Made by a program: the position numbers and the translations under genes. Positions 1 through 64,000 of a stretch of DNA of 64,000 nucleotides are shown here, piece by piece (position 1 is the first letter of the stretch; every line of letters begins with the position of its first letter). This DNA is from Flavobacterium sp. KACC 22763 (lineage in GTDB: Bacteria > Bacteroidota > Bacteroidia > Flavobacteriales > Flavobacteriaceae). The DNA lies in the NCBI RefSeq assembly GCF_028736155.1, contig NZ_CP117879.1, positions 3,410,001 to 3,474,000 on the forward strand. Reading direction: 5' to 3'. The notes under the pieces are model-generated. The model did no database searches and was not told where the DNA came from. It saw only the letters and a program-made list of their open reading frames with translations.

Positions 1-42
1 TTCGGAATTGTTCCTGGGGTTTCTTATAATTTTAAATTTTAA
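1..42 (+). CDS. TonB-dependent receptor, C-terminal end only (partial)
   Basis: The first 13 codons read F-G-I-V-P-G-V-S-Y-N-F-K-F and then TAA. A short run of alternating hydrophobic and aromatic residues ending in Phe is the usual last beta strand of a TonB-dependent outer-membrane receptor. The DUF4249 lipoprotein gene begins 4 bases later, and in Bacteroidota DUF4249 genes commonly sit directly downstream of such a receptor. Only the 3' end is present, so the assignment rests on this short tail and on the neighbour. Confidence 0.6.
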   Translation, partial: FGIVPGVSYNFKF

Positions 43-73
43 TGCTATGAATAAATTGAAAAAATATACGATA

Positions 74-889
74 ATGAACAGAGTGCTAGCATTAATGACT
101 CTTCTTTTTGTTTTTTCTTTTGCGTCATGCGAAGATGTGGTCAATCTGGATCTGGAAACAGGAGAAACCAAATTGGTTGTCGATGCCGAAATTATCTGGA
201 AAAAGGGAACTGACGGAAAGGAACAAACCATAAAAATCAGTAAAACGGCTCCTTATTACAGCGGTTCTACGCCAAAAGTTTCGGGAGCGCAAGTACGAGT
301 AGAAAACAGCAACGGAGATATTTTTACTTTTAACGAAACCGAAGCGGGAGTTTATAAATGCACCAATTTTGTTCCAGTAATTGATGCCGATTATAAATTG
401 TTTATTACTGCCGAAGGACAAAGTTTCACAGCAGTTGAAAAACTGACTTCTGTAACGCCAATAAATAAAATAGAGCAAAATATTGTTCCTGATTTTGGCG
501 GAGAAGATGTAATTGAGGTAACATTTTATTACAACGATCCAGTAGATCAAGTTAATTTTTACGTAACCGATTTTCAAAGTGAATTCTTAATCTATCCTGA
601 ATACGAAATCACGAATGATGAGTTTTATAACGGAAACGAAATCAGTACGAGATATTCTCATGAAGATAAAATGAAACCTGGAAACATTCTCAAAATCACC
701 CACAGAGGCGTTTCTAAAAACTTCTTCAATTACTGGAAACTAATTTTAGAAGCTTCAAGCTCAAATCCTTTTCTTGTTCCGCCAGGAAATATTAGAGGAA
801 ATATTATAAATACTTCAGATGCTAATAATTTTGCATTTGGCTATTTCAGACTTTGCGAAGCCGATCAAGTTGATTATTTAGTGAAATAA
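74..889 (+). CDS. DUF4249 family outer-membrane-associated lipoprotein
   Basis: The N-terminus is a lipoprotein signal (hydrophobic stretch ending FASC, lipid-anchored Cys at residue 19 from this start). The body is a beta-rich extracellular domain of the DUF4249 family. Known members are paired with TonB-dependent receptors, and here the gene follows the receptor tail by a few bases, so the two are probably one transport unit. The substrate is unknown. In-frame starts at 8 and 47 also exist; 74 gives the cleanest signal peptide, but 47, only 4 bases after the receptor stop, is equally plausible through translational coupling. Confidence 0.8.
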   Translation: MNRVLALMTLLFVFSFASCEDVVNLDLETGETKLVVDAEIIWKKGTDGKEQTIKISKTAPYYSGSTPKVSGAQVRVENSNGDIFTFNETEAGVYKCTNFVPVIDADYKLFITAEGQSFTAVEKLTSVTPINKIEQNIVPDFGGEDVIEVTFYYNDPVDQVNFYVTDFQSEFLIYPEYEITNDEFYNGNEISTRYSHEDKMKPGNILKITHRGVSKNFFNYWKLILEASSSNPFLVPPGNIRGNIINTSDANNFAFGYFRLCEADQVDYLVK

Positions 890-894
890 TTTTT

Positions 895-915
895 TATATG
901 TCGCTCCTCTGGAGC
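895..915. repeat. GCTCC-N3-GGAGC hairpin repeat, copy 1
   Basis: The sequence TATATGTCGCTCCTCTGGAGC contains the perfect 5-bp inverted repeat GCTCC/GGAGC around a 3-nt loop. Two related copies lie at 4221-4240 and 4271-4292, with the same upstream TATATGTC context in one of them. It has no U-tract, so it is unlikely to be a simple terminator. Confidence 0.6.
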
Positions 916-928
916 AGTTTCACAAAAC

Positions 929-966
929 AAAAGGGCCGACTATTTTAAGTCGGCCCTTTTGTTTTT
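929..966. terminator. Bidirectional terminator between DUF4249 and GNAT genes
   Basis: A perfect 13-bp stem (AAAAGGGCCGACT at 929-941, AGTCGGCCCTTTT at 948-960) encloses a 6-nt loop. T-rich tracts follow on both strands. The stop codon of the leftward GNAT gene (940-942) lies within the left arm and loop, so the hairpin overlaps the end of its coding sequence. Confidence 0.9.
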
Positions 967-1488
967 CCAGTCTTCTTTATTTATTTGATACACAAAATTC
1001 AATTTTGGCTTTTCTCCAAAATAAGCTACTTCTTCTTCAGCCACTTTTTCGGCTCCTACTCTTGAAATTGCAATTTGCGATCGGATATTTTCTGAACCAA
1101 TATGAAACTTTACTTTCGAAACATATTGAAAAAGATAATCCAGCATTGTTTTTTTTACGCTTTGATTAATACCTTTTCCCCAATACGAAACAGCATAAAA
1201 AGTATAGCCGATGAAAATACTATCGTCTTCTTGATTGAAATCATAAAATCTAGTGCTTCCGATAAACTCTCCTGTTTCTTTACTTATAATCTTAAAAGCG
1301 CCTTTACTTTTCATGGCCCCTTCAAAGAAATTTTCAAAGACTTCTTTTTTCCATCGGTCTTTGTTTGGATGCTGTTCCCAAATTTTAGGATCGGAAGCTA
1401 CTTTGTACAAGGCCTCAAAATCTTTTTCTTCTAAAGGAGACAAAATGCAAAGATCATTTTCTAAAACGGGCTGTAAATTAAAATTCAT
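940..1488 (-). CDS. GNAT family N-acetyltransferase (RimJ/RimL-like)
   Basis: This 182-residue protein fits the GNAT_3 type, which transfers acetyl from acetyl-CoA to an amine, often a protein N-terminus or small molecule. Visible features are the N-terminal LSPLEEKDFEALY segment, the central strand GEFIGSTRFYDF, and the acetyl-CoA loop YWGKGINQSVKKTML near residues 103-117. The C-terminal FHIGSENIRSQIAISRVGAEK helix is typical of RimJ/RimL relatives. The substrate cannot be told from sequence. It lies 11 bp downstream of the MgtC-like gene on the same strand, so co-transcription is likely. Confidence 0.85.
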   Translation of the reverse strand: MNFNLQPVLENDLCILSPLEEKDFEALYKVASDPKIWEQHPNKDRWKKEVFENFFEGAMKSKGAFKIISKETGEFIGSTRFYDFNQEDDSIFIGYTFYAVSYWGKGINQSVKKTMLDYLFQYVSKVKFHIGSENIRSQIAISRVGAEKVAEEEVAYFGEKPKLNFVYQINKEDWKNKRADLK

Positions 1489-1499
1489 ATTTTTTGTTG

Positions 1500-2129
1500 T
1501 TATAATACTAATTCCTCAAAAATAGGTTCTTGCAAAAGTGATGCATACAAAGATTCTATAGATTTTTTTGGACCATGTATTTGCCATTCTAAAACCACAT
1601 GATCTAGATTGCGACGCTGTGTAATCAGTTTTGATTTTACGCCATAGACTGAAAAAAGCTCATTGCATCTTGCGTATCCGCTATCAGAACGTTTAAAAGT
1701 TATTTGAAGGGTTTTATGTGCGTTGATGAGGTCTATTTTATTCTGAAGAAAAGTAAGCACCGTAAGAATGGAAAGAATCATCAAGGCCGCACAAGCCGAT
1801 GCAAAATAATAACCCGCTCCTACTCCCATACTTACAGCCGCAACCGACCATATTGTTGCCGCCGTAGTAATACCGCTAACATGATTATCTGATCTAAAAA
1901 TCACTCCTGCACAAAGAAAACCTAAACCGGTTACAATATTAGAAGCTATTCGATCAGGATTTCCTGCTCCGCCAATCCATTCAGACATAAAGGTAAAGAA
2001 ACAAGCTCCCACAGAAATCATTATTGTGGTACGAAGACCAGCCGCTTTTCCGCTATATTCTCTTTCGGCACCAATTAAAGCTCCCCAAAATGCTGCTAAA
2101 AGCAATCTTATGACAATTTCTAGTTCCAT
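1500..2129 (-). CDS. MgtC/SapB family membrane protein
   Basis: The 209-residue protein has an N-terminal domain of about four transmembrane segments with the MgtC signatures GALIGAERE, AAGLRTTIMISVG, TGLGFLCAGVIF and GITTAATIW, followed by a soluble ACT-like C-terminal domain (about residues 135-209). MgtC proteins act at the inner membrane and help cells cope with low magnesium; in several species they modulate the F-type ATPase. The domain order and length match the MgtC/SapB/YhiD family. No magnesium-responsive leader was recognised upstream. Confidence 0.88.
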   Translation of the reverse strand: MELEIVIRLLLAAFWGALIGAEREYSGKAAGLRTTIMISVGACFFTFMSEWIGGAGNPDRIASNIVTGLGFLCAGVIFRSDNHVSGITTAATIWSVAAVSMGVGAGYYFASACAALMILSILTVLTFLQNKIDLINAHKTLQITFKRSDSGYARCNELFSVYGVKSKLITQRRNLDHVVLEWQIHGPKKSIESLYASLLQEPIFEELVL

Positions 2130-2219
2130 TAAAGTCTTCTATTTTTTCAAATAAAATTAAGGAAAAAACACAAAAAAACCTCCAAAATCAAAATGACTTT
2201 GAAGGTTTTCTACTTTGTC

Positions 2220-4022
2220 TTACTTATATTCTTCTTCTTTTTGCTTGTACCAATCTTTCATCACATAAAAAGCTTTCTTTTTGATTCCGTTGCTAGAAAT
2301 TAATCCTTTACGGTTAAAGAAATCCTGAATGTTTGGCAATTGTCTTCTTGGAGATCTGAAATCAACGAGAATCCAAGGAGAAACTCCAGCTAAACCTTCA
2401 ATACGATTGAACATTTGCGTATTTTGAATGTATAATTCTTCTTGATATTCTTCGTTCCAGCGTTCTTTTTTATCTCCATGGCGGCCTTGTAAAGCTTCAC
2501 CTCCAAATTCGCTAATGATAACGGGTTTGTTATACGGAATTACCCATTGCATGTCTTTGCAAGATTCGTTTGCTCCTCTGTACCAGCCCAAATATTGGTT
2601 GAAACTTACAATATCTACATATTCATTCATATTGTCATGAAGCGTATTGATGTTATTTGAACTCGAAGTAACTTCCATCGCCATGCTAATCAAACGAGAA
2701 TTATCTTGTGTGCGTGCATATTTTGCCAATTTACTCAAGAAAGCATCTCGGTCATCGCCATGTGGCGTTTCATTAGCAATTGACCAAATCACGATTCCGC
2801 AACGATTTTTATCTCTGTAAATCATATCGTGCAACTGATGTTCGGCATTGGCATACGTATTTGGATTTGTCCATGAAATCGTCCAATAAACCGGAACTTC
2901 AGACCAAATCATCAATCCCATTTTTTCGGCTTCTTTTACCATATTTTCGTTATGCGGGTAATGAGCTAAACGAACATAATTACAACCCAATTCTTTTGCC
3001 CAAGTCAATAATGTAATGGCATCTTCTTGAGACCAAGCTCTTCCAGATCTGAAAGGTGCTTCTTCGTGAATACTGATTCCTCTTAAAAAGACTTTTTTTC
3101 CGTTTAGCAGAATTTCTTTTCCTTTTGTTTCGATAGTTCTAAAACCAATTTGATCTGCGATATTTTCATCTGCTTTAGAAATGGTTACATCATACAATTT
3201 TGGTTTTTCAGGCGTCCATAAAACGGGCTTGGCTTTTATTTCAAAATAGGCAATTCCCTTAGCATCGGTCGTAACGCTTTTTTTAATTTTCAATTCTGGA
3301 ATTGAAACCGAAACAGACTGATTTGCCGATTCGCTATTTAATTTTATCCAACCAGAAATTTTTCCTTTTTCGTTTTTATCCAATTGAACTAAATAATCTT
3401 CAATATAAGTATTCGGAACTTGAGCAAGAGTTACATCTCTTGTAATGCCGCCATAATTCCACCAATCCATATTTACAGTTGGTACATTATCTTTGTGGCG
3501 TTTGTTGTCGACTTTTACTACTACGAAATTATTTCCATCAACTAATAAATGGGTTACATCAAAATTAAAAGGTGTATAACCGCCAACGTGAGTTCCTGCC
3601 AGTTTTCCGTTTACATACACTTTTGCATCATAATTGACCGCGCCAAAATGAAGAATGCCTTTGCTTTTGGCATCTTTCTTATAGTTAAAGTCTTTCTGAA
3701 ACCAAACCGTTCCTTCATAAAAAAACAATCTTTGATCTTTCGAATTCCAATCAGACGGAATATCCATTACTGCTGAGGTTGCAAAATTGTATTCGCTCAG
3801 TTCTGTGGTATTCCATTTTTTATTTTCGAAAAATCCGTTGTCTTTAAAAGGTTCTAAACGGTAATTAAAATATCCGTTTTCCAGCGGATCTACGATATAA
3901 CTCCATTTTCCGTTTAAAGTAATATGGTTTCGAGCTGAAATATTAGATACCAATGGAATTTCCTGCGCTATTGTTTTTCCCATTAACAGAAACGCACAGC
4001 ACAACATTATTATTTTTTTCAT
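2220..4022 (-). CDS. Secreted GH2 glycoside hydrolase, beta-glucuronidase-like
   Basis: A signal peptide (MKKIIMLCCAFLLMGKTIAQ) leads into the GH2 layout: jelly-roll sugar-binding domain, Ig-like domain, then a TIM barrel. Barrel motifs are NYVRLAHYPHN, IVIWSIANET (acid/base Glu near residue 422 of the long form) and PVIISEFGG (nucleophile Glu near 509). FNRK near 573-576 contains the N-x-K motif that contacts the carboxylate of glucuronic acid in beta-glucuronidases, so a uronate substrate is favoured over galactose, though this is inference. The ORF also has an ATG four codons upstream (4034); the MKK start is preferred for its signal peptide. It is monocistronic. Confidence 0.85.
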   Translation of the reverse strand: MKKIIMLCCAFLLMGKTIAQEIPLVSNISARNHITLNGKWSYIVDPLENGYFNYRLEPFKDNGFFENKKWNTTELSEYNFATSAVMDIPSDWNSKDQRLFFYEGTVWFQKDFNYKKDAKSKGILHFGAVNYDAKVYVNGKLAGTHVGGYTPFNFDVTHLLVDGNNFVVVKVDNKRHKDNVPTVNMDWWNYGGITRDVTLAQVPNTYIEDYLVQLDKNEKGKISGWIKLNSESANQSVSVSIPELKIKKSVTTDAKGIAYFEIKAKPVLWTPEKPKLYDVTISKADENIADQIGFRTIETKGKEILLNGKKVFLRGISIHEEAPFRSGRAWSQEDAITLLTWAKELGCNYVRLAHYPHNENMVKEAEKMGLMIWSEVPVYWTISWTNPNTYANAEHQLHDMIYRDKNRCGIVIWSIANETPHGDDRDAFLSKLAKYARTQDNSRLISMAMEVTSSSNNINTLHDNMNEYVDIVSFNQYLGWYRGANESCKDMQWVIPYNKPVIISEFGGEALQGRHGDKKERWNEEYQEELYIQNTQMFNRIEGLAGVSPWILVDFRSPRRQLPNIQDFFNRKGLISSNGIKKKAFYVMKDWYKQKEEEYK

Positions 4023-4034
4023 AGTTAAAATCAT

Positions 4035-4373
4035 TTTGGTTTCGAAAGGTCTTTAGTTAGTAAAATATGAAGATTATAAAGTTAAAAAGTTTCTCAAATT
4101 CCCTAGTAAACAAACATTCCAGATTACAGAAAAATAACCCATCAAATACTTATCAATTTTACGACATGAGGCGTATTTACTTTGTTTGTCTCAAAACGAT
4201 GTATTATCAATAAGAATTTATATGTCGCTCCGCTGGAGCTTTTTGAATCTGAGAATTTAAATTATGCTATAAATATTTTGCTCTGCTGGAGCACTTCATA
4301 AAAACTCAGAACTTTTAGATATTAATTTTAGTGTATATTTAATCTTTAAAAAAATTATCTTTTTTCATTAAAC
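4035..4373. other. Intergenic region between GH2 and Sir2 genes, with two hairpin repeats
   Basis: This 339-bp AT-rich gap separates divergently transcribed genes and should hold both promoters. It carries two copies of the GCTCC-N3-GGAGC hairpin (4227-4239 perfect; 4280-4292 with one mismatch). No ORF or RNA gene was recognised. Confidence 0.5.
4221..4292. repeat. GCTCC-N3-GGAGC hairpin repeats, copies 2 and 3
   Basis: Copy 2 (TATGTCGCTCCGCTGGAGCT, 4221-4240) shares its TATGTC lead-in with the copy at 895. Copy 3 (TTTTGCTCTGCTGGAGC, ending 4292) has one stem mismatch. They lie 53 bp apart in the same orientation. Confidence 0.6.
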
Positions 4374-5207
4374 ATGGAACAATTAGAAAACATAATAAAA
4401 CACGTTTCAACTAAAAATAAAAGAAACCTTTTTACCTTTTTAACGGGCGCTGGAATTTCTTCTGAAAGTGGAATTCCGACCTATAGAGGCCTAGATGGTA
4501 TTTGGATTAAGGGAACAAAATTTCATAAGCCTGAAGAGTTTGGAACTTTTAAATACTTCAAAGAAAATCCCGAGGAAGTTTGGCAATATTCATTGTTTAG
4601 AAAAAAAATGTTTGAAAATGCAAAACCAAATGCAAGCCATTACGAATTGGTTGAAATTGAAAACATTTTAAAAGACAGATTTCATCTAATTACTCAAAAC
4701 ATAGACAACCTACACCGATTAAGCGGAACAGAAAGAATTTTCGAAATTCATGGAAATAACAGACAGATAAAGTGTTCAAACGGTTGCAGAGAAATCATAA
4801 ATCTACCCGAAGAAATAAAAGGAAAAGACATTGATGAAGATTTAACTGAAAAAGAAATTGAGCTTTTAAAATGTAAAAGTTGCGGAAGTTGGATGAGACC
4901 AAATATTTTATGGTTTGACGAATATTATGATGAACAAACAAATAAAAAATTCAGTTCTTTGAAAATTGCCAAAAACTCTGGAATACTTTTTATTCTAGGA
5001 ACTTCTGGTGCAACAAATTTACCAATTGCAATTGCAGAAACCACTTTAAAATATGGCGGAACTATTGTTGACATCAATATAGAAGACAATCAGTTTACAG
5101 CTTTAATAAAAGATAAAAAAAATAAAATCATTATTCGAAAAACATCTAGTGAAGCTTTAAAAATGATTAAAGAAATGATTAAAAATATACATATTTCCTC
5201 ATCTTGA
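4374..5207 (+). CDS. Sir2 family NAD-dependent protein deacylase
   Basis: Sirtuin motifs are present in order: TGAGISSESGIPTYRG (NAD-binding GAG motif, about residues 24-40), TQNIDNLH (catalytic-core QNID), EIHGN (catalytic His), a zinc site made of CSNGC and CKSC, and LGTSGATNLP for NAD. Sirtuins remove acyl groups from lysine using NAD, giving nicotinamide and O-acyl-ADP-ribose. The first zinc Cys pair is spaced CxxxC instead of the usual CxxC. Length (277 aa) is normal for a bacterial cobB-type enzyme. It appears monocistronic. Confidence 0.88.
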   Translation: MEQLENIIKHVSTKNKRNLFTFLTGAGISSESGIPTYRGLDGIWIKGTKFHKPEEFGTFKYFKENPEEVWQYSLFRKKMFENAKPNASHYELVEIENILKDRFHLITQNIDNLHRLSGTERIFEIHGNNRQIKCSNGCREIINLPEEIKGKDIDEDLTEKEIELLKCKSCGSWMRPNILWFDEYYDEQTNKKFSSLKIAKNSGILFILGTSGATNLPIAIAETTLKYGGTIVDINIEDNQFTALIKDKKNKIIIRKTSSEALKMIKEMIKNIHISSS

Positions 5208-5318
5208 AAAAAGCTGAAAAATTCTATTAGAAAAATAAAACATTACTACTATTATGACATAGCCATGAGAGTAATAAATTTGAATTATTTAAAATAAAAA
5301 ACATTATGATTCTAAAAT

Positions 5319-5795
5319 ATGAAACCATTATTAAAAAAATCCATCTTCATTCTAGTTCCATTTTTATTATTTCTGAATTGTAACTCAAATCAACGTAGCA
5401 GTCGTATTAATTTGTATTCAAAAGATAAATCTCAGGCAATAACCATATTTAGTAATTATTACGATAACGAAAGAATAATAGCTCTAGGCAAATTAAATGC
5501 AAAACCAAGCATCGATTATGTGAAGTTAGAAATATCTGAAGTAACAGAATTAGGTGATGAAATTGGGGTTTGCTGGTTTGGGGAAAAAAAGGGATGGCAA
5601 CTTGTAAGTGATGGATCTAAAATTGTCGAAGTACATTTAGATACCACAAAATATAAAATTAGAACAAAATGGTATAAAGACGAAGATAGCATTCCAAACC
5701 CTAAATATTATAGAGATAACAATTGTTTTACAATTGATATGTTACCGCATTCTACAATTTATCCTTCTGAAAATGGATATATCGAAAGGTATTAA
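5319..5795 (+). CDS. Hypothetical lipoprotein
   Basis: A 158-residue protein of no family I recognise. A lysine-rich N-terminus and hydrophobic segment end at FLNC (Cys about residue 21), a plausible lipoprotein signal. The mature part is short-stranded and polar, rich in Tyr, Lys and Asp, suggesting a small beta-rich periplasmic or outer-membrane domain. It stands alone between the Sir2 gene and a convergent nucleosidase gene. Confidence 0.6.
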   Translation: MKPLLKKSIFILVPFLLFLNCNSNQRSSRINLYSKDKSQAITIFSNYYDNERIIALGKLNAKPSIDYVKLEISEVTELGDEIGVCWFGEKKGWQLVSDGSKIVEVHLDTTKYKIRTKWYKDEDSIPNPKYYRDNNCFTIDMLPHSTIYPSENGYIERY

Positions 5796-5826
5796 AAAAA
5801 GCCATTTCAATTAAGAAATGGCTTCA
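5794..5826 (-). terminator. Terminator of the nucleosidase gene
   Basis: A 10-bp perfect stem (AAGCCATTTC at 5799-5808, GAAATGGCTT at 5815-5824) is followed on the minus strand by seven T residues. The stop codon and last codons of the leftward nucleosidase gene lie in the loop and one arm. It may also stop rightward transcripts from the lipoprotein gene. Confidence 0.85.
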
Positions 5827-6416
5827 GATTCTTTTATCAATCCCAAAATTTTACCATAAGCAATTGCGGCTTTATGAACTTGAACCGTCCAATCTTCGGC
5901 AGCGTTATCATCGGCTCCGTCAGAAATATATTTTAAACTTAAAAACGGAATATTTTCTTTCATGGCAATCATAGCCAAAGCGTAAGCTTCCATATCGACC
6001 ACATTATAAACATCCGATTTATGTCCCATTTCGAAGTTATCGCCTGTTCCGCAGATTCCTTCTTTTAGATTATCCATTAACAAACCATATTCTAAAACTG
6101 GCGGTAAACCAGAAAGTGGTGTTTCGTACAATGCAAAACCTAAACCGCGAACGTCCATATCTCTTTGAACAAATTTAGTGCAGCAAATCACATCGCCTTT
6201 CTGAAAATAACTGCTTCCCGCCGAACCCAGATTAATAATTACAGACGGTTTTTTCTTTTGAATTGCTTTTGTCAATTCGTAAGCTGCATTTACTTTTCCT
6301 ATTCCAGTAAATAAAACATTGTGGCCTTTAAAAACTTCCGCCGCTTCAGATTCGAGAGCAAAACAGAATAATATATCTTCAACAGCAAAAGATGCCGTTT
6401 GGTTAATTTGTATCAT
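5811..6416 (-). CDS. 5'-methylthioadenosine/S-adenosylhomocysteine nucleosidase-like phosphorylase family protein
   Basis: This 201-residue protein has the purine nucleoside phosphorylase/MTAN fold: FALESEAAEV near the N-terminus (candidate catalytic Glu), the strand VLFTGIGKVNAA, NLGSAGS, the VDMEAYALA substrate-Glu motif, and KYISDGADD with the catalytic Asp. Such enzymes cleave MTA, SAH or 5'-deoxyadenosine to adenine and the thioribose product, recycling sulfur and methyl-cycle intermediates. It is slightly shorter than the E. coli enzyme (232 aa). A futalosine hydrolase role is possible but less likely without menaquinone genes nearby. Confidence 0.75.
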   Translation of the reverse strand: MIQINQTASFAVEDILFCFALESEAAEVFKGHNVLFTGIGKVNAAYELTKAIQKKKPSVIINLGSAGSSYFQKGDVICCTKFVQRDMDVRGLGFALYETPLSGLPPVLEYGLLMDNLKEGICGTGDNFEMGHKSDVYNVVDMEAYALAMIAMKENIPFLSLKYISDGADDNAAEDWTVQVHKAAIAYGKILGLIKESEAIS

Positions 6417-6588
6417 GTGTAACTATATTTTCGGTTTACAAAAATACGTTTAAAAATTTACGTTACTCTAACCTAAATTTAAAAACTAAAAAAGACGTTA
6501 AAGTCTGTTTTCTCTATTGGATTTAATGATATAAAAAATACATTTGCTAAAACCAGTAAAAAAATTTAAAACCAGAAAGAATAACTGC

Positions 6589-7152
6589 ATGGATAATGAA
6601 AAATTTATTTTCTGCCTTGAAGGCGTTAAAGATATAGACGATCATACGCCAACACATGTGGTAAAATGTCTCGAAGAATTGGCTATTGACCAAGGCATTT
6701 CGAGCATTCATAAAACCTGCGACACAATCGAAGGTTTAGAAGAAAGTCTGAATATTTTGCTTTATGAAGATCATAATTTCAAAGATTATGAAATTATTTA
6801 TCTAGCAATGCCTGGTCAGGAAAACAACATCTGTCTTCACGATTATTATTACAGCATTGAAGAAATTGCCGAATTGTTTGAAGGAAAAATGAAAGGCAAA
6901 ATTATTCATTTTGCCAATCTTAAAGTTTTAGACTTAAACGAAGAAGAAGCACAATATTTCTTAGATATTACTGGTGCTAGAGCAATTTCGGGCTACGGTT
7001 CTACTTATAATAAAATTGCGAGCTGCAGTACAATTGATAAAGCCTTTTTTAGTCTGTATCAGGAAAACGACAATTTGATTGAAGTGGTCGAAGATCTTTA
7101 TACCAAACATTACAATCTCTGCAAGTTGCTTGATTTTAGATTATATTATTAA
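6589..7152 (+). CDS. DUF6642-like protein
   Basis: From the ATG at 6589 the protein is 187 residues, starting MDNEKFIFCLEGVKDIDDHTP. Its layout (FIFCLEG, then a strand IIYLAMPGQENNI, then IIHFANLK, then AISGYGS) matches the DUF6642 family as I recall it, where the corresponding segments read like LAFHG and HFGSC. If that recollection is right, the His and Cys positions are replaced here, hinting at an inactive relative. A longer form from a TTG at 6544 is possible. It is followed 2 bp later by an AraC-type regulator, so the pair is probably co-expressed. Confidence 0.55.
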   Translation: MDNEKFIFCLEGVKDIDDHTPTHVVKCLEELAIDQGISSIHKTCDTIEGLEESLNILLYEDHNFKDYEIIYLAMPGQENNICLHDYYYSIEEIAELFEGKMKGKIIHFANLKVLDLNEEEAQYFLDITGARAISGYGSTYNKIASCSTIDKAFFSLYQENDNLIEVVEDLYTKHYNLCKLLDFRLYY

Positions 7153-7154
7153 AA

Positions 7155-8075
7155 ATGAAAAAGAAGCAGGCAGAGAAAATAAAAACGTATGGGCCAAAAG
7201 GATTTCGAGAGAAATTTTTAGGAGAAGACAATCCTATTCATTTGCTTTTCAAATCGAATTCGGATCATTTTTTCTGTCTTGAAATCGAAGAAATGATGCA
7301 GATACAGCATCCTGTTCCTCCTTCTAAACATTCTTGCCATACTTTAATTTTTATTTCTTCTGGTCAGCATGTTATGAAATTAGGATATCAGGAATATGTC
7401 ACAACTGATAAGGAAATGATTATGGTTCCGGCAGGTCAGATTTTTTCGCTTGATAATATTAATAATATTCATAAAGGTTATATCTGCCAATTTCATCCTG
7501 ATATTTTGATTCGGAAATATGGCAGCCGTGAGTTGCTGAATGATTTTGATTTTCTGAAAATTTCTGGAAATCCGAAAATCAAACTGGCTCCCGAAGATAT
7601 TGAACCAATTACAAATATCTTTGAAAGATTGAAAAAGGAATATTCAGAAACTACAATTGCAGATTTGAATATTGTGCAATCTTATCTGATTACGCTATTT
7701 TATGAGATGAATAAAAATGCAGTAAAACCTATTAAAAACATTTCGGCAGCTGAAGCAATCACAGCAAAATTTAAAGAGCTGATTCATGATCATATAAAAA
7801 CCCAGCATCAGGTAAATTATTACTCTTCTCTATTAAATGTTACTCCAAACCATTTGAATAAATGTGTCAAGACCATCACAGGGAAATCTGCTGTTAAATG
7901 GATTGACGAAAACATATTACTCGAAGCTAAATATTTACTCTTTCAAACTACTCTTTCTGTAGGTGAAATCGCAGCGCAAGTAGGCTTTGAAGATCAATCT
8001 TACTTTAGCCGTTTCTTTAAAAAGACAGAAGGAATTTCTCCCATTCGATACCGAAAAATGATTGATAAATCCTAA
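7155..8075 (+). CDS. AraC family transcriptional regulator
   Basis: A 306-residue regulator. The N-terminal half (about residues 30-190) is an AraC-type cupin with PPSKHSCHTLIFISSGQH and the VPAGQIF strand. The C-terminal 100 residues form two helix-turn-helix motifs, including YYSSLLNVTPNHLNKCVK and VGEIAAQVGFEDQSYFSRFFKK, with the closing GISPIRYRK signature. It begins 2 bp after the DUF6642-like gene. Target genes and ligand are unknown. Confidence 0.9.
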   Translation: MKKKQAEKIKTYGPKGFREKFLGEDNPIHLLFKSNSDHFFCLEIEEMMQIQHPVPPSKHSCHTLIFISSGQHVMKLGYQEYVTTDKEMIMVPAGQIFSLDNINNIHKGYICQFHPDILIRKYGSRELLNDFDFLKISGNPKIKLAPEDIEPITNIFERLKKEYSETTIADLNIVQSYLITLFYEMNKNAVKPIKNISAAEAITAKFKELIHDHIKTQHQVNYYSSLLNVTPNHLNKCVKTITGKSAVKWIDENILLEAKYLLFQTTLSVGEIAAQVGFEDQSYFSRFFKKTEGISPIRYRKMIDKS

Positions 8076-8135
8076 TTATTGATTAGAGAGTCCTAACAAA
8101 TATGTAGATGTTTTTCAGAAATTTGCTTCCTCAAA

Positions 8136-8345
8136 ATGCAAATTATGATTTATGTTTTTAAAACTTCCGTTGATAATCAGACCAAATTCGAATCGGCTTC
8201 TGCATTACTAAATCAATTATTACCAGAATCTCAATGGAATTTCGACCTTGAAGATTGCGATAATATCTTACGAGTGGACAGCGAATTGAATGTTACAGCT
8301 TTACTTCAAAACAATCCTGTTTTCGATTGTATCGAATTAGAATAA
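8136..8345 (+). CDS. Small hypothetical protein, HMA-like fold suspected
   Basis: A 69-residue soluble protein starting MQIMIYVFKTSV. The pattern of strand (IMIYVFKTS), helix (FESASALLNQLLP), strand (WNFDLEDCDNILRVD), helix (NVTALLQNN) and strand resembles a ferredoxin-like HMA fold, but no CxxC metal site is present. A second ATG at 8145 could be the true start. It precedes the pentapeptide-repeat gene by under 30 bp, so they are likely co-transcribed. Confidence 0.55.
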   Translation: MQIMIYVFKTSVDNQTKFESASALLNQLLPESQWNFDLEDCDNILRVDSELNVTALLQNNPVFDCIELE

Positions 8346-8373
8346 AACCTTGTACGCCTTTTTAAAAATTTAT

Positions 8374-8946
8374 ATGGAATCAAAATTATACCAAAACAGA
8401 ACTTTTGAAGCGATTGATTACTCGGATCAAAGTTTGGCCAATACCGAATTTGTAAACTGCGAATTCATTAACTGCAATTTTTCTAAAAGTGATTTGAGCC
8501 ATAACGACTTTTTAGATTGTACTTTTAAAAATTGCAACCTTTCTTTGGCAACTTTAAGAAATACCGGATTGAAAAACATCAAGTTTATTGGCTGTAAATT
8601 AATGGGATTGGATTTTAGTGCTTGCAATAGTTTTCTGTTTTCAATGAATTTTGAAGATTGCATTTTAGACTATTCTACTTTCATTTACAAAAAGCTAAAG
8701 AAAACTACTTTTGCAGATTGTTTTTTAAAAGAAACTGATTTTTCTAATACCGATTTGTCTCTGGCAGTTTTTAAAAACTGTGATCTTTCTGGTGCCACTT
8801 TCGTGGAAAGTATTCTGGAGAAAACCGATTTTAGAACTTCTAGAAACTATGCATTTGATCCATCAGAAAATAAAATTAAAGGAACAAAGGTTTCACATAC
8901 GGCGCTTGCAGGTTTATTAGAAAAATTTGATTTATCTATTGAGTAG
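8374..8946 (+). CDS. Pentapeptide repeat-containing protein
   Basis: Residues from about 20 to 160 are repeating A(D/N)LXX-type pentapeptides (ANTEF VNCEF INCNF SKSDL SHNDF and later ETDFS NTDLS LAVFK NCDLS GATFV), which fold into a quadrilateral right-handed beta helix. Some relatives (Qnr, MfpA, McbG) mimic DNA and protect gyrase; most have no known function. The length (190 aa) is close to Qnr-like proteins, but nothing here proves quinolone protection. The ATG at 8374 is preferred to a TTG eight codons upstream. Confidence 0.85.
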   Translation: MESKLYQNRTFEAIDYSDQSLANTEFVNCEFINCNFSKSDLSHNDFLDCTFKNCNLSLATLRNTGLKNIKFIGCKLMGLDFSACNSFLFSMNFEDCILDYSTFIYKKLKKTTFADCFLKETDFSNTDLSLAVFKNCDLSGATFVESILEKTDFRTSRNYAFDPSENKIKGTKVSHTALAGLLEKFDLSIE

Positions 8947-8949
8947 TTG

Positions 8950-9028
8950 TTAGTTTTCAGTCTCAGTCTCAGTTGTCAGCTACCCCCATCACTGAAGATT
9001 GTTACTAAAGACTGAGACTGAAAACTAA
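8950..9028. repeat. 20-bp perfect inverted repeat with tandem CAGTCT words
   Basis: The arms are TTAGTTTTCAGTCTCAGTCT (8950-8969) and its exact reverse complement (9009-9028), separated by 39 nt. The arms are built from the repeated word CAGTCT. A related sequence lies at 31060-31093, upstream of the trxB stop. It lies just before a separate terminator. Confidence 0.8.
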
Positions 9029-9067
9029 AAAAGCGGGATTACAAAATAAATTGTATCCCGCTTTTTC
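9028..9067. terminator. Bidirectional terminator between pentapeptide and DUF5123 genes
   Basis: The stem AAAAAGCGGGAT/ATCCCGCTTTTT (9028-9039, 9055-9066) extends inward through TACAA/TTGTA with a one-base bulge. T-tracts flank it on both strands, fitting termination of the convergent genes on either side. Confidence 0.85.
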
Positions 9068-9089
9068 TATTTAATCAACCACGATTTTT

Positions 9090-10661
9090 TTATTTTATCC
9101 AACGTGGATCTCCTACTTTTCGATCAATTAATGTTTGATTCTTAATAGTAAAGTCTCCTGTTGTCGCACTTGTAAATTGAGGATCTAATACAGTTGCAGA
9201 AGCATCTGGTCTATTGTTTCCCGTTGTAATCTGTAAATTAGGCGAATTGAAATTATTATTATTTGAGAACGTCGGAACAGTTGTTGCAGTAGTATTGGTA
9301 TAAACTGCTGATCCAACATTTAAGATTGTATTACGCACAATTAAAGCATTTGTAACAAAACGCACATACAAGATTCTACTTGCAGCTGGAAGTGTAGGCG
9401 CATAAATTGTACATCCATCAATTAACACATTGCTTGTTAACCCTGTTCCTGTTAATCCTGCTGCTGCATCTAAACGTACGAAATCACGAGACGAACAAGT
9501 GTCAAATGTACTTTTTGTTAAAGATACATTTGCTACATAAGTAGTTCTGAAATCGATAAAATCAGCACCAGAAGCGGTGTTTACATTTTTAATAATACTA
9601 TTATCTACAGTGAACGATTTTAATTTTGCAGATGCATTTCCGTACATCAATTGAGATGGGAAATCATGAACGTAACTACCACTAATTAAAACATCACCTA
9701 ATTGTGTTGTAGCTGCTGAGCTAATTGCAATTGCACCACCAGTTGTTCCTGCTCCACTTAAATCGATATCAACTAAAGAGAAATTAACTACTTCACTTGC
9801 ATTATTAGGGTTGTTAGCAAGAGTGAAATTAAACTTAAGTTTTGGTTTATCACCTGGTCTCAAACCTCTTAATGTTAATGTTTTATTTACTGCTATTGTT
9901 CCTGTTTGAGCTGTGTAATCACCTGGCATGAAAACTAAAACAGATCCAGAAGGTGCACTAGCAATTTTTTGAAGTACATCATCTCCTAATTTAACTAGTA
10001 TTCCTGTTCCAATATCTATTCCTGTTGTAAATGTTGCATCACCTCTTTTCTTCGTACCGTTGTATAAAATTGCTGTATAAGCAGTTTCAGGTGTTAAGCC
10101 TGTTAAAGTAGCTACTCCAGCTGTTTTTTCAGCAGCTGTAATAGTATGTACGACATTTCCAGGCATTGCGGTAATTTGTGTCACAGAGCTATTTGGAACC
10201 CATCTTAATGTAACTTTAGTTGCTTCAATATCTGCATCTTGAACCGGGAACATTATTTGTTCTGATAATGTCGTAGCAGTTATAACTGACCATTTTGAAT
10301 CTTCTAGTCCTGAAGTAACCGATTTTACTCTAATAGAATAAATTGTTTCTCCCTCTAGAGGTACTTGTATAGGAAGTTCAGAAGGCGCAACATTTATGGT
10401 TTTATAAATTGTAGAGAAGCTAGGATCATCGGCACTAAATTCTACTACATAATGATCTGTATTTTCATCTGATTTAACCGTCCAATTTAATTCAACTACA
10501 GTTTTATTTCTAATTGTAGCTTTAAGCCCAATTGGAGAAAATTCCCTTGTATTTCCTATATCGTCTAATAACGCTTCATTATAACTTTCGCAGCTAGAAA
10601 CTGCCACTGAAAGAAGTAATACGGTTATTAATCCTTTAAATATATTTATTGTTTTCATCAT
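9090..10661 (-). CDS. DUF5123/DUF4957-type surface lipoprotein of the SusCD locus
   Basis: A lipoprotein signal (VAVSSC, Cys 24) is followed by two fibronectin type III-like domains (about residues 40-215; motifs VVELNWTVKSDENTDHYVVEF and TKVTLRWVP) and a right-handed beta-helix region with many Asn, Thr and Val (about 220-500). This layout matches DUF4957/DUF5123 proteins found downstream of SusCD pairs, several in pectin-type loci. A glycan-binding or lyase-like surface role is inferred; no catalytic residues can be assigned. It is the last gene of the SusC-SusD-lipoprotein operon, 37 bp after SusD. Confidence 0.8.
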   Translation of the reverse strand: MMKTINIFKGLITVLLLSVAVSSCESYNEALLDDIGNTREFSPIGLKATIRNKTVVELNWTVKSDENTDHYVVEFSADDPSFSTIYKTINVAPSELPIQVPLEGETIYSIRVKSVTSGLEDSKWSVITATTLSEQIMFPVQDADIEATKVTLRWVPNSSVTQITAMPGNVVHTITAAEKTAGVATLTGLTPETAYTAILYNGTKKRGDATFTTGIDIGTGILVKLGDDVLQKIASAPSGSVLVFMPGDYTAQTGTIAVNKTLTLRGLRPGDKPKLKFNFTLANNPNNASEVVNFSLVDIDLSGAGTTGGAIAISSAATTQLGDVLISGSYVHDFPSQLMYGNASAKLKSFTVDNSIIKNVNTASGADFIDFRTTYVANVSLTKSTFDTCSSRDFVRLDAAAGLTGTGLTSNVLIDGCTIYAPTLPAASRILYVRFVTNALIVRNTILNVGSAVYTNTTATTVPTFSNNNNFNSPNLQITTGNNRPDASATVLDPQFTSATTGDFTIKNQTLIDRKVGDPRWIK

Positions 10662-10698
10662 AATAACTTATAATTTATTATTAGTTTTTTGAAAAATT

Positions 10699-12501
10699 TT
10701 AATAACCGTAATCATTTTTTAACTGACCATTACTTCCATCAAGAAATACTTGCCATATTGGCCAGAATTGTCTATTATCAGGATTAACTCCTACTTTATA
10801 TAAAGAAGCTATTTTAGCATCGGCAGCTGTACCTGTCCATGTCCAAGGAGTAGAAGAATACAATATTCCTGGATTTGTAGTTTCTCCGCGATTAAGTCCA
10901 TATACATCCAAACTTACATTATCCGATTGGTATTTATAATACAAAGTAGCTGGCACATCAGCATATTGTCCTGTACGAGTAGATAATTCTGCCATTTTTT
11001 GTTTTGCTTTATCTAAGTTTGCTTTAAGCAAATTCCAGCGGATAAGTGCTTGTTTACGTTCCATTTCTCCTGTAAACTCATATTTATTTTCATCAACAAG
11101 CGCATTAAACATTGCTTCTTTACTAGTTAAAGAATTCACATAAGTTTCAACTTTGGTAGCTTGATCTGCTGAAGAAAATGATCTTCTTCGTACTTCTTTC
11201 AAATAAGGCATTGCTGCACTTGGTCCTTCCAATTCGTTTGCTGTTTCAGCAGCAATTAAAAGCACCTCTGCATAACGCATGTACATTTTATTAACTCCAT
11301 CATCATTTGTAGAAGTTACATAACGTTTCATCCATTCGTAACGGTATTTACCAAAATACCACGTATCTAAAGAACCTAACTCTTGTTTTGCAATACCATT
11401 AACTGCTGCACCATATTTATAAGGCACACAAGTAACATTTCTACGAGCATCGGCTTGATCATAATCATAGAAAACAAATGGTAATGGGCCTGCAACACCT
11501 CCACGGTTAGCTCCATTAGCTTGAAATTGATCAGCAGCAGCCGTGTGTTTTACAGCAAAAGTGAATAACATTCTACCACGTCCATCAGAAAAAGGAAGTT
11601 CCCAAAGAGATTCTCCTCCTGCAGCAGTATTTTCTTCGTTGTATTTTCTCCATAATCCCTCAAAAGTAGATTCTAAACGAGCAGAACCACTTTGAATTAC
11701 TTCACGAGATTCTCTTAATGCCAATGCATACATAGAAGCCACTGAAAGTTCTGGATCATTACTTCTTCTCACGCCGTCAGGATATTGTTGATAACCACTT
11801 GCTGCCAAAGCCAAACGCGCTCTAAAGGCTTTTACAAAAGCTTTATTTACGTGTTCAACTGTGCTTGTATAAGAAGTTTCATTAGGCCAAGCAACCAATG
11901 TTGAAGCTTCTCCTAAGTCAGCTATTAATTGTTTGTAAATAATATCTCTGTTTGATTTAGGCAAATATAAAGTAGCACTAGTAATTGGTTCAAAACGAGC
12001 AGGAACATCACCCCAAGATTTAAGCAAATCAGCATAGTAAATCGCTCTCAGTGTTAAAGCCTCTCCTAATAATTGTCCTAATTCTGTTCCTGGAGTAGGA
12101 TTTCCATATTGACGTAAGCCTTGAATACAAACATTTGCACGCTCAATCCCTGAGTACATCATGGCATAAGCATTATTGGTAGTATTCATTTCTGTATTGC
12201 TTGGCTTTGCATCATACACACACAAATCTGATTTATCTCCCGCTGTTTGTGAAGTATTATACCATTCTACATCTGTATTTAATCCGTAATAAGGTAAAAA
12301 TCGTCCTCTATAAGAGTTTGTTTCTGCAAATGGCACTTTAATCCCGTCAATAGCTCCTTTTGCAAGTCCCGCAGTAGAGAAAATTACAGAAGCATCTAAT
12401 GTTGATTGTGCAGGCGCTTCTAAATAGTCATCTTCAAATTGCTGACAAGAACTAAATAGACCCGAAATAATCAATCCTGCTATAATTATTTTATGTTTCA
12501 T
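10699..12501 (-). CDS. SusD/RagB family glycan-binding outer-membrane lipoprotein
   Basis: The 600-residue protein carries a lipoprotein signal ending GLFSSC (Cys 19) and the SusD/RagB pattern: TPR-like helices such as EALTLRAIYYADLLKSWGDVPA, a RYAEVLLIAAETANE helix in the C-terminal half, and the closing Trp-rich segment WPIWQVF. SusD proteins form the lid over the SusC barrel and capture glycan at the cell surface. The gene lies 16 bp downstream of SusC, forming the standard transport pair. Confidence 0.95.
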   Translation of the reverse strand: MKHKIIIAGLIISGLFSSCQQFEDDYLEAPAQSTLDASVIFSTAGLAKGAIDGIKVPFAETNSYRGRFLPYYGLNTDVEWYNTSQTAGDKSDLCVYDAKPSNTEMNTTNNAYAMMYSGIERANVCIQGLRQYGNPTPGTELGQLLGEALTLRAIYYADLLKSWGDVPARFEPITSATLYLPKSNRDIIYKQLIADLGEASTLVAWPNETSYTSTVEHVNKAFVKAFRARLALAASGYQQYPDGVRRSNDPELSVASMYALALRESREVIQSGSARLESTFEGLWRKYNEENTAAGGESLWELPFSDGRGRMLFTFAVKHTAAADQFQANGANRGGVAGPLPFVFYDYDQADARRNVTCVPYKYGAAVNGIAKQELGSLDTWYFGKYRYEWMKRYVTSTNDDGVNKMYMRYAEVLLIAAETANELEGPSAAMPYLKEVRRRSFSSADQATKVETYVNSLTSKEAMFNALVDENKYEFTGEMERKQALIRWNLLKANLDKAKQKMAELSTRTGQYADVPATLYYKYQSDNVSLDVYGLNRGETTNPGILYSSTPWTWTGTAADAKIASLYKVGVNPDNRQFWPIWQVFLDGSNGQLKNDYGY

Positions 12502-12517
12502 TTTGTAGTCGTTTAAA

Positions 12518-15500
12518 TTAGAAATTAAGATTCATTCCAAAAATCATTTGTCTGCTTCTTGGATAAGGACTCGAATCAACCCCAGGAGTAAGTGGAGTTT
12601 TTCTTTTTGTTGAAACTTCTGGATCAGAACCAGAATAATTAGTCCAAACAAAAATATTGCTTCCTGTCAAGTAAAATCTCAATTTAGAAACTCCAAGTTT
12701 AGATGTAAACATCTCAGGCATTGAATACCCTAATGTTAAAGTATTTAATCTTAAAAACGATGCGTCTTCAACTGCCCAATCAGTAAAAATAGCTTGTCTC
12801 ATGTATGGAGACCACATAGTTGTATTAGTATTAAGAGCTGCTAAAGCTTCAGGATTATCCGTTACTAATTGACCAGTTGCTGGGTCTAAATTAGTCCATC
12901 TTTTTCCATCTGCCATCGTAGAATTTAAATTCTTATATTCTCCCGAAGCAGTAGCTGTCGAAAATTCAATTTTATCAGCGTTGTATACATCATTACCAAT
13001 GCTCCAGTTAAAAGCTGCCATTAAATCAAATCCATAAGCATTACCGTTGATAACAAAACCACCAGAGCTTTTAGGATTAACATTACCAATAACTGTCTTA
13101 TCGTTAATATCTACTTTACCATCTCCGTTGATATCTTTTAATTTCATATCTCCAGGTCTAAGGCCATTTCCATCACCAACTAAAGAAGTAGAAGTATTAA
13201 CTATACCGCTTTTTAAAACATATTTCCCTCCAACATAATCAAAGTCTGAAACTTCATATCTTCCATCATTTTTATAACCATACATACTACCTAAAGAACC
13301 ACCAACAGCAATAAGGTAATCATCTCCAATTTGTGAAGAAGCCCATCCTGTACCTTGTCCGAAGTCACTCATCATACCTAATGAATTGATACGGTTTTTG
13401 TTTACCGACATATTGAATGAAAAATTCAATCCGTATTTAGCTTTTTCAATAGCAACAACATTAATTGTAGCCTCAAAACCTTTATTTTGTGTTTCACCCA
13501 TGTTACGGTATTGGTAGTCATATCCAGATCCGGCTACTGGGAAATTAATTAATAAGTCACTAGTAATATTTTTATAGATATCAAAATTACCGCTCAAACG
13601 ATTTTTGAAAAATGCGAAATCCAAACCTAAGTTTTGAGTTACTGTTGTTTCCCATTTCAAATCAGGATTAGGCATTGTTTTAGAAGGTGCCCAAACGCTA
13701 GTAACGCCATTAATCCACGATGTTGCTGTAGATTGAAAAATTTGAATTTGCTGACCAACAGGTATATTATTATTTCCTGCTTCACCATAACTTGCTCTTA
13801 ATTTTAAAAGGCTTAACCAAGTTTTATTTTTTAGCCAATTTTCTTCTGACATTTTCCATCCTGCTGCAAAAGCTGGAAAGTAACCCCAACGATTCTCTGC
13901 CAAAAATTTACTAGATCCGTCGGCGCGAAATGTCGCTGAAAGTAAGTAACGGTTTTTGTAATCATAATTTGCACGTCCAAAAAATGATAATAATTTATCA
14001 TCTGGGCTGTAATAATTATCAACAGATTGAGGAGTTCCTTGCGTAGTTAATTTTTTTGCTTGATCAAAATTAAAAAACGTTGGATATCCATGTATAGTGC
14101 TTGTTACAGTATTTGAGCTATATGTAATATTTTCTTCTCCAACAAGAACATTCAAATGATGATCATCTCCCATTAATTTTTTAAAATCATAAGTAAGCGT
14201 ATTAGCATTTCTAAAACGTTTCTCCTTAGCATCTGACATAATCATTGCTGGCATGTTCTGTAATGTAGCCAGTGGTGAGTTTGCCACATAATAAGTAGTT
14301 AGTCCATAAAAACGATAATCTTGGTTGTTGAAATTGTCTAAACCTAAATCAACTTTCAATTTTAAATTATCAACAATTTCCCATCCAAAACTTCCTAACA
14401 TATTAAAGTTTTTACGAAACTGCTGACGATCGTTATCAGAAATAGACGTAAAAGGATTTATTAACATATCTGTTCCATCCCCATTAACATCTTCTGTTGT
14501 TAAGCCTGCAACTGGAATTGGCGCATAACCCACAATAGTACGCATACGTGAATCTGATGAAGATTTCTCATTTTGCTCGTTTACACCACCACCATCAATC
14601 TCTGTATCTGAATAACGCATAGTAAAACCAACGTCAATCTTGTCATTTAATTTACTTTTTAAAGCTAATGCTAAGTTGTTTCTCTTATAGTTTGAACCTA
14701 CCATAATCGCTTTTTCATCAAAATGAGCATAATTAAAATTATAATTAAGCTTATCAGTTCCTCCTCTAATTCCTAAATCACGGCTTTGCACCTCACCTGT
14801 ACGCCCGAAGATTTGCTCTTGCCAATCGTCCCCTTTCACACCTGTATACATATCATGATCTTGCCAATTTCCAAAATACTTAGTATATGAATCTGGATCA
14901 GAAGCTACTTTTGGAGTCCCTTGAGATAGTAAGGCATATTCATATTGCCATTTAGTATAATCTTCTGGCGATAAAACATCAATTTTCTTCGCCATCGTTT
15001 TCATACCGTAAAACATATTGAAGTTTACTGCCATTTTTCCATCTTTTCCGCTTTTTGTTGTAATAAGAATTACCCCATTTGCACCACGTGATCCGTAGAT
15101 AGCAGTTGAAGCGGCATCTTTTAAAACAGTCATTGTTTCGATATCAGATGAAGAAATATCATTCATATTATTGATAGGAAAACCATCCACGATAATCAAC
15201 GGCGAAGAATCTTGAGTAAGTGAACCACCTCCACGAACTCTAATTTTTATATCTGCATCTGGAGAGCCTTCAGCTGCAGTTACCTGTACACCCGCTATAC
15301 GACCGGTTAAAGCTTCAGCAACATTTGCAACGGGCACCTTTTTCAAATCAGATCCTGAAATAGTTGACACAGCACCTGTTAAATCAGATTTTTTAGCTGT
15401 TCCATATCCGATTACAACAACTTCATTTAAGTTATTAGCATCTTCAATCATTGTTGCATTTACTTTAGTTTTTCCGTCTGTTGAAACATTAATGCTCTGA

Positions 15501-15763
15501 AAACCTATAAATGAAAAACTTAATACCGCTTTCGGATTGGTCAGTTTTATTTTGTAATGCCCGTCAAAATCGGTAGAAGTTCCGTTCTTAGTTCCTTTTT
15601 CTAAGACGTTTACGCCAGGAAGAGAAAGTCCCGCGGCATCCTTCACGGTTCCCTCTATCGTTGTGCCCTGTGCGTATACCTGACTGCCGATCAATAAGCA
15701 CAGTAAGAAAACAAGTTTAAAGCAAAAATTTGCTCCTTTGTTTAATAGTTCTTTAAAGTTCAT
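12518..15763 (-). CDS. SusC/RagA family TonB-linked outer-membrane transporter
   Basis: The protein (1081 aa) starts with a signal peptide (to QVYAQ), then a carboxypeptidase-like beta-sandwich (GTVKDAAGLSLPGVNV, about 35-110), a TonB-box-like segment (NNLNEVVVIGYG), the SusC plug (RIAGVQVTAAEGSP, DGFPINNMNDIS, IYGSRGANGVILITTK) and a long 22-strand barrel ending NLNF. It imports oligosaccharides across the outer membrane using TonB energy. It is the first gene of a three-gene glycan-uptake operon whose promoter region holds a palindromic operator candidate. Confidence 0.95.
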   Translation of the reverse strand: MNFKELLNKGANFCFKLVFLLCLLIGSQVYAQGTTIEGTVKDAAGLSLPGVNVLEKGTKNGTSTDFDGHYKIKLTNPKAVLSFSFIGFQSINVSTDGKTKVNATMIEDANNLNEVVVIGYGTAKKSDLTGAVSTISGSDLKKVPVANVAEALTGRIAGVQVTAAEGSPDADIKIRVRGGGSLTQDSSPLIIVDGFPINNMNDISSSDIETMTVLKDAASTAIYGSRGANGVILITTKSGKDGKMAVNFNMFYGMKTMAKKIDVLSPEDYTKWQYEYALLSQGTPKVASDPDSYTKYFGNWQDHDMYTGVKGDDWQEQIFGRTGEVQSRDLGIRGGTDKLNYNFNYAHFDEKAIMVGSNYKRNNLALALKSKLNDKIDVGFTMRYSDTEIDGGGVNEQNEKSSSDSRMRTIVGYAPIPVAGLTTEDVNGDGTDMLINPFTSISDNDRQQFRKNFNMLGSFGWEIVDNLKLKVDLGLDNFNNQDYRFYGLTTYYVANSPLATLQNMPAMIMSDAKEKRFRNANTLTYDFKKLMGDDHHLNVLVGEENITYSSNTVTSTIHGYPTFFNFDQAKKLTTQGTPQSVDNYYSPDDKLLSFFGRANYDYKNRYLLSATFRADGSSKFLAENRWGYFPAFAAGWKMSEENWLKNKTWLSLLKLRASYGEAGNNNIPVGQQIQIFQSTATSWINGVTSVWAPSKTMPNPDLKWETTVTQNLGLDFAFFKNRLSGNFDIYKNITSDLLINFPVAGSGYDYQYRNMGETQNKGFEATINVVAIEKAKYGLNFSFNMSVNKNRINSLGMMSDFGQGTGWASSQIGDDYLIAVGGSLGSMYGYKNDGRYEVSDFDYVGGKYVLKSGIVNTSTSLVGDGNGLRPGDMKLKDINGDGKVDINDKTVIGNVNPKSSGGFVINGNAYGFDLMAAFNWSIGNDVYNADKIEFSTATASGEYKNLNSTMADGKRWTNLDPATGQLVTDNPEALAALNTNTTMWSPYMRQAIFTDWAVEDASFLRLNTLTLGYSMPEMFTSKLGVSKLRFYLTGSNIFVWTNYSGSDPEVSTKRKTPLTPGVDSSPYPRSRQMIFGMNLNF

Positions 15764-15957
15764 GGTTGATTGTTTAAGTTATTAAAAGTTTTTTCTTTTT
15801 GGTTTAAGTGGTTTTTTGTGGTTACTTTCAATTCATTTTATAGTTAATATTTGTGGTTTTTATTTAACAGTAATTTATTTACCTCCTCCTCAAAGCTTTA
15901 TTTCTGCTCTGTTTTCCATCTTATAACTTAATCGATTTCGAAGGTCAAAAACAAAGT

Positions 15958-15971
15958 TGTAATCGATTACA
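15958..15971. promoter_or_regulatory. Candidate LacI-type operator at the susC promoter
   Basis: TGTAATCGATTACA is a perfect 14-bp palindrome with a central CG, the form bound by many LacI/GalR-family repressors. Partial copies are AACAATCGATTACA at 16144-16157 (11 of 14 matches) and CTTAATCGATTTCG at 15927-15940 (10 of 14). The site lies immediately downstream, in the direction of susC transcription, of the predicted -7 box, so it would cover the start point. The binding protein is not encoded nearby. Confidence 0.6.
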
Positions 15972-15979
15972 CAAACATA
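15972..15979 (-). promoter_or_regulatory. Predicted -7 box of the SusCD operon
   Basis: Read on the minus strand this is TATGTTTG, matching the Bacteroidota -7 consensus TAnnTTTG. No clear -33 TTG was found at the expected distance. The adjacent palindrome at 15958-15971 supports this as the regulated start. Confidence 0.5.
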
Positions 15980-16339
15980 GATATTTTTTTAAAACGAAAA
16001 ATAAAATTTCATAAAAATTTCATAAAAAAAATTACATATTAAAAATTATATCGGTTTTTTCTATTACATATATAATTTATCCCGATTTAAAATATTAAAT
16101 ATATTTTTATTAATCGTGCTTTTGATTCGATTTTTATAAAAAAAACAATCGATTACATCAATAACTATTACGAAATTATTAGGTGTTATTTTTACACTTA
16201 AAAAGTTAAAGTCATGCTAAAAAAAATGAAGAGATTTCCTTTAAATTTTAAAATTTACAACGATTTTACCTATAAATAAAACCACCGAGACAACAGAAAA
16301 AGTAATTTTGACCATAAGTTCATATCCTTATAAGCATAA

Positions 16340-16376
16340 AAAAAGCCCTTAAACAAAAGTTAAGGGCTTAAAAAAA
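16340..16376 (-). terminator. Terminator of the MFS transporter gene
   Basis: The 10-bp stem AAGCCCTTAA/TTAAGGGCTT (16343-16352, 16360-16369) has a 7-nt loop and, on the minus strand, a following run of seven T residues. It lies just past the stop of the leftward MFS gene. Confidence 0.88.
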
Positions 16377-16390
16377 TTAAATTCTTAGTA

Positions 16391-17557
16391 TTAAATGCGC
16401 TGCAACTGCAATTGCTTTTGATGTAATCTCATCAATACAAATGTGATAACCATTCCGATAACCGACATTATTACTCCGATAAGATTAGGAGAAGAATAAC
16501 TGAATCCCGCCGCCAAAGGCAATCCGCCAAGAAAAGCGCCTAAAGCATTACCAATATTGAAACTTCCTTGAAGAGAAGCTGAAGCGATCATCTCTGCTCC
16601 TTTTGCGGTACGAATCATCAGCATCTGAATTGGCGCAATTACTGAGAATGAAATAGCACCGGTCAAGAAAGTCAAAAACAACGAAATATATTGATTGAAT
16701 GAGAAGAAATAAACCAAAACCAAATCGGTAGACATAACAAGCAATAAAGCTAGAGTTGTCGGAGCTGGTGAGAAACGATCTGCCAATTTACCTCCCACGA
16801 AGTTACCCACTACCATTCCTAATCCTGCTAAAATCAGGATAGATGAAACATCTTCTGGCGAAAACTTCGATACATTAATTAAAAGAGGCGCAATGTAACT
16901 GATCCAAGCGAAAAGACCTCCAAAACCAATTGCTGTAATTCCGATAATTAACCAAGCTTCTGTTTTCTTAAAAAACTGAAGTTGTGTTTTCATGTTTACA
17001 CTTTCTCCTTTTTCAAGATTTGGCATCCATAAATAAATAGCCAAAAAGGTCAACAATCCCACAAAAGCAATTAATACAAAAGTATAACGCCAAATAAAAT
17101 GATGTCCTATATAAGTTCCAATCGGCACACCTATTAAGTTAGCGATAGTTAAGCCGGCAAACATTATAGAGATTGCCTGTGCCTCTTTTCCTTTATCTGC
17201 CAAACGGCTTGCGACTACCGCTCCCACTCCAAAGAATGCTCCATGCGGCAATCCAGATAAAAATCGAGAAGCAAATAGGATAGTATAATCGGGAGCAATA
17301 ATGGACAATGAATTAAAAACTGCCAACATTAAAGCTAAAATTAGAAGCATTTTTTTAGGCGCATAATTTCTTCCTGCGATTACTAATAAAGGCGCTCCAA
17401 TAACAACTCCAAGCGCATAAGCCGAAATTAAATAACCAGCAACTGGAATTGAAACTTTCATATCTGAAGCAATATCTGGGAGTAATCCCATCATTACAAA
17501 TTCTGTAATACCAATGGTCAACCCTCCTAAAGAGAGTGCAATAAGACTTTTTTTCAT
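16391..17557 (-). CDS. MFS transporter, DHA1 drug/sugar efflux type (AraJ-like)
   Basis: From the ATG at 17557 the protein is about 388 residues with 12 predicted transmembrane helices. Markers include GITEFVMMGLLPDIA in helix 1, the loop GRNYAPKKMLL between helices 2 and 3, and FLSGLPHGAFFGVGAVVASRL in helix 4, as in AraJ/YdhP/CmlA-like exporters. It probably exports a small molecule or drug by proton antiport at the inner membrane. The divergent AraC-type gene 102 bp away is its likely regulator. The reading frame extends to 17605, but the MKKSLIALSLGG start fits the family better. Confidence 0.88.
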   Translation of the reverse strand: MKKSLIALSLGGLTIGITEFVMMGLLPDIASDMKVSIPVAGYLISAYALGVVIGAPLLVIAGRNYAPKKMLLILALMLAVFNSLSIIAPDYTILFASRFLSGLPHGAFFGVGAVVASRLADKGKEAQAISIMFAGLTIANLIGVPIGTYIGHHFIWRYTFVLIAFVGLLTFLAIYLWMPNLEKGESVNMKTQLQFFKKTEAWLIIGITAIGFGGLFAWISYIAPLLINVSKFSPEDVSSILILAGLGMVVGNFVGGKLADRFSPAPTTLALLLVMSTDLVLVYFFSFNQYISLFLTFLTGAISFSVIAPIQMLMIRTAKGAEMIASASLQGSFNIGNALGAFLGGLPLAAGFSYSSPNLIGVIMSVIGMVITFVLMRLHQKQLQLQRI

Positions 17558-17593
17558 TTTGATTATTGTAGAAAGGAATAGATTTCTACAACG

Positions 17594-17601
17594 CAAAATT
17601 A
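17594..17601 (-). promoter_or_regulatory. Predicted -7 box of the MFS gene
   Basis: On the minus strand this reads TAATTTTG, matching TAnnTTTG, about 37 bp upstream of the ATG. It faces away from the AraC-gene box at 17627-17634, so the two divergent promoters are separated by 25 bp where a shared regulator could bind. Confidence 0.45.
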
Positions 17602-17626
17602 ACACCGTTAACCTTAAAAAAAGTTG

Positions 17627-17634
17627 TAAATTTG
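17627..17634 (+). promoter_or_regulatory. Predicted -7 box of the divergent AraC gene
   Basis: TAAATTTG matches TAnnTTTG and lies 25 bp upstream of the ATG at 17660. No convincing -33 TTG was seen. Confidence 0.45.
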
Positions 17635-17659
17635 TGATATAAAATTGTACATTTATGTT

Positions 17660-18493
17660 ATGCCGAAATTAAATCAATTTAAAACGCTTGTTTTGGATGA
17701 ATTTGAAGAAGAGAAATTTCATCTTCCTCCACATACTCATACGTATTACGAAATCATTTATATAAAGAAAGGAAGTGGCATACATCACTTAAATAATAAT
17801 CTGCTGCCGTATAAAGCAGGAGATTTATTTGTTATTTCTCCAGATGATGAACATTATTTTGATATAAAGAAAAGTACCCGATTCATTTTTATCAAATTCA
17901 CTGATAATTATTTCAACTCAAAACAGAATCTTACTTGCGATGAATTTTTAGTAAATACTCCAGAAAGTTTCATGAGAGATAAAATTCTAAAAGAAACTGT
18001 TTTGAAATTTGATGAACCTTGCAAAACGATTCTAAAAAACACAGTTGAAAACATTGTAACGTATGGACATTATATAGATGTTACCTCATCTCCTATTGTT
18101 TTCTATCAGATTCTTTCCCTTTTTGGTTTAATTAAAGAAACAATCCGAGGGATGAATTTACAGATGAAATCGACTCATTTGGATAGTGAACAAATTGCTA
18201 ATTACATTCATCAAAATATTTATCAGCCAAAATTGGTCCAAGTAAAAGTAATTGCAGAACATTTTAATATTGCTCAAACTTATTTTAGTGCCTATTTTAA
18301 AAGAACTTTCAGCATTAGTTATCGCGAATACATTCATAATTTAAGATTGACTTTAATCGAAAAAAGATTTCATAACAATCAATTGCCAATTAAACAAATC
18401 GCGTACGAATTTGGTTTTACAGACGAAAGCCATTTGACCAATTATTTCAAGAAACGTAAAAACATGAAACCCACCGATTTCAAAAAACTCTAG
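17660..18493 (+). CDS. AraC family transcriptional regulator, divergent from MFS gene
   Basis: The N-terminal cupin carries the arabinose-regulator-like pattern HLPPHTHTYYEIIYIKKG and GDLFVISPDDEHYF (about residues 20-80). The C-terminal part has two helix-turn-helix units, including VIAEHFNIAQTYFSAYFKRTF and IKQIAYEFGFTDESHLTNYFKK. The divergent arrangement with an efflux-type MFS gene suggests it controls that transporter in response to a ligand bound by the cupin. The ATG at 17660 is used; a TTG five codons upstream also exists. Confidence 0.9.
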   Translation: MPKLNQFKTLVLDEFEEEKFHLPPHTHTYYEIIYIKKGSGIHHLNNNLLPYKAGDLFVISPDDEHYFDIKKSTRFIFIKFTDNYFNSKQNLTCDEFLVNTPESFMRDKILKETVLKFDEPCKTILKNTVENIVTYGHYIDVTSSPIVFYQILSLFGLIKETIRGMNLQMKSTHLDSEQIANYIHQNIYQPKLVQVKVIAEHFNIAQTYFSAYFKRTFSISYREYIHNLRLTLIEKRFHNNQLPIKQIAYEFGFTDESHLTNYFKKRKNMKPTDFKKL

Positions 18494-18535
18494 TTATCGA
18501 AATCTTAAAAAATAATTTTCTCAAGCATTTTTAAC

Positions 18536-18543
18536 TAAATTTG
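18536..18543 (+). promoter_or_regulatory. Predicted -7 box for the copper-island leader gene
   Basis: TAAATTTG matches the TAnnTTTG consensus 20 bp before the TTG at 18563 and 41 bp before the ATG at 18584. No -33 element was clear. Confidence 0.4.
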
Positions 18544-18583
18544 CATTTCTAAAACAATTTCTTTGAGCAAGAAAATCCACATA

Positions 18584-18919
18584 ATGATGATTTTTATAAC
18601 ACTTAGTTTCTTTTTGAATCCGAGTTATACTTACGCATGCCATAATGGAAACTCAAAAGAAATTGTTGTTAAAGAAGAAAATAGCTGTTCTCAAAAATGC
18701 TGTGAAAAGAAAACTTCAAAAGAAGAAAAACATAATTGCGAAGGAAAGTGCCGTCACTCAGGCTGTAATACCTCAACATTAAACCTTCTTTTGATTTCAA
18801 ATGATTTTGATTTACAAAACGATGTTTTCAATTTTTCTCTAAAAAACACAATTTCCTCTTATAGTAATTCTACTATTTCTTCAGGATTTACTTCTATCTG
18901 GCTGAAGCCGAAAATATAA
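18584..18919 (+). CDS. Secreted Cys/His-rich protein, putative metal binder
   Basis: From the ATG at 18584 this is a 111-residue protein with a signal peptide (MMIFITLSFFLNPSYTYA). The mature N-terminal half is dense in Cys and His: ACHNG, CSQKCCEKK, and HNCEGKCRHSGC. The Cys-poor C-terminal half is Ser/Thr/Asn-rich. No family is recognised. Its place upstream of DUF3347, the HMA-AraC regulator and the copper ATPase suggests periplasmic copper binding. A TTG start at 18563 would add seven residues. Confidence 0.6.
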   Translation: MMIFITLSFFLNPSYTYACHNGNSKEIVVKEENSCSQKCCEKKTSKEEKHNCEGKCRHSGCNTSTLNLLLISNDFDLQNDVFNFSLKNTISSYSNSTISSGFTSIWLKPKI

Positions 18920-18936
18920 TTGTTTGTATTTGTGAT

Positions 18937-18956
18937 AGCCCATATTGGGTCTTTTT
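18937..18956 (+). terminator. Possible weak terminator after the Cys-rich gene
   Basis: A short stem GCCCA/TGGGT (one G-T pair) with a 3-nt loop is followed by CTTTTT. The stem is only 5 bp, so attenuation and not full termination is possible. Confidence 0.35.
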
Positions 18957-19018
18957 AAAATCAATTTTTTTAATTAATTTTAAAGGAATTAAAAATCCTT
19001 TACCAAATATTATATACA

Positions 19019-19546
19019 ATGAAAAAATCAATTATAGCTTTAGCAATGGCAGTAACAGTATTATTTACTGCAAATACGATTCAGGCAAAAACGAATAGCT
19101 CTGGTTTAACAGAAATTGAAATGGCAGATTCTCAATTACAATCTGTGTATGATGCTTATTTTTCTGTAAAAGATGCACTTATTAAAAGTGATAGCAAACT
19201 AACTTCGGCGAAAGCTGCAACTTTATTGACTGCTATTACTGCCGTAAAAATGGACAAACTAAAAAGCAACGAACATACAGTTTGGATGAAAGTAGTTAAG
19301 AAATTAACTGCCGATGCCAAAAGTATTTCAGCAACAACAGATCTTAAAAAACAGCGTGAGACTTTTAAGTCTTTATCTAAAAGCACTTACGATTTAATAA
19401 AAGTTTCAAGCCCAAGTGAACCAATCTACAAACAATATTGCCCAATGGCAGATGCTGATTGGTTAAGCAAAGAAAAAGCAGTTAAGAATCCGTACTACGG
19501 TTCTTCTATGCTGACTTGCGGTAACGTGGTAGAAACGATCAAATAA
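19019..19546 (+). CDS. DUF3347 domain-containing periplasmic protein
   Basis: A signal peptide (to TIQA) is followed by a helical DUF3347 domain. The hallmark is the C-terminal YKQYCPMADADWLSKEKAVKNPYYGSSMLTCG segment (about residues 140-170), containing the invariant CPMA and the final Cys. DUF3347 is found alone or fused to CusB-like efflux adaptors and is tied to copper handling; the conserved Cys and Met residues are plausible copper ligands. It sits 3 bp before the HMA-AraC gene, indicating one operon. Confidence 0.88.
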   Translation: MKKSIIALAMAVTVLFTANTIQAKTNSSGLTEIEMADSQLQSVYDAYFSVKDALIKSDSKLTSAKAATLLTAITAVKMDKLKSNEHTVWMKVVKKLTADAKSISATTDLKKQRETFKSLSKSTYDLIKVSSPSEPIYKQYCPMADADWLSKEKAVKNPYYGSSMLTCGNVVETIK

Positions 19547-19548
19547 AT

Positions 19549-20109
19549 ATGAAGCTCTACATCAAAAATATGGTGTGCAGCCGATGCAAAATGGTAGTGA
19601 AGTCTGAGTTTGAAAAACTCGGACTTCAAACTACTTCTGTAGAATTAGGAGAAGTCGAATTGACCGAAGAAATCAATGACGATCAAAAAGAAATCTTGCT
19701 TAAAAACCTGCAAGCATTGGGTTTTGATTTAATTGATGATAAAAAAACAAAAACGGTTGAAAGAATAAAAAACCTGATTGTAGATTTGGTTCATCACAAA
19801 AACAATGATTTAAAAATCAACCTATCAGAATATCTGGCAGAAAACTTAAATCAAGACTACAATTCGCTGAGCAATTTATTTTCTGAAATCGAAAACACTA
19901 CAATCGAAAAGTATTTCATCAGTCAGAAAATTGAAAAAGTAAAAGAGTTATTGATTTACAATGAACTTTCATTAAGTGAAATTGCCGATATTCTCAACTA
20001 CAGCAATGTAGCGCATTTAAGCAATCAATTTAAAAAAATCACAGGCTTTACCCCTACTTCTTTCAAACAATCAAAAGATAAAATGCGTATTCAGATTGAG
20101 AACATTTAA
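19549..20109 (+). CDS. HMA domain-AraC helix-turn-helix fusion regulator
   Basis: Residues 1-65 are HMA-like: MKLYIKNMVCSRCKM with a CxxC pair, followed by the beta-alpha-beta pattern of copper chaperones. Residues 85-180 are an AraC-type DNA-binding domain (LSEIADILNYSNVAHLSNQFKKITGFTPTSFKQ). The fusion suggests a regulator that binds copper through CxxC and controls the adjacent copper genes; this is inference from domains and neighbours. It is much shorter (186 aa) than ordinary AraC regulators because the cupin is missing. Its stop codon overlaps the large inverted repeat downstream. Confidence 0.82.
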   Translation: MKLYIKNMVCSRCKMVVKSEFEKLGLQTTSVELGEVELTEEINDDQKEILLKNLQALGFDLIDDKKTKTVERIKNLIVDLVHHKNNDLKINLSEYLAENLNQDYNSLSNLFSEIENTTIEKYFISQKIEKVKELLIYNELSLSEIADILNYSNVAHLSNQFKKITGFTPTSFKQSKDKMRIQIENI

Positions 20110-20294
20110 TCTCTCGCAAAGTCGCAGAGGCGCAAAGTTTTTTTTACTCTCCCGCAGATTCAGCAGATTTAACAGATTTAAATTTTAATACTTAGAATTA
20201 ATTTATCTGCCAAATCTGCTGAATCTGCGGGAGAGTATTTTTAATTATCTTATTAAATATAAAACTTCGCGCCTCTGCGCCTTTGCGAGATTAA
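20106..20294. repeat. Nested double inverted repeat (CGCAAAG family around a GCAGATT family)
   Basis: The outer arms (20106-20141 and about 20261-20294) share TTAATCTC, GCAAAG, CGCAGAGGCGC and AAGTTTT blocks in inverted order, with a 2-nt indel and two mismatches. The inner arms are a perfect 26-bp inverted repeat (20145-20170 and 20212-20237) built from GCAGATT words. The stop codon of the HMA-AraC gene lies at its left edge. Confidence 0.85.
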
Positions 20295-20386
20295 TATCAT
20301 CTTAAAAAAATCTGACCTAATCCGCAAAATCTGCGTGAAACAAAAATCTTTGTAAATCTTACAAATCATTCCCAAAATTCTACAAA

Positions 20387-20407
20387 CCGAACTCGCAGAT
20401 AGTTCGG
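20387..20407. promoter_or_regulatory. Candidate operator upstream of the copper ATPase gene
   Basis: CCGAACT, 7 nt, AGTTCGG form a perfect 7-bp inverted repeat located 34 bp before the copA start codon, in the expected promoter zone. It could be a site for the HMA-AraC regulator, but no second copy was found near other copper genes, so this is tentative. Confidence 0.4.
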
Positions 20408-20440
20408 AAATTTGCATTGTAATACTTAAAAACCAATACA

Positions 20441-22987
20441 ATGACTCATCAATATATAATTTCAGGAATGTCGTGTGACGGCTGCCGCAAAAAAGTAGAA
20501 AAAACTTTAAATGAAGTTGAAGGCGTTCAGGCAGAAGTAACTTTAAATCCTCCAACGGCTACCATAACAATGGAGAAACACGTTCCTACTGAAAAGTTTC
20601 AGGAAGTTTTATCTGCAGCTGGAAAATATACTATTGAAATGGATTCTCCTAAAAATCATGGAGAAACTGGCGTTAAATCTTGCTGTTCTAGCCATAAAAA
20701 AGAGCATCACGGTCACAATCACGATCATCACAAAACAGAAACAAAAAAAGTACATCAGCACAGTGCCAATGGCGTTTATTATTGTCCAATGCATTGCGAA
20801 GGTGACAAAACATACAACAAACCTGGAGATTGCCCAGTCTGCGGAATGGATTTAGTTCCGCAAGTTGCCATCACAGCAACACAATTTACCTGTCCAATGC
20901 ATCCAGAAATCGTTTCAAACGAGCCAGGCGATTGTCCGATTTGCGGAATGGATTTAGTTCCGATGCAAGCCTCCGAAAGCGAAGAAAACAAAACCTATAC
21001 TGATTTATTGAAGAAGATGAAAATTGCGATTTTATTTACGCTTCCTATTTTCATTATTTCCATGTCAGAAATGATTCCAAATAATCCGCTTTATAATATA
21101 ATGTCTATTGAAAAGTGGAATTGGGTTCAGCTTTTATTTTCGATTCCCGTTTTGTTTTATGCAGGATGGATGTTTTTCGTTCGCGCTTACAAATCGATTG
21201 TGACTTGGAATTTAAACATGTTTACTTTAATCGGAATTGGAACAAGTGTCGCTTTCCTATTTAGTATTGTCGGAATGTTTTTTCCTGATATTTTTCCATC
21301 CGAATTCAAATCGCATCATGGAACAATTCATTTGTATTTTGAAGCTGCAACGGTAATCATCACTTTAGTTTTATTGGGACAATTATTAGAAGCTAAAGCA
21401 CACGGACAAACCAACGGAGCAATAAAAGAATTATTAAAATTAGCGCCAACTGAAGCGACTTTGGTTGAAAACGGAGTAGATAAAGTAATCTCCATTCACA
21501 ACATTAAAAAAGGAGATTTACTTCGTGTAAAACCAGGAGAAAAAATTCCAGTAGACGGTAAAATAACTTCTGGCGAAAGTAGCATTGATGAATCGATGAT
21601 AACGGGAGAACCAATTCCGGTTGACAAAAAAACAGGTGATGCCGTAATTTCTGGAACTATAAACGGAACAAAATCGTTTGTAATGATTGCCGAAAAAGTG
21701 GGTTCAGAAACGATGCTTTCGCAGATTATCCAAATGGTAAATGATGCGAGCAGATCTCGCGCTCCAATTCAGAAATTAGCCGATCGTGTTTCTAAGTATT
21801 TTGTACCGACTGTAGTTATCATTTCGATAGTAACCTTTTTTGTCTGGGCAAAATTTGGTCCAGAACCTGCTTATGTTTACGGATTAATCAATGCGATTGC
21901 TGTTCTTATTATTGCCTGCCCTTGCGCACTTGGGCTCGCAACTCCGATGTCGGTTATGGTTGGTGTTGGAAAAGGAGCTCAAAACGGGATTTTAATTAAA
22001 AATGCCGAAGCTCTGGAAAACATGAATAAAATTGATGTTTTGATTACCGATAAAACAGGAACAATTACCGAAGGAAAACCATCTGTAGAAAAAATCTATG
22101 CCATAAATAATGACGAAGATTTTCTGCTTCAAAACATTGCTTCTCTAAATCAGCACAGTGAACATCCTTTGGCGCAAGCCGTAGTCAATTTCGCGAAAGC
22201 AAAAAATAGTTCATTAAGAGAAGTTCAAGGTTTCGAAACTATTGCAGGTAAAGGAGTTTTAGGAAGTATCGAAAATATACGTGTTGCTTTAGGAAATAAA
22301 AAATTAATGGATGAAATTGGTGCTTCTGTTTCTAATGATTTAGAACAAAAAGTAATTTCTGAACAGAATTTAGGAAAAACTATTTCGTACATCGCCATTG
22401 AAAAAAGCGTTTTAGGCTTCGTAGCCATTACCGATGCCATCAAAGAAAACAGCGCGAAAGCCATTAAAGAATTAATCGCTCAAGGGGTTGAGGTTATCAT
22501 GATGACTGGTGATAACCATAATACCGCAAAAGCCGTTGCAGAACATTTACATTTGAGTTCTTTCAAAGCAGATTGTCTTCCAGAAGATAAATTAAAAGAA
22601 ATTCAACGTCTGCAAGCACAAGGAAAAATCGTTGCTATGGCTGGAGACGGAATCAATGATGCGCCTGCTCTTGCACAATCGAACATTGGAATTGCAATGG
22701 GAACAGGAACTGACGTCGCGATTGAAAGTGCTAAAATCACTTTGGTAAAAGGCGATTTAAATGGAATCGTAAAAGCCAAAAACCTCAGCCATGCTGTTAT
22801 GTCGAATATCAAACAGAATTTATTCTTTGCTTTTATCTACAATACTTTAGGTGTACCAATTGCAGCTGGAATTTTATATCCATTTTTAGGAATTTTGCTT
22901 TCGCCAATGTTGGCTGCGGTTGCCATGAGTTTAAGTTCTGTATCCGTAATCGTAAATGCGTTGCGATTGAGAAATTTAAAACTATAA
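20441..22987 (+). CDS. copA: Copper-translocating P1B-type ATPase (CopA)
   Basis: The 848-residue pump has an N-terminal HMA domain (SGMSCDGC at about 8-15), a His-rich linker, and two heavy-metal-binding modules of the CPMH...[13 protein letters not shown] type (about 108-175). The ATPase core follows, with the transmembrane CPC ([12 protein letters not shown]), phosphorylated Asp in [11 protein letters not shown], the SEHPLAQAV nucleotide-binding HP motif, and [10 protein letters not shown]. The CPC motif marks it as a soft-metal exporter, most likely Cu+ given the neighbours. It should move copper from cytosol to periplasm for the downstream oxidase. Confidence 0.95.
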
Positions 22988-23002
22988 GTTGGAATGAAAT
23001 TA

Positions 23003-23143
23003 TTTTAAACACATAGAAACATAGTTTTGCATTGCGCGTAAAGGCATTTCACTTGCATCAATACACATAGCTATGTGTGGAAACTAGTTTCTTTTATTCT
23101 CTTTTTTTTAGACAAAAAAATCTATGCCTCTATATGTTAAAAA
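23003..23143. repeat. CATAG-word inverted repeat with central 16-bp palindrome
   Basis: Outer arms near 23003-23024 and 23122-23143 are imperfect inverted copies built from CATAG/CTATG words. Between them lies the perfect palindrome ACACATAGCTATGTGT (23063-23078). It occupies the gap between copA and the multicopper oxidase gene. Confidence 0.6.
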
Positions 23144-23186
23144 TAAATTGTGTTCAATATAGACCAACGATTTAAAATTATAATTT

Positions 23187-25430
23187 ATGATTAAGATTAA
23201 ATATATCCTTATCCTTTCTTTAATTGCTTTTCAACTAAAGGCTCAAAAAGTAGTGCGTTACGATTTGCGTGTTCGTGATACTATTGTCAATTTTTCGGGT
23301 AAAGAAAAACGTGCAATTTCAGTTAATGGACAAATTCCGATGCCGACGCTGACTTTTACCGAAGGCGATATTGCAGAAATTTATGTGCATAACGAATTAA
23401 AAAAGGAAAGCACTTCAATGCACTGGCACGGATTATTTCTTCCTAATAAAGAAGACGGAGTTCCATATCTTACGCAAATGCCAATTGAACCTGGAACAAC
23501 TCACAAATATACATTTCCAATTATTCAGAATGGAACGTATTGGTATCATAGTCATTCTGGCTTGCAAGAACAAATTGGTTTATACGGACTTTTTATCATC
23601 AATAAGAAAAAAGACGATTCTACTATCAGAAAAGGAATTGACGATTTGCCGACGATTCCAGTTATTCTGAGTGAATGGTCAGATTTAAAACCAGAGAATA
23701 TTCAGCGAATGCTGCACAATGCCAATGACTGGTTTGCTATCAAAAAAGGAACAACTCAAAGTTATGCCGAAGCTGTAAAACAAGGACATTTTTCAACCAA
23801 AGTGACCAACGAATGGAAACGAATGAACGCGATGGATGTCAGCGATGTTTATTATGAAAAATTTCTCATCAATGGAAAAAACGAACAGCAGTTTTCAGAC
23901 CTTAAACCAGGCTCAAAAGTCCGCTTACGAATTGCAAACGGAGGCGCTTCGAGTTATTTCTGGCTGACTTATGGCGGAGGAAAAATTACGGTGGTGGCCA
24001 GCGACGGAAATGATGTTGATCCTGTAGAAGTTGATCGTTTGATTATTGCCGTTTCTGAAACTTATGACGTTGTCGTTACCGTTCCAGAAAATAATAAATC
24101 TTTTGCTTTTTTGGCTACAGCCGAAGACAGAACGGGATCTGCGTCTTTGTTTTTAGGAAGTGGAGAGAAACAGCCTGTTCATCATCTTTCGAAATTAAAA
24201 TATTTTGAAGGGATGAAAATGATGAACGATATGATGAAAATGAACGGCGACATGAACGACATGGGCATGAATATGTCTTTGAATAAAATGGACATGAATG
24301 CCGTAATGTATCCAGAAATTTCGGGTGAAGATGAGAATGCAAAACCTAAAATGGATCATTCGAATCATAATATGGAAAACATGAAAATGGAAAGTGACAG
24401 CACTGAAACTTCAGAAATTGTGACTTTGAATTACGGAATGCTGAAATCTCCTTTTAAAACTAATCTTCCAAAAGATGCACCTGTAAAAGAATTGCGTTTC
24501 ACTTTATCTGGAAACATGAATCGTTATGTCTGGAGTTTGGATAATAAAGTGGTTTCTGAAACCGATAAAATCTTAATTAAAAAAGGAGAAAACGTTCGTA
24601 TCGTTTTATATAATGGTTCGATGATGCGTCACCCAATGCATTTGCACGGACATGATTTTAGAATTCTGAACGAACATGGAGATTATTCTCCACTAAAAAA
24701 TGTGATTGATATTATGCCAATGGAAACCGATACGATCGAATTCCAAGCCAACGCAGATGGCGACTGGTTTTTTCACTGTCATATTTTATACCACATGATG
24801 GCCGGGATGGGAAGGATTTTTACTTATGAAAACTCTGCTCCAAATCCGTTGATTCATCATCCGGAAATGGCTTTCAAAATGTTGAAAATGGACGACAGAA
24901 TGTTTCATTTTATGGCAGAAAATGATTTTGCCACAAATGGAAATGATGGTGAAGCTATGTTTAGCAATACGCGTTGGAGCATTGGAACCGAATGGAGATT
25001 GGGTTATAACGATAAACATGGTTATGAAACCGAAACTCATATTGGCCGTTATTTTGGAAAAAATCAGTTGCTAATGCCTTTTATTGGTTTTGACTGGCGA
25101 TACCGAAAAATGGGAATGGACGAACAGGAACAGAATCTTTTTGGTCAAAAAAACACAAAAGACAATCGTTCGGTTTTTAGTGCCGGTGTCGAATATACTT
25201 TACCAATGCTCATAAAAGCACAAGTTGAGGTTTATACTGACGGAAATGTAAGGGTACAATTTGAACGAAAAGATATTCCGCTATCTCAAAGACTCCGAAT
25301 GAATTTAATGTGGAATACTGATAAAGAATACATGGCCGGATTGAAATATATCGTTGGCCGTAACTTCGGAATCACAACACATTATGATAGCGATATGGGA
25401 ATTGGGTTTGGGGTTAATCTTAACTATTAA
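23187..25430 (+). CDS. Multicopper oxidase fused to a CopB-like outer-membrane domain
   Basis: After a signal peptide (to LKAQ) there is a three-domain multicopper oxidase with all copper motifs: HWHG, WYHSHSG, HPMHLHGHDF and HCHILYHMMAGMG. A Met/Asp/His-rich insert (about 350-400, e.g. MNDMMKMNGDMNDMGMNM) resembles the copper-binding Met loops of CopA/PcoA and CueO. The last ~190 residues are alternating beta strands (GTEWRLGYNDKHG, GVEYTLPMLIKAQ, ending NLNY), like a CopB/PcoB barrel part. It probably oxidises Cu+ to the less toxic Cu2+ in the envelope. PcoA and PcoB are separate genes in Proteobacteria. Confidence 0.9.
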   Translation: MIKIKYILILSLIAFQLKAQKVVRYDLRVRDTIVNFSGKEKRAISVNGQIPMPTLTFTEGDIAEIYVHNELKKESTSMHWHGLFLPNKEDGVPYLTQMPIEPGTTHKYTFPIIQNGTYWYHSHSGLQEQIGLYGLFIINKKKDDSTIRKGIDDLPTIPVILSEWSDLKPENIQRMLHNANDWFAIKKGTTQSYAEAVKQGHFSTKVTNEWKRMNAMDVSDVYYEKFLINGKNEQQFSDLKPGSKVRLRIANGGASSYFWLTYGGGKITVVASDGNDVDPVEVDRLIIAVSETYDVVVTVPENNKSFAFLATAEDRTGSASLFLGSGEKQPVHHLSKLKYFEGMKMMNDMMKMNGDMNDMGMNMSLNKMDMNAVMYPEISGEDENAKPKMDHSNHNMENMKMESDSTETSEIVTLNYGMLKSPFKTNLPKDAPVKELRFTLSGNMNRYVWSLDNKVVSETDKILIKKGENVRIVLYNGSMMRHPMHLHGHDFRILNEHGDYSPLKNVIDIMPMETDTIEFQANADGDWFFHCHILYHMMAGMGRIFTYENSAPNPLIHHPEMAFKMLKMDDRMFHFMAENDFATNGNDGEAMFSNTRWSIGTEWRLGYNDKHGYETETHIGRYFGKNQLLMPFIGFDWRYRKMGMDEQEQNLFGQKNTKDNRSVFSAGVEYTLPMLIKAQVEVYTDGNVRVQFERKDIPLSQRLRMNLMWNTDKEYMAGLKYIVGRNFGITTHYDSDMGIGFGVNLNY

Positions 25431-25566
25431 ATACAATAGTGGAGACTTTACAACTCATTAACAGATTTTACAAAAACATTAACAATTTGTAAGAATAAGC
25501 TATAAGAATTCGAATTATATTTGATTCACCAATTATAATCTCTAACACAAAAAACATTTAAACAAA

Positions 25567-25725
25567 ATGACAAAAGTAATCACCGTAGTAACAGTTGCTT
25601 TCTTTTCTATTGGCGTAATGGCTCAGGACACAAAACCAACAACAAAAGACAAAACCAAAAAAGAATCGTGCTGTAAAAAAACAACAGACAAAAAAGACAC
25701 AAAATCTTGCTGTGTTAAAAAATAA
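25567..25725 (+). CDS. Small secreted Cys/Lys-rich peptide (52 aa)
   Basis: The frame encodes 52 residues: a signal peptide (MTKVITVVTVAFFSIGVMAQ) and a Lys/Thr/Asp-rich mature part with two paired-Cys motifs, ESCCKK and KSCCVKK. It lies 136 bp after the multicopper oxidase and is followed by a clear terminator, which supports a real gene. Paired Cys in a secreted peptide of a copper locus suggests metal binding, by inference. No family is recognised. Confidence 0.7.
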   Translation: MTKVITVVTVAFFSIGVMAQDTKPTTKDKTKKESCCKKTTDKKDTKSCCVKK

Positions 25726-25744
25726 TTGAAATGCTAATTTCAAG

Positions 25745-25779
25745 ATAAAGGCCTCAAAAATATTTGAGGCCTTTTTTAT
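25745..25779 (+). terminator. Terminator of the copper island
   Basis: A perfect 12-bp stem (AAAGGCCTCAAA at 25747-25758, TTTGAGGCCTTT at 25763-25774) with a 4-nt loop is followed by further T residues, 22 bp after the small Cys-rich gene. Confidence 0.9.
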
Positions 25780-25788
25780 ATTTATTTC

Positions 25789-25896
25789 TTTGCCACTAAT
25801 TCCGCGAATTAACGCGAATTAATTTGTGTAAATTAAATAACTCATTTAGTTTTCCAACTTAAAAATTAGTGAAAATTTGGGAAATTCGTGGCAAAA
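25789..25896. repeat. CGAATT-word inverted repeat, copy 1
   Basis: Left arm TTTGCCACTAATTCCGCGAA... and right arm ...AAATTCGTGGCAAA are imperfect inverted copies rich in CGAATT words. The same family recurs at 33151-33263, 49377-49517 and 54301-54365. Confidence 0.8.
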
Positions 25897-25906
25897 AGAT
25901 TCAAAA

Positions 25907-26359
25907 CTATTTCACTCGAATACTCCACTCAAAATCCATTTCTGAAACTTGAACCCCTTCTTCGTTTGTTCCAATAGATTTCATCCAAAACGTCTGTCCT
26001 TCTCCAGTTTCTATTGTTTTTTTGATGGCATCAGCAATTAAATGTCCGTCTTTGCAGACAAATGTAATACGTCCCGTAGCTTTTTTAGTAAAGTTGCCTT
26101 TGTTGTTCGCTACTAGCATAGAAATCTTTTTACCGCTTTGCTGAATTTGAGAAATCACCAAAGCTCCAGTTGTCAACTCAGCAGCCATTGCCTGAACTGC
26201 AAAATACATCGAGTTAAACGGATTCTGATTGATCCATCTATGTTTTACTGTGACTGTACAACTGCTATCGTTTATATCTTTTACACGTACTCCGCAAAAG
26301 TATGCCGAAGGCAATTTGAATAAGACGAATTTATTAAGTTTTGATACCGAAAGTGCCAT
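25907..26359 (-). CDS. DUF4442 hotdog-fold thioesterase-like protein
   Basis: A 150-residue protein with the hotdog layout: an N-terminal helix, VRVKDINDSSCTVTVKHRWINQNPFNSMYFAVQAMAAELTTGAL (long central helix at about 45-70) and later strands. The NPFNSMYFAVQ stretch corresponds to the DUF4442/PaaI-like family, suggesting acyl-CoA thioester binding or hydrolysis; the substrate is unknown. It is monocistronic. Confidence 0.78.
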   Translation of the reverse strand: MALSVSKLNKFVLFKLPSAYFCGVRVKDINDSSCTVTVKHRWINQNPFNSMYFAVQAMAAELTTGALVISQIQQSGKKISMLVANNKGNFTKKATGRITFVCKDGHLIADAIKKTIETGEGQTFWMKSIGTNEEGVQVSEMDFEWSIRVK

Positions 26360-26553
26360 AGAATATATTTTTTATGTAAAAATACAAAAAAACTATGCAC
26401 GCACAATAAATTATTAAACTATCAAAGCAACCCCAACAAACACGGAACTTCCGAATGATTTTCAGCAATTTAAACAGAATTTCTTACTTGGATATTTGTT
26501 AAATTTATGTTAATAATTAGTACTATGCAAAACAAGATACTGTCTTTTAGACA

Positions 26554-26561
26554 TATATTTG
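26554..26561 (+). promoter_or_regulatory. Predicted -7 box of the DUF4870 gene
   Basis: TATATTTG matches TAnnTTTG 28 bp before the ATG at 26590. No clear -33 element. Confidence 0.45.
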
Positions 26562-26589
26562 CATAAGAAATTACTATATACTTTTAATC

Positions 26590-27069
26590 ATGGAAACAAC
26601 AACACCACTCATCATGGAAAAAACATCAGAAAAGAATACAGCAACATTTACTCATTTGAGTACTTTAAGCCAATATATAATTCCGTTTGGGAACTATATT
26701 TTTCCGCTAATCATTTGGACTAACTATAAAGACAAGTCTGAATTTGCAAATCATCACGGAAAACAGGCTTTAAACTTTCAATTAAGCATTCTGCTTTATT
26801 CGTTGATTTTAGCTCTTATTGCGATCCCGATTTTCGTTACTGTTTTCTTGCAGAATCTTCCATTAGAAGCTGTTTTTAATGACGACGATTTTGTAATCAG
26901 AAACTTTAACATTCAGGCAAACATCGGAATTTTAAGTGTAGGCATAACAGCTGTTATACTTTTCGGATTATTAAAATTTGTTGAATTCTTTTTAGTAATC
27001 TATGCTTCTATAAAAGCTTCAAACGGAGAATTATACAAATATCCAATTACGATTCCTTTTATAAAGTAA
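26590..27069 (+). CDS. DUF4870 domain-containing membrane protein
   Basis: This 159-residue protein has a short polar N-terminus, then the DUF4870 pattern: LSTLSQYIIPFGNYIFPLIIW, then KDKSEFANHHGKQALNFQLS, and two further hydrophobic helices with a YASIKASNGELYKYP tail. Three to four membrane spans are expected. DUF4870 proteins (Tic20-like topology) have no established function. It precedes the PadR/PspC operon by 155 bp. Confidence 0.85.
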   Translation: METTTPLIMEKTSEKNTATFTHLSTLSQYIIPFGNYIFPLIIWTNYKDKSEFANHHGKQALNFQLSILLYSLILALIAIPIFVTVFLQNLPLEAVFNDDDFVIRNFNIQANIGILSVGITAVILFGLLKFVEFFLVIYASIKASNGELYKYPITIPFIK

Positions 27070-27224
27070 TTTAAAACATTAAAAGTTATAGTCGAAACAT
27101 CAATCAAATCATATAAGTTTCGAAATCAATCATCACTCGAGAGCTCTGCTCGAACAGGCGAAGCAATCAAATCATCATCAATCAAAAAACGAATTGTTCA
27201 ATCAAAAAAAAACAAAATGAAATT

Positions 27225-27557
27225 ATGAACATTGAAAACACAAAAGCACAGATGCGCAAAGGTGTTCTTGAGTTTTGCATCCTATCTGTATTAAAAGAAA
27301 AAGACGCATATACATCTGAAATATTAGACACTTTAAAAAACGCAAAATTACTAGTTGTAGAAGGAACCGTTTACCCGTTGTTAACTAGATTAAAAAACGA
27401 TGGTTTACTTAATTATCGCTGGGAAGAATCGACCTCTGGGCCACCACGAAAATATTATGGATTAACCGAAATAGGACAAACATTTTTAAACGAACTTAGC
27501 GGTACTTGGACAGAGTTATCCGACGCCGTAAATCTAATCACCAATCAAAATCAATAA
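27225..27557 (+). CDS. PadR family transcriptional regulator
   Basis: This 110-residue winged-helix protein has the PadR core: MRKGVLEFCILSVLKEKDAYTSEIL, the recognition region VVEGTVYPLLTRLKNDGLL, and the wing ESTSGPPRKYYGLTEIG. It is the first gene of a tight operon with the PspC and GIN-domain genes (3-bp gaps), so it probably autoregulates the module. The effector is unknown. Confidence 0.92.
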   Translation: MNIENTKAQMRKGVLEFCILSVLKEKDAYTSEILDTLKNAKLLVVEGTVYPLLTRLKNDGLLNYRWEESTSGPPRKYYGLTEIGQTFLNELSGTWTELSDAVNLITNQNQ

Positions 27558-27560
27558 GTC

Positions 27561-29303
27561 ATGAACAAAACAGTAAATATTAACTTAGGCGGGATGTTTT
27601 TTCACATCGATGAAGATGCATACTTAAAATTGACACGCTACTTTGACGCTATAAAACGATCACTTAACAACTCATCTGGTCAGGATGAAATCATTAAAGA
27701 TATCGAAATGCGTGTTTCTGAATTGTTGACAGAAAAACAAAAAAGCGAAAAACATGTTGTTGGACTGAAAGATGTTGACGAGGTGATTGCGGTAATGGGT
27801 CAACCAGAAGATTATAGAATTGAGGACGAAGAAAACGCAAATCAATCTTTCAATAACTATACTGCAAGAAAACACAAAAAATTATACCGTGACAAAGAAA
27901 ATGGTATGATTGGAGGTGTGGCTACAGGTTTAGGCCATTATTTTGGAATTGATGCCGTTTGGATTAAAATCACATTCTTAATCTTTGTTTTTGCAGGTTT
28001 TGGAACTGGAATTTTAGCTTACTTCGTTCTTTGGATTGTAACTCCTGAAGCGGTTACAACTTCGGAAAAATTGGAAATGACAGGAGAGCCAGTAACAATT
28101 TCAAACATCGAAAAAAAAGTTCGCGAAGAAATTGATTCACTTTCTGAGAAATTCAAAAATGCAGATTATGACAAAATGGGAAACCAGGTAAAGTCGGGAG
28201 CTGGGAGAATAAGTAGTTCATTTGGAGACTTTGTCATGACGGTTTTTAAAATCTTTGCTAAATTTTTAGGCGTAATCCTAATCATATCAGGGATTTCAAC
28301 CTTAATCATGTTATTGATTGGCGTATTTACTCTAGGGACTAATATTTTTATCGATTTCCCTTGGCAGAATTTTATTGAAGCTGGAAACTTTACAGAATAT
28401 CCGCTTTGGTCATTCGGATTATTAATGTTCTTTGCTGTTGGAATTCCGTTTTTCTTCTTAACTCTTTTAGGATTTAAACTGTTATCTCCAAACTTAAAAT
28501 CAATCGGAAACATTACAAAATATACGCTTTTAGCTCTTTGGATTATTTCTATTGCAATTCTTACTAGTATTGGAATCAAACAGGCAACTGAAATTTCATA
28601 CGATAATAAAGTAGTAGAGAAAAAAGTTCTGGCAATCAAACCTGTCGATACTTTATACATCAAGTTCAAGTACAATGACTATTATACAAAAAGCTTGAAC
28701 CACTATAGAGAATTCGAATTTGTACAAGATTCTGCAAACAACGAATTGATTTATTCTAATGACGTGCGCTTACACGTATTACACACAGACGAATCGGCTC
28801 CGTTCATTCAGATCGAAAAAAGTGCAAGAGGAAACTCTTTTACAAACGCTAAAAAAAGAGCAGAAAAAATTAATTATAAGTTTCAAATTAGCGGAAATCA
28901 ATTACTTTTGGATAACTATTTTCTGACAGATGTAAAAAACAAATTCAGAGGACAAGAAGTTGACATTTATCTTTACTTACCAGAAGGGCAATTAGTTAAA
29001 CCAGATTCTTCTGTAAGAGATTACTATAACTCTGATGACAATTTCTTCGAATTGAATTACAACGGAGATTACAATTACAAAGTTGTAGGATCTAAAGTAA
29101 AATGTTTAAACTGTCCAGCTGATGAAGACAATGACAACGATGAAATTGACCACGAGAATATAAACGAAGAAATTAATAATGCCATTGATGATACTGACAC
29201 TATAAAAGAAGTTTCGGTTAAAATTAACGGTAAAGAAGTTTTAAACGGAAAAAAAGGAAAATTAACTATTGATAAAAACGGAGTTGTAATCAAAACTAAC
29301 TAA
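27561..29303 (+). CDS. PspC domain-containing envelope protein
   Basis: A 580-residue membrane protein. Residues 1-105 form a cytosolic domain with a DIEMRVSELL helix; the PspC domain follows at about 108-165 (LYRDKENGMIGGVATGLGHYFGIDAVWIKITF); further helices lie at about 225-350. The C-terminal ~230 residues are a large extracytoplasmic domain ending in an acidic Asp/Asn/Glu stretch. PspC proteins sense or buffer inner-membrane stress in the phage-shock response. No pspA or pspB is nearby. It is co-transcribed with the PadR and GIN genes. Confidence 0.88.
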   Translation: MNKTVNINLGGMFFHIDEDAYLKLTRYFDAIKRSLNNSSGQDEIIKDIEMRVSELLTEKQKSEKHVVGLKDVDEVIAVMGQPEDYRIEDEENANQSFNNYTARKHKKLYRDKENGMIGGVATGLGHYFGIDAVWIKITFLIFVFAGFGTGILAYFVLWIVTPEAVTTSEKLEMTGEPVTISNIEKKVREEIDSLSEKFKNADYDKMGNQVKSGAGRISSSFGDFVMTVFKIFAKFLGVILIISGISTLIMLLIGVFTLGTNIFIDFPWQNFIEAGNFTEYPLWSFGLLMFFAVGIPFFFLTLLGFKLLSPNLKSIGNITKYTLLALWIISIAILTSIGIKQATEISYDNKVVEKKVLAIKPVDTLYIKFKYNDYYTKSLNHYREFEFVQDSANNELIYSNDVRLHVLHTDESAPFIQIEKSARGNSFTNAKKRAEKINYKFQISGNQLLLDNYFLTDVKNKFRGQEVDIYLYLPEGQLVKPDSSVRDYYNSDDNFFELNYNGDYNYKVVGSKVKCLNCPADEDNDNDEIDHENINEEINNAIDDTDTIKEVSVKINGKEVLNGKKGKLTIDKNGVVIKTN

Positions 29304-29306
29304 ACC

Positions 29307-30041
29307 ATGATAAAAATAATCATTCATATTACGAAATTTATAATTGCGACTGTTACAGCCTTATTATTTGCTTCATGTAATTTTAACATGAATGCAATTG
29401 AAGGAAGCGGAAATGTTACAACAGAAAAAAGAACTGTTCAAGGAGAGTTTAAAAACATCTCTGTAAGCAACGCCATAGATGTAGTTGTTGTACAGTCTGA
29501 TGCTACAGAAATTACAGTCGAGGCTGATGACAATCTTCAAAAAGAAATTGTTACTAAAGTAGAAAACGGAACTCTTATTATTGAATGTAAATACAGCTCT
29601 TTCCGCAACATTACATCAAAAAAGGTAACAGTAAAAATGCCTGTTGTACATAAAATTGAAGCTTCTAGTGCTTCAACTGTTGAAACTGATGGACTTGTTC
29701 AAGGTGAAGATGTTACTTTGGAAGCTTCGAGCGCAGCATCGATGGATGTTAAAATCGAATCTGACAGAATTGCAATAGATGCTGGAAGCGGAAGTTCTAT
29801 AGATATTGAAGGTAAAGCTTTAAGCCTAACGACTTCGGTTTCAAGCGGAGGAAGTATTGATGCTGAAAAATTAATAGCAAACGACATTCATGCTGATGCC
29901 TCTAGCGGAGGAACAGTTTCTGTACAACCGGTCTTAAGCTTAAAAGCAGATGCTTCTAGCGGAGGAAATATTAATTACAGCGGGAATCCAAAAACGGTTG
30001 AAAAATCTTCAAGTTCTGGAGGAAGCGTAAGCAAAAGCTAA
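29307..30041 (+). CDS. Head GIN domain (DUF2807) lipoprotein
   Basis: A lipoprotein signal ends LLFASC (Cys 24). The mature protein is a DUF2807/GIN domain: GEFKNISVSNAIDVVVVQSD, EADDNLQKEIVTKVENGTLII, and a beta-helix region of serine/glycine repeats (SSAS, SSAAS, GSGSS, SSGGS) typical of head-GIN proteins. Known members have a bactofilin-like beta-helix scaffold; the function is unsettled. It is the third gene of the PadR-PspC operon (3-bp gap). Confidence 0.88.
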   Translation: MIKIIIHITKFIIATVTALLFASCNFNMNAIEGSGNVTTEKRTVQGEFKNISVSNAIDVVVVQSDATEITVEADDNLQKEIVTKVENGTLIIECKYSSFRNITSKKVTVKMPVVHKIEASSASTVETDGLVQGEDVTLEASSAASMDVKIESDRIAIDAGSGSSIDIEGKALSLTTSVSSGGSIDAEKLIANDIHADASSGGTVSVQPVLSLKADASSGGNINYSGNPKTVEKSSSSGGSVSKS

Positions 30042-30065
30042 AAAAGCAACTGTTAAATATAAACG

Positions 30066-30097
30066 AAATCATTCATCAAAAGTGGATGATTTTTTTA
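30066..30097 (+). terminator. Possible terminator between the two GIN genes
   Basis: A 7-bp stem AAATCAT/ATGATTT with a 13-nt loop is followed by a run of T residues. It is AT-rich and weak, so the second GIN gene may still be partly read through from upstream. Confidence 0.4.
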
Positions 30098-30124
30098 TAT
30101 TTGTCAAAATCAAATCTAGAATTA

Positions 30125-30985
30125 ATGAAAAAAAGTACCGCCCTACTCTTATTATTATTTGTTACGACTCTGACTTTCGCTCAAAAAAGAGAAAAAATTA
30201 AAGGTTCTAAAATTGTAACGACCTCAATAAAAGAAGTTGGAAGTTTTGATGCCCTTGAAGTCGATGATAATCTTGAAGTTTATCTAGAACAAGGAGAGAA
30301 AAACGAAATTAAAATTGAAGCCGATGATAACCTGCACGATATTGTAGGAATGGATTTAAGAGAAAAAACACTTCGATTATATACTAATAAAGAATCTACT
30401 ATTTTCAAGAAACTTTCTGTTAAGGTTACTTATACTAAATCATTGAATAAAGTAATCACCAAAAATGAAGCGATAGTGTATGCTATTCAAGAGCTACAAT
30501 TGGATGACATTACAATGAATTGTCTTGATTATTCTAAATTGTATTTGAATGTAAATTCAAAAAAATTCACTTTAATTGCCGATGATAAATCAAGAACAGA
30601 ATTAAACTTAAAAGCAGAGGACGGAAGTTTGCAATTGAGTAAATATGCTGGCGTTAAAACATTGGTTTCTGCTATAAAATTCAAATGCGATTTGTATCAA
30701 AAAGCAACCGCAGCAATTGAAGGAATTGCCGAAAAAGCCACTATTCGTTTAGACAATAATTCTGTTTTTACTGGAACAAAATTTACTTTGAAAGATGCAA
30801 ATGTAACAGCTGAAGGTTCTGCCGTTGCTACAATATTAGCAGATACGACTATCGCAATTGCAGCTGGAGACAAGTCTGAAATTTCATTATATGGTGATCC
30901 AAAAATAGAACTTACACGCTTTAGCGAAGAGGCAAAACTGATAAAAAAGCCAGGCGCAACAAAAGCAAAAACAACGACATTGTAG
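30125..30985 (+). CDS. GIN domain (DUF2807) secreted protein
   Basis: From the ATG at 30125 the product is 286 residues with a Sec signal peptide (to LTFAQ) and no lipobox. The body is a DUF2807 domain: VGSFDALEVDDNLEVYLEQGEKNEIKIEADDNL, then repeated short strands. It is a paralogue of the upstream lipoprotein, but is soluble or envelope-retained, not lipid-anchored. It ends just before a strong terminator. Confidence 0.85.
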   Translation: MKKSTALLLLLFVTTLTFAQKREKIKGSKIVTTSIKEVGSFDALEVDDNLEVYLEQGEKNEIKIEADDNLHDIVGMDLREKTLRLYTNKESTIFKKLSVKVTYTKSLNKVITKNEAIVYAIQELQLDDITMNCLDYSKLYLNVNSKKFTLIADDKSRTELNLKAEDGSLQLSKYAGVKTLVSAIKFKCDLYQKATAAIEGIAEKATIRLDNNSVFTGTKFTLKDANVTAEGSAVATILADTTIAIAAGDKSEISLYGDPKIELTRFSEEAKLIKKPGATKAKTTTL

Positions 30986-31020
30986 ACTTTGAAAACTTTT
31001 TAGGGTTTAAGATATAATGA

Positions 31021-31055
31021 AAAAGTCCCAATCATAAAGATTGGGACTTTTATTT
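31021..31055. terminator. Bidirectional terminator between GIN gene and trxB
   Basis: The perfect 13-bp stem AAAAGTCCCAATC/GATTGGGACTTTT (31021-31033, 31039-31051) has a 5-nt loop and T-rich flanks on both strands, suiting the convergent genes. Confidence 0.9.
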
Positions 31056-31059
31056 TATA

Positions 31060-31093
31060 GTCTGTAAACTGTGACTGAGACTGTAAACTAAAA
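31060..31093. repeat. CTGTAAACT/GACTGAGACTG word repeat
   Basis: The sequence has two direct copies of CTGTAAACT around GTGACTGAGA. The GACTGAGACTG-aAACTAAA part resembles the right arm of the inverted repeat at 8950-9028. It directly abuts the trxB stop codon. Confidence 0.55.
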
Positions 31094-31094
31094 A

Positions 31095-32042
31095 TTACTC
31101 TTTAGAAGCTAAATATCTTTCAGCATCCAATGCAGCCATACATCCAGTTCCAGCAGCAGTAATTGCCTGACGGTATACATGATCTGCAGCATCACCTGCT
31201 ACGAATACACCGTCAACATTTGTTTTAGATGTACCAGGAGTATTTATAATATATCCTGTCTCGTCAAGAGTAATATAATCTTTAAAAATATCTGTGTTTG
31301 GTTTGTGTCCAATTGCCACGAAGAAACCAGTTGCAGGAATTTCGATTGTTTCGCCAGTTGTTTTGTTCAAAGCTTTAACGGCATGAACTACATTGTTGTC
31401 TCCTAAAACTTCGACAGTATCGTGATGCATTAAAATCTCGATGTTTTCAGTTTTACGAACACGCTCTTCCATAATTTTAGAAGCTCTAAATTTATCGCTT
31501 CTAACTAACATGGTTACTTTTTTACAAAGTTTAGATAAGTAATGCGCTTCTTCACACGCAGAATCTCCTGCTCCAACAATAACAACATCTTGGTTTCTGT
31601 AGAAGAATCCGTCACAAACAGCACATGCAGAAACTCCACCACCCATATTTAAATAGTGTTGTTCTGATGGTAATCCTAAATATTTAGCCGAAGCACCTGT
31701 AGAAATAATTACAGTTTCACAGTGCAATTCGATAGTATCGTTAATCCAAACTTTATGAATATCTCCAGAAAAATCAACTTTTGTAGCCCATCCATCACGA
31801 ATATCTGCACCAAAACGTTTTGCTTGTTCCTGTAACTGAATCATCATTTCTGGTCCTGTAACTCCATCTACATAACCAGGAAAGTTTTCAACCTCATTAG
31901 TCGTAGTCAATTGACCACCAGGCTGCATTCCTTGATATAGAACTGGATTCATGTTAGCTCTAGCCGCATAAATAGCTGCAGTATAACCTGCGGGGCCAGA
32001 ACCTATAATAAGGCATTTAATTTTTTCGATTGTATTTGACAT
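31095..32042 (-). CDS. trxB: Thioredoxin-disulfide reductase
   Basis: NADPH-dependent flavoprotein that reduces thioredoxin. From the MSNTIEK start it is 315 residues with the FAD GSGPAGY motif (about 14-20), the redox-active CAVC (Cys140-Cys143), the NADPH motif VGAGDSACEEA (about 156-166), and the closing GVFVAGDAAD segment. The frame extends eight codons further upstream (32066), but the start at 32042 fits the family. It is monocistronic. Confidence 0.95.
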   Translation of the reverse strand: MSNTIEKIKCLIIGSGPAGYTAAIYAARANMNPVLYQGMQPGGQLTTTNEVENFPGYVDGVTGPEMMIQLQEQAKRFGADIRDGWATKVDFSGDIHKVWINDTIELHCETVIISTGASAKYLGLPSEQHYLNMGGGVSACAVCDGFFYRNQDVVIVGAGDSACEEAHYLSKLCKKVTMLVRSDKFRASKIMEERVRKTENIEILMHHDTVEVLGDNNVVHAVKALNKTTGETIEIPATGFFVAIGHKPNTDIFKDYITLDETGYIINTPGTSKTNVDGVFVAGDAADHVYRQAITAAGTGCMAALDAERYLASKE

Positions 32043-32174
32043 AGTAATAGTTTTTTTGAGTTGCAAATGTAAACTTTATTATAAAAAATATCGCCGAAAA
32101 TAAATCTGAAATAGCTATATCAAAATAAGTTTTATTTATTTTCATTTTTTCCTTTTACAAATCAAATTTATTTA

Positions 32175-32182
32175 TATCTTTG
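32175..32182 (+). promoter_or_regulatory. Predicted -7 box of the tRNA-Pro gene
   Basis: TATCTTTG matches TAnnTTTG and is followed by GCATCCGC, a context often seen before flavobacterial tRNA genes. It lies 38 bp upstream of the mature tRNA 5' end. Confidence 0.6.
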
Positions 32183-32219
32183 CATCCGCTTTCGGGCACT
32201 ACAATAAAAATTACATCTT

Positions 32220-32294
32220 CGGGGTGTAGCGTAGCCCGGTTATCGCGCCTGCTTTGGGAGCAGGAGGCCGCAGGTTCGAATCCTGCCACCCCGA
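32220..32294 (+). tRNA. tRNA-Pro (anticodon TGG)
   Basis: It folds as a canonical tRNA: acceptor CGGGGTG/CACCCCG, D arm GCG...CGC, anticodon stem CCTGC/GCAGG with loop TTTGGGA (anticodon TGG), 5-nt variable loop, T arm GCAGG-TTCGAAT-CCTGC, discriminator A. CCA is not encoded. It is the only intact copy in a tandem array in which two degenerate copies follow, each after a GIY-YIG gene. Confidence 0.97.
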
Positions 32295-32295
32295 C

Positions 32296-32327
32296 AAAAG
32301 CCGAACAGAAATGTTCGGCTTTTTTGT
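32296..32327 (+). terminator. Terminator after tRNA-Pro
   Basis: The 12-bp stem AAAAGCCGAACA/TGTTCGGCTTTT with a GAAA tetraloop is followed by T residues. The same hairpin is duplicated at 32661-32692. Confidence 0.9.
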
Positions 32328-32341
32328 TTAAAATCTATTTT

Positions 32342-32593
32342 ATGTTTTTCGTTTATATTCTTTACAGCACTACCAAGGAAAAGTTCTACATCGGTCAAAC
32401 AAATGATATCGAAGACAGACTTAGAAGACACAATAACGGACAATCATTATCTACAAAAAATGGTGCTCCATGGAAAATCATTTATACAATTCAATTAGAC
32501 TCAAGGTCTGAAGCAGTGACTTTGGAAAACAAAATAAAAAAACGTGGCGCAAAAAGATATCTTCAAGACATAAATTTTGAATATCAACTGTAG
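32342..32593 (+). CDS. GIY-YIG nuclease family protein, copy 1
   Basis: An 83-residue single-domain GIY-YIG protein: VYILYS and FYIGQT form the signature strands, DIEDRLRRHN carries the catalytic Arg region, and VTLENKIKKRG the metal-binding Glu. These domains cut DNA with one metal ion; small stand-alone versions are common in Bacteroidota, and their role is unsettled. The last Leu codon and the TAG stop are supplied by the next tRNA-derived segment. An ORF reading through the tRNA from 32180 exists but is not the likely start. The protein is identical to copy 2. Confidence 0.9.
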   Translation: MFFVYILYSTTKEKFYIGQTNDIEDRLRRHNNGQSLSTKNGAPWKIIYTIQLDSRSEAVTLENKIKKRGAKRYLQDINFEYQL

Positions 32594-32659
32594 CGTAGAA
32601 CGGTTATCGCGTCCCGCCTTAAAGCGGGATGGCCGCAGGTTCGAATCCTGCCACCCCGA
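32589..32659 (+). pseudogene. Degenerate tRNA-Pro copy (no 5' acceptor strand)
   Basis: It matches the intact tRNA from nucleotide 6 to the end, but lacks the 5' acceptor strand. Its anticodon arm is replaced by the near-palindrome TCCCGCCTTAAAGCGGGA (32612-32629), and the D loop has CC changed to AA. The T arm and 3' CACCCCGA are intact. It cannot form an acceptor stem, so it is not a working tRNA. Confidence 0.85.
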
Positions 32660-32660
32660 C

Positions 32661-32692
32661 AAAAGCCGAACAGAAATGTTCGGCTTTTTTGT
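32661..32692 (+). terminator. Terminator after the first degenerate tRNA copy
   Basis: An identical copy of the AAAAGCCGAACA-GAAA-TGTTCGGCTTTT hairpin found after the intact tRNA, carried along in the tandem duplication. Confidence 0.85.
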
Positions 32693-32707
32693 TTAAAATC
32701 TATTTTT

Positions 32708-32959
32708 ATGTTTTTCGTTTATATTCTTTACAGCACTACCAAGGAAAAATTCTACATCGGTCAAACAAATGATATCGAAGACAGACTTAGAAGGCACAAT
32801 AACGGACAATCATTATCTACAAAAAATGGTGCTCCATGGAAAATCATTTATACAATTCAATTAGACTCAAGGTCTGAAGCAGTGACTTTGGAAAACAAAA
32901 TAAAAAAACGTGGTGCAAAAAGATATCTTCAAGACATAAATTTTGAATATCAACTGTAG
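32708..32959 (+). CDS. GIY-YIG nuclease family protein, copy 2
   Basis: The 83-residue product is identical to copy 1; the genes differ by three synonymous changes (aag/aaa Lys, aga/agg Arg, ggc/ggt Gly). Silent-only divergence points to either recent duplication or selection on the protein. Its TAG stop again comes from the following tRNA-derived segment. Confidence 0.9.
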   Translation: MFFVYILYSTTKEKFYIGQTNDIEDRLRRHNNGQSLSTKNGAPWKIIYTIQLDSRSEAVTLENKIKKRGAKRYLQDINFEYQL

Positions 32960-33038
32960 CGTAGAACGGTTATCGCGTCCCGCCTTAAAGCGGGAAGGCC
33001 GCAGGTTCTCCCGAAAGCTTTCGGGACTGCCACCCCGA
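32955..33038 (+). pseudogene. Second degenerate tRNA-Pro copy with two palindromes
   Basis: Like the first degenerate copy it lacks the 5' acceptor strand and has TCCCGCCTTAAAGCGGGA in place of the anticodon arm (32978-32995). In addition, GAATC of the T loop/stem is replaced by the perfect 18-nt palindrome TCCCGAAAGCTTTCGGGA (33009-33026). The 3' CTGCCACCCCGA remains. Confidence 0.85.
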
Positions 33039-33039
33039 C

Positions 33040-33076
33040 AAAAGTCTTTTCATTTATTTAAAAAGACTTTTTTTTG
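33040..33076 (+). terminator. Terminator at the end of the tRNA/GIY-YIG array
   Basis: The stem AAAAGTCTTTT/AAAAGACTTTT (33040-33050, 33061-33071) is followed by more T residues. It differs from the terminator in units 1 and 2 and marks the right border of the array. Confidence 0.75.
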
Positions 33077-33150
33077 CTTTAGACTCAAATAAAAAACTTT
33101 GCGCCTTTGTTAGCTATTCCTTATACATACTAGAAACGAAACAAATAGTA

Positions 33151-33263
33151 TTCGCCACGAATTCACGAATTTTCTTTTTAAATACTTTATCTAATATTAT
33201 TCGAATTAATTCGAATAAATAATCGCGAAGATTTGAAAAAATAATTCGTGAATTCGTGGCGAA
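33151..33263. repeat. CGAATT-word inverted repeat, copy 2 (21-bp perfect arms)
   Basis: The arms 33151-33171 and 33243-33263 are perfect 21-bp inverted copies beginning TTCGCCACGAATTCACGAAT. The inner part is AT-rich with a shorter TTCGAATTAATTCGAA palindrome near 33199. The element lies between the tRNA/GIY-YIG array and the convergent beta-helix gene. Confidence 0.85.
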
Positions 33264-33277
33264 AAAAATCGTTCTTA

Positions 33278-35449
33278 TTATTTTTCCATACTTATATAAG
33301 AAGGATAGGACTCCTTATTAGGCAAAATAAAATCTTCATCAAAAGGCTGTGTGCCTTCTCCGTTATTATAAGATGGTACACGTTTTGCACCAGTCGCTGT
33401 ACTTCCACCTGTACCATTTATAACATTTTGAATATTTCCTGGGCCTGCAAAACGAGTAATACACATTTTTTCCAATTTCACATTTGGGCTATTAGGCACT
33501 TCAAAACCATTCTTCTTATTCGCATTTCCATCAGTGCCAGTAAAAACGGCATAAGATCCCATTCCTATTGTATGATGTTCTTTTACAGTATTTGCTACTT
33601 TAAATGCTGCATAGCCATCAACTTTTCCACCTTGACTGCTCCAGCTTGCTTGATTTGGCGCATCGTATGGAGGTTCGTTCTGAAAGAAAAATGTTCTACC
33701 ACGTTCTCCTAGCCACAATACTTCATATTCCTGAAAATGCTCAACAAATAATGCGTAAAGTGTAACATCATTACCAGTAACTATAAGTCCGTTTTTACAT
33801 CTATCTCTTTTCCAGCGTGCGTCACCGCCTTTCTGCGAACCATGATCGGCACGCCACAACCAGAAATGATCGCCTACCACATTATTACTATTTATTTGCA
33901 TAGAAGCCTGAATCTGAATGTTTTTTGACTGGACTCCGCCTACTCGACAAGTAATATCGCTAAGCAGAATAGGATCTGCACTATGATCTGCATTTGCCCC
34001 TTCATTACCAATTCTAACCTGATATGTCGTACTATTTAATGAATCCATCAAAAGTCCAGCAATGATAATTCCATCTTTATCATCAGCATAAATACATCCC
34101 CAAGTATTTTTTTCTGTTGGCTCAAGCGTTACAGAAGCAATACCAGCTCCCAAAAGTATGGCATCTTTTCTATTTACCTGAATTGGAGCATTCAATGCAT
34201 AATGTCCAGGAGTAAAAAATATATTCTTACCAGCTTTCAATGCAGCATTAATCTCAACATCGGTATCTCCTTCTTTAGCAACATACCATTTTGTATCCAA
34301 ATCCTGAGTTCCACCTTTCCCCATATCAGTTGCGGACCAAGAAACTCCTACTCTATCCTTTTGCCATGCAGGAACAAAAACTTTATATTCTCCATCATTA
34401 TCAATAAAAAGAAAAGGTTTTTCTCTAATAATTGGCGTCGTCGGAACTGGCGAATTAGAATCATTTGCTTGCGGAGGATTTACACATCCCTGCCAAACCA
34501 TATTATAAGAACCTCCCATAGCTCCAGAACCCGAAGGAAAAACAGTATTTCTTGTGTACCATTGCTGCTGTCCACCCCAATTTGGTCTCGAAGTTGTATA
34601 ATGAGCATCTGCAATAAAACCGCCACTGCCCCAAAAGTTTGTATCTCCAATATCCGAAATATATTTTGAAGTACTTTCAATCAGTAATCTTCGCGCACTG
34701 GTTGATTGAGAAACAGTCCAAGAGAAATCACGCATTACTTCTACATTTTCTACAGAACGCCAGAATGTACAAGTTGCATTTGCTCCGCCTGAAAGATGAG
34801 GTCTTGTAAATATTGCCCCAAGTTTAACATCTGACGGCACTTTACCCAATCCTCCAATATGAGAATAAAAACCTAATTCTATTGCATTTGCCTTTTCAGA
34901 TGAAGCAGAGCCTGATCCACGAACATCGTAAGTTTGTCCATTTACATTTGGTTTAAAATAATAAGCTTGGCGTTTTGTTGTCCACTCGCCATTTGCCCCT
35001 CCTAAACCAATACTACCAAATTGCGAATTGATATCATTTCTAGCCGTTTCAGCTTTTTCATATTTTCTATCATAGAAATACATATTATCTCCAAAAATCT
35101 CATTTTCGAGCGAGATTATAACGGTAACATCATTTCGGGTTATTTTATAATAGTTCTCGTATTTATTCATATAAGGCTTATTGTCATCAAATGTCAATTT
35201 AGAAGTTGATCCTACCGATACAAAATCAGATGCTAAACGACTGCCGCCTCTAGTAATAATATAATTCCCCGAAGAGCCAAAAGCAGACCATGATAATGTG
35301 AAACTATGTTTCTTTTTGTTGTAAACAATTTTGCGTTCAATTTTTTTATTTCCTTCTATTTTTTCATTATTCGAAGATGACGAAGCAAAACTGCATAAAA
35401 ACAGCAGAAATGTAAATGACGTAAATAATGAAATTACTTTTTTACTCAT
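33278..35449 (-). CDS. Secreted right-handed beta-helix protein of unknown substrate
   Basis: A signal peptide (MSKKVISLFTSFTFLLFLCSFASS) precedes a fibronectin-like domain (about 45-110, HSFTLSWSAFGSSGNYIIT) and a sandwich-like central part. A parallel beta-helix follows (about 400-690): INAALKAGKNIFFTPGHYALNAPIQVNRKDAILLGAG, then IIIAGLLMDS and VVGDHFWLWRADHG. The helix resembles pectate-lyase-3/GH55-like folds, and the segment DGYAAFKVANTVKEHHTIGMGSYAVF is typical of large secreted proteins annotated inconsistently. A polysaccharide target is inferred. No SusCD pair is adjacent. The start at 35461 adds four residues. Confidence 0.65.
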   Translation of the reverse strand: MSKKVISLFTSFTFLLFLCSFASSSSNNEKIEGNKKIERKIVYNKKKHSFTLSWSAFGSSGNYIITRGGSRLASDFVSVGSTSKLTFDDNKPYMNKYENYYKITRNDVTVIISLENEIFGDNMYFYDRKYEKAETARNDINSQFGSIGLGGANGEWTTKRQAYYFKPNVNGQTYDVRGSGSASSEKANAIELGFYSHIGGLGKVPSDVKLGAIFTRPHLSGGANATCTFWRSVENVEVMRDFSWTVSQSTSARRLLIESTSKYISDIGDTNFWGSGGFIADAHYTTSRPNWGGQQQWYTRNTVFPSGSGAMGGSYNMVWQGCVNPPQANDSNSPVPTTPIIREKPFLFIDNDGEYKVFVPAWQKDRVGVSWSATDMGKGGTQDLDTKWYVAKEGDTDVEINAALKAGKNIFFTPGHYALNAPIQVNRKDAILLGAGIASVTLEPTEKNTWGCIYADDKDGIIIAGLLMDSLNSTTYQVRIGNEGANADHSADPILLSDITCRVGGVQSKNIQIQASMQINSNNVVGDHFWLWRADHGSQKGGDARWKRDRCKNGLIVTGNDVTLYALFVEHFQEYEVLWLGERGRTFFFQNEPPYDAPNQASWSSQGGKVDGYAAFKVANTVKEHHTIGMGSYAVFTGTDGNANKKNGFEVPNSPNVKLEKMCITRFAGPGNIQNVINGTGGSTATGAKRVPSYNNGEGTQPFDEDFILPNKESYPSYISMEK

Positions 35450-35676
35450 AATAATGTTCATTTTGTGGTTTGATAGATTGTAATAATTGTGTTTTTAAAA
35501 AGCCCAAAATAGCAATAATATCCAACCTTAACGTCCGTTTTCAGGCTCAATTTTCTCATCAAAAACACTACAAAACCTCAAAATTTTGTCTTTTTCTGAC
35601 ACAAATAAAGCTTATCGAACATATCTATTTTTCTTTAATAGTCTTTTTTTGTCCGTAAATAGAAAGAGAAAATAAA

Positions 35677-36081
35677 ATGAAAAAGATCATACTGTCTATT
35701 GCCTTATTTTTTTCTGCCATTGGAATCGCACAACAAAAAAACATTACTCCTATTGATTCATGCGCTTCAATTAGAAAAAGCATATTGTACAAACAAAATG
35801 CGCATGCTTCTTACTATCACAATAAATTCAATGGAAGGAAAACAGCAAGTGGAAAAAGATTTAACAACAATGATTATACCGCTGCGCACAAAAAATTCCC
35901 TTTTGGCACCATACTAAAAGTAACTAATGAAGTAAATAAAAAATTTGTAATTGTAGAAATTACAGACCGAGGACCTTTTATTAAAGGACGAGAAATTGAT
36001 CTCAGTAAAAGAGCCTTTATGGACATTGCTTCTAATAAAAAAAGCGGTTTGGTTTATGTTAGTATTGAAATTTTAAAATAA
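35677..36081 (+). CDS. RlpA-like double-psi beta-barrel protein
   Basis: A 134-residue secreted protein: signal peptide (to GIAQ), then the RlpA domain [41 protein letters not shown] and [22 protein letters not shown]. RlpA proteins bind or cleave denuded peptidoglycan glycan strands at septa. The Asp of TDRGPF and the His of AAHKKFPFG match conserved barrel positions. There is no SPOR domain, so septal targeting is not assured. Confidence 0.9.
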
Positions 36082-36301
36082 GACTTATTTTTAAGGGTAA
36101 TTTTAAAATTCTTGTCATTTCACAGCAGAATGATCGAATAAATTGATCAAAATCTTAAAGATAATTTTATTCATAACTAAAATTATTTTCTGCCAAACTC
36201 CCATGAAACCCCGATTAAGCGAACTTTCACAAATGTTAACAAAATAGATTTTCAGAAACCATAAATAATTGTATTTTTACGGTTCAAAATTCAGAAAATA
36301 A

Positions 36302-37069
36302 ATGGGCAAAATCATTGCTATTGCTAATCAAAAAGGAGGCGTTGGAAAGACTACTACATCAGTAAATCTTGCTGCCTCATTAGGTGTTTTAGAAAAAAAA
36401 GTATTGTTGATCGACGCTGATCCACAGGCCAATGCTACATCTGGTCTTGGAATTGACGTAGAGACAGTTGAAACTGGAACATACCAAATACTTGAGCATA
36501 CTGTAACACCAAAAGAAGCCGTTTTAAAATGTACAGCTCCAAACGTCGACGTGATCCCTGCTCACATTGACCTTGTTGCTATCGAAATTGAATTGGTTGA
36601 CAAAGAAAACCGCGAATACATGCTAAAAAAAGCATTGGAAGAAGCAAAAGAAGAATATGATTATATCATTATCGACTGTGCTCCTTCTTTAGGTTTGTTA
36701 ACCTTGAATGCTTTAACAGCTGCCGATTCTGTAGTTATTCCTATTCAATGTGAATATTTCGCACTTGAAGGATTAGGAAAATTATTGAACACTATTAAGA
36801 GTATTCAAAAAATACACAACCCAGATCTTGACATTGAAGGCTTGTTATTAACAATGTACGATTCAAGATTACGTTTATCTAATCAGGTTGTAGAAGAGGT
36901 TCAAAAACACTTTAACGACATGGTTTTTGACACTGTAATTCAGCGAAATGTAAAACTAAGTGAGGCTCCAAGTTTTGGAGAAAGCATCATCAACTATGAT
37001 GCTACAAGTAAAGGTGCCGTTAACTATATTCATTTAGCACAAGAAATTATAAAGAAAAACAGTAAATAG
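36302..37069 (+). CDS. parA: Chromosome-partitioning ATPase ParA
   Basis: A 255-residue deviant Walker ATPase: NQKGGVGKTTTSVNLAASLG (residues 9-28), LLIDADPQANATSGLG, and DYIIIDCAPSLGLLTLNAL. With ParB it segregates the origin region. It is followed 5 bp later by parB, the usual order. Confidence 0.95.
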   Translation: MGKIIAIANQKGGVGKTTTSVNLAASLGVLEKKVLLIDADPQANATSGLGIDVETVETGTYQILEHTVTPKEAVLKCTAPNVDVIPAHIDLVAIEIELVDKENREYMLKKALEEAKEEYDYIIIDCAPSLGLLTLNALTAADSVVIPIQCEYFALEGLGKLLNTIKSIQKIHNPDLDIEGLLLTMYDSRLRLSNQVVEEVQKHFNDMVFDTVIQRNVKLSEAPSFGESIINYDATSKGAVNYIHLAQEIIKKNSK

Positions 37070-37074
37070 TTTTT

Positions 37075-37977
37075 ATGACAAAAGTAATTAAAAAACAAGC
37101 CTTAGGAAGAGGATTATCTGCCTTATTAAAAGATCCGGAAAACGACATTAAATCAGTAGAAGACAAAAATGCTGATAAAGTTGTTGGAAATATCATTGAA
37201 CTTGAAATAAGTGCAATTGAAATAAATCCGTTTCAGCCTAGAAGCAATTTTAATGAAGAATCATTACGTGAATTAGCTACTTCTATTAAAGAACTTGGCG
37301 TAATTCAACCTATTACTGTTCGTAAATTAGATTTTAATAAATACCAGTTAATCTCTGGAGAGCGTCGTCTTCGTGCATCCAAATTGGTAGGACTTACTCA
37401 TGTTCCTGCCTATATCCGTATTGCAAATGACAACGAATCATTGGTTATGGCATTGGTTGAAAACATCCAACGTCATGACTTAGATCCAATTGAGATTGCT
37501 TTATCATACCAGCGTTTGATTGACGAAATTCAATTAACTCAAGAACAAATGAGCGAAAGAGTGGGTAAAAAACGTTCTACAATTGCCAATTATTTACGTC
37601 TTTTAAAATTAGATCCGATTATCCAGACAGGTATTCGTGATGGTTTTATCAGCATGGGACATGGTAGAGCAATTATCAACATTGAAGATTTAGACGTTCA
37701 GACTGATATTTACCAAAAAATCGTTAGCCAAAATTTATCTGTTCGTGAAACAGAAGCTTTAGTTAAAAATTATCACGAAGGCCAGCAGCCAAAAGCTGAT
37801 GGAAAACCAAAAGCTGAATCTGCATTTGTGGTAAGAGAAACACAAAAGAACACTTTCAACGATTATTTTGGCTCAAAAGTTGATATAAAAGTCGCTGGTA
37901 ACGGAAAAGGAAAAATTACAATTCCATTTAATTCTGAAGCTGACTTTAACAGAATTATAAAATTAATAAACGGATAG
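37075..37977 (+). CDS. parB: Chromosome-partitioning protein ParB
   Basis: A 300-residue ParB/Spo0J: N-terminal ALGRGLSALL motif, the CTP-binding domain with IEINPFQPRSNFNEESLRELATSIKELGVIQPITVR and GERRLRA, ALVENIQRHDLDPIE, the HTH LTQEQMSERVGKKRSTIANYLRLL, and a C-terminal dimerisation segment. It loads on parS and slides as a clamp. It overlaps the next gene by one base. Confidence 0.95.
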   Translation: MTKVIKKQALGRGLSALLKDPENDIKSVEDKNADKVVGNIIELEISAIEINPFQPRSNFNEESLRELATSIKELGVIQPITVRKLDFNKYQLISGERRLRASKLVGLTHVPAYIRIANDNESLVMALVENIQRHDLDPIEIALSYQRLIDEIQLTQEQMSERVGKKRSTIANYLRLLKLDPIIQTGIRDGFISMGHGRAIINIEDLDVQTDIYQKIVSQNLSVRETEALVKNYHEGQQPKADGKPKAESAFVVRETQKNTFNDYFGSKVDIKVAGNGKGKITIPFNSEADFNRIIKLING

Positions 37978-38537
37978 TGAATAAGATTGTCCCCATTGGT
38001 TTATTGTTCTTTCTAACAGGAACCGTCTCTCTTTTTGCCCAAGCAAAAAAAGACACGGTTTTGGTCGTAAAAGACACTACTGCATTAGAAGAAATAGACC
38101 CGCTTACACCAGCAAAAGCAGCTTTCTATTCTGCTGTACTACCAGGTTTAGGTCAAGCATACAACAAAAAATACTGGAAAATTCCATTGGTTTACGGAGC
38201 AATTGGAACAAGTTTATATTTCTATATAGACAATAACAAGAAATACCATGATTATCGTGACGCTTACAAACGAAGATTAGAAGGCTACAACGATGACAAA
38301 TATCAATTCTTGGATGACAGTCGTCTTATTGATGGACAAAAATTTTATCAGCGAAATAGAGATTTATCTGCTTTATTTGTTGTTGGATTCTATGTCTTAA
38401 ATATCATCGACGCCAACGTTGATGCCGCTCTGATACAGTTTAATGTAAACGAAAGACTTTCAATGCGTCCAGAAATTTATCCCGACGATGTAACATTTAG
38501 ACCAAATGTCGGACTAACCTTTAATTATAAGTTTTAA
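37977..38537 (+). CDS. DUF5683 domain-containing envelope protein
   Basis: The start is a GTG whose first G is the last base of the parB stop, showing translational coupling. The 186-residue product has a signal peptide (to VSLFAQ) and the DUF5683 core PLTPAKAAFYSAVLPGLGQAYNKKYWKIPLVYGAIGTSLYFY, with two hydrophobic helices. Function is unknown, but its position between parB and dapB is conserved in Flavobacteriia as far as I recall. Confidence 0.88.
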   Translation: MNKIVPIGLLFFLTGTVSLFAQAKKDTVLVVKDTTALEEIDPLTPAKAAFYSAVLPGLGQAYNKKYWKIPLVYGAIGTSLYFYIDNNKKYHDYRDAYKRRLEGYNDDKYQFLDDSRLIDGQKFYQRNRDLSALFVVGFYVLNIIDANVDAALIQFNVNERLSMRPEIYPDDVTFRPNVGLTFNYKF

Positions 38538-38579
38538 TAGATCATATTCTATTTAAAAAATCAAAAAAAACAAATCATA

Positions 38580-39281
38580 ATGAAAATTGCGCTTTTAGGA
38601 TACGGAAAAATGGGTAAAGTAATTGAAAGAATTGCTTTAGAAAGAGGTCATGAAATAGTTTTAAAAAAAGACGAATTTAACACCTATGACGGACTTTCAA
38701 CAGCCGATGTTGCCATTGATTTCAGTGTACCATCAGCAGCAGTTAGCAACATCTCAGCATCTTTTAATGCTAATGTACCTGTAGTATCAGGAACAACAGG
38801 ATGGCTAGAGCATTATGATGAAATGATTGCGCTTTGCAATGAGAAAAAAGGAGGATTCATTTCTAGCTCAAATTTCAGTTTAGGAGTAAATATCTTCTTC
38901 GGACTGAATGAGTATTTAGCTAAAATCATGAAACAATTCGATTCTTATAAAGTTTCGATGGAAGAAATCCACCACATCCACAAACTTGATGCTCCAAGCG
39001 GAACCGCTATTTCTTTAGCTCAAGGCGTTATTGAAAACAGCAATTACGCTAACTGGACTTTAGAAGAAGCAAAAGCAAACGAAATTCATATTGAAGCAAA
39101 AAGAATCGGAGAAGTACCCGGCACTCACACTGTAAATTACGACTCCGCTATTGATAGCATCGAAATCAAACATACTGCTCACAACCGCGAAGGTTTTGCT
39201 CTTGGCGCTGTTATTGCTGCAGAATGGCTGGCAGGAAAACAGGGAATTTTCTCTATGAAAGATGTATTAAACTTACAATAA
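38580..39281 (+). CDS. dapB: 4-hydroxy-tetrahydrodipicolinate reductase
   Basis: Reduces HTPA to tetrahydrodipicolinate in lysine and diaminopimelate synthesis using NAD(P)H. The 233-residue protein shows the nucleotide motif LLGYGKMGK (4-12), SGTTGW, SSNFSLGVNIF, and the catalytic block EEIHHIHKLDAPSGTA with its conserved His and Lys. It is slightly shorter than the E. coli enzyme, as is common in this phylum. Confidence 0.95.
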   Translation: MKIALLGYGKMGKVIERIALERGHEIVLKKDEFNTYDGLSTADVAIDFSVPSAAVSNISASFNANVPVVSGTTGWLEHYDEMIALCNEKKGGFISSSNFSLGVNIFFGLNEYLAKIMKQFDSYKVSMEEIHHIHKLDAPSGTAISLAQGVIENSNYANWTLEEAKANEIHIEAKRIGEVPGTHTVNYDSAIDSIEIKHTAHNREGFALGAVIAAEWLAGKQGIFSMKDVLNLQ

Positions 39282-39338
39282 ATTGACCAAAACTCAAGAT
39301 CTTCAAAAGCTTGAGTTTAAAACTTAAAATACAATATT

Positions 39339-40892
39339 ATGACATTTTACTCTTGGTTCGTATTTTTCCTAGGTGTTCAAATTATTCACTTTCTTGGAAC
39401 ATGGAAATTATATCAGGCAGCAGGAAGAAAAAGCTGGGAAGCTGCAATTCCCGTATACAATTCCATTGTTTTAATGAAGATTATTGGACGCCCAACATGG
39501 TGGACAATATTGCTTTTTATTCCAATCATCAACCTAATTATGTTTCCTGTTGTATGGGTAGAAACGCTAAGAACATTTGGTAAAAAATCAACTTTAGATA
39601 CTATTCTAGGTCTTTTTACTTTAGGTTTCTATATCTATGTGGTCAATTATACTCACAAATTAGAATACAACAAAGACCGTAAATTAACTCCAGAAAACAA
39701 AGCAGCAGATACTGTTAGCTCTCTATTATTTGCCATTATAGTAGCAACATTGGTACACACTTATGTTGTACAGCCTTACACTATTCCGACATCGTCTTTA
39801 GAAAAATCTTTATTGATTGGTGATTTCTTATTTGTAAGCAAATTAAACTATGGGCCTAGAGTCCCAATGACAACGGTTGCATTGCCAATGGTTCACGACT
39901 CTATTCCTATGACAAAGAGCAAATCGTATTTAAGCTGGCCACAATTGCCATACTTAAGACTACCTGCTTTTCAGAAAATAAACCGATGTGATATTGTCGT
40001 CTTTAACTGGCCTGTCGATACGGTTCACTATTTCTTTGAGCCAAAAGGAAGACCTGGTGTTATCAAACCAATTGACAAAAAATCAAATTACGTAAAAAGA
40101 TGTGTTGGTATTCCTGGAGACAGTTTAGCAATAAAAGACGGTTATGTTTTTATTAACGGAAAAAAATTAGTTTTACCTGAAAGAGCTAAACCACAATATT
40201 CATACGCTGTAGCATTAGACGGAAAAACACCAATTGATTTTGAAACTATTTTCAAAGAATTAGACATTACAGATCCTGCAGGCTTTAGAACAGAAAAAAG
40301 AGACACCCTTTATTTAGGAGCCTTAACAGAAGCTGGAGCAGAAAGATTTAAAAACACTCCTGGCGTTACTGCAGTTATCAGAAAAGTTGATCATGGAGAT
40401 GACAATGCTATTTTTCCACATATCAACAAATGGAACCAAGACAATATGGGACCAATTTATATTCCTGAGGCTGGAAAAACAGTTGCACTAACAAATGAAT
40501 CCCTTCCTTTCTATAAAGAGATTATTACTAATTACGAAGGCAACACCTTAGAATTGCAAGGTTCAAAATTTTTAATTAACGGAAAACCAGCAACAACGTA
40601 CACTTTCAAACAGAACTATTACTGGATGATGGGAGACAACCGTCATAACTCAGAAGATAGCCGTTACTGGGGGTATGTTCCAGAAGATCATATCGTAGGA
40701 AAACCAGTATTCATTTGGATGAGCTGGGATACCAACGGTAAAGGCATCAACAAAGTTCGCTGGAGCAGAGTATTTACAACTGTAGATGGTGAAGGTCAGC
40801 CTCACTCTTACTTTAAATACTTCCTAATACTTCTTGCTATTTATTTCGTTGGAGATTTTATCTGGAAAAAAAGAAGAGAGAATAAAGCATAA
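39339..40892 (+). CDS. lepB: Signal peptidase I
   Basis: A 517-residue inner-membrane protease that cuts Sec signal peptides. The N-terminal ~120 residues add several extra membrane helices with a DUF5684-like look, then the peptidase begins: PTSSLEKSLLIGDFLF (nucleophile probably Ser153), YVKRCVGIPGDSLAIKDG (catalytic Lys), and MGDNRHNSEDSRYWG. The enlarged size relative to E. coli LepB (324 aa) is typical of Flavobacteriia. The catalytic-Ser context reads SSLEK, not the common GSMEP. Confidence 0.93.
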   Translation: MTFYSWFVFFLGVQIIHFLGTWKLYQAAGRKSWEAAIPVYNSIVLMKIIGRPTWWTILLFIPIINLIMFPVVWVETLRTFGKKSTLDTILGLFTLGFYIYVVNYTHKLEYNKDRKLTPENKAADTVSSLLFAIIVATLVHTYVVQPYTIPTSSLEKSLLIGDFLFVSKLNYGPRVPMTTVALPMVHDSIPMTKSKSYLSWPQLPYLRLPAFQKINRCDIVVFNWPVDTVHYFFEPKGRPGVIKPIDKKSNYVKRCVGIPGDSLAIKDGYVFINGKKLVLPERAKPQYSYAVALDGKTPIDFETIFKELDITDPAGFRTEKRDTLYLGALTEAGAERFKNTPGVTAVIRKVDHGDDNAIFPHINKWNQDNMGPIYIPEAGKTVALTNESLPFYKEIITNYEGNTLELQGSKFLINGKPATTYTFKQNYYWMMGDNRHNSEDSRYWGYVPEDHIVGKPVFIWMSWDTNGKGINKVRWSRVFTTVDGEGQPHSYFKYFLILLAIYFVGDFIWKKRRENKA

Positions 40893-40911
40893 TAAAAAAT
40901 AAGTTATTTTT

Positions 40912-40967
40912 GTTTCAGGTTTCAAGTTTCAAGTTCACACAAAAACTTGAAACTTGAAACCTGAAAC
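40912..40967. repeat. 24-bp perfect inverted repeat with tandem TTTCAAG words
   Basis: The arms 40912-40935 and 40944-40967 are exact reverse complements, each made of GTTTCA/GTTTCAA words, with an 8-nt loop. It fills the gap between lepB and the WbqC gene. It lacks a U-tract, so it is not a standard terminator. Confidence 0.9.
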
Positions 40968-40988
40968 GTTTAAACAAGAATTAAAACT

Positions 40989-41603
40989 ATGAATTCCTTA
41001 ATACTTCCAACTTATTTCCCATCTATTAGTCATTTTGCTGTTATAGCACAATCTGACAGTATTACTTTTGAAATGGAAGATAATTTTCAAAAACAGACCA
41101 ATAGAAATAGAACTTATATCTATAGTCCAAATGGAATTCAATTATTAAATATTCCTGTTAAGCATTCTAAAGCAGCACATCAAAAAACGAAAGACATTTT
41201 GATCGAAAACGAATTTGATTGGCAGAAACAGCATTTTAAATCGCTTGAAGCGGCATACAGAAGCTCACCTTTCTTTGAATATTTCGAAGATGATATTACT
41301 CCTATTTTCGAGAAAAAGCACCAATTTTTGATGGATTTAAACTTCGAAGTCTTAGACGTTGTGACGAAATGCCTTCGAATGAAGCTGGAATTCGGAAAAA
41401 CTACAGAATATTTTCATGAAGTTGCTGATCTTACCGATTTCAGATATTTAGCAAACGGTAAAAAAGACGCTAATTCTTTTGAAAAATACACTCAGGTATT
41501 TGATGACAAACATGGTTTTATCAACAATTTAAGTGTTTTGGATCTACTTTTTAATGAAGGTAAATTTGCAATGGATTATTTAAAAACGCAAAAAATCATA
41601 TAA
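40989..41603 (+). CDS. WbqC family protein
   Basis: The 204-residue protein starts LILPTYFPSISHFAVIAQSD, the WbqC/YdcJ-like signature, and contains HSKAAHQKTKDILIENEFDWQKQHFKSLEAAYRSSPFFEYF. Members occur in O-antigen or surface-glycan clusters and in this lepB-adjacent position; the biochemical role is unclear. It is probably co-transcribed with lepB across the hairpin repeat. Confidence 0.88.
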   Translation: MNSLILPTYFPSISHFAVIAQSDSITFEMEDNFQKQTNRNRTYIYSPNGIQLLNIPVKHSKAAHQKTKDILIENEFDWQKQHFKSLEAAYRSSPFFEYFEDDITPIFEKKHQFLMDLNFEVLDVVTKCLRMKLEFGKTTEYFHEVADLTDFRYLANGKKDANSFEKYTQVFDDKHGFINNLSVLDLLFNEGKFAMDYLKTQKII

Positions 41604-41657
41604 GTTGTGAATTGTGAATTACACTTTTTGACTTTCGGACTTTTGACTTTTGACTAA
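41604..41657. repeat. Word-repeat gap after WbqC gene
   Basis: The gap holds GTGAATTGTGAATTACA and then TTTTGACTTTCGGACTTTTGACTTTTGACT-like reiterations of TTTTGACT. It is a tandem word run without a clean opposing arm. Confidence 0.5.
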
Positions 41658-41663
41658 AAAAAA

Positions 41664-42710
41664 TCATTCCACCGAAAGTCTTGTCATAATTGGATAATGA
41701 TCTGAATTTTCAAAATCAGGAAAACTTTCAAATTGCTTTACTTTCATTTTACTGTCTGTAAAAATGTAGTCAATTCTAGCAGGATAATATCTAAACTTAT
41801 AAGTTGCACCAAAACCTTTTCCTGCTTCTTCAAAAGCATCTTTCAGCTTGCCTTTGATACTTCTATAAACATACGAGAACGGACTGTTATTCATGTCTCC
41901 ACAAATAATAATTGGGTAATTACATTTCTTGATATGCTCTTTAAAAATTTCAGCCTGTTCTTGCTGTTGCGTGAATCCCTTACTGATTCTCGCATAAATA
42001 CGCTGCGATTTTTTCTGATTCACATTATCAATATCATCAGAAATCTCACTTACATCTGGCGATATCTTAATGGATTGCAAGTGCATATTATACACACGAA
42101 TAATATCTTTTCCACGCTTAATATCAGCATAAACTACATTATTGTCTGACTTAGGAAAAATGATATTTCCCTGATCAATAATAGGAAACTTAGAAAAAAT
42201 AGCCTGACCAGTTTTAATTTTCTTCCCATCAATAAAAATATAACGGTGCGGGTATACTTTTAAATCCAAATGTGCCGAATTGGAATATTCTTGAATACAC
42301 AAAATATCAGGATCTTTTTCGTCTATAAAAGCCTTTATATTTGACGGAATATCATCACGATCCAGCCATTTAAAAACATTAAAAAGACGTACATTGTAAC
42401 TCATTACAGAGAAATCCTTTTCATCTTTCACATATTCTTTTCCAGAAAACTTATAAAATTTACTGATGAATGTAATTCCGGTCAGCAGAACCAAACCAGA
42501 CAAAATAAGACGTTTTTTAAACTGAATTCCCCAATAGATAAAGAACAATATATTGGCCACAAAAAAAGCAGGCATAAACAAAGTAAGCACCGATAAAAGC
42601 GGAAAACTTTTAGGTGCTAAAAAAGGCAAAACATAGACGCTAAATGTAAGCACAGTTAACACTATGTTCAAAAAGAACATTATTTTATTAAACCAAGAAA
42701 GGTTCTTCAT
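41664..42710 (-). CDS. Endonuclease/exonuclease/phosphatase family membrane protein
   Basis: Three hydrophobic helices (about 1-90) precede an EEP-fold catalytic domain: DILCIQEYS (metal-binding Glu), YNMHLQSI, IIICGDMNNSPFSYVYRSI (Asp/Asn pair), PARIDYIFTD, and the closing NSDHYPIM with the catalytic His. The fold hydrolyses phosphodiesters or phosphate esters; the substrate is unknown. It is the last gene of the leftward mutL-rhomboid cluster. Confidence 0.9.
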   Translation of the reverse strand: MKNLSWFNKIMFFLNIVLTVLTFSVYVLPFLAPKSFPLLSVLTLFMPAFFVANILFFIYWGIQFKKRLILSGLVLLTGITFISKFYKFSGKEYVKDEKDFSVMSYNVRLFNVFKWLDRDDIPSNIKAFIDEKDPDILCIQEYSNSAHLDLKVYPHRYIFIDGKKIKTGQAIFSKFPIIDQGNIIFPKSDNNVVYADIKRGKDIIRVYNMHLQSIKISPDVSEISDDIDNVNQKKSQRIYARISKGFTQQQEQAEIFKEHIKKCNYPIIICGDMNNSPFSYVYRSIKGKLKDAFEEAGKGFGATYKFRYYPARIDYIFTDSKMKVKQFESFPDFENSDHYPIMTRLSVE

Positions 42711-42729
42711 ATTTAAGTCTCCTACAAGT

Positions 42730-43593
42730 TTATTTTCCAGCTTTAAATAAAAACTCTTTTTCTTCCTTTGTCAGACAATCATATCCCGACTGGCTTATTT
42801 TGTCTAAAATCTCATCAATCTGCTGTTGCGTTTTATCTTTCGTAACAATTCTCGATGTCGTTTTTTCTGTAGGTTTTTTGTAATTTTTATGAACTTTTGT
42901 AAATGGGGTCGTAGGAGATTTTCTAAAAAGATTTACAAAGAAATCTAACGTTTTAGAAACAATGATACTTAAATCGGTACCGTTTTGAAGCAATTTAATA
43001 TAAGCAAATCCGAAGAAAGCACCCGCAAGATGTGAAATGTGTCCGCCCATATTCCCTAAACGAAACTGCATTAAATCTAAAATTAGAATAACAGCTGTTA
43101 TATGCCAGAGTTTCACATTTCCGAAGAGAAACAAACGCACATTCATTAAAGGAGAATAAGTCGTCGCGGCCACCAAAATAGCCATAATAGCAGCAGAAGC
43201 TCCAACAATGGAACCGCTGATATTAGAAAAATAAAAACTCAGCGCAAAAGCAACTCCTGCAAAAAGAGCGCTTAAAAGATATAATCCTAAATATTGCTTT
43301 TGAGTAAAATAAGTCAAGAACAAAGTGCTCGCAAAATTAAGCACCATCATATTGAATAACAGATGAAAAAATCCGTCATGAAAAAAAGCATACGTTAAAA
43401 AAGTCCAAGGTTTAAACATAAAAACCTGAGGATCTGACGACAAAGCCAGCCAATTTGGAAATGCAAACTGACCTACTGAAAATTGATAGAAAAAGATAAG
43501 TGATACAATAAAACATGCTATGTTCCAATACATAACTCGCATAGCGATACCACCCAATCTATACTGTAATTTTAAATCGTCTAGAATATTCAT
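42730..43593 (-). CDS. Rhomboid family intramembrane serine protease, longer paralogue
   Basis: A 287-residue membrane protein with six predicted helices. Visible motifs are HLLFNMMVLNFAS, the catalytic serine loop VGASAAIMAILV, and GHISHLAGAFFGF with the catalytic His. Rhomboids cleave transmembrane helices within the bilayer. The soluble C-terminal ~70 residues (Lys/Thr-rich, ending KEEKEFLFKAG) are absent from the adjacent paralogue. Confidence 0.9.
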   Translation of the reverse strand: MNILDDLKLQYRLGGIAMRVMYWNIACFIVSLIFFYQFSVGQFAFPNWLALSSDPQVFMFKPWTFLTYAFFHDGFFHLLFNMMVLNFASTLFLTYFTQKQYLGLYLLSALFAGVAFALSFYFSNISGSIVGASAAIMAILVAATTYSPLMNVRLFLFGNVKLWHITAVILILDLMQFRLGNMGGHISHLAGAFFGFAYIKLLQNGTDLSIIVSKTLDFFVNLFRKSPTTPFTKVHKNYKKPTEKTTSRIVTKDKTQQQIDEILDKISQSGYDCLTKEEKEFLFKAGK

Positions 43594-43635
43594 AAAAATT
43601 CTTCTATTTTAGAATTCGTACTTTAAAGTTAAAAA

Positions 43636-44385
43636 TTAATTCCAACGGTTGTTATTAAACTGATTTTTTTTCCAGTACCACATCATTAAAAAACCAGTAA
43701 TTGCACCTCCAACGTGGGCAAAATGCGCTATACCTGTACCGCCACCTCCAAACAAAGAAGTACCTTTAACACCTAAAAACAAATCCATTAATAAAAGTCC
43801 AGGAACAAAATATTTTGCCTTGATTGGAACTGGAATAAACAAAAGTGCCAATTCTGCATTTGGAAACATAAAAGCAAAAGCCGTAAGCAAACCGTAAATA
43901 GCACCAGAAGCCCCAACGACAGTTCCAATATAAGCACTTGTAAATCCATCAAATTGAGCTGGATTTACTAAAGTCTGCCATCTCGTATCGATTTTTCCTT
44001 GACTTAAAATATTTAAGATGTCAGCTTTATGAAATCCGTTTGCTGTCAAGATATTAATTGTATCCTCAAAAAAGTAATAATTTACCGCTGTATGAAGCAA
44101 TGCCGAACCCAAACCACAAGAGATGTAAAAAAACAAAAACTTTTTACCTCCCCAAAAATGCTCTAAAGCAGATCCAAAAGAAACCAATGCAAACATGTTA
44201 AACGCAATATGCATAATCCCGCCATGCATAAACATATGCGTAATAGGCTGCCATACTCGGAAACTTGGATTTTCTGGAAAGAACATCGCAAAATACTCGT
44301 AAGATATTGGCACCAACTGAGAACCAATAAAAAAAATAATATTAATAATTAGCAGTTGTTTAACTACTGGAGTCATATTCATCAT
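43636..44385 (-). CDS. Rhomboid family intramembrane serine protease, shorter paralogue
   Basis: A 249-residue rhomboid with HIAFNMFALVSFGSALEHFWG, the catalytic serine motif VGASGAIYGLLTAF and the catalytic His in GIAHFAHVGGAITGF. Its ATG overlaps the mutL stop by 4 bp, indicating coupled translation. Two rhomboids in tandem suggest duplication followed by divergence in the C-terminal tail. Confidence 0.92.
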   Translation of the reverse strand: MMNMTPVVKQLLIINIIFFIGSQLVPISYEYFAMFFPENPSFRVWQPITHMFMHGGIMHIAFNMFALVSFGSALEHFWGGKKFLFFYISCGLGSALLHTAVNYYFFEDTINILTANGFHKADILNILSQGKIDTRWQTLVNPAQFDGFTSAYIGTVVGASGAIYGLLTAFAFMFPNAELALLFIPVPIKAKYFVPGLLLMDLFLGVKGTSLFGGGGTGIAHFAHVGGAITGFLMMWYWKKNQFNNNRWN

Positions 44386-46322
44386 ACGGCAAACTTTTTA
44401 TCTATATCTTCAACACGCATCGTGATGAAAGTAGGTTTTTGAAAAGGTGAAATATTTGGATCTTTACAGGCAAACAAACCGTTTACCAAATTATCTTGTT
44501 CTTTTTCGGTTAAATAAGATCCTGTTTTAACCGCTAAACTTTTAGCCATAGACTTGGCAATTGTATCATTCTGACTGTAGCTGTTTGCTGGAATTCCGTC
44601 CTGCAAATCGCTCAATAATTGCTCAATTACTTGCGAAACTTCGCTTTCTGTAATATTTACAGGAATTCCCGAAATTACAACGTGATCTGTTTTACTTTCG
44701 TCAAAAACAAATCCAGTTGTTGCTAGCGAAGGTTTTAACTCTTCGATTAATTCCATTTCAGATGCCGAATAAAACAAGTCTAAAGGAAAAAGCAACTGCT
44801 GGCTCGAAGCTTGATTAACGGTCATATTCAGTAAAAATTGTTCATACAAAATTCGCTGATGTGCACGCTGCTGATCCACAATAATCATTCCTGATTTTAT
44901 TGGCGATACAATGTATTTTTTATGTATTTGATACGTTTTTTGCGTTGCTTGTTCTACTTCTTCATCATCAAACAAAGAAGAAGTTACTTCCTCGTTTTCG
45001 AATGTAAAAGGCGAACTTTCTATGCTTTCAGGATTTTCAACATCTAAACCAACATATAAACTTTCCCAGCTTGCCGTTGGCTCTACTCTTTTAGAATATC
45101 CTGAATACGACGATCCAGAAGATGATGATCCTGATGAAGACGAAAAAGAAGATCCCGAACTATATCCTGACGATCCAGAAGCAGCTTTGCTATAATGCTG
45201 ATTGGTTTTATCATCAGTAAAAGGATTAAAAGTTCCATCAACTTGAATAGTCGGAATTCCAACTTCTACATCTTTATAATGATATGGCGTATCTAAATTG
45301 GCATCTCTATCAAAATCTAAAACTGGAGCGACATTAAACTGTCCTAAACTATGTTTGATAGACGCTCGTAAAATAGCATAAAGAGCTTGCTCATCATCAA
45401 ACTTAATTTCTGTCTTAGTTGGATGAATATTGATATCAATTGTATTTGGCGGAACTTGCAGGTATAAGAAATAACTTGGTTGAGAACCGTCTTTCAACAA
45501 TCCGTCGTATGCAGACATAACGGCATGGTGAAGGAAACTGCTTTTTATAAATCGATCGTTTACAAAAAAGAACTGTTCTCCCCTATTTTTCTTTGCAAAC
45601 TCTGGTTTGCATACAAATCCTTGAACATTGATAATCTCAGTATCTTCGTTTACCGGAACTAATTTTTCATTGGTTTTTCCAGACATGATACCTACAATTC
45701 TCTGGCGGTATCCTGCTGCTGGAAGATTATACATTTCGCTTCCGTTATGATAAAAACTAAAATGAATATTTGGATGCGCCAATGCTACACGCTGAAATTC
45801 ATCCATTACGTGACGAAATTCAACTGTATCTGACTTTAAGAAATTACGGCGAGCAGGGATATTAAAAAATAAGTTTTTAACCGCAAACGAAGTTCCTTTT
45901 GGCAAAACGGCCACTTCTTGCGAAACAAATTTACTTCCTTCGATTACAATATGCGTTCCAAGTTCGTCCTGATCCTGTTTCGTTTTCATTTCCATGTGCG
46001 CAATAGCCGCAATAGAAGCCAAAGCCTCTCCACGGAAACCTTTCGTTCCAAGCGAAAACAAATCTTCAGCCTGACGGATTTTTGAAGTTGCATGGCGGGC
46101 AAAACACAAGCGAGCATCAGTAACAGTCATTCCGACTCCATTATCGATAACTTGCACTAGCGATTTACCAGCATCTTTTATAATTAATTTGATATCAGTT
46201 GCTTTGGCATCGACCGCATTTTCTAACAATTCTTTTACGACTGAAGCTGGTCTTTGAACCACTTCTCCAGCAGCAATTTGGTTAGCAACGTGATCAGGAA
46301 GCAATTGAATAATACTCGACAT
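44382..46322 (-). CDS. mutL: DNA mismatch repair protein MutL
   Basis: The N-terminal GHKL ATPase carries IAAGEVVQRPASVVKELLENAVDA, DNGVGM, and GTKGFRGEALASIAAI (residues 1-330). A Ser-rich flexible linker (about 390-440) joins a C-terminal dimerisation domain. The endonuclease metal motif DQHA(x)2E(x)4E is altered here to DQQRAHQRILYE, and the late CPHGRP motif reads SPFQKP, so nicking activity is probably absent. It recruits downstream repair factors after MutS recognises a mismatch. Confidence 0.95.
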   Translation of the reverse strand: MSSIIQLLPDHVANQIAAGEVVQRPASVVKELLENAVDAKATDIKLIIKDAGKSLVQVIDNGVGMTVTDARLCFARHATSKIRQAEDLFSLGTKGFRGEALASIAAIAHMEMKTKQDQDELGTHIVIEGSKFVSQEVAVLPKGTSFAVKNLFFNIPARRNFLKSDTVEFRHVMDEFQRVALAHPNIHFSFYHNGSEMYNLPAAGYRQRIVGIMSGKTNEKLVPVNEDTEIINVQGFVCKPEFAKKNRGEQFFFVNDRFIKSSFLHHAVMSAYDGLLKDGSQPSYFLYLQVPPNTIDINIHPTKTEIKFDDEQALYAILRASIKHSLGQFNVAPVLDFDRDANLDTPYHYKDVEVGIPTIQVDGTFNPFTDDKTNQHYSKAASGSSGYSSGSSFSSSSGSSSSGSSYSGYSKRVEPTASWESLYVGLDVENPESIESSPFTFENEEVTSSLFDDEEVEQATQKTYQIHKKYIVSPIKSGMIIVDQQRAHQRILYEQFLLNMTVNQASSQQLLFPLDLFYSASEMELIEELKPSLATTGFVFDESKTDHVVISGIPVNITESEVSQVIEQLLSDLQDGIPANSYSQNDTIAKSMAKSLAVKTGSYLTEKEQDNLVNGLFACKDPNISPFQKPTFITMRVEDIDKKFAV

Positions 46323-46429
46323 TAAGCAAAAATAGGTTTAAAAGTTAGATTTGGTTTTTGCAAACCAAGAAGTACAAATTTAATGAATTTTGGTCGGCTT
46401 TTAGAATAAGAATAATCATAAAAAAAACA

Positions 46430-46467
46430 AAAAAACCTATACCGTTATTACACAGTATAGGTTTTAA
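46430..46467 (-). terminator. Terminator of ribH
   Basis: The 11-bp stem AAAACCTATAC/GTATAGGTTTT (46432-46442, 46455-46465) is followed, on the minus strand, by a long T-rich run. It lies just beyond the ribH stop. Confidence 0.85.
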
Positions 46468-46488
46468 TATTTTTAAAACAAACGTGCT

Positions 46489-47061
46489 TTATTCGTTTTC
46501 TATTTTTTTAGGAGAATCTTCAATTTGAAGCGCTCCCGAAGTCAATAATGGCTGATTGAAAGCATGAGACATTGAAGCCTGCTGACGAATGTAAGCCATT
46601 TTGATAGCTGCAATTGCCGCTTCAGTTCCTTTGTTGCCGTGAGCACCGCCGCTTCTGTCAATTGACTGCTGCATATTATTATCTGTTAAAACACAGAAAA
46701 TAACTGGAATATCCGTTTGAACATTCAAGTCTTTAATTCCTTGCGTAACACCTTCACAAACAAAATCAAAATGTTTTGTTTCCCCTTGAATTACACAACC
46801 AATTACGATAACCGCATCAACATTTTGAGTCTGAAGCATTTTTTTTGCTCCATAAATCAACTCAAAACTTCCTGGAACATTCCAACGGATAATTTGCTGA
46901 GCAGGAACATCGCAATCAACTAGAGCGTCAAAAGCACCATTATAAAGTCCTTCTGTTATAGTATCATTCCATTCAGAAACAACAATCCCAAACCGAAAGT
47001 CTTTCGCGTTTGGGATTGTGTTTTTATCGTATTCTGATAGATTTTTATTTTCAGTAGCCAT
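46489..47061 (-). CDS. ribH: 6,7-dimethyl-8-ribityllumazine synthase
   Basis: Condenses 5-amino-6-ribitylaminouracil with dihydroxybutanone phosphate in riboflavin synthesis. Motifs are VVSEWNDTITEGLYNGAFDAL, VPGSFELIYGAKKM, VIGCVIQGETKHFDFV (catalytic His), and FCVLTDNNMQQSIDRSGGAHGNKG. It forms an icosahedral capsid of up to 60 subunits in many bacteria. No FMN riboswitch was seen upstream. The C-terminal ~35 residues extend beyond the usual core. Confidence 0.96.
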   Translation of the reverse strand: MATENKNLSEYDKNTIPNAKDFRFGIVVSEWNDTITEGLYNGAFDALVDCDVPAQQIIRWNVPGSFELIYGAKKMLQTQNVDAVIVIGCVIQGETKHFDFVCEGVTQGIKDLNVQTDIPVIFCVLTDNNMQQSIDRSGGAHGNKGTEAAIAAIKMAYIRQQASMSHAFNQPLLTSGALQIEDSPKKIENE

Positions 47062-47078
47062 CTGTAATATTTTAGATT

Positions 47079-47138
47079 TGTGATTTTAGAATTTAGATTC
47101 TTTACAAATCTACAATCTAAAATCTAAAGTCTAAAATT
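47079..47138. repeat. AATCTAAA-word inverted repeat between ribH and TPR gene
   Basis: Left half ATTTTAGATTTGTGATTTTAGA and right half TACAATCTAAAATCTAAAGT are imperfect inverted copies made of TTTAGATT/AATCTAAA words. Confidence 0.65.
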
Positions 47139-47139
47139 T

Positions 47140-47922
47140 TTATTGCGCTAATCCGATCAAAGCATCAACAGATGCTGCTTCTGGAGCACTGTCGTAATTA
47201 TCTTTAATGTCATTGAAATATTTCAATGCATCTTCTTTTTGTCCTAAAGCTAAAGCTGTTTTTCCAGCTTTTAATAAGAAACGAGGCGTTGTAAAATCAT
47301 TTTTGTTAGACTCAGCAGCTTTTACATAAAAATCTAAAGCTTCTTTTTGCTGATTTTTTTGAGAATAAGCATCTCCTGTAGCTCCTTTTGCTAAAGCGCT
47401 TAAGATTACATCTTCTGATTTGAATTCACCTAAATATTTAATTGCCTCATCAAATTTACCAGTATTTAAGTAAGCGATACCAGCATAGTAGTTTGCTAAG
47501 TTTCCTGCATCTGTTCCAGAATATTCGTCAGCAATTTTAATGAATCCGAATTTACCTTCAGAACCATTTAATGATAATTTGAATAATGAATCGCTAGAAA
47601 CACCATTTACAGCTTTTTCAAAGTTTTGTTGAGCAACAAACATTTCACTTGCAGCCTCTTCTTGTTTAGGAGTTGCAATAAATTTTTGGTAAGCCAAATA
47701 TCCGATAGTTGCAACTGCAATACCAGCAACTAAACCAATAATGATTTTTTGATTTTTAGCCACCCAATCCTCAGTTCTTGAAGCAGTTTCATCTAATTTT
47801 GAGAAAACTCCAGCTGTAGTACTGTCTTTTTCGTCAATAATTACTTGTTGCTCTTCAGTAACCACCTCTTTTACTTCCTTTTCTTTTGGTGTCTTATATC
47901 CTCTTTTATTGTAAGTTGCCAT
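47140..47922 (-). CDS. YfgM-like tetratricopeptide repeat membrane protein
   Basis: The 260-residue protein has a cytosolic Lys/Glu-rich N-terminus, one membrane helix (KIIIGLVAGIAVATIGYLAYQKF, about 82-104), then TPR helices: AGNLANYYAGIAYLNTGKFDEAIKYL, SQKNQQKEALDFYVKAAESN, ALALGQKEDALKYFNDIKD. This is the YfgM/BamD-adjacent topology; relatives interact with the SecYEG translocon or periplasmic chaperones. It lies upstream of ribH on the same strand, across a word-repeat gap. Confidence 0.85.
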   Translation of the reverse strand: MATYNKRGYKTPKEKEVKEVVTEEQQVIIDEKDSTTAGVFSKLDETASRTEDWVAKNQKIIIGLVAGIAVATIGYLAYQKFIATPKQEEAASEMFVAQQNFEKAVNGVSSDSLFKLSLNGSEGKFGFIKIADEYSGTDAGNLANYYAGIAYLNTGKFDEAIKYLGEFKSEDVILSALAKGATGDAYSQKNQQKEALDFYVKAAESNKNDFTTPRFLLKAGKTALALGQKEDALKYFNDIKDNYDSAPEAASVDALIGLAQ

Positions 47923-48289
47923 TTAAAATTTATTTAGTGAACGGCAAAAATAAAATTTTTCTTGAAACTGAGGTAAAAAATTTCAATTTTATCACTATTT
48001 TAAAAGAAATATTTTCCTTATTCGCTTATCCTTTCGCGGAAGCGGTAAAATAAATAAGCTCAAGAAAGCCCTAAAGCCAATTATATCGATAATTTTCGGT
48101 AATTTGCAGCCTCTAATTCAAATCACCTTTTCAAAGCTAAAAAAATGATTTTAGCCACGGATTTCACGGATTCACACAGATTAAAAGCTTTAAACAAAAA
48201 TCTTTTTAATCATTTTAATCTGTGGCAGAAGAAAAAAAGATAAGTTGACACGAATTTCAAACTTTATCTGTTACAGAGTCACGAAAAAA
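47923..48289. other. Divergent gap between TPR gene and recF
   Basis: This 367-bp region separates divergent genes. It holds a CAGATT-family inverted repeat (48154-48226) and no ORF longer than trivial. Promoters for both flanking genes must lie here, but no convincing TAnnTTTG box was found. Confidence 0.5.
48154..48226. repeat. CAGATT-word inverted repeat, copy 1
   Basis: Starts GCCACGGATTTCACGGATTC and closes TTTTAATCTGTGGC. The tandem words CACGGATT and CACAGATT make up the left arm. Related copies lie at 49415-49471 and 50252-50332. Confidence 0.75.
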
Positions 48290-49369
48290 ATGCATTTAAA
48301 CAAAATCTCATTATTCAATTATAAAAACTTTTCCGAAGCAAGTTTTGATTTTGACATTAAAATCAACTGTTTTGTGGGTAAAAATGGCATTGGAAAAACC
48401 AATGTGCTCGATGCTATTTATCATTTGGCTTACGGAAAAAGCTATTTTAATCCGCTTGCTGTCCAAAATATCAAACACGGCGAAGAGTTTTTTGTTATTG
48501 ATGCAGAACTGGAAAAGAACGAAAGAACAGAACAGATTGTCTGCAGCTTAAAAAAAGGACAGAAAAAGGTTTTAAAACGAAATGGAAAACCTTATGACAA
48601 ATTCTCCGATCATATTGGTTTTATTCCTTTAGTTATCATTTCACCAGCCGATAGAGATTTGATTATTGAAGGAAGTGAAACACGCCGTAAATTTATGGAT
48701 AGCGTGATTTCGCAATTAGACTCTACTTATCTGCATCAGCTTATTCAATATCAAAAAGTGATTGTGCAGCGAAATGCTCTTTTGAAGTATTTTGCACTCA
48801 ATCATACTTTTGACAATGATACCTTACCTATATATAATGAGCAATTAAATGAATACGGAAAATCGATCTTTGAAAAGCGAAAAGATTTCTTAGAACAGTT
48901 TATACCTATATTTAATATACACCATCAAGCGATAACAGGATCTGAAGAATCTGTACAACTGGTTTACGAAAGTCATTTATTCGAAAAAGATTTACTGACG
49001 CTTTTACAGGAAAACATTAACAAAGATCGAGCACTGCATTATACAACTGTAGGAATTCATAAAGATGATTTATCTTTTGAAATTGATTCGCATCCGATAA
49101 AAAAATTCGGATCGCAAGGACAGCAGAAATCTTTTCTGATTGCTTTGAAATTGGCTCAATTTGAATTCCTGAAAAAGCAAAGCGGTGTAAAACCTATTCT
49201 TTTGTTTGATGATATTTTTGATAAACTAGACGAAACCCGCGTTGCCAAAATTGTAGAAATGGTAAATAGTGAAACGTTTGGGCAGCTTTTTATTTCGGAC
49301 ACGCATCCAGAAAGAACTGAAGCAATTGTAAAATCAACGCATCAGACTTATAAGATATTTAATTTGTAA
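48290..49369 (+). CDS. recF: DNA replication and repair protein RecF
   Basis: From the ATG at 48290 the product is 359 residues. RecF is an SMC-like ATPase that loads RecA at gapped DNA. Motifs: Walker [19 protein letters not shown], then the signature SQGQQKS and Walker [16 protein letters not shown]. The protein reads [21 protein letters not shown] at its start, typical of RecF. The frame extends 15 codons upstream but without a plausible domain. Confidence 0.95.
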
Positions 49370-49376
49370 AGTTTTT

Positions 49377-49517
49377 TTTGCCACTAATTTCACGAATTTA
49401 CGCGAATTATTTTTGCTACAGATTGCAAGGATTAAAATGATTCAATCTGTGTAAATCTTTTAATCTGTGGCTAAATAAGAAAATAAATTAGTGTAAATTC
49501 GTGCAATTAGTGGCAAA
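49377..49517. repeat. CGAATT-family inverted repeat with CAGATT family nested inside
   Basis: The outer arms (TTTGCCACTAATTTCACGAA... and ...AATTAGTGGCAAA) belong to the CGAATT family. Inside is a complete CAGATT-family hairpin (49415-49471: GCTACAGATTGCAAGG ... TTAATCTGTGGC). It fills the recF-DUF2461 gap. Confidence 0.85.
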
Positions 49518-49568
49518 CTAAAAAAAACGAATTAGAAAAAAAGTAACTGCATTCAAAAAACACAGAAT

Positions 49569-50246
49569 ATGTTAGCGAAAGAATCATTGCAATTTTTAGA
49601 CGATTTAAAAAAGAACAATAACAGAGAGTGGTTTCAGGAGAATAAAAAACGATATGAAATCTTTAAAAAAGATTATCATCAATTGGTAAGTGATTTTCTG
49701 GACGCAATGAAACCGCTTGATCCTTCTTTAGAATTATTGGAAGTTAAAAATTGCACTTTTAGAATCAATCGTGATATTCGTTTTTCAAAAGACAAATCCC
49801 CTTACAAAGCGCATTTAGGAATCTGGATGTCTGGCGGAACTAAAGGCTTAAACCGTGCCGGATATTATGTCCATATAGAAAAGGGCGCTAGTTTTATAGC
49901 AGGCGGATTTTATTCTCCTGAATCGGAAGATTTGAAAAAGGTTCGCAAAGAAATTGCTTTTTTCTATGATGATTTGCAGGAAATCTTAAATGATAAAAAC
50001 TTTAAAAAGGAATTTGGAAGTTTAGATTTTAACGAAAATAATTCGCTTAAAAGCATGCCTCGCGGTTACGAAAAAGACCACCCTGCAATTGAGTTCTTAA
50101 AACTGAAAAGTTTCACAGCAACTCAAAAATACGATATCTCCGAAGTTACTCAGAAAGATTTCGTAAAAAAGATAAGCCAAAAACTGATTGCTCTAAAACC
50201 GCTAAACGAATTTATAAATCGCGCTTTAGATACTGAAGAATTTTAG
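49569..50246 (+). CDS. DUF2461 domain-containing protein
   Basis: A 225-residue protein of the DUF2461/TIGR02453 family: LQFLDDLKKNNNREWFQENKKRYE at the start, then FRINRDIRFSKDKSPYKAHLGIWMS and GYYVHIEKGASFIAGGFYSPE. It is common in bacteria and fungi, with no established function. It lies between two inverted-repeat elements. Confidence 0.9.
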   Translation: MLAKESLQFLDDLKKNNNREWFQENKKRYEIFKKDYHQLVSDFLDAMKPLDPSLELLEVKNCTFRINRDIRFSKDKSPYKAHLGIWMSGGTKGLNRAGYYVHIEKGASFIAGGFYSPESEDLKKVRKEIAFFYDDLQEILNDKNFKKEFGSLDFNENNSLKSMPRGYEKDHPAIEFLKLKSFTATQKYDISEVTQKDFVKKISQKLIALKPLNEFINRALDTEEF

Positions 50247-50251
50247 TTTTA

Positions 50252-50332
50252 TTTGCCACAGATTTAACAGATTCTCACAGATTAATTTTTCGCAATTCCA
50301 AAATCCTTTTAATCTTTTTAATCTGTGGCAAA
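50252..50332. repeat. CAGATT-word inverted repeat, copy 3
   Basis: TTTGCCACAGATT and AATCTGTGGCAAA are perfect 13-bp outer arms. The inner left arm repeats AACAGATT and CACAGATTAA. It occupies nearly all of the 100-bp gap between DUF2461 and the GT4 gene. Confidence 0.85.
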
Positions 50333-50346
50333 AAACAAATAATTGA

Positions 50347-51396
50347 ATGAATAGGAAAATACTTTTTCTTGGAGAATCTTATCGTGCCGATGCTATCACT
50401 TGGATGAAAGGCCTGAAAGAATTTGGTGATTTTGAAATTATCACTTGGGAACTTCAAACATCAAACAGCCAAAGATCTAAACGTATTTTAGAGTATTTCT
50501 TCGCTCCTATTTCCATTCGAAAAATAATTAAAAAAGAAAAACCAGATATCGTGATTGCAGAAAGAACTACCAGTTATGGTTTTCTTGCAGCAATATCAGG
50601 TTCTAAAACGATAGCAATCGCACAGCAAGGTCGTACCGATTTATGGCCAGAAGAGTCTAAATTGTATCCTTTTAAAAAATTTATTCAAAAATATGCTTTT
50701 AAGAAAGCGCATTTAATTCATGCTTGGGGGCCTGTAATGGCAATTCACATGAAAGAAGTCAATGTTGACATGAACAAGGTCTTAGTTCTCCCGAAAGGAA
50801 TTGATTTGTCGATTTTTACACCTTCAACTAATAATTCAAATAAAATTGAAGCCATTGTAACACGTTCACTGCAGCCAGAATATCGTCATGATTCTATTTT
50901 AAAAGCTTTCGGAATTTTAACCCAAAAAGGAATTGATTTCTCTTTGACAATTGTTGGCGATGGAAACAGATTGCAATACTTAAAAGATTTAGCAAAAGAA
51001 CTCCAAATTGAAAATAAAGTGATTTTTACAGGAAGAATTCCGAACACGGAACTTCCAAAATTACTGCAGCAATCAAATATTTACATCAGCATGCCAACTA
51101 CTGAAGGTGTCTCCGCATCTTTGTTTGAAGCAATGGCTTGCAATTGTTATCCAATAGTTTCAGACATCCCAGGAAACCAAAGCTGGATTACACATCGAGA
51201 AAACGGTCAATTGATTGAAGTGGATCATATCGAAATGCTAGTCGAAGAATTAATCTGGTCTTTTGAAAATCCCCAATTGCGAAATGAAGCGATTAATCGA
51301 AATAGAAAATTTGTGGAAGAAAATGCGAATTATGATATTAATATGAAGGTTATTTCAAAGAAATATCATGAGTTGTTGAATTCTAGAAATATTTAA
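50347..51396 (+). CDS. Glycosyltransferase family 4 protein
   Basis: The 349-residue GT-B enzyme has an N-terminal acceptor domain (RKILFLGESYRADAITWM) and a C-terminal donor domain with TIVGDGNRLQYLKDLAKEL, KVIFTGRIPNTELPKLLQQSNIYISMPTTEGVSASLFEAMACNCYPIVSDI, the E-x7-E-like nucleotide-sugar site. It likely adds a sugar to a lipid or surface glycan. Donor and acceptor are unknown. Confidence 0.9.
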   Translation: MNRKILFLGESYRADAITWMKGLKEFGDFEIITWELQTSNSQRSKRILEYFFAPISIRKIIKKEKPDIVIAERTTSYGFLAAISGSKTIAIAQQGRTDLWPEESKLYPFKKFIQKYAFKKAHLIHAWGPVMAIHMKEVNVDMNKVLVLPKGIDLSIFTPSTNNSNKIEAIVTRSLQPEYRHDSILKAFGILTQKGIDFSLTIVGDGNRLQYLKDLAKELQIENKVIFTGRIPNTELPKLLQQSNIYISMPTTEGVSASLFEAMACNCYPIVSDIPGNQSWITHRENGQLIEVDHIEMLVEELIWSFENPQLRNEAINRNRKFVEENANYDINMKVISKKYHELLNSRNI

Positions 51397-51463
51397 CCGC
51401 AAAGTTCGCAAGGGTTTACGCTATGAACGCGAAGCTTGCAAACTTTGCATATTTGCGGTTAAA
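51392..51463. repeat. CGCAAAG-family inverted repeat, copy 2
   Basis: TTTAACCGCAAA and TTTGCGGTTAAA are perfect 12-bp outer arms; inner words are TTCGCAAGG and GCGAAGCTTGCAAACTTTGC. The stop codon of the GT4 gene lies in the left arm. Confidence 0.8.
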
Positions 51464-51467
51464 AAAA

Positions 51468-51947
51468 TTATTTGGGATAAACCAAAGAAAGCTTTTCATG
51501 ATCCTTCAAAATCCCATTATTTGCAATCAATCGAATTGTTTCTCCTTCTTTATGAATGTAAAAAAAACCTAAATCTCTAATAATATCTTCTTTATTTAGA
51601 TTTTTTATCCTGCAAGTTAAACCAACAAAATGAACATCTTTTACGATCAATTGTATATGGTCACTATCAACTTGCTTATATGTTCCAGAAGTAAAAACGA
51701 AGCAATCATTAAGACATTTCACTGGCGTATCACAAAAAAAAGTACCATCTGACTTGAATGTTAAACGGTGGCCATAATTGATTTCCTCTACTTTTGTCAA
51801 AGAGAATTCTGCAACATCAGCATATCCAATTATATCTTTTGTTTTCCATTCTCCAACTATATTAGTTTGAGCAAAAGAAGGCATTAACAAAAATGCATTT
51901 AGAATAAGAAAAAACACTAGTCCGTTTTTACTAATTGATTTTGCCAT
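51468..51947 (-). CDS. Hypothetical secreted protein, lipocalin-like pattern
   Basis: A 159-residue protein with a signal peptide (to PSFAQ). The mature start NIVGEWKTKDIIGYADV and later strands (RLTFKSDGTFFCDTP, FTSGTYKQVDSDHIQLIV) resemble the GxW opening and strand pattern of lipocalin-like domains. Four Cys residues may form disulfides. No specific family is recognised. It is convergent with the GT4 gene. Confidence 0.6.
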   Translation of the reverse strand: MAKSISKNGLVFFLILNAFLLMPSFAQTNIVGEWKTKDIIGYADVAEFSLTKVEEINYGHRLTFKSDGTFFCDTPVKCLNDCFVFTSGTYKQVDSDHIQLIVKDVHFVGLTCRIKNLNKEDIIRDLGFFYIHKEGETIRLIANNGILKDHEKLSLVYPK

Positions 51948-52066
51948 AATTACATTATTATTTAATTCAAACTTACAAAAAAACAGACTCTAAAATAGGT
52001 AGTAACATTTTCCACTCCCTATCGACATATTACTTATTACAGTATCTAATTTAATCTATATGAAAT

Positions 52067-53170
52067 ATGAACAATAGAAGAAACTGGTTAAAACAAATAG
52101 GTCTAGGCGCAATCGGATTAAGCTTCACATCATTCGAAACATTCGCAAATACTCCATCAGAAACATATATACTTCCAGATTTAGACCAATCGCCCATATT
52201 ATTACGATCAAATGAAAATCCGTATGGGCCTTCTCCACTTGCTCGCGCTGCCATGCAAAAAAGCATCAATAGCAGCAATCGATATGGTTGGAATCTTTCA
52301 GACGAATTAATTGCCCATATTGCTACAAAAAATAATCTTTCAAACCAGAATATTTTACTTGGTGCTGGCTCAACAGAAATTCTAGACTTGGTTCTTCAGT
52401 ATACTGCATTACAAAAAGGTAATTTTATACTGGCCGAAACAACTTTCAATTATTGGACATTTCCTTCTGAAAAATTAGGGTTAAAAAAAATCACAGTTCC
52501 GCTAACTGCCGATAAAAAACATGACCTATCAGCAATGTTAAAAGCAATTGATTCAAATACAAAAATGGTGTATATCTGCAATCCTAATAATCCGACTGGA
52601 ACAATTTGCGATTATGAGCAACTAGTTTCTTTTGTAAAAGAAGCTTCCAAAAAAGCAATTATTTTTGTGGATGAAGCTTATTTAGATTTCACAAAAGAAA
52701 AATCGTTATGTGATCTTGTAATCGAAAATAAAAATATAATCATTACCAAAACTTTTTCAAAAATGTATGGTCTGGCCGGTGCGCGTATAGGTTATGCCGT
52801 TGCATCTTCATCAACAATTGAAGAACTTAGCGCTTTAAAATCCACGCCAAATTTATCTGTCAGTGTGGTATCAGCAACTGCAGCAATCGCGTCATTAAAT
52901 GATGATAAATTTATTCAACAAGTACACATCGCAAATGAAGAGGTAAAAAAATATACTATTGAACGGCTTACTAAACTTAATTTAACTTGCATTCCTTCAC
53001 ACACTAACTTCATCTATTTTTCTTTAGATAATTATAAAAAAGATTATTTCAAACAATTAGAAAATCACAATATACAAGGAACAAAAATCTACGAAGAAAA
53101 CGGAAAATGGACCAGAATTACAATTGGCACAATGAAAGAAATGCAACAATTTATTGAAGCCATAAAGTAA
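52067..53170 (+). CDS. PLP-dependent aminotransferase (HisC-like) with a Tat-type signal
   Basis: The N-terminus NNRRNWLKQIGLGAIGLS has the twin-Arg pair followed by a hydrophobic stretch ending SFETFA, as in Tat substrates. The fold-type I aminotransferase follows: LRSNENPYGPSPLA, YICNPNNPTGTICDYEQL, FVDEAYLDF, and TFSKMYGLAGARIGYAVA with the PLP Lys. It is most like histidinol-phosphate aminotransferase; no his genes are adjacent and export would be odd for histidine synthesis. It is probably a periplasmic enzyme of unknown substrate. Confidence 0.85.
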   Translation: MNNRRNWLKQIGLGAIGLSFTSFETFANTPSETYILPDLDQSPILLRSNENPYGPSPLARAAMQKSINSSNRYGWNLSDELIAHIATKNNLSNQNILLGAGSTEILDLVLQYTALQKGNFILAETTFNYWTFPSEKLGLKKITVPLTADKKHDLSAMLKAIDSNTKMVYICNPNNPTGTICDYEQLVSFVKEASKKAIIFVDEAYLDFTKEKSLCDLVIENKNIIITKTFSKMYGLAGARIGYAVASSSTIEELSALKSTPNLSVSVVSATAAIASLNDDKFIQQVHIANEEVKKYTIERLTKLNLTCIPSHTNFIYFSLDNYKKDYFKQLENHNIQGTKIYEENGKWTRITIGTMKEMQQFIEAIK

Positions 53171-53199
53171 AATTTTGAGAAAAGTCTTTTTATAGAAAA

Positions 53200-53231
53200 T
53201 TGATTCAAATAAATTATAATCGTTACTTTTG
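53200..53231 (+). promoter_or_regulatory. Predicted promoter of murB
   Basis: A TTG at 53200-53202 and TACTTTTG at 53224-53231 are separated by 21 nt, close to the Bacteroidota -33/-7 layout. The box is about 50 bp before the murB ATG. Confidence 0.5.
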
Positions 53232-53279
53232 ATCTCAGAATTTTTCCGAAGTTTCGGAACTTAAAAAGCCTTTTTATTT

Positions 53280-54293
53280 ATGGAAATCCAATCCAATTTT
53301 TCTTTAAAAAACTACAATACTTTTGGCATTGAGGCCAGCGCTAAACAATTTGTTGCCGTACATTCTATTGCTGAATTAAAAACTATTTTAGAAGAAAACA
53401 AAAACGAGAAAAAATTCATTCTTGGCGGCGGAAGCAATATGCTTTTAACCAAAGATATTGACGCTTTGGTGATTCATATTGATTTAAAAGGTAAAAAAAC
53501 AATTAAAGAAGACGAAGATTTTGTCTGGGTTGAGAGTCAGGCTGGCGAAACTTGGCATGATTTCGTTTTATGGACAATCGACAATAATTTTGGCGGATTA
53601 GAAAACATGTCTCTTATTCCTGGAAATGTTGGTACAACTCCAGTTCAGAACATCGGAGCTTATGGAACCGAAATTAAAGACACTTTTATTTCTTGCGAAG
53701 CGATGAATATTGCTACTCAAGAAATAAAAACTTTTGACAATGCTGAATGCAATTTTGGCTACCGCGAAAGTATTTTCAAAAATGAAGTAAAAGACCAATA
53801 TATCATTACTTCGGTCATTTTTAAACTGACCAAACACAATCATAAAATCAATACTTCTTACGGAGATATTTTGGCTGAATTGGCAAAAAATAACATTACA
53901 GAACCCACTTTAAAAGATGTGAGCAATGCTGTAATTGCCATCAGACAAAGCAAACTTCCAGACCCAAAAGAATTAGGAAACAGCGGAAGCTTTTTTAAAA
54001 ATCCGATTTTATTGAAATCTGATTTTGAGAAAATCCATCAGAAATTCCCAGAAATGAAATTCTACGAAGTTTCAGAAACTGAAGTAAAAGTCCCAGCTGG
54101 TTGGCTTATTGAACAAGCTGGTTTTAAAGGAAAACGTTTTGGAGACGCGGGAGTTCACAAAAACCAAGCTTTGGTTTTGGTGAATTACGGAAACGCAACT
54201 GGTCAAGAAATTTTAGCCGTTTCAAAAGAAGTGCAAAAAACGGTTTTTGAAAAATTCGGCATTCAAATTGAGGCAGAAGTAAATGTGATTTAA
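53280..54293 (+). CDS. murB: UDP-N-acetylmuramate dehydrogenase
   Basis: A flavoenzyme that reduces UDP-GlcNAc-enolpyruvate to UDP-MurNAc in peptidoglycan synthesis. Motifs: NTFGIEASA, ILGGGSNMLLTKD, SLIPGNVGTTPVQNIGAYG, FGYRESIFKN, and ELGNSGSFFKNP with the proton-donor Ser. The 337-residue length matches the type I (E. coli-like) enzyme. It is flanked by a CGAATT-family hairpin on the 3' side. Confidence 0.95.
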   Translation: MEIQSNFSLKNYNTFGIEASAKQFVAVHSIAELKTILEENKNEKKFILGGGSNMLLTKDIDALVIHIDLKGKKTIKEDEDFVWVESQAGETWHDFVLWTIDNNFGGLENMSLIPGNVGTTPVQNIGAYGTEIKDTFISCEAMNIATQEIKTFDNAECNFGYRESIFKNEVKDQYIITSVIFKLTKHNHKINTSYGDILAELAKNNITEPTLKDVSNAVIAIRQSKLPDPKELGNSGSFFKNPILLKSDFEKIHQKFPEMKFYEVSETEVKVPAGWLIEQAGFKGKRFGDAGVHKNQALVLVNYGNATGQEILAVSKEVQKTVFEKFGIQIEAEVNVI

Positions 54294-54300
54294 AAAAATA

Positions 54301-54365
54301 TTCGCCACGAATTACACAAATTAACACGAATTTAATTAGTGGAAATTCGTGTAATTCGTGGCAAA
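54301..54365. repeat. CGAATT-word inverted repeat, copy 4
   Basis: GCCACGAATTACAC (54304-54317) and GTGTAATTCGTGGC (54349-54362) are perfect 14-bp arms around AT-rich CGAATT-type words. It sits between murB and the PaiB-like gene. Confidence 0.85.
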
Positions 54366-54377
54366 AAAAAGACAACA

Positions 54378-54992
54378 ATGTATACTCCAGATTTATACAA
54401 AAACGAAAATCAGGAAGAAATAAGAGCTTTTTTGAAAGAAAACAGTTTTGGAATCCTGATTAATCAGACTAACGGAAAGTTATGCGCAACACACATTCCG
54501 ATAGAACTGGAACTGAATGCTGATGGAAAAGAAATCTTGCAAGGTCATATTTCAAAACTGAATCCGCAAGCAGAAGGTTTTAAAGAAAATGACCAAGTTT
54601 TGGCTGTATTTACTGGTCCGCATAGTTATATTTCATCTTCTTGGTACGATCATGAAAATGTTCCGACTTGGAATTATATAGCCGTGCATGTTTACGGAAA
54701 AATTAAGATTGTTGATTATGAAACTTCAATAGAACAACTAAAAAAGCTTGTAGATAAATACGAAGCTAACTCTGAAAACCCTATTAGAGTTGAAGCTTTA
54801 TCTGAAAAAACAATGCGTGAGGCACGAGGAATCTTTGGTTTTGAAATCGAAATTGAAGAAATTCAAGCCACCAAAAAACTCTCTCAAAATCGTGACGATC
54901 ACAATTACAAAAACATAATTTCTGAATTGGAAAAAACCGAAAACCCTCAGTCTATTGCTGTTGCAAAAGAAATGTCAAAATGCCGAAAGTAA
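54378..54992 (+). CDS. PaiB-like FMN-binding split-barrel protein
   Basis: From the ATG at 54378 the protein is 204 residues: MYTPDLYKNENQEEIRAFLKENSFGILI, ATHIPIEL, GHISKLNPQ, FTGPHSYISSSWY and VPTWNYIAVHVYGK. This is the FMN-binding negative transcriptional regulator (PaiB) family, related to pyridoxamine-phosphate oxidase-like barrels. A haem- or flavin-binding role is also possible; there is no DNA-binding domain visible here. Confidence 0.85.
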   Translation: MYTPDLYKNENQEEIRAFLKENSFGILINQTNGKLCATHIPIELELNADGKEILQGHISKLNPQAEGFKENDQVLAVFTGPHSYISSSWYDHENVPTWNYIAVHVYGKIKIVDYETSIEQLKKLVDKYEANSENPIRVEALSEKTMREARGIFGFEIEIEEIQATKKLSQNRDDHNYKNIISELEKTENPQSIAVAKEMSKCRK

Positions 54993-55076
54993 ATCGGCTT
55001 TAGCTATTGAATTTAGCGAATTGATAAGTACATTTGCAGTCGCAGAACGTGAAATTAATAGAATCAAATAAATCAG

Positions 55077-56183
55077 ATGCTTATATACATATTTTACTTT
55101 TTTATTGCTATTGTTGCAGTTCAACTTTTTTATTATCTCGGAGTTTTTGGAAAATTTGCTTTTGCCAAACCACAGCACGTGAAGCCTAAAAATCTTCCTG
55201 TTTCTGTAATTGTGTGTGCTAAAAACGAAGAGGAGAATGTCAAAAAATATATTCCACTTTTGGCACAACAAGATTATCCTGATTTTGAAATTGTTTTAAT
55301 TGACGATGCATCAAGCGATGAAACTCTTGAAGTTTTTGAAGAATTTGAAAAAGAATTCTCTAATATCCGTTTGGTAAAAGTTGAAAACAATGAAGCTTTT
55401 TGGGGAAACAAAAAATACGCTTTAACACTTGGAATAAAGGCAGCAAAGAAAGATTATTTACTTTTTACAGATGCAGATTGTTTCCCAAGTTCTAAAGATT
55501 GGATTACCTCTATGACTTCGCAGTTTACCATGAACAAAACAATAGTTTTGGGTTACGGAGGTTATGAAAAAGTAGAGCGCTCATTTTTAAATAAAATCAT
55601 TCGCTTTGAAACTATTCTTACTGCAATGCAATATTTTTCATGGGCAAAAATGGGGCTTCCTTATATGGGAGTCGGCAGAAATCTTGCCTATAAAAAAGAA
55701 GAGTTTTTTAATGTAAATGGTTTTATCGACCATATTCAGATTCGTTCTGGCGATGATGATTTGTTCATTAACCAAGCCGCAAATAAAGCTAACACTACTA
55801 TTTGTTACACACCTGAAAGTTTTACCTATTCCGAACCTAAGAAAACCTATAAAGAATGGTTCACTCAAAAAAGAAGACATATTTCTACTGCAGAACATTA
55901 CAAGTTTTTTGACAAAATGCAGCTGGGATTATTCTTCCTATCACAATTATTTTTCTTTCTATTAGTTATTATACTATTAGCGTTTCAATTTCAATGGATT
56001 GCCGTATTAGCAATTTTAGCAACGCGCTATACAATAGTATGGACCGTCGTTGGATGTTCCGCAGGAAAACTAAAAGAAAAAGATATTAAAATTTGGTTTC
56101 CAGTTGTTGAGATAGCGCTTATATTAACGCAAATTAATATCTTTATAACTAATATCTTTTCAAAACCCGTATATTGGAAATAA
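55077..56183 (+). CDS. Glycosyltransferase family 2 membrane protein
   Basis: A 368-residue GT-A enzyme with an N-terminal membrane helix and two to three C-terminal helices. The catalytic part has VSVIVCAKNEEENVKKYI, EIVLIDDASSDETLEV, LLFTDADC (DXD-like), and a QKRRHISTAE motif as in processive GT2 enzymes. Surface polysaccharide or glycolipid synthesis is inferred. Its 3' end overlaps the sigma factor gene by 10 bp. Confidence 0.9.
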   Translation: MLIYIFYFFIAIVAVQLFYYLGVFGKFAFAKPQHVKPKNLPVSVIVCAKNEEENVKKYIPLLAQQDYPDFEIVLIDDASSDETLEVFEEFEKEFSNIRLVKVENNEAFWGNKKYALTLGIKAAKKDYLLFTDADCFPSSKDWITSMTSQFTMNKTIVLGYGGYEKVERSFLNKIIRFETILTAMQYFSWAKMGLPYMGVGRNLAYKKEEFFNVNGFIDHIQIRSGDDDLFINQAANKANTTICYTPESFTYSEPKKTYKEWFTQKRRHISTAEHYKFFDKMQLGLFFLSQLFFFLLVIILLAFQFQWIAVLAILATRYTIVWTVVGCSAGKLKEKDIKIWFPVVEIALILTQINIFITNIFSKPVYWK

Positions 56184-56725
56184 ATTCTAAAATAGAAAAA
56201 GCAAAAAAAGGCGATCAGATCGCCTTTACTTTTTTATTAGATCATTATTGGAATGAGGTGTATTCGTTTATGCTCAAACGTACCGAAAATGAAACCACCG
56301 CAGAAGATATTACGATAGAAACTTTCTCCAAAGCTTTTGACAAAATTGCTTCTTACAATTCAGAATTCCAGTTTAATACCTGGCTTATCGCAATTGCAAA
56401 AAACGTCTATATTGATTTGCTTCGAAAAAAGAAAACCAATCTTTTTATAGAAATCACAGACAACGAAGACCAACAGGCATACAACATTGCCGACCCTACT
56501 CCATCTGCAGAAGATGCATTAATCAAAGAACAGAATCTTTCGCGTCTGCTTCTATGCATCAAAGAACTCAAACCGCATTATCAAGAAGTAATTCAGCTTC
56601 GCTATTTTCAGGAAATGTCTTATCAGGAAATTGCCGCTAAGATTGATGAACCATTAAGCAGTGTCAAAGTAAAGCTTTTACGTGCTAAAAAATTATTAGC
56701 TGAAATTATCGAACGTAACAGATAA
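56174..56725 (+). CDS. ECF-type RNA polymerase sigma factor
   Basis: This 183-residue sigma-70 factor has region 2 (AFTFLLDHYWNEVYSFMLKRTENETTAEDITIETFSKAFDKI, about 18-60) and region 4 (LSRLLLCIKELKPHYQEVIQLRYFQEMSYQEIAAKIDEPLSSVKVKLLRAKKLL). The TTG start at 56174 overlaps the upstream glycosyltransferase, which suggests translational coupling; no in-frame ATG follows before the helix. No anti-sigma gene is adjacent; a TonB-like protein follows. Confidence 0.9.
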   Translation: MEINSKIEKAKKGDQIAFTFLLDHYWNEVYSFMLKRTENETTAEDITIETFSKAFDKIASYNSEFQFNTWLIAIAKNVYIDLLRKKKTNLFIEITDNEDQQAYNIADPTPSAEDALIKEQNLSRLLLCIKELKPHYQEVIQLRYFQEMSYQEIAAKIDEPLSSVKVKLLRAKKLLAEIIERNR

Positions 56726-56883
56726 TTTACTATCTTTAGTCAAAGAATAAACTATTCTCATGTTTATTCTTAAAATAAAAACATTTCCACAACATTAAAA
56801 CTACAACATTTACGTTGTTAGCTCAAACCTAAAACCTTTTCTGCGTATGATTTAAAGTTACTTAACCTTAAAACCCAAAAATT

Positions 56884-57711
56884 ATGTCTAAATTAAGCAT
56901 TTATGAAAACAAGTGGACCGATCTTGTTTTCGAGAACAAAAACAAAGAATACGGCGCATATCAATTACGTCAGGAGAATTCCAAAAATTCTGTTACAGCT
57001 CTCTTTATGGGTTTATTGTTAATAACGGCTTTAGGAAGTGCACCGGTACTTATTAGTAAAATTATGACTTCACCTGCTGAAGTTGATCCAGAACCTCAGA
57101 TTTACGAACCAACGATTGTAAACGTTGACCCAATTGTTGTGCCACCGCCGCCAGCTCCGCCTGCACCAGTAGTTGAGCAAAGTGCTGTAAAATCAACAGA
57201 CGCAACTCAATTAACAAATCCAGTGATGACAAGACCAGAAGAGGCAGTTGATAAAATTGCTTCAAACACGGAAAATGTACCAACTGTAGACAATGCAAAT
57301 GGAAATGGAACTGCGGTCAATCCAATGCCTGCAACAGGAGGTGGAGAAGGCAATGGAGTTGTTGCTTCAGTAGCTCCTAAAATCGAAGGGCCTGTTTCTT
57401 CTGCAATTTTAGACAAACAACCTGAATTTCCAGGAGGTATTGCTCAGTTTTACAAGTATGTTGGAAACAATTTCCAAAGACCAGAACTTGACGTAGAGAA
57501 AACACTAAGAGTGTATGTTTCTTTTGTAGTTGAGAAAGATGGGTCGCTTACGGACATTATTGTTAGAAATGATCCAGGCTACGGAATGGGGAAAGAAGCC
57601 ATTAGAGTTTTAAAATCATTAAAAACAAAATGGGCTCCAGGAATTCTTGACGGAAAACGAGTGAGAACTGCATACAATCTTCCTATTACAATAAAAACAG
57701 AAGTAGAATAA
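56884..57711 (+). CDS. TonB-like energy transducer
   Basis: Domain order: a cytosolic N-terminus (SIYENKWTDLVFENKNKEYGAYQLRQENSK), one membrane helix (about 40-60), a Pro-rich periplasmic span (VPPPPAPPAPV), and the TonB C-terminal domain (PEFPGGIAQFYKYVGNNFQRPELDVEKTLRVYVSFVVEKDGSL). It transmits proton-motive force to TonB-dependent receptors such as the SusC in this window. The ENKNKEYGAYQLR segment is typical of Bacteroidota TonB. No exbB/exbD is adjacent. Confidence 0.92.
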   Translation: MSKLSIYENKWTDLVFENKNKEYGAYQLRQENSKNSVTALFMGLLLITALGSAPVLISKIMTSPAEVDPEPQIYEPTIVNVDPIVVPPPPAPPAPVVEQSAVKSTDATQLTNPVMTRPEEAVDKIASNTENVPTVDNANGNGTAVNPMPATGGGEGNGVVASVAPKIEGPVSSAILDKQPEFPGGIAQFYKYVGNNFQRPELDVEKTLRVYVSFVVEKDGSLTDIIVRNDPGYGMGKEAIRVLKSLKTKWAPGILDGKRVRTAYNLPITIKTEVE

Positions 57712-57733
57712 TATAAATATTTTGAAAAGTGAG

Positions 57734-57763
57734 AAAAGCAGAACTTAGGTTCTGCTTTTTTGT
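57734..57763 (+). terminator. Terminator after the tonB-like gene
   Basis: A perfect 11-bp stem AAAAGCAGAAC/GTTCTGCTTTT with a 4-nt loop is followed by more T residues, 22 bp past the stop. Confidence 0.9.
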
Positions 57764-57801
57764 TACATTTAATTCCTAAATCAAAACTAAAAATCAACTT
57801 A

Positions 57802-58539
57802 ATGCCTTTCACTTTTTCGCATCCAGCAATAATTCTTCCTTTGAGATATTTACCAAAATCATGGTTCTCTATAACAGCATTAGTAGTTGGAAGTTTAACA
57901 CCAGATTTTGAATATTTTCTGCGAATGAAAGTTAAAAGCGATTACAGTCACACTTTAAACGGCATTTTTTGGTTTGATTTACCTCTTGCTCTTTTATTGA
58001 CTTTCCTTTTTCACAATTTTACAAGAAATCTATTATTTCAAAATCTTCCTTCATTTATCAGAAGCCGAATTCTGGTTTTTACAGATTTTAACTGGAATGT
58101 TTATTTTAAAAGAAATTGGCTTATCGTTTTAATCTCTTTACTGATCGGAATATTTTCTCATATTTTATGGGATGCCTTTACCCATAAACACGGTTATTTT
58201 GTCAATCAAATTGAAACTTTGAAAAACACGATAGCAATCTTTGGAACAGAAATTCCGTTCTGGAAAATAGCTCAGCATTTCAGTAGCTTGATTGGAAGCA
58301 TTATTCTATTGATATCTATCTTTGGATTGCCAATAGCAGACAATTCTACAATTTCGATTAATAAATTATATTGGAGTTCTGTAATTTTATTTACCACAGC
58401 AATTTTATTTATGCGATTTATACTAAATCCAAAAGCTTTAAACTTTGGTAATTTAGTTGTCACTTTTATAGCCTCTTTTTTAATTGCAATAACAATAATT
58501 CCATTCATAATTAAATTCAAATCGATTCAGAAAAAATAA
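57802..58539 (+). CDS. DUF4184 family membrane protein
   Basis: From the ATG at 57802 it is 245 residues with an N-terminal FTFSHPAIILPLRYL motif (the DUF4184 signature), then LVVGSLTPDFEYFL, and about six hydrophobic helices. The HILWDAFTHKHGYFV segment places conserved Asp and His residues near the membrane. A metal-dependent hydrolase role is suspected for the family; not proven. An upstream in-frame ATG at 57760 gives a poor start. Confidence 0.85.
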   Translation: MPFTFSHPAIILPLRYLPKSWFSITALVVGSLTPDFEYFLRMKVKSDYSHTLNGIFWFDLPLALLLTFLFHNFTRNLLFQNLPSFIRSRILVFTDFNWNVYFKRNWLIVLISLLIGIFSHILWDAFTHKHGYFVNQIETLKNTIAIFGTEIPFWKIAQHFSSLIGSIILLISIFGLPIADNSTISINKLYWSSVILFTTAILFMRFILNPKALNFGNLVVTFIASFLIAITIIPFIIKFKSIQKK

Positions 58540-58601
58540 CAAAATCCACTACATTTACTCCTTCAAAACGGAAATCATTTTAACTAAATTAAAACAGAGT
58601 A

Positions 58602-58982
58602 ATGGGAATATTTTCAGCTATTCTTGGCAATGCAGGTTCAGTAAGCCAAGAAGATTTAATTAAGAAATACGGACAGCTTTTAACAGCAAATGAAGAAATC
58701 GAAATGGGTTTCAAACTTATCCGCGACACTTTCATTTTTACTAATAAAAGATTAATCTTAGTCGATGTGCAAGGAATCACGGGAAGCAAAACAGAATATA
58801 AATCTATTGGCTACAAAAGCATCACAAGATTTAGTGTAGAAACTGCAGGAACTTTTGACTTAGACGCCGAATTAAAAATCTGGATTTCTAGCGAACAGCA
58901 CCCAAGTATTGTAAAGCAATTCAACAAATCGGTTAATGTTTATGAAGTGCAGAAGATTCTAGCTTTTCATGTATTAGGATAA
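58602..58982 (+). CDS. PH domain-containing protein (bPH type, YvbH-like)
   Basis: A 126-residue single-domain protein: EDLIKKYGQLLTANEEIEMGFKLIRDTFIFTNKRLILVDVQGITGSKTEYKSIGYKSITRFSVETAG. This is the small bacterial PH domain (PF08000-type), found in many bacteria; ligand and role are unknown. The last codon runs directly into a terminator. Confidence 0.9.
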   Translation: MGIFSAILGNAGSVSQEDLIKKYGQLLTANEEIEMGFKLIRDTFIFTNKRLILVDVQGITGSKTEYKSIGYKSITRFSVETAGTFDLDAELKIWISSEQHPSIVKQFNKSVNVYEVQKILAFHVLG

Positions 58983-58990
58983 AAAAAAAC

Positions 58991-59022
58991 AAACCCAGCA
59001 AACAGAAATTTGCTGGGTTTTA
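58991..59022. terminator. Bidirectional terminator between PH gene and M48 gene
   Basis: The 12-bp perfect stem AAACCCAGCAAA/TTTGCTGGGTTT (58991-59002, 59009-59020) has a 6-nt loop, flanked by A-rich and T-rich tracts. It suits the convergent genes. Confidence 0.9.
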
Positions 59023-59040
59023 TAATTTAAGAAATAACGC

Positions 59041-59916
59041 TTACTTCTTTTTTGTCGTCGTTGTTTTCTTTGTGGTTGTAGTTGTTTTTTTCGTCGTTGT
59101 TGCTGGAGCTGTGTTTACAATTTTCTGCTGCACATACGGTTTATACAAACCATCTTTTTCCGCTCTTTTCTTAGCATCATCGGCTCTTTTCTGAGAATCA
59201 GGATGTGAGCTCATCATTTGATCAATAAATGAAGCTTGTGAACCTTCGCTCATTTTTGCCAAAATTCTAAAAGCAGATTCTTCAGCATTTACATTGTAAC
59301 CGTTTTTCTTCATGAAATTATAAGCAAATAAATCTGCTTCCGATTCTTGTTTGCGGCTATATTTACTATCGATGATAGCACTTCCAATTTTTCCGAGCTG
59401 GCTATCTGTAACTGTTGCCACTGTTGCCGATTGAGAGGCAGCACCATCCATTAATGCTTCTTTTTGATAAGCTGCACGAATAGCATCTCTAGAATCGTTG
59501 TTTGCTACGTGTCCGATCTCATGTCCGATTACGGCGATTAATTCGTTGTCATCCATGATATCCATTAACCCTGAATACACACGCACGCTTCCGTCTGCGG
59601 TTGCAAAAGCATTTACTTCTTTTAGTTTATAAACTTTATAGTTTAAAGTAAATCCGTCACCTGCTGCATGTTTTCCAAAAACACGATTTAATCGTATAGC
59701 ATAACCATCTGTTGGTCCTGCAATTTCATGCTCTGCATCTAATTTATCTACAGCTTCTTTAGATAATTTTGCCGCATCGGCATTGCTAAAAGTAAAACCG
59801 GTAACTCCTTTCTGAACTGCCCCAATTGCTTTATCTCCAAAATTAATCTGTGCAGTCATTTTAGTTAAACCAAATGCTGTAAATAAAAGTCCTACTATTA
59901 TAAATTTCTTTTTCAT
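59041..59916 (-). CDS. M48 family metallopeptidase, paralogue 1
   Basis: A 291-residue secreted protease: signal peptide (to MTAQ), then the zinc motif VIGHEIGHVANND (HExxH), and the downstream Glu in SRKQESEADLFAYNFM. The C-terminus is an unusual Lys/Thr-only tail (TTTKKTTTTTKKTTTTKKK). It likely degrades or processes envelope proteins. It is about 70-80% identical by eye to the upstream gene in tandem. Confidence 0.9.
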   Translation of the reverse strand: MKKKFIIVGLLFTAFGLTKMTAQINFGDKAIGAVQKGVTGFTFSNADAAKLSKEAVDKLDAEHEIAGPTDGYAIRLNRVFGKHAAGDGFTLNYKVYKLKEVNAFATADGSVRVYSGLMDIMDDNELIAVIGHEIGHVANNDSRDAIRAAYQKEALMDGAASQSATVATVTDSQLGKIGSAIIDSKYSRKQESEADLFAYNFMKKNGYNVNAEESAFRILAKMSEGSQASFIDQMMSSHPDSQKRADDAKKRAEKDGLYKPYVQQKIVNTAPATTTKKTTTTTKKTTTTKKK

Positions 59917-60066
59917 ATTTTTTATAATTACAATTTAACAACAAATGTAGCATAACAAAATGCTATTTTAATTTTACACAAAACTTGTTTTTCAACAAAT
60001 AAAGATATAACATTTTTATGAGCTGATAATCAATCTACAACCGTTTTTGATTCTATACTAAAAAAG

Positions 60067-60103
60067 AAAAACCGGCAAACTTTTTAGGTTTACCGGTTTT
60101 TGA
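60067..60103 (-). terminator. Terminator of M48 paralogue 2
   Basis: The stem AAAAACCGG-C-AAAC / GTTT-A-CCGGTTTTT (one mismatch) is followed on the minus strand by A/T-rich sequence. It separates the two paralogues, so they may be transcribed independently. Confidence 0.75.
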
Positions 60104-60115
60104 ATCATGTATAGC

Positions 60116-60988
60116 TTATTTCTTTTTTGCTGTACTTGCTTTCTTTGTTGTTGTGGTTGTCTTTTTTGTTGCAGTTACAGGAGCTGTATTGACAATTTTC
60201 TGCTGCTCATAAGCATGATACAAGCCATCTTTTGTTGCTCTTTTTTTAGCCGCTTCTGATCTTTTCCCAGAATCCGGATGTGAACTCATCATCTTAGTCA
60301 TGAAAGATGCCTCTGCTCCCTCGCTTAAATTTTGAAGAATTCTAAAAGCAGATTCTACAGCATTCACATCATAACCATTTCTCTTCATAAAATCATAAGA
60401 GAAATTATCTGCCTCAGATTCTTGTTTTCTACTATGCTTGCTATCAATCATAGCGCTCCCTATTTGCCCCAGTTGAGATTGAGTAAGAGTTTCTACTTTT
60501 CCTGATTGAGATGACGCTGCATCTAATAAAGCTTCTTTTTTATAAGCCGCTTTTATGGCATCTCGCGTATCATGATTAACAACATGTCCAATTTCATGAC
60601 CAATAACAGCCAACAACTGATTATCATCCATAATATCCATTAAACCTGCAAACACACGAACACTTCCATCTGCACATGCAAAAGCATTTATGTCTTTTAC
60701 TAAATATACTTTATAATTTAAAGTAACTCCTTCGCTTGTTGTATGTTTTCCAAACAAACGATCTAAACGAATTGAATATCCATCTTTTGGACCGGCAACC
60801 GGATTGTTTGCATCCAATTCCGCAATAGACTGCTTGGCCAAAGCTGCAGCATCGGCATCACTAAAAGTAAATCCTGAAACGCCTTTGCCTAAAGCTCCCA
60901 TAGTTTTATCTGAAAGTATTTGTGCATTTGTTTTGGTAAAACTTAAAATTGCAAATAAAACTCCTAATACAATTATTCTATTTTTCAT
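60116..60988 (-). CDS. M48 family metallopeptidase, paralogue 2
   Basis: Same build as paralogue 1: signal peptide (to TNAQ), VIGHEIGHVVNHD zinc motif and SRKQESEADNFSYDFM with the third zinc ligand. The tail is again Lys/Thr/Ala-rich (KKTTTTTKKASTAKKK). Each copy has its own terminator. The pair arose by tandem duplication. Confidence 0.9.
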   Translation of the reverse strand: MKNRIIVLGVLFAILSFTKTNAQILSDKTMGALGKGVSGFTFSDADAAALAKQSIAELDANNPVAGPKDGYSIRLDRLFGKHTTSEGVTLNYKVYLVKDINAFACADGSVRVFAGLMDIMDDNQLLAVIGHEIGHVVNHDTRDAIKAAYKKEALLDAASSQSGKVETLTQSQLGQIGSAMIDSKHSRKQESEADNFSYDFMKRNGYDVNAVESAFRILQNLSEGAEASFMTKMMSSHPDSGKRSEAAKKRATKDGLYHAYEQQKIVNTAPVTATKKTTTTTKKASTAKKK

Positions 60989-61286
60989 GTTTCTTAACTA
61001 TTAAATTAAGAGCAAAATTAGCACAGCATAAATCTCGCGAGTTCCCAAGAAGCCAAATTTGTAACAGATTAAGACCTAACTTTTATATTCCATAAAAACC
61101 AAACACATCATTAAAATATTAGATATAAATCAAAAAACACACCTTAAAAAAAATTAAAAAACAATCTATTAACACTTGAATTAAATTATCTTAAATATTC
61201 TTTATAAAGATAATATGCAAAGGAAAAGCAAATAAACATCTCAAAATAAACTACATTCCGTATCTTTGTACTTTGAACATTGATAT
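60989..61286. other. Divergent gap between M48 paralogue 2 and lipA
   Basis: A 298-bp AT-rich non-coding region. It holds a -7 box for lipA near its right end. No repeat or RNA gene was recognised. Confidence 0.4.
61261..61268 (+). promoter_or_regulatory. Predicted -7 box of lipA
   Basis: TATCTTTG matches TAnnTTTG 18 bp before the lipA ATG. No clear -33 TTG is seen upstream. Confidence 0.5.
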
Positions 61287-62153
61287 ATGGAAACAGCCAC
61301 TGAAAAAATATCTACCACAAAACCAAAGTGGTTAAAAGTAAAATTACCTATCGGACAAAAATATACTGAACTTAGAGGTTTAGTTGATAAATATAGTTTA
61401 AATACCATTTGCACTTCTGGAAGCTGCCCAAATATGGGAGAATGCTGGGGTGAAGGAACTGCAACTTTTATGATTTTAGGAAATGTCTGCACGCGTTCAT
61501 GTGGCTTCTGCGGTGTAAAAACTGGAAGACCTGAGACAGTAGATTGGGACGAACCTGAAAAAGTGGCTCGTTCTATTAAGATTATGAACATTAAACATGC
61601 TGTAATTACTAGCGTTGACAGAGACGATATTAAAGATGGTGGTTCTATCATTTGGATGGAAACTGTTCGAGCTATCAGAAGAATGAATCCTCAAACTACT
61701 CTTGAAACTTTGATCCCAGATTTTCAAGGAATCGAAAGAAACCTTGATCGTATTGTAGAAGCAAACCCTGAGGTTGTTTCTCATAATATGGAAACGGTAC
61801 GACGTTTGACTCGCGAAGTTCGTATTCAGGCAAAATATGACAGAAGTTTAGAAGTGCTTCGTTATTTGAAAGAAAAAGGAATCAACAGAACAAAATCTGG
61901 AATTATGCTTGGTCTTGGAGAAACTGAAGAAGAAGTTTTTCAGACTATGACTGATTTAAGAAATGCAAATGTTGATGTTGTAACAATTGGACAATATTTA
62001 CAGCCAAGTAAAAAACATCTTCCTGTAAAAGAATTTATCACGCCTGAACAATTTGCCAGATATGAAAAATTTGGTCTTGATTTAGGTTTTAGACATGTCG
62101 AAAGCGGACCTCTTGTTCGTTCTTCTTACAAAGCACAAAAACATATTTTATAA
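61287..62153 (+). CDS. lipA: Lipoyl synthase
   Basis: A radical-SAM enzyme that inserts two sulfurs into octanoyl-carrier domains. The auxiliary cluster motif [12 protein letters not shown] (CX4CX5C, about 46-57) and the radical-SAM motif CTRSCGFC (CX3CX2C, about 70-77) are both present, with the RSSYKA C-terminal serine ligand motif. The 288-residue length is standard. It makes the lipoate of pyruvate and 2-oxoglutarate dehydrogenases. Confidence 0.96.
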
Positions 62154-62159
62154 ATTTCA

Positions 62160-62250
62160 GATTAATCGTTTAACTGGTTAATCGTTTAATCGCAGAGACG
62201 TTTAACGGTTTAAAACAATTAAACGATTTTAACGATTAAACGAATAAACC
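62160..62250. repeat. TTTAATCG-word inverted repeat between lipA and gap
   Basis: The left part repeats GTTTAACTGGTTAATCG and GTTTAATCG; the right part has AATTAAACGATTTTAACGAT and TTAAACGAATAAACC. The arms are imperfect inverted copies made of the word TTTAATCG. It fills the gap. Confidence 0.7.
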
Positions 62251-62256
62251 AAATAA

Positions 62257-63252
62257 TTGAAAACAAGAATTGCCATTAATGGATTTGGAAGAATTGGAAG
62301 AAATTTATTCCGATTGCTTTTAAATCACCCTGAAATCGAAGTCGTTGCTATAAATGACATTGCAGATAACAAAACCATGTCGCATTTAATTAAATATGAC
62401 AGTATTCATGGCGTTTTGAAAGCTGAAGTAAGTCATGACGAAAATAGCATCATTGTAGACGGAAGGCATTTTTTCTTTTTTCACGAAAAAAGCATTTCAA
62501 ATATAGACTGGAAATCGCATTCGATTGACATTGTAATCGAATCGACAGGTAAATATAAAACGCATGAAGAATTAAATGCGCATCTTGAAGCTGGAGCAAA
62601 AAAAGTAATCCTTTCTGCTCCATCAGAAGTTGATACTATAAAAACAGTAGTTCTTGGTGTAAACGAACATATTTTGGATGGAAATGAAGATATAGTTTCA
62701 AATGCAAGCTGTACCACAAACAATGCCGCTCCGATGATTAAAATCATTGAAGAATTATGCGGAATTGAACAAGCTTACATTACGACTATACATTCGTTCA
62801 CGACAGACCAAAGTCTTCACGACCAGCCACATAAGGATTTGCGTCGTGCGAGAGGTGCTAGCCAGTCGATTGTTCCAACAACTACAGGTGCAGCTAAGGC
62901 ATTAACAAAAATTTTTCCTAAATTGCACAATAAAATGGGTGGCTGTGGCATCAGAGTCCCAGTTCCAGACGGTTCATTAACAGACATAACCTTCAATGTA
63001 AAACGCGCTGTAAGCATTGAAGAAATAAATAAAGCATTTAAACAAGCCTCAAAAACAAATTTAAAAGGAATATTAGATTATACCGAAGATCCAATTGTTT
63101 CGGTTGATGTAATTGGCAACACGCATTCTTGTTTATTTGATGCTCAGCTAACTTCGGTTATTGACAAAATGGTAAAAGTTGTAGGCTGGTATGATAATGA
63201 GATTGGCTATTCATCAAGATTGATTGATTTAATTTTACTGATAAGAAAATAA
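62257..63252 (+). CDS. gap: Type I glyceraldehyde-3-phosphate dehydrogenase
   Basis: Catalyses NAD-dependent oxidation of glyceraldehyde-3-phosphate. The product starts with a TTG (MKTRIAINGFGRIGRN, the nucleotide motif) and shows the catalytic SNASCTTNN (about 147-155), HSFTTDQ, and the phosphate-binding ARGASQSIVPTTTGAAKA. The final KVVGWYDNEIGYSSRL is diagnostic. It is 331 residues, full length. Confidence 0.95.
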   Translation: MKTRIAINGFGRIGRNLFRLLLNHPEIEVVAINDIADNKTMSHLIKYDSIHGVLKAEVSHDENSIIVDGRHFFFFHEKSISNIDWKSHSIDIVIESTGKYKTHEELNAHLEAGAKKVILSAPSEVDTIKTVVLGVNEHILDGNEDIVSNASCTTNNAAPMIKIIEELCGIEQAYITTIHSFTTDQSLHDQPHKDLRRARGASQSIVPTTTGAAKALTKIFPKLHNKMGGCGIRVPVPDGSLTDITFNVKRAVSIEEINKAFKQASKTNLKGILDYTEDPIVSVDVIGNTHSCLFDAQLTSVIDKMVKVVGWYDNEIGYSSRLIDLILLIRK

Positions 63253-63281
63253 TAAGATTCATTGTAAAAGCATTGCCATAC

Positions 63282-64000
63282 ATGAAATACTGTCTTTTTA
63301 TTGTTGTTTGTTTTTTTAACTCGTTTTTGTATTCTCAAGCCAAAAAGAATACGGATAGCGTGACCTATTATAACAAGCTTGCAAATACTAATCTGAACAG
63401 TAAAAAGTACAATCAGGCCATTTTTTACACAGAAAAGTCAATTAATTTTTGTGAAGAAAATGGCAAAAAAGAGAACCTAGCCAATCAGACTTTCAAACTT
63501 GGTAAAATCTATTACAATCAGAGAAAATTTGAAGATGCCTTAAAAAACTTCCACAAAACAGTTTCTCTATTTGACACCTTAAAACCTAGCTGCACAAAAG
63601 TTTTGGCTCTGCATTATATCGCGGTAACCAATACCGCCAAAGGAGATTATAAAACAGCTACTGTCTATTATTCAAAAGCTCAAGATTTATTAAAACAGCT
63701 AGACATTAAAGACAATGCAGAAGTTTTAAACTATCAAAAGGCTTTGGCTTTTAAAACGAACAACGATCTTAAATCAGCTGTAAAAACTTTTAAAATAATT
63801 ACCCAAAAACCAGATAATAACGCAATTATAAAAACAAAAATTGATGCGTATTATCAGCTTGGTTTAATTGAAGGGCAACTCAAAAGAAATGATTCGGCTA
63901 TTATATATTTTGATAAAGCGTTAGATTATAATGATAAAATTAGTGATCTTCCAAAAAAATCGAAAATTGTATTAGCGATAAGCCAATACTATAAACAAAA
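63282..64000 (+). CDS. TPR-containing protein, truncated by the window end
   Basis: The open frame starts MKYCLFIVVCFFNSFLYSQ, a signal peptide, then TPR helices (LNSKKYNQAIFYTEKSINFCEENGK, YYNQRKFEDALKNFHKTVSLFD, NTAKGDYKTATVYYSKAQDLL, LKRNDSAIIYFDKALDYN). No stop occurs before the window edge. In Flavobacteriia such N-termini often belong to TPR-containing sensor kinases or LuxR-type regulators, but the C-terminal domain is not visible. Confidence 0.8.
   Translation, partial: MKYCLFIVVCFFNSFLYSQAKKNTDSVTYYNKLANTNLNSKKYNQAIFYTEKSINFCEENGKKENLANQTFKLGKIYYNQRKFEDALKNFHKTVSLFDTLKPSCTKVLALHYIAVTNTAKGDYKTATVYYSKAQDLLKQLDIKDNAEVLNYQKALAFKTNNDLKSAVKTFKIITQKPDNNAIIKTKIDAYYQLGLIEGQLKRNDSAIIYFDKALDYNDKISDLPKKSKIVLAISQYYKQ

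Follow-up and report, generated by a model that had tools for sequence, protein, structure and literature searches.

Why should an intact tRNA gene be followed by a series of damaged copies of itself, each adjoining a gene for a putative nuclease? The question is raised by a tRNA-Pro(TGG) locus of Flavobacterium sp. KACC 22763, which lies in a stretch of 64,000 nucleotides (contig NZ_CP117879.1, positions 3,410,001 to 3,474,000), referred to here as the window. On the evidence below, the locus looks like an apparently undescribed selfish element, bound to a tRNA gene and encoding a putative nuclease.

The array at tRNA-Pro(TGG) and its protein

The first-pass annotation described a tandem array of two units of about 365 bp downstream of the intact tRNA-Pro, and this proved to be real; the units stand head to tail at a distance of 365–366 bp, and their direct repeats are spaced 364–366 bp apart (Table 1). 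Each unit consists of a terminator-like hairpin, a gene for an 83-aa GIY-YIG protein and a displaced copy of tRNA-Pro. The two genes, reported as identical, encode identical proteins and agree at 249 of 252 nucleotides; the stop codon of the first falls inside the displaced tRNA-Pro copy. The units were also said to carry tRNA nucleotides 6–75. The displaced copies are indeed present, and the first is scored as a tRNA by Rfam (36.6 bits), but they are not simple fragments: in both, an unrelated hairpin (TCCCG..CGGGA, TCCCGCCTTAAAGCGGGA) is an exact substitute for the anticodon arm. The first displaced copy retains its own T-loop, while that of the closing copy holds a second hairpin. The pattern TCCCGN{2,14}CGGGA occurs at three sites in the window, all within the array, against an expectation of 0.06. 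A second tRNA-Pro elsewhere in the genome is identical to the intact tRNA-Pro of the array, and a terminator-like stretch of the type that closes the array is also found 3' of tRNA-Pro in relatives without the GIY-YIG gene.

Table 1. Features of the tRNA-Pro(TGG) array, in window positions
Feature	Position	Strand	Evidence
Intact tRNA-Pro(TGG), anchor of array	32220..32295	+	ARAGORN; Rfam RF00005, 69.2 bits
Unit 1 terminator-like hairpin	32296..32323	+	terminator scan
GIY-YIG gene copy 1, 83 aa	32342..32593	+	open reading frame; catalytic columns conserved
Displaced tRNA-Pro copy, tRNA positions 6-76, anticodon arm replaced	32589..32660	+	
Hairpin TCCCGCCTTAAAGCGGGA replacing anticodon arm of displaced copy	32612..32629	+	palindrome and flank scans
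Unit 2 terminator-like hairpin	32661..32688	+	terminator scan
GIY-YIG gene copy 2, protein same as copy 1	32708..32959	+	
Closing tRNA-Pro copy, hairpins replacing anticodon arm and within T-loop	32955..33039	+	
Hairpin replacing anticodon arm of closing copy	32978..32995	+	palindrome and flank scans
Hairpin TCCCGAAAGCTTTCGGGA within T-loop of closing copy	33009..33026	+	palindrome and flank scans
Terminator-like stretch 3' of array	33040..33076	+	read by eye; terminator scan did not detect

No sigma-70-like promoter was found on the + strand between 32100 and 33150, by a scan whose model leaves Bacteroidota promoters outside, and the GIY-YIG gene may therefore be transcribed by read-through from tRNA-Pro. 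No integrase gene was found in the repeated units; GIY-YIG is the sole gene there, and an integrase-borne element was rejected on these grounds. A group I intron in the tRNA was also rejected, as none appears among the 18 Rfam matches (E up to 1) between 31900 and 33300 and the tRNA-Pro is intact. Just past the array, at 33151–33263, there is a 33-nt inverted repeat, 91% complementary, with 47 nt between its arms; related letters recur around the dispersed palindrome of locus L066.

The 83-aa protein matches Pfam PF01541 (E = 8e-17), and Y5, Y16, G18, R26, H30 and E62, among which we take the catalytic residues to lie, are invariant across 23 diverse family members. By domain and conserved residues it is a GIY-YIG endonuclease, with predicted activity; the Pfam scan found no extra DNA-binding domain in it. 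Its nearest solved structures are UPF0213 proteins (1zg2, 1ywl) and SLX1, as judged by sequence profile; its closest family members are annotated as GIY-YIG nuclease or domain protein, putative endonuclease or hypothetical protein. The gene is under purifying selection (dN/dS 0.05–0.14 in 13 pairs, with dS saturated in two further pairs).

The family was present in 170 of 296 sampled Bacteroidota genomes (E 1e-14), some of which had up to 17 matches, and a relative was found in 39 of 150 Flavobacterium genomes at E 1e-12; a scan of genome contigs returned 55 loci. With the window protein as query, phages yielded 10 records, all from Rhizobium phages (about 40% identity), and plasmids yielded zero matches; with a Rhizobium phage protein as query, 68 plasmid records were matched. 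In the one Rhizobium phage record inspected, the GIY-YIG gene did not adjoin a tRNA. The window's own genome also has a second, distant GIY-YIG gene (L003, C1:4441219-4441446; 31% identity), which adjoins two tRNA-Asn genes and has 3' of it a tRNA-Asn fragment broken by CCCCGATAGCTATCGGGG. At another place in this genome (L004, C1:3509024-3509239) a GIY-YIG gene lies between GGCTTCGACTCCGCTCAGCCTGAC-type repeats, and tRNA is absent from the 3.2 kb fetched.

Related loci, their tRNA genes and their hairpins

If the association is general, relatives should adjoin tRNA genes and fragments of them, as the first-pass annotation had anticipated, and both were found. In a first set of 100 related loci, 82 had a tRNA gene within 200 bp, representing 19 anticodons; this lay upstream in 66, downstream in 10 and inside the array in 6, and was on the same strand in 81. 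For the rest, a tRNA was present at 201–500 bp in 3 and absent in 15, 7 of which have less than 250 bp of fetched sequence on one side. This set is redundant in places (L077, L078 and L080 repeat L009, L010 and L013, and L167 is the L084 array). A second, phylum-wide set, drawn after the idea was formed, had a tRNA within 200 bp in 75 of 89 loci, all 75 on the same strand and representing 21 anticodons, with 3 more at 201–500 bp and none in 11; these 89 were the best-scoring matches among those listed, and weak members are therefore under-sampled. Over both sets, 157 of 189 loci were tRNA-linked (within 200 bp), 156 of them on the same strand; we estimate that about 1% of random genes would have a tRNA within this distance. 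Tandem copies occurred at 17 of the 100 first-set loci and at 28 of the 89 in the second. The final GIY-YIG match of the L196 array (G439) extends over the 5' end of an intact tRNA-Ser gene. Since the genome is a single contig of 5.56 Mb and the same arrangement recurs in other genomes, an assembly artefact, the caveat attached to the original description, is unlikely and was set aside.

With intact tRNAs masked beforehand, the gene flanks were searched for partial copies of their neighbouring tRNA. Such a copy beat all 60 shuffles in 147 of 157 tRNA-linked loci (75 of 82 in the first set, 72 of 75 in the second), and the margin over shuffles was at least 10 in 68 and 63 loci respectively. Two layouts were seen, either intact tRNA, gene and 3' fragment, or 5' fragment, gene and intact tRNA. 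The notion that junctions fall at a fixed tRNA position (TGTAG) had to be abandoned, because homology in the relatives begins at many tRNA positions.

The replacement of tRNA arms by hairpins, which was new beyond the first-pass annotation, also recurred. The scan of the first set covered 86 loci, 74 with a tRNA, and found a hairpin in cognate tRNA flanks in 57 of the 74; 67 of its 96 hairpins were exact anticodon-arm replacements. In the second set, 61 of 78 loci with a tRNA had such a hairpin, and 38 of 114 hairpins (in 24 loci) were exact anticodon-arm replacements, 22 of these starting with TCCCG or CCCCG. Reversed sequences, run as controls, produced 4 hairpins (4 loci) for the first set and 9 (8 loci) for the second, with 0 exact replacements. 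Flank thresholds were 13/16 for these counts, 14 for the analysis of replaced intervals and 12 for the scan of gene-less tRNA-Pro loci described below. The replaced interval depended on the tRNA. Pro, Ala and Gln lineages have the anticodon arm replaced and the Asp lineage the T-arm: for tRNA-Asp an identical T-arm interval was replaced in 11 of 14 loci, and 502 of 602 pairs of the same tRNA type had their replaced interval in common (shuffled maximum 357; shared descent remains in these shuffles), as did 100 of 178 pairs when Pro(TGG) and Ala(GGC) were left out (shuffled maximum 86). At L102, L244, L170 and L020, copies of tRNA-Arg or tRNA-Met have a different palindrome type (CCTGTCTGCCGACAGGCAGG- or CCTGCCTGCCGCAGGCAGG-like) cleanly inserted in their D-arm region, with no tRNA bases lost; at L170 the insertion site was observed and the hairpin letters were not.

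A second new observation was that each protein lineage keeps to one tRNA type. On a tree of 146 proteins, many forks of which are unresolved for so short a protein, 50 changes of tRNA type were required, against a shuffled minimum of 85. In 51 of 121 cases the anticodon was also that of the nearest relative from another family, where shuffles gave 9.7 on average and 22 at most; shared descent again remains in both sets of shuffles. One group of 11 rows (support 84), drawn from Bacteroidota, Ignavibacteriota, Moraniibacteriota and Altimarinota, was Gln throughout but for a single Pro row and a single row without a label; Pro and Ala each formed one large group plus stray rows, and Val was spread over several groups. 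Lineages of the same tRNA type occur across different families and phyla. Genomes whose arrays lie at more than one tRNA type provided 37 paralogues for comparison: in 21 the closest protein elsewhere had the same anticodon, and a paralogue from the same genome was closer in only 1. Judged from these sequences, protein lineages track tRNA type more than host genome, if imperfectly.

Loci without the gene and the readings compared

Nine fetched loci share the window's trxB flank and have no GIY-YIG gene. Seven of these (L141, L143, L147, L149, L151, L155, L158) hold hairpin-bearing tRNA-Pro copies; the copy at L145 was read as decayed, and L157 has none. At L149, where the part of trxB compared is 97.0% identical, the closing copy of the window is present and the gene absent. 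Among 50 tRNA-Pro loci, 41 had neither gene nor displaced copy, 8 had a displaced copy alone and one (L159) had both, its gene match lying at the locus edge and adjoining tRNA-Arg; the 8 comprise the seven trxB-linked loci of close relatives and L134, which has a hairpin-bearing tRNA-Arg copy elsewhere. Displaced copies as a general trait of tRNA loci were rejected, being absent from 41 of 49 gene-less tRNA-Pro loci. Several genomes with gene-less copies hold a GIY-YIG gene at other tRNAs. Hairpin-bearing tRNA-Ala(TGC) copies without the gene were also seen at L161–L164 (G022), in one to three copies with an 80-bp period; they follow Ile-Ala tRNA pairs with no terminator seen between, and are not an unbiased sample because they were found through a palindrome search.

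In 10 pairs, GIY-YIG identity was higher than trxB identity in 4 and lower in 6. The two are alike, and so there is no sign of recent transfer at the window locus, which argues for probable descent with loss rather than recent homing. The original suggestion of a homing-like or recombination-driven cassette is still the best reading; recent horizontal homing at this locus is not supported.

That reading, to which we give about an even chance, is of a tRNA-type-specific, selfish GIY-YIG nuclease of the homing type, with the unit duplicated by recombination between tRNA copies. Cleavage by the nuclease would fall in an arm or loop of the cognate tRNA gene. By analogy with SegB (see below), homologous repair using the tRNA copies would then duplicate the unit, and one intact tRNA would be kept for the cell to remain viable. 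In each displaced copy a GC-rich hairpin would have taken the place of the arm that the nuclease recognises, and would thereby mark that arm; where the gene was later lost by recombination, the displaced copy would be left as its footprint. The main difficulty is that the intact tRNA beside the gene and the identical second tRNA-Pro would remain targets, and, since the first displaced copy retains its T-loop, it is not simply an uncuttable copy. A home-and-rescue system with a recoded rescue tRNA was rejected, the intact tRNA-Pro being identical to its own second copy and to the copies of gene-less genomes. Also against a homing nuclease are the 18 of 100 and 14 of 89 loci with no tRNA within 200 bp, the displaced copies without a gene at L134 and L161–L164, the similar divergence of GIY-YIG and trxB, and the lack of an extra Pfam DNA-binding domain. 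If it is true, bacteria have many chromosomal nucleases that are each matched to one tRNA gene, and these reshape tRNA neighbourhoods and leave recognisable footprints.

The best surviving alternative, though unlikely, is that an ordinary host nuclease gene came to lie beside tRNAs by chance and that the displaced copies are decayed tandem duplicates. The similar divergence of gene and flank is consistent with this, as is the decay of the copy at L145, but neutral decay would not be expected to involve more than 20 tRNA types, to produce lineages that track tRNA type or to replace an arm exactly with a similar hairpin.

Slightly less probable is an enzyme that installs or moves short, GC-rich, REP-like palindromes, on the model of the RAYT transposases that reportedly move GTAG-type REPs (available part of PMC3733652); tRNA arms would be favoured landing sites because they are themselves hairpins. 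The same part of that source reports CGTC REPs from Bacteroidetes and Chlorobi, for which no transposase is known. In keeping with such an enzyme, 126 of 174 hairpins start with TCCCG or CCCCG whatever the tRNA, and the genome of the window has 80 sites of TCCCGN{2,14}CGGGA, against 2 for the reversed pattern. The commonest palindrome among the places listed was TCCCGATAGCTATCGGGA, of 18 bp, dispersed in this genome (e.g., L062–L076); at L075 and L076 it is seemingly flanked by a short duplication, GCAA. Palindromes are also denser near the gene (168 in 67.3 kb, or 2.50/kb) than in the outer flanks (146 in 277 kb, or 0.53/kb), and lie near it in 76 of 85 loci, a count that includes terminators and the hairpins of displaced copies. 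A RAYT partner was rejected, there being no TCCCG palindrome in the 3.2–3.3 kb around each of the genome's four Y1 tyrosine-transposase loci. The relatives by sequence profile include SLX1, a structure-specific nuclease, and of seven proteobacterial or phage relatives, read by eye, two have the gene between REP-like palindromic repeats (L182, Sinorhizobium meliloti pSymB; L183, Methylobacterium). However, the other five have no such repeats, and palindromes did not differ in density between the 39 Flavobacterium genomes that carry the gene (10.7/Mb) and the 111 that lack it (9.7/Mb; p = 0.40). The family is a testable candidate mover of CGTC-type palindromes, a question that the available part of PMC3733652 leaves open. 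A wider proposal, and a shade more doubtful, is that CGTC/TCCCG-type palindromes have their missing nuclease in this family, which would exchange DNA hairpins for one another, chiefly at tRNA arms; the tRNA arrays would then be autonomous versions of a mobile element that swaps hairpins and differs from any known transposon.

It is improbable to a further degree that the arrays are kept for a benefit to the host, with the nuclease promoting a tandem amplification that raises tRNA copy number, for dosage or against defence systems. Tandem arrays and purifying selection fit this, and there is a precedent in SegB, whose amplification raises tRNA copy number against Septu (available part of PMC13096335), but the window and the arrays inspected each have a single intact tRNA; the amplified copies are broken tRNAs, and functional tRNA dosage therefore does not rise. 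The least probable reading, that the displaced copies are functional RNAs such as decoys or processing signals, draws on two-sided changes in the hairpin stems of tRNA-Pro copies (16 cells, score 0.266 versus 0.057 shuffled, 0/500, in rows that were chosen for pairing), on one L164 copy that folds better than shuffles (z = -3.3) and on the unterminated position of the L161–L164 copies after an Ile-Ala tRNA pair, but two of the five measures, the counts of two-sided pairs and of additional pair types, were no higher than in shuffles, and the copies inspected are missing either their 5' acceptor strand or a large part of their 3' half.

Comparison with known systems

Integrative elements in tRNA genes leave displaced tRNA 3' fragments, and integron cassettes consist of a gene plus a hairpin site, in tandem. 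The array differs from both in having no integrase, units of only about 365 bp, and a tRNA arm swapped for a hairpin. No title or abstract among the matches listed from an open-access library describes the arrangement. REP/RAYT systems resemble the array in their short, GC-rich palindromes, but the RAYT protein is a tyrosine transposase rather than a GIY-YIG protein, and the array hairpins occupy set places within tRNA copies, unlike REPs as presented in the available part of PMC3733652.

The closest parallel is SegB of phages T4 and T6, which, like the array, has a free-standing GIY-YIG gene adjoining tRNAs and a segment amplified in tandem. According to the available part of PMC13096335, the cuts made by SegB of T6 fall within tRNA genes, and the tRNA-segB segment is amplified in tandem only with both SegB activity and recombination genes. 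Its motif RAWTSGAAC, read on the other strand, appears to us to resemble the tRNA T-loop. The comparison with the 83-aa protein is one of description; SegB belongs to a phage, whereas the window array is chromosomal. Hairpin-interrupted tRNA copies are a feature of the array, none being described for SegB in the available part of PMC13096335; and SegB, on the same partial account, favours no tRNA type, whereas the lineages of the array family each keep to one.
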